Shown piece after piece: positions 1-10,573 of a stretch of 10,573 nt of DNA. A model generated the notes under the pieces. The model was not told the DNA's origin. It was given only the letters and a program-made list of their open reading frames with translations, and made no database searches. Position 1 is the first letter of the stretch; each line of letters opens with the position of its first letter. The stretch is from Thiohalobacter sp. (GTDB taxonomy: Bacteria > Pseudomonadota > Gammaproteobacteria > DSM-19610), in the NCBI GenBank assembly GCA_027010005.1, contig JALVCM010000260.1:1-10573 (forward strand). Direction: 5' to 3'. Made by a program: the position numbers and the translations under genes.

Positions 1-634
1 GAAACATAACCTTCCAGCCCTTCTGCCAGAAGCGCTTGCACCAGTCCAGATCCTCGCAGTGGAGAAAGTAGCCCTCATCGAGTGGGCCGACATCATCCAG
101 CGCCTCACGGCGGACGAACATGCAGGCACCCGAGATCGCGTCCACCTCGATGGGGTGCTCGGGCAGTGGCGCATCGACTTTGTTGATGCCGGCGCCGCGC
201 TTGCCGAACAGCGTGGAAAGGGCCGCCAGCGGCGTCGGTTCATCGCGCCGACAGCCGCGTTGTTCGGAGCCATCCTCGTTGAGAATGCGGGGGCCGCACA
301 TGCCGACATCGGGGCGGTGTTCCATGAATGTCATCAATCTCTCTATGCTTTCACACTGGATAATGCCGTCGGGGTTAAGGAAGAGTATGTAGGGAGTTCT
401 GGCAATAGGGAGGCAGTGGTTGTTGGCGACAGCAAAGCCTAAGTTTCGGCCATTTCGAATGATCTTTAAGCGTGGATCTTGTGGTAATGCTCGGAGGCTG
501 CTGTCACTGGAGCCGTTGTCTGAGATGACGATTCGAGAAACGGATGGGCATGAAAGCCCGGACTCCACGCAATCGCGTAAGAGTGAGCCCGTATTGAAGT
601 TGACGATGATGACCGTAACAGCAGGTTTGTTCAT
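1..634 (-). CDS. Family 2 glycosyltransferase, rhamnosyltransferase (WbbL) type, partial at left edge
   Basis: The reverse strand reads open from an ATG at 634 down to the window edge, giving the first 211 residues; the C-terminus lies outside. It is a GT-A fold family 2 enzyme that would add a sugar from a nucleotide donor to a lipid-linked glycan on the cytoplasmic face. Visible motifs are the opening strand VTVIIVNFNT (6-15), the donor-binding ISDNGSSDSS (37-46), NLGFAVANN (64-72), the metal-binding variant LNPDG (86-90), SGACMFVRREAL (168-179) and the acceptor/base region EDLDW (194-198). This set resembles WbbL-type rhamnosyltransferases, but the donor cannot be assigned. It is transcribed away from the export operon. 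The first ~103 codons are about 45-57% GC in sampled blocks, while the rest (below about position 325) is 62-70%, so the gene looks like a recombinant. The ribosome-binding site is weak (GGGACGGG just upstream). Confidence 0.88.
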   Translation of the reverse strand, partial: MNKPAVTVIIVNFNTGSLLRDCVESGLSCPSVSRIVISDNGSSDSSLRALPQDPRLKIIRNGRNLGFAVANNHCLPIARTPYILFLNPDGIIQCESIERLMTFMEHRPDVGMCGPRILNEDGSEQRGCRRDEPTPLAALSTLFGKRGAGINKVDAPLPEHPIEVDAISGACMFVRREALDDVGPLDEGYFLHCEDLDWCKRFWQKGWKVMF

Positions 635-657
635 GCCCGTCCCATTAGAAGGTAATG

Positions 658-666
658 GTTATAGCA
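658..666 (-). promoter_or_regulatory. Extended -10 promoter candidate for the leftward glycosyltransferase
   Basis: Read on the minus strand, this is TGC followed by TATAAC, an extended -10 element with five of six -10 bases. A start near 651 would leave a leader of about 17 nt before the ATG at 634. The best -35 (GAGACA, 683-688) is poor and 19 nt away, so the call rests on the extended -10. Confidence 0.3.
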
Positions 667-1089
667 GATAGTCGTCTAGCCCTGTCTCGCAACGTTAGCC
701 TGAATGCGTTGCGGCTGGTTGCATGGTCGAGCCTGGGTCACTACTATAGCCCTCCCTTCACTGCTTTGGGTTATTATTCCTTTGGTCGAGCTGCCTTGCA
801 ATGCCGCCCAATACATGGCCGCCACAGCTGATTGGGTTTGATGGTAAAGGGTCAGTCCGTTTTATGGCGGGGTGTGGGTAGGCCAGTAGCGTGGATCCAG
901 TGTGTTTGCCCAGAGACGAAACTGGGAAAAGCAAATGTATGTTACTTGGTCGCATAATTGGGCGACGAGTCTCGAGTTGGACAGTTTGTTTGTCAAGCTA
1001 TTTAGATCTTGCGCTATTGCCTAGAACCCGCTTGTCGCCCTTTGTCTTGGGGAGGGTAAGTATGGCTGTCTATGTGGAAAGCGTTGGCA

Positions 1090-1098
1090 TGATATAAA
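1090..1098 (+). promoter_or_regulatory. Extended -10 promoter candidate for the wzm-wzt operon
   Basis: TGATATAAA is a TGn extended -10 joined to TATAAA (five of six -10 bases). No good -35 stands 16-18 nt upstream, which extended -10 promoters tolerate. Transcription would begin near 1105, about 73 nt before the ops-like motif and about 244 nt before the first gene of the operon. That order (promoter, ops, long leader, first gene) is what is expected of an RfaH-dependent polysaccharide operon. Confidence 0.4.
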
Positions 1099-1177
1099 TT
1101 CTGCAGGTTGTTTCTATTACTGCGAATGAGGGAGTCTGAATGCGTCCGCTATAGGCTGAGTCGCTTGTCAACAGGGG

Positions 1178-1185
1178 GGCGGTAG
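1178..1185 (+). promoter_or_regulatory. ops / JUMPstart-like element (putative RfaH recruitment site)
   Basis: GGCGGTAG is an exact match to the eight-base core of the operon polarity suppressor element. It is preceded by CAGGGG, as in enterobacterial JUMPstart sequences. Known function: ops pauses RNA polymerase and loads the antiterminator RfaH, allowing transcription of long polysaccharide operons. Here it lies in the presumed leader, 163 nt before the wzm start. The bases after the core (ATCTT) differ from the enterobacterial CGTG. CGGT (1180-1183) can pair with ACCG (1192-1195). An exact 8-mer would occur by chance on one strand of this region about 1% of the time, but a second copy exists inside wzm at 2113, so chance is not excluded. 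Confidence 0.45.
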
Positions 1186-1202
1186 ATCTTCACCGATACA
1201 TC

Positions 1203-1225
1203 GCCTTTGTGGTAAGGCTTCTTCT
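1203..1225 (+). terminator. Possible leader attenuator hairpin
   Basis: GCCTT (1203-1207) pairs with AAGGC (1214-1218) around a six-base loop and is followed by TTCTTCT. The five-pair stem is short and the T tract is interrupted, so intrinsic termination would be weak. Its place just downstream of the ops-like motif is where an RfaH-suppressed pause or terminator would sit. Confidence 0.25.
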
Positions 1226-1348
1226 GTGAAAAATCAGATGATTGTGTTTGGCTAGGCTCGGTTTGCTGTACTTATGGTGCATGGCATGGCATCCGTGTGT
1301 TTTGCAGCCCGTTGGTCTGGTGGTTGTTCTAGTAAATGAGGCGCTCGA

Positions 1349-2179
1349 TTGGATTCATATTCACCATTTTCGGTATCACCAAGATTCCTTTTAAGGAGTG
1401 TTTGGGAGAACCGTCAGTTGATAGCGCAACTGACATCAAGGGAGATAATTGGTCGATATCGTGGCTCAGTACTGGGTGTTTTCTGGTCGTTTGTTACCCC
1501 GGTGTTCATGCTCGCGATTTATACTTTCGTATTTAGCGTTGTGTTTAAGGCGCGATGGGGGTTGGCAGGGGGGGAGTCAAAGGCGGAGTTCGCACTGCTT
1601 TTGTTTGCCGGGCTTATCGTATTCAACCTTTTCTCAGAATGTCTGACTCGCGCACCTTCACTTATATTGTCGCATGCTACCTACGTAAAGAAAGTTGTTT
1701 TTCCGCTCGAGATCTTGCCATGGGTTAGCATGGGATCAGCCTTGTTTCATGCCGCTATCAGCTTGCTTGTATGGTTGATCGCTTATGGGGTGTTTTACGG
1801 TCATCCTCATGTTTCAGTGCTATTGCTGCCAGTTGTACTGTTCCCATTTGTTCTTTTGGTGATGGGGTTGTCTTGGTTTCTTGCGTCGTTAGGGGTTTAT
1901 CTGCGGGATATTTCAAATTTGATCGGAACGTTGTTGACGGTCTTGATGTTTCTGTCTCCAATATTTTACCCAGTTTCTGCTTTACCTGAAAAATACCGCG
2001 TATACCTATATCTGAACCCTTTGACCCCAGTCGTCGAGCAGGTTCGCAATATCCTATATTGGGGTGGTGGGGTCAATTGGGCTGCATATGTTTTGTATGC
2101 GCTGATGTCCCTGGCGGTAGCTTTGATGGGGTTTGTCTGGTTCCAAAATACCCGAAGAGGATTTGCCGATGTCCTCTGA
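1349..2179 (+). CDS. wzm: ABC-2 type polysaccharide export permease (Wzm)
   Basis: This is a 276-residue inner-membrane protein, the usual size for Wzm/KpsM/TagG permeases. With Wzt it would form the channel that moves undecaprenyl-diphosphate-linked glycan to the periplasmic face. Family signatures are REIIGRYRGSVLGVFWS (31-47), YVKKVVFPLE (112-121), the LRDI coupling segment (185-188), SPIFYP (203-208) and NPLTPVVEQVR (223-233). About six hydrophobic membrane spans are visible. The start is a TTG: an in-frame TGA at 1337-1339 excludes anything further upstream, no in-frame ATG precedes the conserved N-terminal signature, and GAGG (1338-1341) stands 7 nt before it. The non-ATG start may keep expression low. 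The stop overlaps the start of wzt by 11 nt. A G7 run occurs at 1568-1574. Confidence 0.93.
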   Translation: MDSYSPFSVSPRFLLRSVWENRQLIAQLTSREIIGRYRGSVLGVFWSFVTPVFMLAIYTFVFSVVFKARWGLAGGESKAEFALLLFAGLIVFNLFSECLTRAPSLILSHATYVKKVVFPLEILPWVSMGSALFHAAISLLVWLIAYGVFYGHPHVSVLLLPVVLFPFVLLVMGLSWFLASLGVYLRDISNLIGTLLTVLMFLSPIFYPVSALPEKYRVYLYLNPLTPVVEQVRNILYWGGGVNWAAYVLYALMSLAVALMGFVWFQNTRRGFADVL

Positions 2180-3518
2180 TGCTGTTATCAAGGTAGAGAA
2201 TCTGAGCAAATGTTACCAGATTTATGAGTCTCCCCGAGATCGTTTGAAGCAGTATATCATGCCTAAATTACGCTCCTTTTTTGGGGGGAAGGAGGTGCGG
2301 TACTATCGGGAGTTCTGGGCTTTGAAAGATGTGAGTTTCGAAGTTGGCAAGGGGCAGACGGTGGGGGTTCTTGGAAAAAATGGGGCGGGGAAGTCAACCT
2401 TGCTGCAGATTCTATGTGGAACTCTCAATCCAACCTCGGGGCGTGTCGAGGTAAACGGCCGAGTAGCAGCATTGCTTGAGTTGGGTGCAGGCTTTAGTCC
2501 GGAATTTACTGGGTTGGAAAATGTCTATCTTAATGGGCAGTTGCTTGGGCTTAGCAAAAAAGACATTGATAGCAAGATTGAGGAGATTCGTGAGTTTGCG
2601 GATATAGGGGATTTTTTCTATCAGCCGGTAAAGACCTATTCCAGCGGCATGTTTGCTCGGTTAGCTTTTTCTGTCGCAGTGCATGTCGACCCTGATGTCC
2701 TGGTTGTCGATGAAGCGCTAAGTGTGGGGGATTCATGGTTTCAGCACAAATCGATTGATCGCATGAAGCGCCTGATGTCAAATGGGTGTACGGTTTTATT
2801 TGTAAGTCACTCGATTGACTCGGTAAGAGCAATATGTGAAAACGCAATCTGGCTAGAGAATGGAAGGATTAGGCTTATTGGCGATTCGCGGTCGGTGACG
2901 AACGAGTATATGAATGAAGTGTTCATCGAGCACAACAGGATAACTCTTGCTGCGACGGGCAATCAGAAAGGTAAGAAAGGTAACGAGGGAGAAGGGCAGG
3001 ATTCGAACGACTCATGTTCTAGCCATGGAGCGCGTCGGCGGTTTCAATCGGCTGGGAGTCGTCTTGACGCACGGTCGGTTCTTGAGGTCAGGGAGGTATC
3101 GATCAGAGATGGTGATGGGGATAAAGTCGAGTTTCTGCGTCAAGGTGACCCGTTTACGATTATGGTAGATATTGATTTTCTTCAGAATGTTGAAGATGTC
3201 AGTGTTGGATTTGTTATCAAGGATCAGTTCGGGCAGGAACTCACCGGAGAAAGTTTGTTCAATAATTATAGAAAAAGTTTCCATTTTCAGGCTGGCGAGT
3301 CGGTCAAGGTATGTTTTTCTTCAACGATGCTTTTTCGCGGTGGGCAATCGTATTCTCTGGCGTTGCGTATTAACCAGGTTTCGGAGTGGGACCGAAGCGA
3401 TAACGTGCTGATCTATGCTGACGATCTTGCTGCCGTTATTGAAGTTGTTTCTGATGGCGAATCCCCGATGTGGTTCATGTTTAAGCAAGAGTTTTCCGTC
3501 GAAGTGGTTTATGGCTAG
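2169..3518 (+). CDS. wzt: ABC polysaccharide export ATPase with C-terminal glycan-binding domain (Wzt)
   Basis: This 449-residue protein is the ATP-hydrolysing partner of Wzm. The nucleotide-binding domain (about 1-250) has Walker A GKNGAGKST (69-77), the Wzt-family LLELGAGF segment (102-109), signature YSSGM (157-161), Walker B ending in D181-E182 and the switch histidine H214. A hydrophilic low-complexity linker rich in G, K, E, N and S (about 262-300) leads to a beta-rich Wzt_C-like domain (about 303-449). In E. coli O9a-type systems this extra domain recognises the modified non-reducing end of the glycan and so restricts export to finished chains. ATG 2169 is preferred over an in-frame ATG at 2133 because GAAGAGG lies 8 nt upstream and the protein begins in the family style (VIKVENLSKCY). 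The gene overlaps wzm by 11 nt and the next gene by 8 nt. It contains a T6G6 run (2277-2288). Confidence 0.93.
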   Translation: MSSDAVIKVENLSKCYQIYESPRDRLKQYIMPKLRSFFGGKEVRYYREFWALKDVSFEVGKGQTVGVLGKNGAGKSTLLQILCGTLNPTSGRVEVNGRVAALLELGAGFSPEFTGLENVYLNGQLLGLSKKDIDSKIEEIREFADIGDFFYQPVKTYSSGMFARLAFSVAVHVDPDVLVVDEALSVGDSWFQHKSIDRMKRLMSNGCTVLFVSHSIDSVRAICENAIWLENGRIRLIGDSRSVTNEYMNEVFIEHNRITLAATGNQKGKKGNEGEGQDSNDSCSSHGARRRFQSAGSRLDARSVLEVREVSIRDGDGDKVEFLRQGDPFTIMVDIDFLQNVEDVSVGFVIKDQFGQELTGESLFNNYRKSFHFQAGESVKVCFSSTMLFRGGQSYSLALRINQVSEWDRSDNVLIYADDLAAVIEVVSDGESPMWFMFKQEFSVEVVYG

Positions 3519-5016
3519 GTTGATTTTCTATACTGATGAAGCGTCTATGGCGCTTGTCACCGGTCGGAAACCCGTTGTGATACTTGTTGGTGGTGACTTT
3601 GGGTATGCTAATTTTGGGGATGTGCTGCAGCTGAAGAGCGTTGTCAATTTTTATCGCGCTCAAACAGATCTGAACCCAGTTCCAGTATATTCTCTAGAGG
3701 CTATTCCAGATTCGGGCTATGTCGATCGAATAAAAAAATTGATCGGTGTAGATGCTTTGCTTTTTTTGTCCGCTGAAGCTGTTGATGTTGCTCGTCTTGG
3801 GCTAATTCCTGTGCCTAGTATCTCATGCTTGAGTGTCGTTCATCTTTATGGCGGTGGTTATTTGAACGATCGGTGGGGAGAGTATGTTCTTGACGTGGCG
3901 GAATGCTTTTTGGATAAGAGTGAATGTATCACCTATCTTATTAGCGGACAACAGGTTGGAGAGAAAGTCAGGGCGAGACTGCTCGACCATATTGACAGAT
4001 TTCGACCTAGGCTTGTTGGGGTTAGGGATTTTGAGTCTCTCGATCGGCTTGAAAGTTGGGGTGTGCCCGCGCGGTTTTCGTTCGATGACGCCTATGAGCC
4101 GTTGCTTGATCTTGCGAATCAAGTTCCAAAGATAAGGAAGAATCGTGTTATTGGGCACATAAACCTCTCGCCCTATGCTTCTGACAGTGTCGGTGAGAAG
4201 GCCCAAATGCTAGTCGCTGCTTTTCGCGAGATCATGGTGCGTTATCCGGAACACGAGCTCGTGATGGTAAACGCATACAACGATAGGCGCTCCGCGGTAA
4301 TGGACTCGCTGGCGTCGATTGTGGAGCTCGAAAACGAGTTTCCATATAAGGATTACTGCGTTCTTGATCTCGTGGATGGGGCCTATTCTGGAAATATTTC
4401 TAGGCCTGAGTTGCTCTCGTCGGAGGTGGCCGTATCCTGCTCGTATCATGTCACGCTGTTTTTGCATATTGCAGGTGTGCCGTGCTGGTTGTTTGCGCAA
4501 AACGCGTATTATGACCAGAAAGCGGGGGCTTTAAATGGCATGGAAAGCTATGAGGAATTTCTTCAAAAACCGGTTATACCTGACTATTCGGAACGCATTG
4601 ATTTGCGGGAGGCATGGCTGAGGGAGCTTGGTAATGTAATTGAAGTCAGAGGTCCTGAGGTCGATGCAATAGCTTTATCGCTAGATGTGGATGCTATTGA
4701 TTCTCTTTCTCCCTTTAAATTTAAACCGCGGGGGCATGAGGCTTTGGAGCGTCAGCTTGCGGAGCAGGCGGAGCAGCTGCAGGAGTTGCGTAACTATTGT
4801 GACGATTTGCGCTCTTCCCTGCAGCAAAGTTTGGCTTACCAGGAGGAGCTTGAGCGATCGCGAAGGGCGCAGTCTGGGCAGATCGACGAGTTGCGTTCGT
4901 ATGTTGATTCTCTTGAAGCCAGAAGTAATGCGCTTGCTGTTGAACTTGATCAGGCTCATCGAATTCTGGGTTCACGCAAGGAGTTGATTAAATTCATTGT
5001 GCGGAGTCGAAGATGA
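3511..5016 (+). CDS. Polysaccharide pyruvyltransferase family protein with C-terminal coiled coil
   Basis: This 501-residue predicted cytoplasmic protein has a polysaccharide pyruvyltransferase domain (about 20-400), the family that moves enolpyruvate from phosphoenolpyruvate to form pyruvate ketals on sugars (CsaB, WcaK). Family landmarks are GGDFGYANFGD (27-37), YGGGYLND (113-120), VGVRDFESLDRL (169-180) and SYH-LFLHIAGVP near H313 (311-324). From about 408 to 485 hydrophobic residues recur with 3-4 spacing (L412, L416, L423, L426, L433, L437, L447, I458, L461, V465, L468, L475, L479) amid E, Q and R: about ten heptads of coiled coil. A basic amphipathic tail (KELIKFIVRSRR, 490-501) follows. 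ATG 3511 overlaps the wzt stop, supporting coupled translation; 3547 is an alternative start with no better ribosome-binding site. By position beside wzt it may cap the glycan. The family also contains members without pyruvyl transfer activity, so the reaction is inferred. Confidence 0.8.
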   Translation: MARLIFYTDEASMALVTGRKPVVILVGGDFGYANFGDVLQLKSVVNFYRAQTDLNPVPVYSLEAIPDSGYVDRIKKLIGVDALLFLSAEAVDVARLGLIPVPSISCLSVVHLYGGGYLNDRWGEYVLDVAECFLDKSECITYLISGQQVGEKVRARLLDHIDRFRPRLVGVRDFESLDRLESWGVPARFSFDDAYEPLLDLANQVPKIRKNRVIGHINLSPYASDSVGEKAQMLVAAFREIMVRYPEHELVMVNAYNDRRSAVMDSLASIVELENEFPYKDYCVLDLVDGAYSGNISRPELLSSEVAVSCSYHVTLFLHIAGVPCWLFAQNAYYDQKAGALNGMESYEEFLQKPVIPDYSERIDLREAWLRELGNVIEVRGPEVDAIALSLDVDAIDSLSPFKFKPRGHEALERQLAEQAEQLQELRNYCDDLRSSLQQSLAYQEELERSRRAQSGQIDELRSYVDSLEARSNALAVELDQAHRILGSRKELIKFIVRSRR

Positions 5017-7256
5017 ATAAGCTGTCAATCTGGATTCTTACCTCTGAGTTCCCTCCGATGTACGGTGGGGGGATCAGTACTTACTGTCATGAATCCGGAC
5101 TTGCATGGTCGATGTGTGGCCATAGGGTAAAGGTGTTTACGAGAGCAGATCCTGCCCAGGAGGGGCGGGCTGTCGAGGATATAGGGGAGCGGTATAGCGT
5201 AATTAGAGTCCCGATAGTCGCCGAACCAGCAATTCAGAATGCACTCGGGTTCTGGCATTTGATGTCATATTGTCTTGCGGATGAGGTTGTTCGTGAAATA
5301 CGAGAGAGAAATGATGCGCCTGACATGATCGAGGTTCAGGATTATGGTGCTCTCGGTTACTTTTTGCTGAAACGCAAACTCGCCGGCTGTGAAGAGTTGG
5401 TCTCTACAAAAATCGTTGTGTATACACATACCCCGGTATTCGAGCTTGTTAAGGTTAATCAGGAATCTTCTTATCTGTTTCCCAATTATTGGTTGGGTCA
5501 GTGTGAAAAATTTTGCCTTCAAGCAGCTGACTCCGTAATTAGTCCATCAAGATTTTTGAAAAGGCATCTTGAATCGTACTGTCGTGATGACATTAAGGTT
5601 ATTCCGTATCCGTTTTTTTTGGGGGGGGCAGTATCTTCAGCACCGAAACCCGTGCGGGAGCCAGAATTTGATTGTGTCTATGCAGGCAGGCTTGAGTATC
5701 GAAAAGGCGTGCTCCAATTGCTGGCAGCCTTTAAGGGTATATGGGATTCTGGAGAAAAGGTAACGCTGCATATGGTCGGAGGGGATACTCAGTGGGTGCC
5801 TCGAAGAACGAGTATGAAGAGTTATATAGAGAAGCTTTATTCTCGCTATATAAAGGATGGTTTGATCACTTTTAGTGATGCTGTTCCTCCTGACGTACTC
5901 CCGTCGGTATTTTCTTCAGGAAAAGTAGTTGTTATCCCTTCTATCTATGAAAATTTCCCATATGTTTGTATGCAGGCCATGGGGCTGGGTAACGTTGTTT
6001 TGGTTTCGGCTTCTGGGGGGCAGGCCGAAATGGTTGGGGGTGACGCATCTTGCGGCCTGGTTTTCGACTGGGATGAACCGGGGTCGTTTTCGAAACAGTT
6101 GAAACGACTTTTGAGGAAGTCTTCTGATGAGCTCGTGGCCATGGGAGACGCCGCGCGACGACGTATTTCGATGCTATGTAATTATGAGCGGTTTGTCGAG
6201 CGTCGAATTGATCACTTGAATCAAATCGGCGAGCATTCCGGTACTGCTCGAGGTAATTATCCTCGGGTTGGGGGGCGCGAGGGTTATGGGCGAGATCAAT
6301 TCTCTGGGGATGCGGGTATCTCGGGAAAATTGTCGGTTGTTGTGCCTTTCTACAACATGGGGCGCTATATCCTTGAGAGTGTAGAGAGTATAGACAATAG
6401 CTCATATCCTGACATAGAGATCATCATTGTTAATGATGGTAGTGATGATGAAAGCTCAGTGAAAGTTCTCGAACAACTGAGAAAGAGAGGTGGGCAAGTC
6501 AAAATCATTGATATAGACAATGCCGGGCTTGCGAATGCTCGCAACGTAGGAGCAAGGGCGGCTTCTGGTGAGTTCCTGGCTTTTCTCGACGCCGATGACT
6601 GTATCGAATCATTATATTACGAAAAATGTATTGGGCTTTTGACGCGGTATCAGAATATTTCGTTTGTTTATTCGTGGGTCAGATATTTTGGGGAAAGTGA
6701 TGCTGTTTGGATAAACTTTGATACCGAGTTTCCCTATCTCCTCGCGGGGAATATGTTGGCTGCATTTCAGGTGGTTAGAAGGAACGATTTCCTTGAGTTT
6801 GGTATTAACGACGAGGATATGATGTTCGGGATGGAAGATTATGAGGCTTGGTTGCGTATGGTTAGTAAGGGGTGTCATGGCGTGACCATACCTGAACCGT
6901 TAGTACGTTATCGTGTTAGAGATGATTCCATGGCGAGGCAATTCAACCGTAGTACTGTGATCTATATGTATGAACAAATGGTAAAGAAAAATAACGGTAT
7001 CTATAAGGAGTATGGGGACGAACTCTTTATGCTCGTCAACGCAAATGGCCCTGGTTATCTATGGAACAATCCAACGATAGCTTATCCTCCCCTTGCCTAT
7101 GCAGGGAGTAGTGAAGGGACGGGCGAGATGGGGGATGTCGGGTTTTCTATTGGTGAGATGATGCGATTGAAGCGAATTGTAGCGCATCCAGTGTTTTCGA
7201 GGCTGATCAGGTTTGCGCTGTCCGCTCGGTTAGATCGATGGTTTGGAGTTCGTTGA
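5013..7256 (+). CDS. Two-domain glycosyltransferase, GT4-GT2 fusion
   Basis: This 747-residue predicted cytoplasmic enzyme carries two glycosyltransferase modules. The GT4 (GT-B fold) module spans about 1-405: an N-terminal SEFPPMYGGG-ST loop (11-22), VYAGRLEYRKG (222-232) and the donor-site segment SIYENFPYVCMQAMGLG (310-326). In the last, the second glutamate of the usual E-x7-E motif is glutamine (E313, Q321). After a Gly/Arg-rich linker (about 406-438) comes a GT2 (GT-A) module: LSVVVPFYN (440-448), VNDGSDD (473-479), LDADD (525-529) and MEDYEAW (607-613), so its metal and base residues look intact. A basic amphipathic stretch ends the protein (718-747). The ATG overlaps the previous stop as ATGA, with GGAG 6 nt upstream. 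Two modules in one chain suggest successive linkages of one repeat. A T8G8 tract lies at codons 201-206. Confidence 0.9.
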   Translation: MNKLSIWILTSEFPPMYGGGISTYCHESGLAWSMCGHRVKVFTRADPAQEGRAVEDIGERYSVIRVPIVAEPAIQNALGFWHLMSYCLADEVVREIRERNDAPDMIEVQDYGALGYFLLKRKLAGCEELVSTKIVVYTHTPVFELVKVNQESSYLFPNYWLGQCEKFCLQAADSVISPSRFLKRHLESYCRDDIKVIPYPFFLGGAVSSAPKPVREPEFDCVYAGRLEYRKGVLQLLAAFKGIWDSGEKVTLHMVGGDTQWVPRRTSMKSYIEKLYSRYIKDGLITFSDAVPPDVLPSVFSSGKVVVIPSIYENFPYVCMQAMGLGNVVLVSASGGQAEMVGGDASCGLVFDWDEPGSFSKQLKRLLRKSSDELVAMGDAARRRISMLCNYERFVERRIDHLNQIGEHSGTARGNYPRVGGREGYGRDQFSGDAGISGKLSVVVPFYNMGRYILESVESIDNSSYPDIEIIIVNDGSDDESSVKVLEQLRKRGGQVKIIDIDNAGLANARNVGARAASGEFLAFLDADDCIESLYYEKCIGLLTRYQNISFVYSWVRYFGESDAVWINFDTEFPYLLAGNMLAAFQVVRRNDFLEFGINDEDMMFGMEDYEAWLRMVSKGCHGVTIPEPLVRYRVRDDSMARQFNRSTVIYMYEQMVKKNNGIYKEYGDELFMLVNANGPGYLWNNPTIAYPPLAYAGSSEGTGEMGDVGFSIGEMMRLKRIVAHPVFSRLIRFALSARLDRWFGVR
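5613..5628 (+). repeat. T8G8 homopolymer pair within the GT4-GT2 gene
   Basis: Eight T followed directly by eight G encode FFLGG (201-205). Runs of this length are candidates for slipped-strand mispairing. Loss of one base would bring in a stop at 5761-5763, and gain of one base a stop at 5669-5671. Either would truncate the protein to about 250 or 220 residues and remove the whole GT2 module. Confidence 0.75.
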
Positions 7257-7361
7257 TCGAATCGGTGGGGCCGTAAGGTGGTCGTGATCAAAGATGGAAG
7301 CAGGGGATCCGATTGGATAGAGCGGATGTTTATAGATGTTAGGTTCGGTTAAAGGGATGTC
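7257..7361 (+). other. 105-bp gap between the coupled block and the epimerase gene
   Basis: No gene, clear promoter or terminator is visible. A six-base inverted repeat (AATCGG at 7260, CCGATT at 7309) is too short and too widely spaced to mean much. The epimerase ribosome-binding site (AAGGGA, 7352-7357) lies at its end. Read-through from the upstream block is the simplest expectation. Confidence 0.4.
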
Positions 7362-8297
7362 ATGCGTTGCTTAGTCCTTGGTGGAGGGGGGTTTTTGGGA
7401 GCACATCTTGTGTCCAAGTTGCTAGCGGCCGGGCATCAAGTCGTAAGTTATGGGCGCCATGCTTCCTATCAAAACCTGATATCAGAAGGGCTTGATATTT
7501 CTTGTGTTACCGGTGATTTTTCGACTGAGAATCGATGGAATGAGATGCTCGAGGGAGTCCAGGTTTGTTATCACCTCATCTCGACAACGCATCCAAAGTC
7601 GTCGAATCTCGATCCCATTGCCGATGTTTCGGGAAATGTTTTAGGTACATTGAGGTTGTTGGAAGCTGCACGGAATTATAGTGTCCGAATTGTATTTACA
7701 TCGTCGGGAGGGACTGTGTATGGCTTGGTGGATGATGGTCTGATATCCGAGAAACATTCTACTAACCCTTTGTGTTCCTATGGGATAACAAAACTGTCCA
7801 TTGAGAAATATCTGCGGCTATATAATGAACTGCATGGCGTTAAGTCAATAATTCTTCGTATCGCAAACGCGTATGGGGAAGGGCAGCGTATTGATAGTCC
7901 TCAGGGTGCTGTTGCTGTATTTATGGGGCGTGTGTTGAGAGGGCATACGATCGATTTGTGGGGGGATGGGTCGGTTGTGCGAGACTATGTCTATGTAAAA
8001 GATATTGTTAATGCAATGTTATTTGCATCGGAATATGGGGGGCGGTCTTCAATTTTCAATATCGGATCGGGCGTGGGGACGTCGTTGGAAGAGTTGTTGC
8101 ATTTGATTGAACGGGTGACCGGTCAGGAAGCGGATGTAGTCCACCATCCGTCACGTGGTTTCGACGTGCCAGTGAATGTACTTGATATTCAGAAGGCTCG
8201 AGACGAGTTAGGCTGGATCCCGCAGACGTCTTTGCTGGATGGTTTGAGGAATAGTGAAAAATGGATGCGTAGGCAGTTATCTATATCGGAGTCGTAA
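7362..8297 (+). CDS. NAD-dependent sugar-nucleotide epimerase/dehydratase (UDP-glucose 4-epimerase-like)
   Basis: This 311-residue protein is an extended short-chain dehydrogenase that would interconvert or reduce a nucleotide sugar in the cytoplasm. The Rossmann fold opens with LGGGGFLG (6-13), the GxxGxxG NAD-binding loop. FTSSGGTVYG (112-121) supplies the catalytic serine, and SYGITK (139-144) supplies the Y140-x3-K144 pair. LRIANAYG (165-172) and GDGSVVRDYVYVKD (201-214) are typical of GalE-like 4-epimerases. It lacks the SSIKVNGE-type segment of WbpK/WbpV C4-reductases, so I favour a 4-epimerase, but the substrate is not decided by sequence. The length is normal. AAGGGA stands 4 nt before the ATG. 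It sits between the glycosyltransferases and the WbpL/WbpM pair, where donor-sugar genes are common. A G6T5 run lies near its start (7386-7396). Confidence 0.85.
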   Translation: MRCLVLGGGGFLGAHLVSKLLAAGHQVVSYGRHASYQNLISEGLDISCVTGDFSTENRWNEMLEGVQVCYHLISTTHPKSSNLDPIADVSGNVLGTLRLLEAARNYSVRIVFTSSGGTVYGLVDDGLISEKHSTNPLCSYGITKLSIEKYLRLYNELHGVKSIILRIANAYGEGQRIDSPQGAVAVFMGRVLRGHTIDLWGDGSVVRDYVYVKDIVNAMLFASEYGGRSSIFNIGSGVGTSLEELLHLIERVTGQEADVVHHPSRGFDVPVNVLDIQKARDELGWIPQTSLLDGLRNSEKWMRRQLSISES

Positions 8298-8409
8298 TCA
8301 GATAGCCGTGTTGTGGCGGTTAGGAATTTGACTCATTGTTAAAGGGTGTAGATGCTGAAGAGAGCGAGATGGAAGCTATTGTGTTCACGTGAATGATAAG
8401 TGGCGTTGA

Positions 8410-9309
8410 ATGGTAAAAGTTTGCGCAAGCATCGTAGTTTATCAGGCAGACAGGGATGTGCTAAGCGCGCTCGTTGCTGCTTTGCTATCGCAAGTGGATC
8501 TGGTGCTGATTGTTGATAATGACATGAAACCTGAAGGGTTGCCGTGCTCGCAACATCATCGTGTGCATTACCTGCCGCAGCGTAGAAATATTGGAGTGTC
8601 TGCCGCTCATAATATTGCATTTTCAAGGGCGAAGCGGGAAGGGTGTTCCCACGTTGTTACTTTCGATCAGGACAGTATGGTTCCTCAAGGTTTCGTAGAT
8701 GGCCTGCTTTCTATGGAGCGGTCGCTTTTGGACCGGGGAATCATGGTCGGCTGTGTGGGGCCTCGTTTTAGTGATCCGAGGGGAGGGGTTGGCGCTCCGT
8801 TTATTCGGCTGGCTGGTTGGAAGATTGAAAAAATAGACTGCCGCAACTGGCATGATCGGTATGTCCGTGCTGATTACTTGATAACCTCCGGCTGTCTCAT
8901 CAGTTTGTCTACCATTGAACTGGTAGGGCCCTTCGATGAAGGGTTTTTCATTGATTATGTCGATATCGAGTGGGGGCTGCGTGCCGTGAGTAGGGGTTTC
9001 CAGAATTTTGGTGTTTGTGGAGTGACTATGAGTCACCCCATTGGGGATGCGCCGTTGGTTATTCCGCTGATTGGCAAGAAGGTTCCTTTACATAGCCCTC
9101 TGCGACACTATTATCATTTCAGGAATGCGGTGCATCTCTACAAACGTCCGTATGCGAGAACGTTGTGGGTACTCAATGATGGCATTCGTCTTGTGATCAA
9201 GTTTTTCGTCTACTCTCTTTTTGCGCCAACTCCCTTTAGGCATTTTCGGATGATGTCTCTTGGTATTTGGCATGGGATCATTGGCGTAACAGGTCCGTTC
9301 AAAGGGTAG
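8410..9309 (+). CDS. Family 2 glycosyltransferase, rhamnosyltransferase type
   Basis: This 299-residue GT-A enzyme resembles the RfbF/RhlC-type rhamnosyltransferase group. Motifs are the first strand VCASIVVYQAD (4-14), IVDND (34-38), RRNIGVSAAHNIA (58-70), the metal-binding FDQDS (85-89), a GCLIS acceptor loop (161-165), FDEGFFIDYVDIEW (175-188) and YYHFRNAVHLYKRPY (234-248). The last lies in the membrane-associating C-terminal part, which the family usually has. It would add a sugar, plausibly a 6-deoxyhexose, to the growing lipid-linked chain; the donor is inferred from family resemblance only. No dTDP-rhamnose genes are in the window. The ATG is preceded by a modest ribosome-binding site (AAGTGG, 6 nt upstream). 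It ends 5 nt before the likely start of the next gene, so the two are probably co-translated. Confidence 0.85.
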   Translation: MVKVCASIVVYQADRDVLSALVAALLSQVDLVLIVDNDMKPEGLPCSQHHRVHYLPQRRNIGVSAAHNIAFSRAKREGCSHVVTFDQDSMVPQGFVDGLLSMERSLLDRGIMVGCVGPRFSDPRGGVGAPFIRLAGWKIEKIDCRNWHDRYVRADYLITSGCLISLSTIELVGPFDEGFFIDYVDIEWGLRAVSRGFQNFGVCGVTMSHPIGDAPLVIPLIGKKVPLHSPLRHYYHFRNAVHLYKRPYARTLWVLNDGIRLVIKFFVYSLFAPTPFRHFRMMSLGIWHGIIGVTGPFKG

Positions 9310-9314
9310 ATTCT

Positions 9315-10199
9315 GTGTATATGGCAGTAGCATTGATGACTGTGCCGACATCTTGGTTGCTGCTCCGTCTTCTTGTTATGGCAGTGGAGTTACTGCCGAC
9401 CGATGTGCCCAACCAGCGTTCATTGCATGACCGAGCTATTCCCAAAGCAGGAGGGGTGGTCATTGTATTGGTGGCGTTGGTTGGAGTTGGGTTGGTGTTG
9501 GGCTTTGATCATCCGTCTGTTCGCCCGCTTGTTTCTGGCGCTCTGCTTCTTGCGGTGGTGTCTCTATGGGATGATTATGGGCATGTCTCTCCATTGCTAA
9601 GATTGTTAATTCAGGGGAGTGCTTCTCTGATTCTGGTAAGCGCTATCTACTCGGTATCGCCACCCTGGCTCAACGCTGCTCTCGTGGTTCTTGCTGTATG
9701 GGCTATCAATCTCTACAACTTTATGGATGGGATGGATGGCCTTGCTGCTTCGATGGCAATTGTCGGGTTCTCTGCGTTGGGGATGCTTGGATTTCTTGGT
9801 GATGATCTAGGATACGCCTGTGCGGCGTGGTCTGTTGCTGGTGCGGCTGCGGGGTTCCTCGTTTTCAACTTTCCGCCCGCCCGAATCTTCATGGGGGACG
9901 TCGGCTCTACCTTCCTAGGTTACATGATGGCCGCTGCGTCGTTGTGGGGGGTACAGCATCAGATCTTCCCCTTCTGGGCGCCACTGCTGATTTTTGCTCC
10001 ATTCTGGCTCGATGCTACGATCACTCTCCTCCGCCGTCTGCTTCGTGGCGAGCGTGTCTGGGAGGCGCACCGCAGCCATTTCTACCAACGGGCCGTGCTG
10101 GCGGGCGTGCCTGTCCGGCGGGTGCTGCTGGTCGAGACGCTCCTCATGCTGGGCTGTTCGGCCGTAGCGATTGCGGTGGTGCCGATCACGCGGGGATAG
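9315..10199 (+). CDS. wbpL: Undecaprenyl-phosphate N-acetylhexosamine-1-phosphate transferase (WbpL/WecA-like)
   Basis: This 294-residue polytopic inner-membrane enzyme of the MraY/WecA family starts glycan assembly by moving an N-acetyl sugar 1-phosphate from UDP to undecaprenyl phosphate. Conserved sites are DVPNQRSLHDRAIPKAGG (30-47), the catalytic DD (86-87), NLYNFMDGMDGL (132-143), IFMGDVGST (191-199) and the cytoplasmic HRSHFYQR loop (252-259). The GTG at 9315 is chosen because AAAGGG lies 8 nt upstream; ATG 9321 has 14-nt spacing, and an ATG at 9267 would run far into the previous gene. It is shorter than WbpL of P. aeruginosa (around 340 residues by memory) and ends soon after one more hydrophobic span, so the C-terminus may lack a span. 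The last ~180 bp are 67-73% GC against about 47-58% upstream. The sugar specificity (GlcNAc, FucNAc or QuiNAc) is not readable. Confidence 0.92.
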   Translation: MYMAVALMTVPTSWLLLRLLVMAVELLPTDVPNQRSLHDRAIPKAGGVVIVLVALVGVGLVLGFDHPSVRPLVSGALLLAVVSLWDDYGHVSPLLRLLIQGSASLILVSAIYSVSPPWLNAALVVLAVWAINLYNFMDGMDGLAASMAIVGFSALGMLGFLGDDLGYACAAWSVAGAAAGFLVFNFPPARIFMGDVGSTFLGYMMAAASLWGVQHQIFPFWAPLLIFAPFWLDATITLLRRLLRGERVWEAHRSHFYQRAVLAGVPVRRVLLVETLLMLGCSAVAIAVVPITRG

Positions 10200-10349
10200 T
10201 GCCCGCAGGGGTATGCGACCCGCTCCATGTTTTAACCATTGATTGACAATTTAGTCCGCCGTGAGCGGGTTTTATCGGGGATTTGTATTACAATTTGTAA
10301 CCATTGCTTGTCGCCGATTCTGGCAAGTCTGTGGAAGTCTCTGATTATT
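10200..10349 (+). other. Intergenic region between wbpL and wbpM with promoter-like elements
   Basis: This 150-bp gap contains a perfect -35 hexamer TTGACA (10243-10248) but no good -10 at 16-18 nt; TTTTAT (10270-10275) is 21 nt away. TACAAT (10289-10294) is a good -10 without a partner -35. TTACAA-T-TTGTAA (10288-10300) is a perfect 6-bp palindrome overlapping that -10. Together these suggest that wbpM has its own promoter, possibly with an operator, but the exact elements cannot be fixed. Confidence 0.3.
10253..10273 (+). terminator. Weak candidate intrinsic terminator after wbpL
   Basis: AGTCCGC (10253-10259) can pair with GCGGGTT (10265-10271) around a five-base loop. This gives seven pairs, two of them G-U, followed by a short T run. 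The stem is short and overlaps the region of the TTGACA hexamer, so partial read-through into wbpM is likely. Confidence 0.3.
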
Positions 10350-10573
10350 ATGGATAAACCTGCCGAAAAGCTGCGGACCCTGTCGGGGTTCTCAAAGCGT
10401 TTTCTTGTTGCGGTGCTGGATATTGCCCTGCTGCTGGTCGCATCGTGGGCGTCTTTCGCCATCCTCTACGCCGATTTCTTCGTTCCCAGCAGGACGCAAC
10501 TGCTGCTAAGCCTGCTGGGGGTTGCGATTACGATCCCCGTCTTTGCCCAGGCGGGGCTGTATCGCGCCGTGAT
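10350..10573 (+). CDS. wbpM: WbpM/CapD-like nucleotide-sugar 4,6-dehydratase, N-terminal part only
   Basis: The first 74 codons are present and the window ends in the gene. The family comprises large (about 600-residue) inner-membrane proteins that convert UDP-GlcNAc to a 4-keto-6-deoxy sugar, the entry to FucNAc, QuiNAc and di-amino sugars. What is visible fits the N-terminal membrane region: SKRFLVAVLDIALLLVASW (15-33) followed by a second span from about 48 and the typical FAQAGLYRAV ending (65-74). The catalytic dehydratase domain lies beyond the window, so the call rests on this region and on position after wbpL, the standard order in Pseudomonas O-antigen loci. GGAAG lies 12 nt before the ATG, rather far. 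Base composition matches the GC-rich flank, suggesting a core gene shared between serotypes. Confidence 0.8.
   Translation, partial: MDKPAEKLRTLSGFSKRFLVAVLDIALLLVASWASFAILYADFFVPSRTQLLLSLLGVAITIPVFAQAGLYRAV

What the first reader, a model, noticed from the sequence alone, without database searches (positions are those of the whole stretch)
3511..5016. Pyruvyltransferase with a long coiled coil as a candidate cap-and-ruler chain terminator
Seen: a pyruvyltransferase-like domain followed by about ten heptads of coiled coil (412-482) and a basic amphipathic tail, encoded immediately after and overlapping a Wzt that has a glycan-binding domain. Known: in E. coli O9a, WbdD adds a terminal methyl phosphate, its coiled coil sets chain length as a ruler, and the Wzt C-terminal domain reads the cap. 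Inference: here the cap would be a pyruvate ketal, with the coiled coil of one polypeptide as ruler. I do not know of a described ABC-exported O-antigen terminated this way. The short ruler (roughly 11 nm at 1.5 Å per residue) would predict short chains.
Basis: partly seen in the sequence, partly recalled or inferred. Interest (0 to 1): 0.78.

Follow-up and report, generated by a model that had tools for sequence, protein, structure and literature searches.

The report
Pyruvyltransferase-headed cap-and-ruler chain terminator
This gene looks like the stop-and-measure enzyme of a bacterial surface-sugar export system, one that would mark the finished chain with pyruvate; experts have already suggested that such systems exist, but the sources read here report no proof.

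Summary
The observation largely holds. Window 3511-5016 encodes a 501-residue protein with a PF04230 (polysaccharide pyruvyl transferase) head, then one predicted helix (408-500) with an unbroken heptad register. It overlaps a Wzt with a C-terminal sugar-binding domain (CBM) and, downstream, a two-module glycosyltransferase gene. The tail is basic but not amphipathic beyond shuffles. In 102 family rows the head keeps the pyruvyltransferase motifs and (but for one row) three of four PEP-binding residues; the fourth, an arginine, is serine in all 102.

New support for the cap idea: in 7 loci from several phyla the Wzt CBMs near this head form their own class (40.9% identity within, 17.8% to 28 control Wzts), while the ATPase domains barely separate (56.5 and 49.3). 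In control loci, 10 of 11 coil-bearing genes next to such a Wzt have a methyltransferase head. So the likely reading is a WbdD-like terminator with a pyruvyl head.

The idea is in print: Kelly et al. 2023 name two bacteria as candidates, and Klebsiella O1b is a proven pyruvate-capped, ABC-exported O antigen (no ruler). No chemistry, cap position or ruler effect is shown here; six related loci have transporters without the CBM.

The parts
1349..2179 (+). Wzm-like ABC transporter permease (276 aa)
   Evidence: PF01061 2e-30; TTG start of the ORF list, exact start uncertain
2133..3518 (+). Wzt: ABC ATPase plus C-terminal carbohydrate-binding domain; first ATG in frame at 2169
   Evidence: PF00005 7.2e-22 and PF14524 Wzt_C 1.6e-17; start positions
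3075..3515 (+). Wzt CBM region, a member of a CBM class found near the same pyruvyltransferase-like head in other phyla
   Evidence: alignment A3; leave-one-out 188.0 bits against 44.6 for the best control
3511..5016 (+). pyruvyltransferase-like head plus coiled coil (P0001, 501 aa)
3511..4710 (+). GT-B-like catalytic head, residues 1-400; N34-G36-D37, R172-S176, H313 and K337 match pyruvyltransferase motifs and PEP-binding residues, S311 replaces the usual Arg
   Evidence: motifs from PMC10629545 section 9 and CsaB residues from PMC10435577 passages
4723..4980 (+). heptad-repeat helix, residues 405-490
   Evidence: 0 of 5000 shuffles; helix 408-500 in the model
5013..7256 (+). GT4-GT2 two-module glycosyltransferase (747 aa), candidate polymerase; start overlaps the stop of the terminator gene
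   Evidence: PF00534/PF13692 and PF00535; overlap
7362..8297 (+). NAD-dependent sugar epimerase/dehydratase family protein
   Evidence: PF01370 7.6e-48; best NCBIfam model GalE, below its cut-off
8410..9309 (+). GT2 glycosyltransferase, rhamnosyltransferase-like
   Evidence: TIGR01556 186.3 bits, cut-off 200.55, so below it
9267..10199 (+). WecA/WbpL-like polyisoprenyl-phosphate sugar-phosphate transferase (chain initiation)
   Evidence: PF00953 4.9e-31; ECA_wecA model 84.5 bits, below its cut-off

Best explanation
The gene encodes a chain terminator of an ABC-exported polysaccharide (probably O antigen) that works like WbdD but with a pyruvyltransferase head. The GT4-GT2 enzyme encoded next to it would extend the lipid-linked chain. 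The head would add a pyruvate ketal from PEP to the non-reducing terminal sugar and so stop growth. The coiled coil would hold the head away from the membrane-bound polymerase and so set a minimum chain length. The CBM of the overlapping wzt would bind the cap and license export by Wzm/Wzt. Shown by computation: the head family, its conserved PEP-site residues, the coil, the gene order, and a CBM class that tracks the head. Inferred: the pyruvyl chemistry, terminal placement, recognition of pyruvate by the CBM, and the ruler function.
For: Head: PF04230 matches 15 of 17 domain members at E <= 0.1, and no other family matches more than one. The three motifs reported as conserved across pyruvyltransferases (NxGD, RxxxS/T, H) are kept: N34, G36, D37, R172 and H313 in 102 of 102 rows, S176 in 101. 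K337, the likely partner of the PEP-binding lysine of CsaB, is kept in 101 (CsaB R148, H308, K328). Coil. Position: head directly after a CBM-bearing Wzt in window, L007, L008, L013 and L016; L011 fuses GT2-GT4-head directly after wzt, and L005 has wzt, GT2-GT4, head. Cap reader: 7 of 7 Wzts near the head have their nearest CBM in another of the 7, against 4 of 7 for the ATPase; within-class CBM identity 40.9% (24-63) against 17.8% (9-26) to 28 controls; held-out profile scores 88.9-203.6 against at most 47.7 bits for a control; 0 of 10000 label shuffles reach the excess of CBM over ATPase clustering. A head-only search of 369 genomes of the class, the sample that gave the controls, finds the head only in the own genome. 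Same slot: of 20 control loci fetched (of 28), 11 next genes carry a coil, and 10 of those 11 have a methyltransferase head. A motif SxSWRxT is in 39 of 102 head-family rows and in 8 of those 11 control genes; it lies after the coil in the 8 and in 34 of the 39, the other 5 having no coil above the cut-off.
Against: The second PEP arginine of Pvg1p and CsaB (R337, R306) is serine in 102 of 102. Neither Pvg1p (5AX7) nor WbbZ (6X1L) is among the 50 rows shown by either structure comparison; UDP-GlcNAc 2-epimerases and GT-B glycosyltransferases lead. Six related loci (L002, L003, L004, L006, L009, L064) have a transporter ATPase without a CBM within reach of the head, so CBM reading is not general; in four of them (L002, L003, L006, L009) the ATPase gene is on the other strand and may belong to another system. 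44 of 102 rows have no coil above my cut-off, among them three of the seven CBM-linked loci: L008 (best 1.39), L011 (1.42) and L016 (1.10, sulfotransferase domain instead) against a cut-off of 1.5. P0004 and P0006, in the window's own clade, have a full head and almost no coil. P0001 lacks the SxSWRxT tail. 9 of 20 control loci have no coil in the next gene. Chain length, cap structure and acceptor are unknown.
Confidence: 0.58

Rival explanations
1. A pyruvyl cap without ruler function: as with WbbZ of Klebsiella O1b, the enzyme decorates the end, and the coil only makes oligomers or tethers the enzyme to the polymerase or membrane.
For: WbbZ caps part of the chains and is not needed for chain length or export (passages of PMC10629545 and PMC11231755). 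Coil-less heads exist in the window's own clade, and three of seven CBM-linked loci have no coil above my cut-off.
Against: The Klebsiella O1/O2 transporter lacks a CBM (passage), whereas this Wzt has one of a class that tracks the head. Coil and slot match methyltransferase terminators.
Confidence: 0.22
2. A terminator with another cap: the head is a GT-B-like transferase that adds a sugar or another acid, not pyruvate.
For: Arg to Ser at the second PEP site in 102 of 102; structure comparison led by epimerases and GT-B glycosyltransferases. Klebsiella O4 uses an unexpected Kdo transferase (abstract and passages, PMC11231755).
Against: PF04230 is the only family shared by several members, and R172, H313 and K337 are kept. 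WbbZ's own structural hits, after Pvg1p, were also dominated by UDP-GlcNAc 2-epimerases.
Confidence: 0.12
3. Repeat-unit decoration: the enzyme pyruvylates a residue in every repeat, and the CBM reads that or something else.
For: Candidate pyruvyltransferases that modify capsular polysaccharides are listed (PMC10629545 section 9).
Against: Coil, overlap with the CBM-Wzt gene and a head-specific CBM class are the marks of end capping. In vitro, WbbZ with PEP shortened the products of WbbY (passage).
Confidence: 0.08

Closest known systems
WbdD of Escherichia coli O9a (Klebsiella O3)
   Same: Catalytic head, then a C-terminal coiled coil; works with a Wzt that has a CBM reading the cap; separate polymerase gene
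   Different: Head is methyltransferase plus kinase; its C-terminal region (residues 460-708, passage of PMC3482155) is about 249 residues against about 101 here; function proven there
WbbZ of Klebsiella pneumoniae O1b
   Same: Pyruvyltransferase acting on an ABC-exported O antigen; same three motifs; proven terminal pyruvate
   Different: Described as not required for chain length or export, with a transporter without a CBM; here coil and CBM are present, and the residue matching Pvg1p R337 is Ser
[quoted passage not shown]
   Same: Same proposed function in print, unproven there as well
   Different: Their sequences were not seen here, so family identity is untested; one relative in this set (P0018) is labelled Pseudomonas fluorescens
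Multi-module terminators: Klebsiella O7 ORF6 and O12 WbbB (passages of PMC11231755)
   Same: Terminator, coil and polymerase modules in one chain; L011 here fuses GT2-GT4 to the pyruvyl head
   Different: Caps are methylphosphate and Kdo; in L011 the GT modules precede the head and the coil is below my cut-off

Membership tests
PF04230 polysaccharide pyruvyltransferase family | Pfam score above the curated cut-off | tested here: met
   30.9 bits against 25.3; 15 of 17 domain members match at E <= 0.1
PF04230 polysaccharide pyruvyltransferase family | Motifs NxGD, RxxxS/T and His conserved across known enzymes (PMC10629545 section 9) | tested here: met
   N34, G36, D37, R172, H313 in 102 of 102; S176 in 101 of 102
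PF04230 polysaccharide pyruvyltransferase family | PEP-binding Arg, His, Lys (CsaB R148, H308, K328) | tested here: met
   R172 and H313 in 102, K337 in 101 of 102; equivalence by motif order and spacing, not by a structural superposition
PF04230 polysaccharide pyruvyltransferase family | Second PEP arginine (Pvg1p R337, CsaB R306), known from models and docking; not shown to be required of every member | tested here: not met
   Ser in 102 of 102; a PF04230 protein of a same-genus genome has the Arg (L120)
PF04230 polysaccharide pyruvyltransferase family | Closest fold is Pvg1p or WbbZ | tested here: inconclusive
   Neither is among the 50 rows shown; the domain-only model was still unfinished
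PF04230 polysaccharide pyruvyltransferase family | PEP-dependent pyruvyl transfer | not testable with these tools
   needs an enzyme assay
WbdD-type cap-and-ruler terminators | Extended coiled coil joined to the terminating enzyme | tested here: met
WbdD-type cap-and-ruler terminators | Partner Wzt with a CBM | tested here: met
   PF14524 1.6e-17, overlapping genes
WbdD-type cap-and-ruler terminators | CBM specific for the cap | tested here: inconclusive
   CBM class tracks the head in 7 of 7; binding itself not tested
WbdD-type cap-and-ruler terminators | Membrane-associated amphipathic C-terminal helix | tested here: inconclusive
   basic, but moment reached by 1381 of 2000 shuffles; one 14-residue window on a low-confidence tail
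WbdD-type cap-and-ruler terminators | Methyltransferase or kinase head (defines WbdD itself, not the wider class) | tested here: not met
   head is PF04230; so it may work like WbdD but is not a WbdD homologue
WbdD-type cap-and-ruler terminators | Chain length follows coil length; polymerase recruitment | not testable with these tools
   needs LPS gels and variants

The most novel reading that the evidence does not exclude
There is a scattered, unproven class of ABC-exported glycans ended by a pyruvate-type cap. Its head is one of several interchangeable heads (methyltransferase, pyruvyltransferase) set on a common coil-and-tail frame, and the Wzt CBM switches with the head while the Wzt ATPase does not. 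Head and CBM class occur together in Pseudomonadota, Planctomycetota, Campylobacterota and a Gram-positive Cohnella. Within the window's own clade the part after the head runs from 44 to 338 residues, so rulers would have changed length strongly among relatives.
Probability: 0.45. Interest if true: 0.7.

Novelty: new member of a known kind. Interest (0 to 1): 0.52.

Why it matters
Pyruvate as a cap that controls chain length and export has been named as a possibility, without biochemical proof in the paper read. This locus gives a compact test case (an overlapping wzm-wzt-terminator-polymerase block), named residues to test, and a CBM class that should share a ligand. If true, it adds a cap chemistry to those established for cap-and-ruler systems (methyl, methylphosphate, Kdo), and the natural series of coil lengths would test the ruler model outside Enterobacteria.

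Tried and rejected
Profile with coil included (A1) over 369 genomes of the class: 24 matched, but outside the own genome only in profile positions 392 and later, that is coil cross-matches (up to 3 candidates a genome scored). A head-only profile (A2) over 369 genomes of the class then matched only the own genome. Search of PDB sequences with the protein and the head profile: no relative. AcrF1, SMC and Mis12 hits look like chance or coil matches. Plasmid and phage records: no match. A paper on P. protegens O antigens holds none of five terms on pyruvyl, ABC transporter or chain length (find only, PMC10715155). An alignment of four same-genus PF04230 proteins first used wrong reading frames; redone. 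The first CBM comparison used 14 of 28 controls because minus-strand loci were skipped; redone with all 28. Structure comparison did not show 5AX7 or 6X1L. The domain-only model had not finished. The nine control genes without a coil were not scanned with Pfam. Papers not held: Mann, Kimber and Whitfield 2019 (title seen in a reference list), Whitfield 2020, Hagelueken 2015, Williams 2017. Literature searches. The coiled-coil matrix was recalled from memory.

Full report
What is there. On the plus strand it carries wzm (1349-2179), wzt (2133-3518, first ATG 2169), the gene in question (3511-5016), a GT4-GT2 glycosyltransferase (5013-7256), a sugar epimerase/dehydratase (7362-8297), a GT2 (8410-9309) and a WecA/WbpL-like initiator (9267-10199). 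wzm, wzt, the terminator candidate and the GT4-GT2 gene overlap one another in turn.

Coil. One heptad register runs through residues 405-490, and the model has one helix 408-500. With my scan, 58 of 102 rows have at least 28 residues above the cut-off and 44 have none. The part after the head runs from none to 410 residues (102 in the window); in the window's own clade (support 100/98) it is 102, 338 (P0002), 174 (P0003), 47 (P0004) and 44 (P0006). Some coils are internally repetitive, for example P0002 at a 35-residue and P0056 at a 21-residue offset.

Other architectures. L011 joins GT2, GT4 and the head in 1209 residues; L014 joins a GT2 and the head, with an end cut by the contig; L016 and L017 carry a sulfotransferase domain after the head.

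Neighbourhood. Among 21 loci (window, L002-L020, L064), a transporter ATPase is visible in 13: with a CBM in 7 (window, L005, L007, L008, L011, L013, L016) and without in 6 (L002, L003, L004, L006, L009, L064). In L002, L003, L006 and L009 it lies on the other strand, some 6 to 7 kb from the head. The other 8 show none, several being cut short. In the tree the CBM-linked heads lie on several deep branches, some of them weakly supported, and the CBM label needs at least two changes.

Cap-reader test. If the CBM reads the cap, CBMs should follow the head and not the ATPase. The seven Wzts near the head were compared with the 28 other Wzts that match the CBM profile at E <= 0.001 in 369 genomes of the class; choosing the best CBM matches as controls works against the test. 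CBM identity is 40.9% within the seven and 17.8% to controls; ATPase identity is 56.5% and 49.3%. The nearest CBM is in another of the seven for 7 of 7, the nearest ATPase for 4 of 7. Held-out CBM scores are 88.9-203.6 bits, against at most 47.7 for a control. No control locus matches the head profile, and a head-only search of 369 genomes of the class finds it only in the own genome. Limits: seven loci, shared descent of some operons (the ATPases also lean the same way), and L016 is clearly more distant.

Same slot, other heads. For 20 of the 28 controls the neighbourhood was fetched. The next gene has a coil in 11 and none in 9. Pfam finds a methyltransferase in 10 of the 11, in five of them with glycosyltransferase modules, and DUF4214 in one. 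A motif SxSWRxT follows the coil in 8 of the 11. It occurs in 39 of 102 head-family rows (after the coil in 34; the other 5 have no coil above the cut-off) but in only 12 of 154 control ORFs of 200 or more residues, 8 of which are these same genes. P0001 lacks it.

Distribution. It is rare and scattered, as expected of surface-glycan genes. The own genome, which is incomplete, has one PF04230 match, this one.

Known or new. The cap-and-ruler rule is established for WbdD and WbbB, and coil-bearing terminators are described as its marker (abstract and passages of PMC11231755). Terminal pyruvate on an ABC-exported O antigen is established for Klebsiella O1b, where it is not needed for length or export. 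[quoted passage not shown] The census it cites (Mann, Kimber and Whitfield 2019) is not held and was not read; I recall that it predicts new cap chemistries. So the function proposed here is a published hypothesis, and this locus is a further candidate with added evidence. I did not see the CBM co-segregation or the serine substitution in what I read; the searches were made, in an open-licence library only.

Noticed in passing
L016:8956-10758 and L017:9001-10806: The pyruvyltransferase-like head is fused to a sulfotransferase domain (PF17784) instead of a coil; L016 follows a CBM-bearing Wzt. Perhaps a second cap or tail chemistry.
   Followed up: partly
L011:6871-10500: One 1209-residue protein joins GT2, GT4 and the pyruvyltransferase-like head, directly after wzt.
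   Followed up: partly
P0004, P0006, P0007: Full heads with almost no coil; P0004 and P0006 lie in the window's own clade (P0007 was not in the tree). Their gene neighbourhood could not be seen.
   Followed up: partly
L002, L003, L004, L006, L009, L064: Heads near transporters whose ATPase lacks a CBM; in several the head gene directly follows a GT2-GT4 gene (L002, L004, L064 by Pfam): capping without a CBM reader, or a different use of the cap.
   Followed up: partly
L100-L119: SxSWRxT motif after the coil is shared by methyltransferase terminators and many of this head family: a possible common docking or membrane tail.
   Followed up: partly
window 2-634 (-) and 10239-10573 (+): GT2 gene on the minus strand cut by the left end, and an ORF cut by the right end; the polysaccharide cluster is probably incomplete here.
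   Followed up: no
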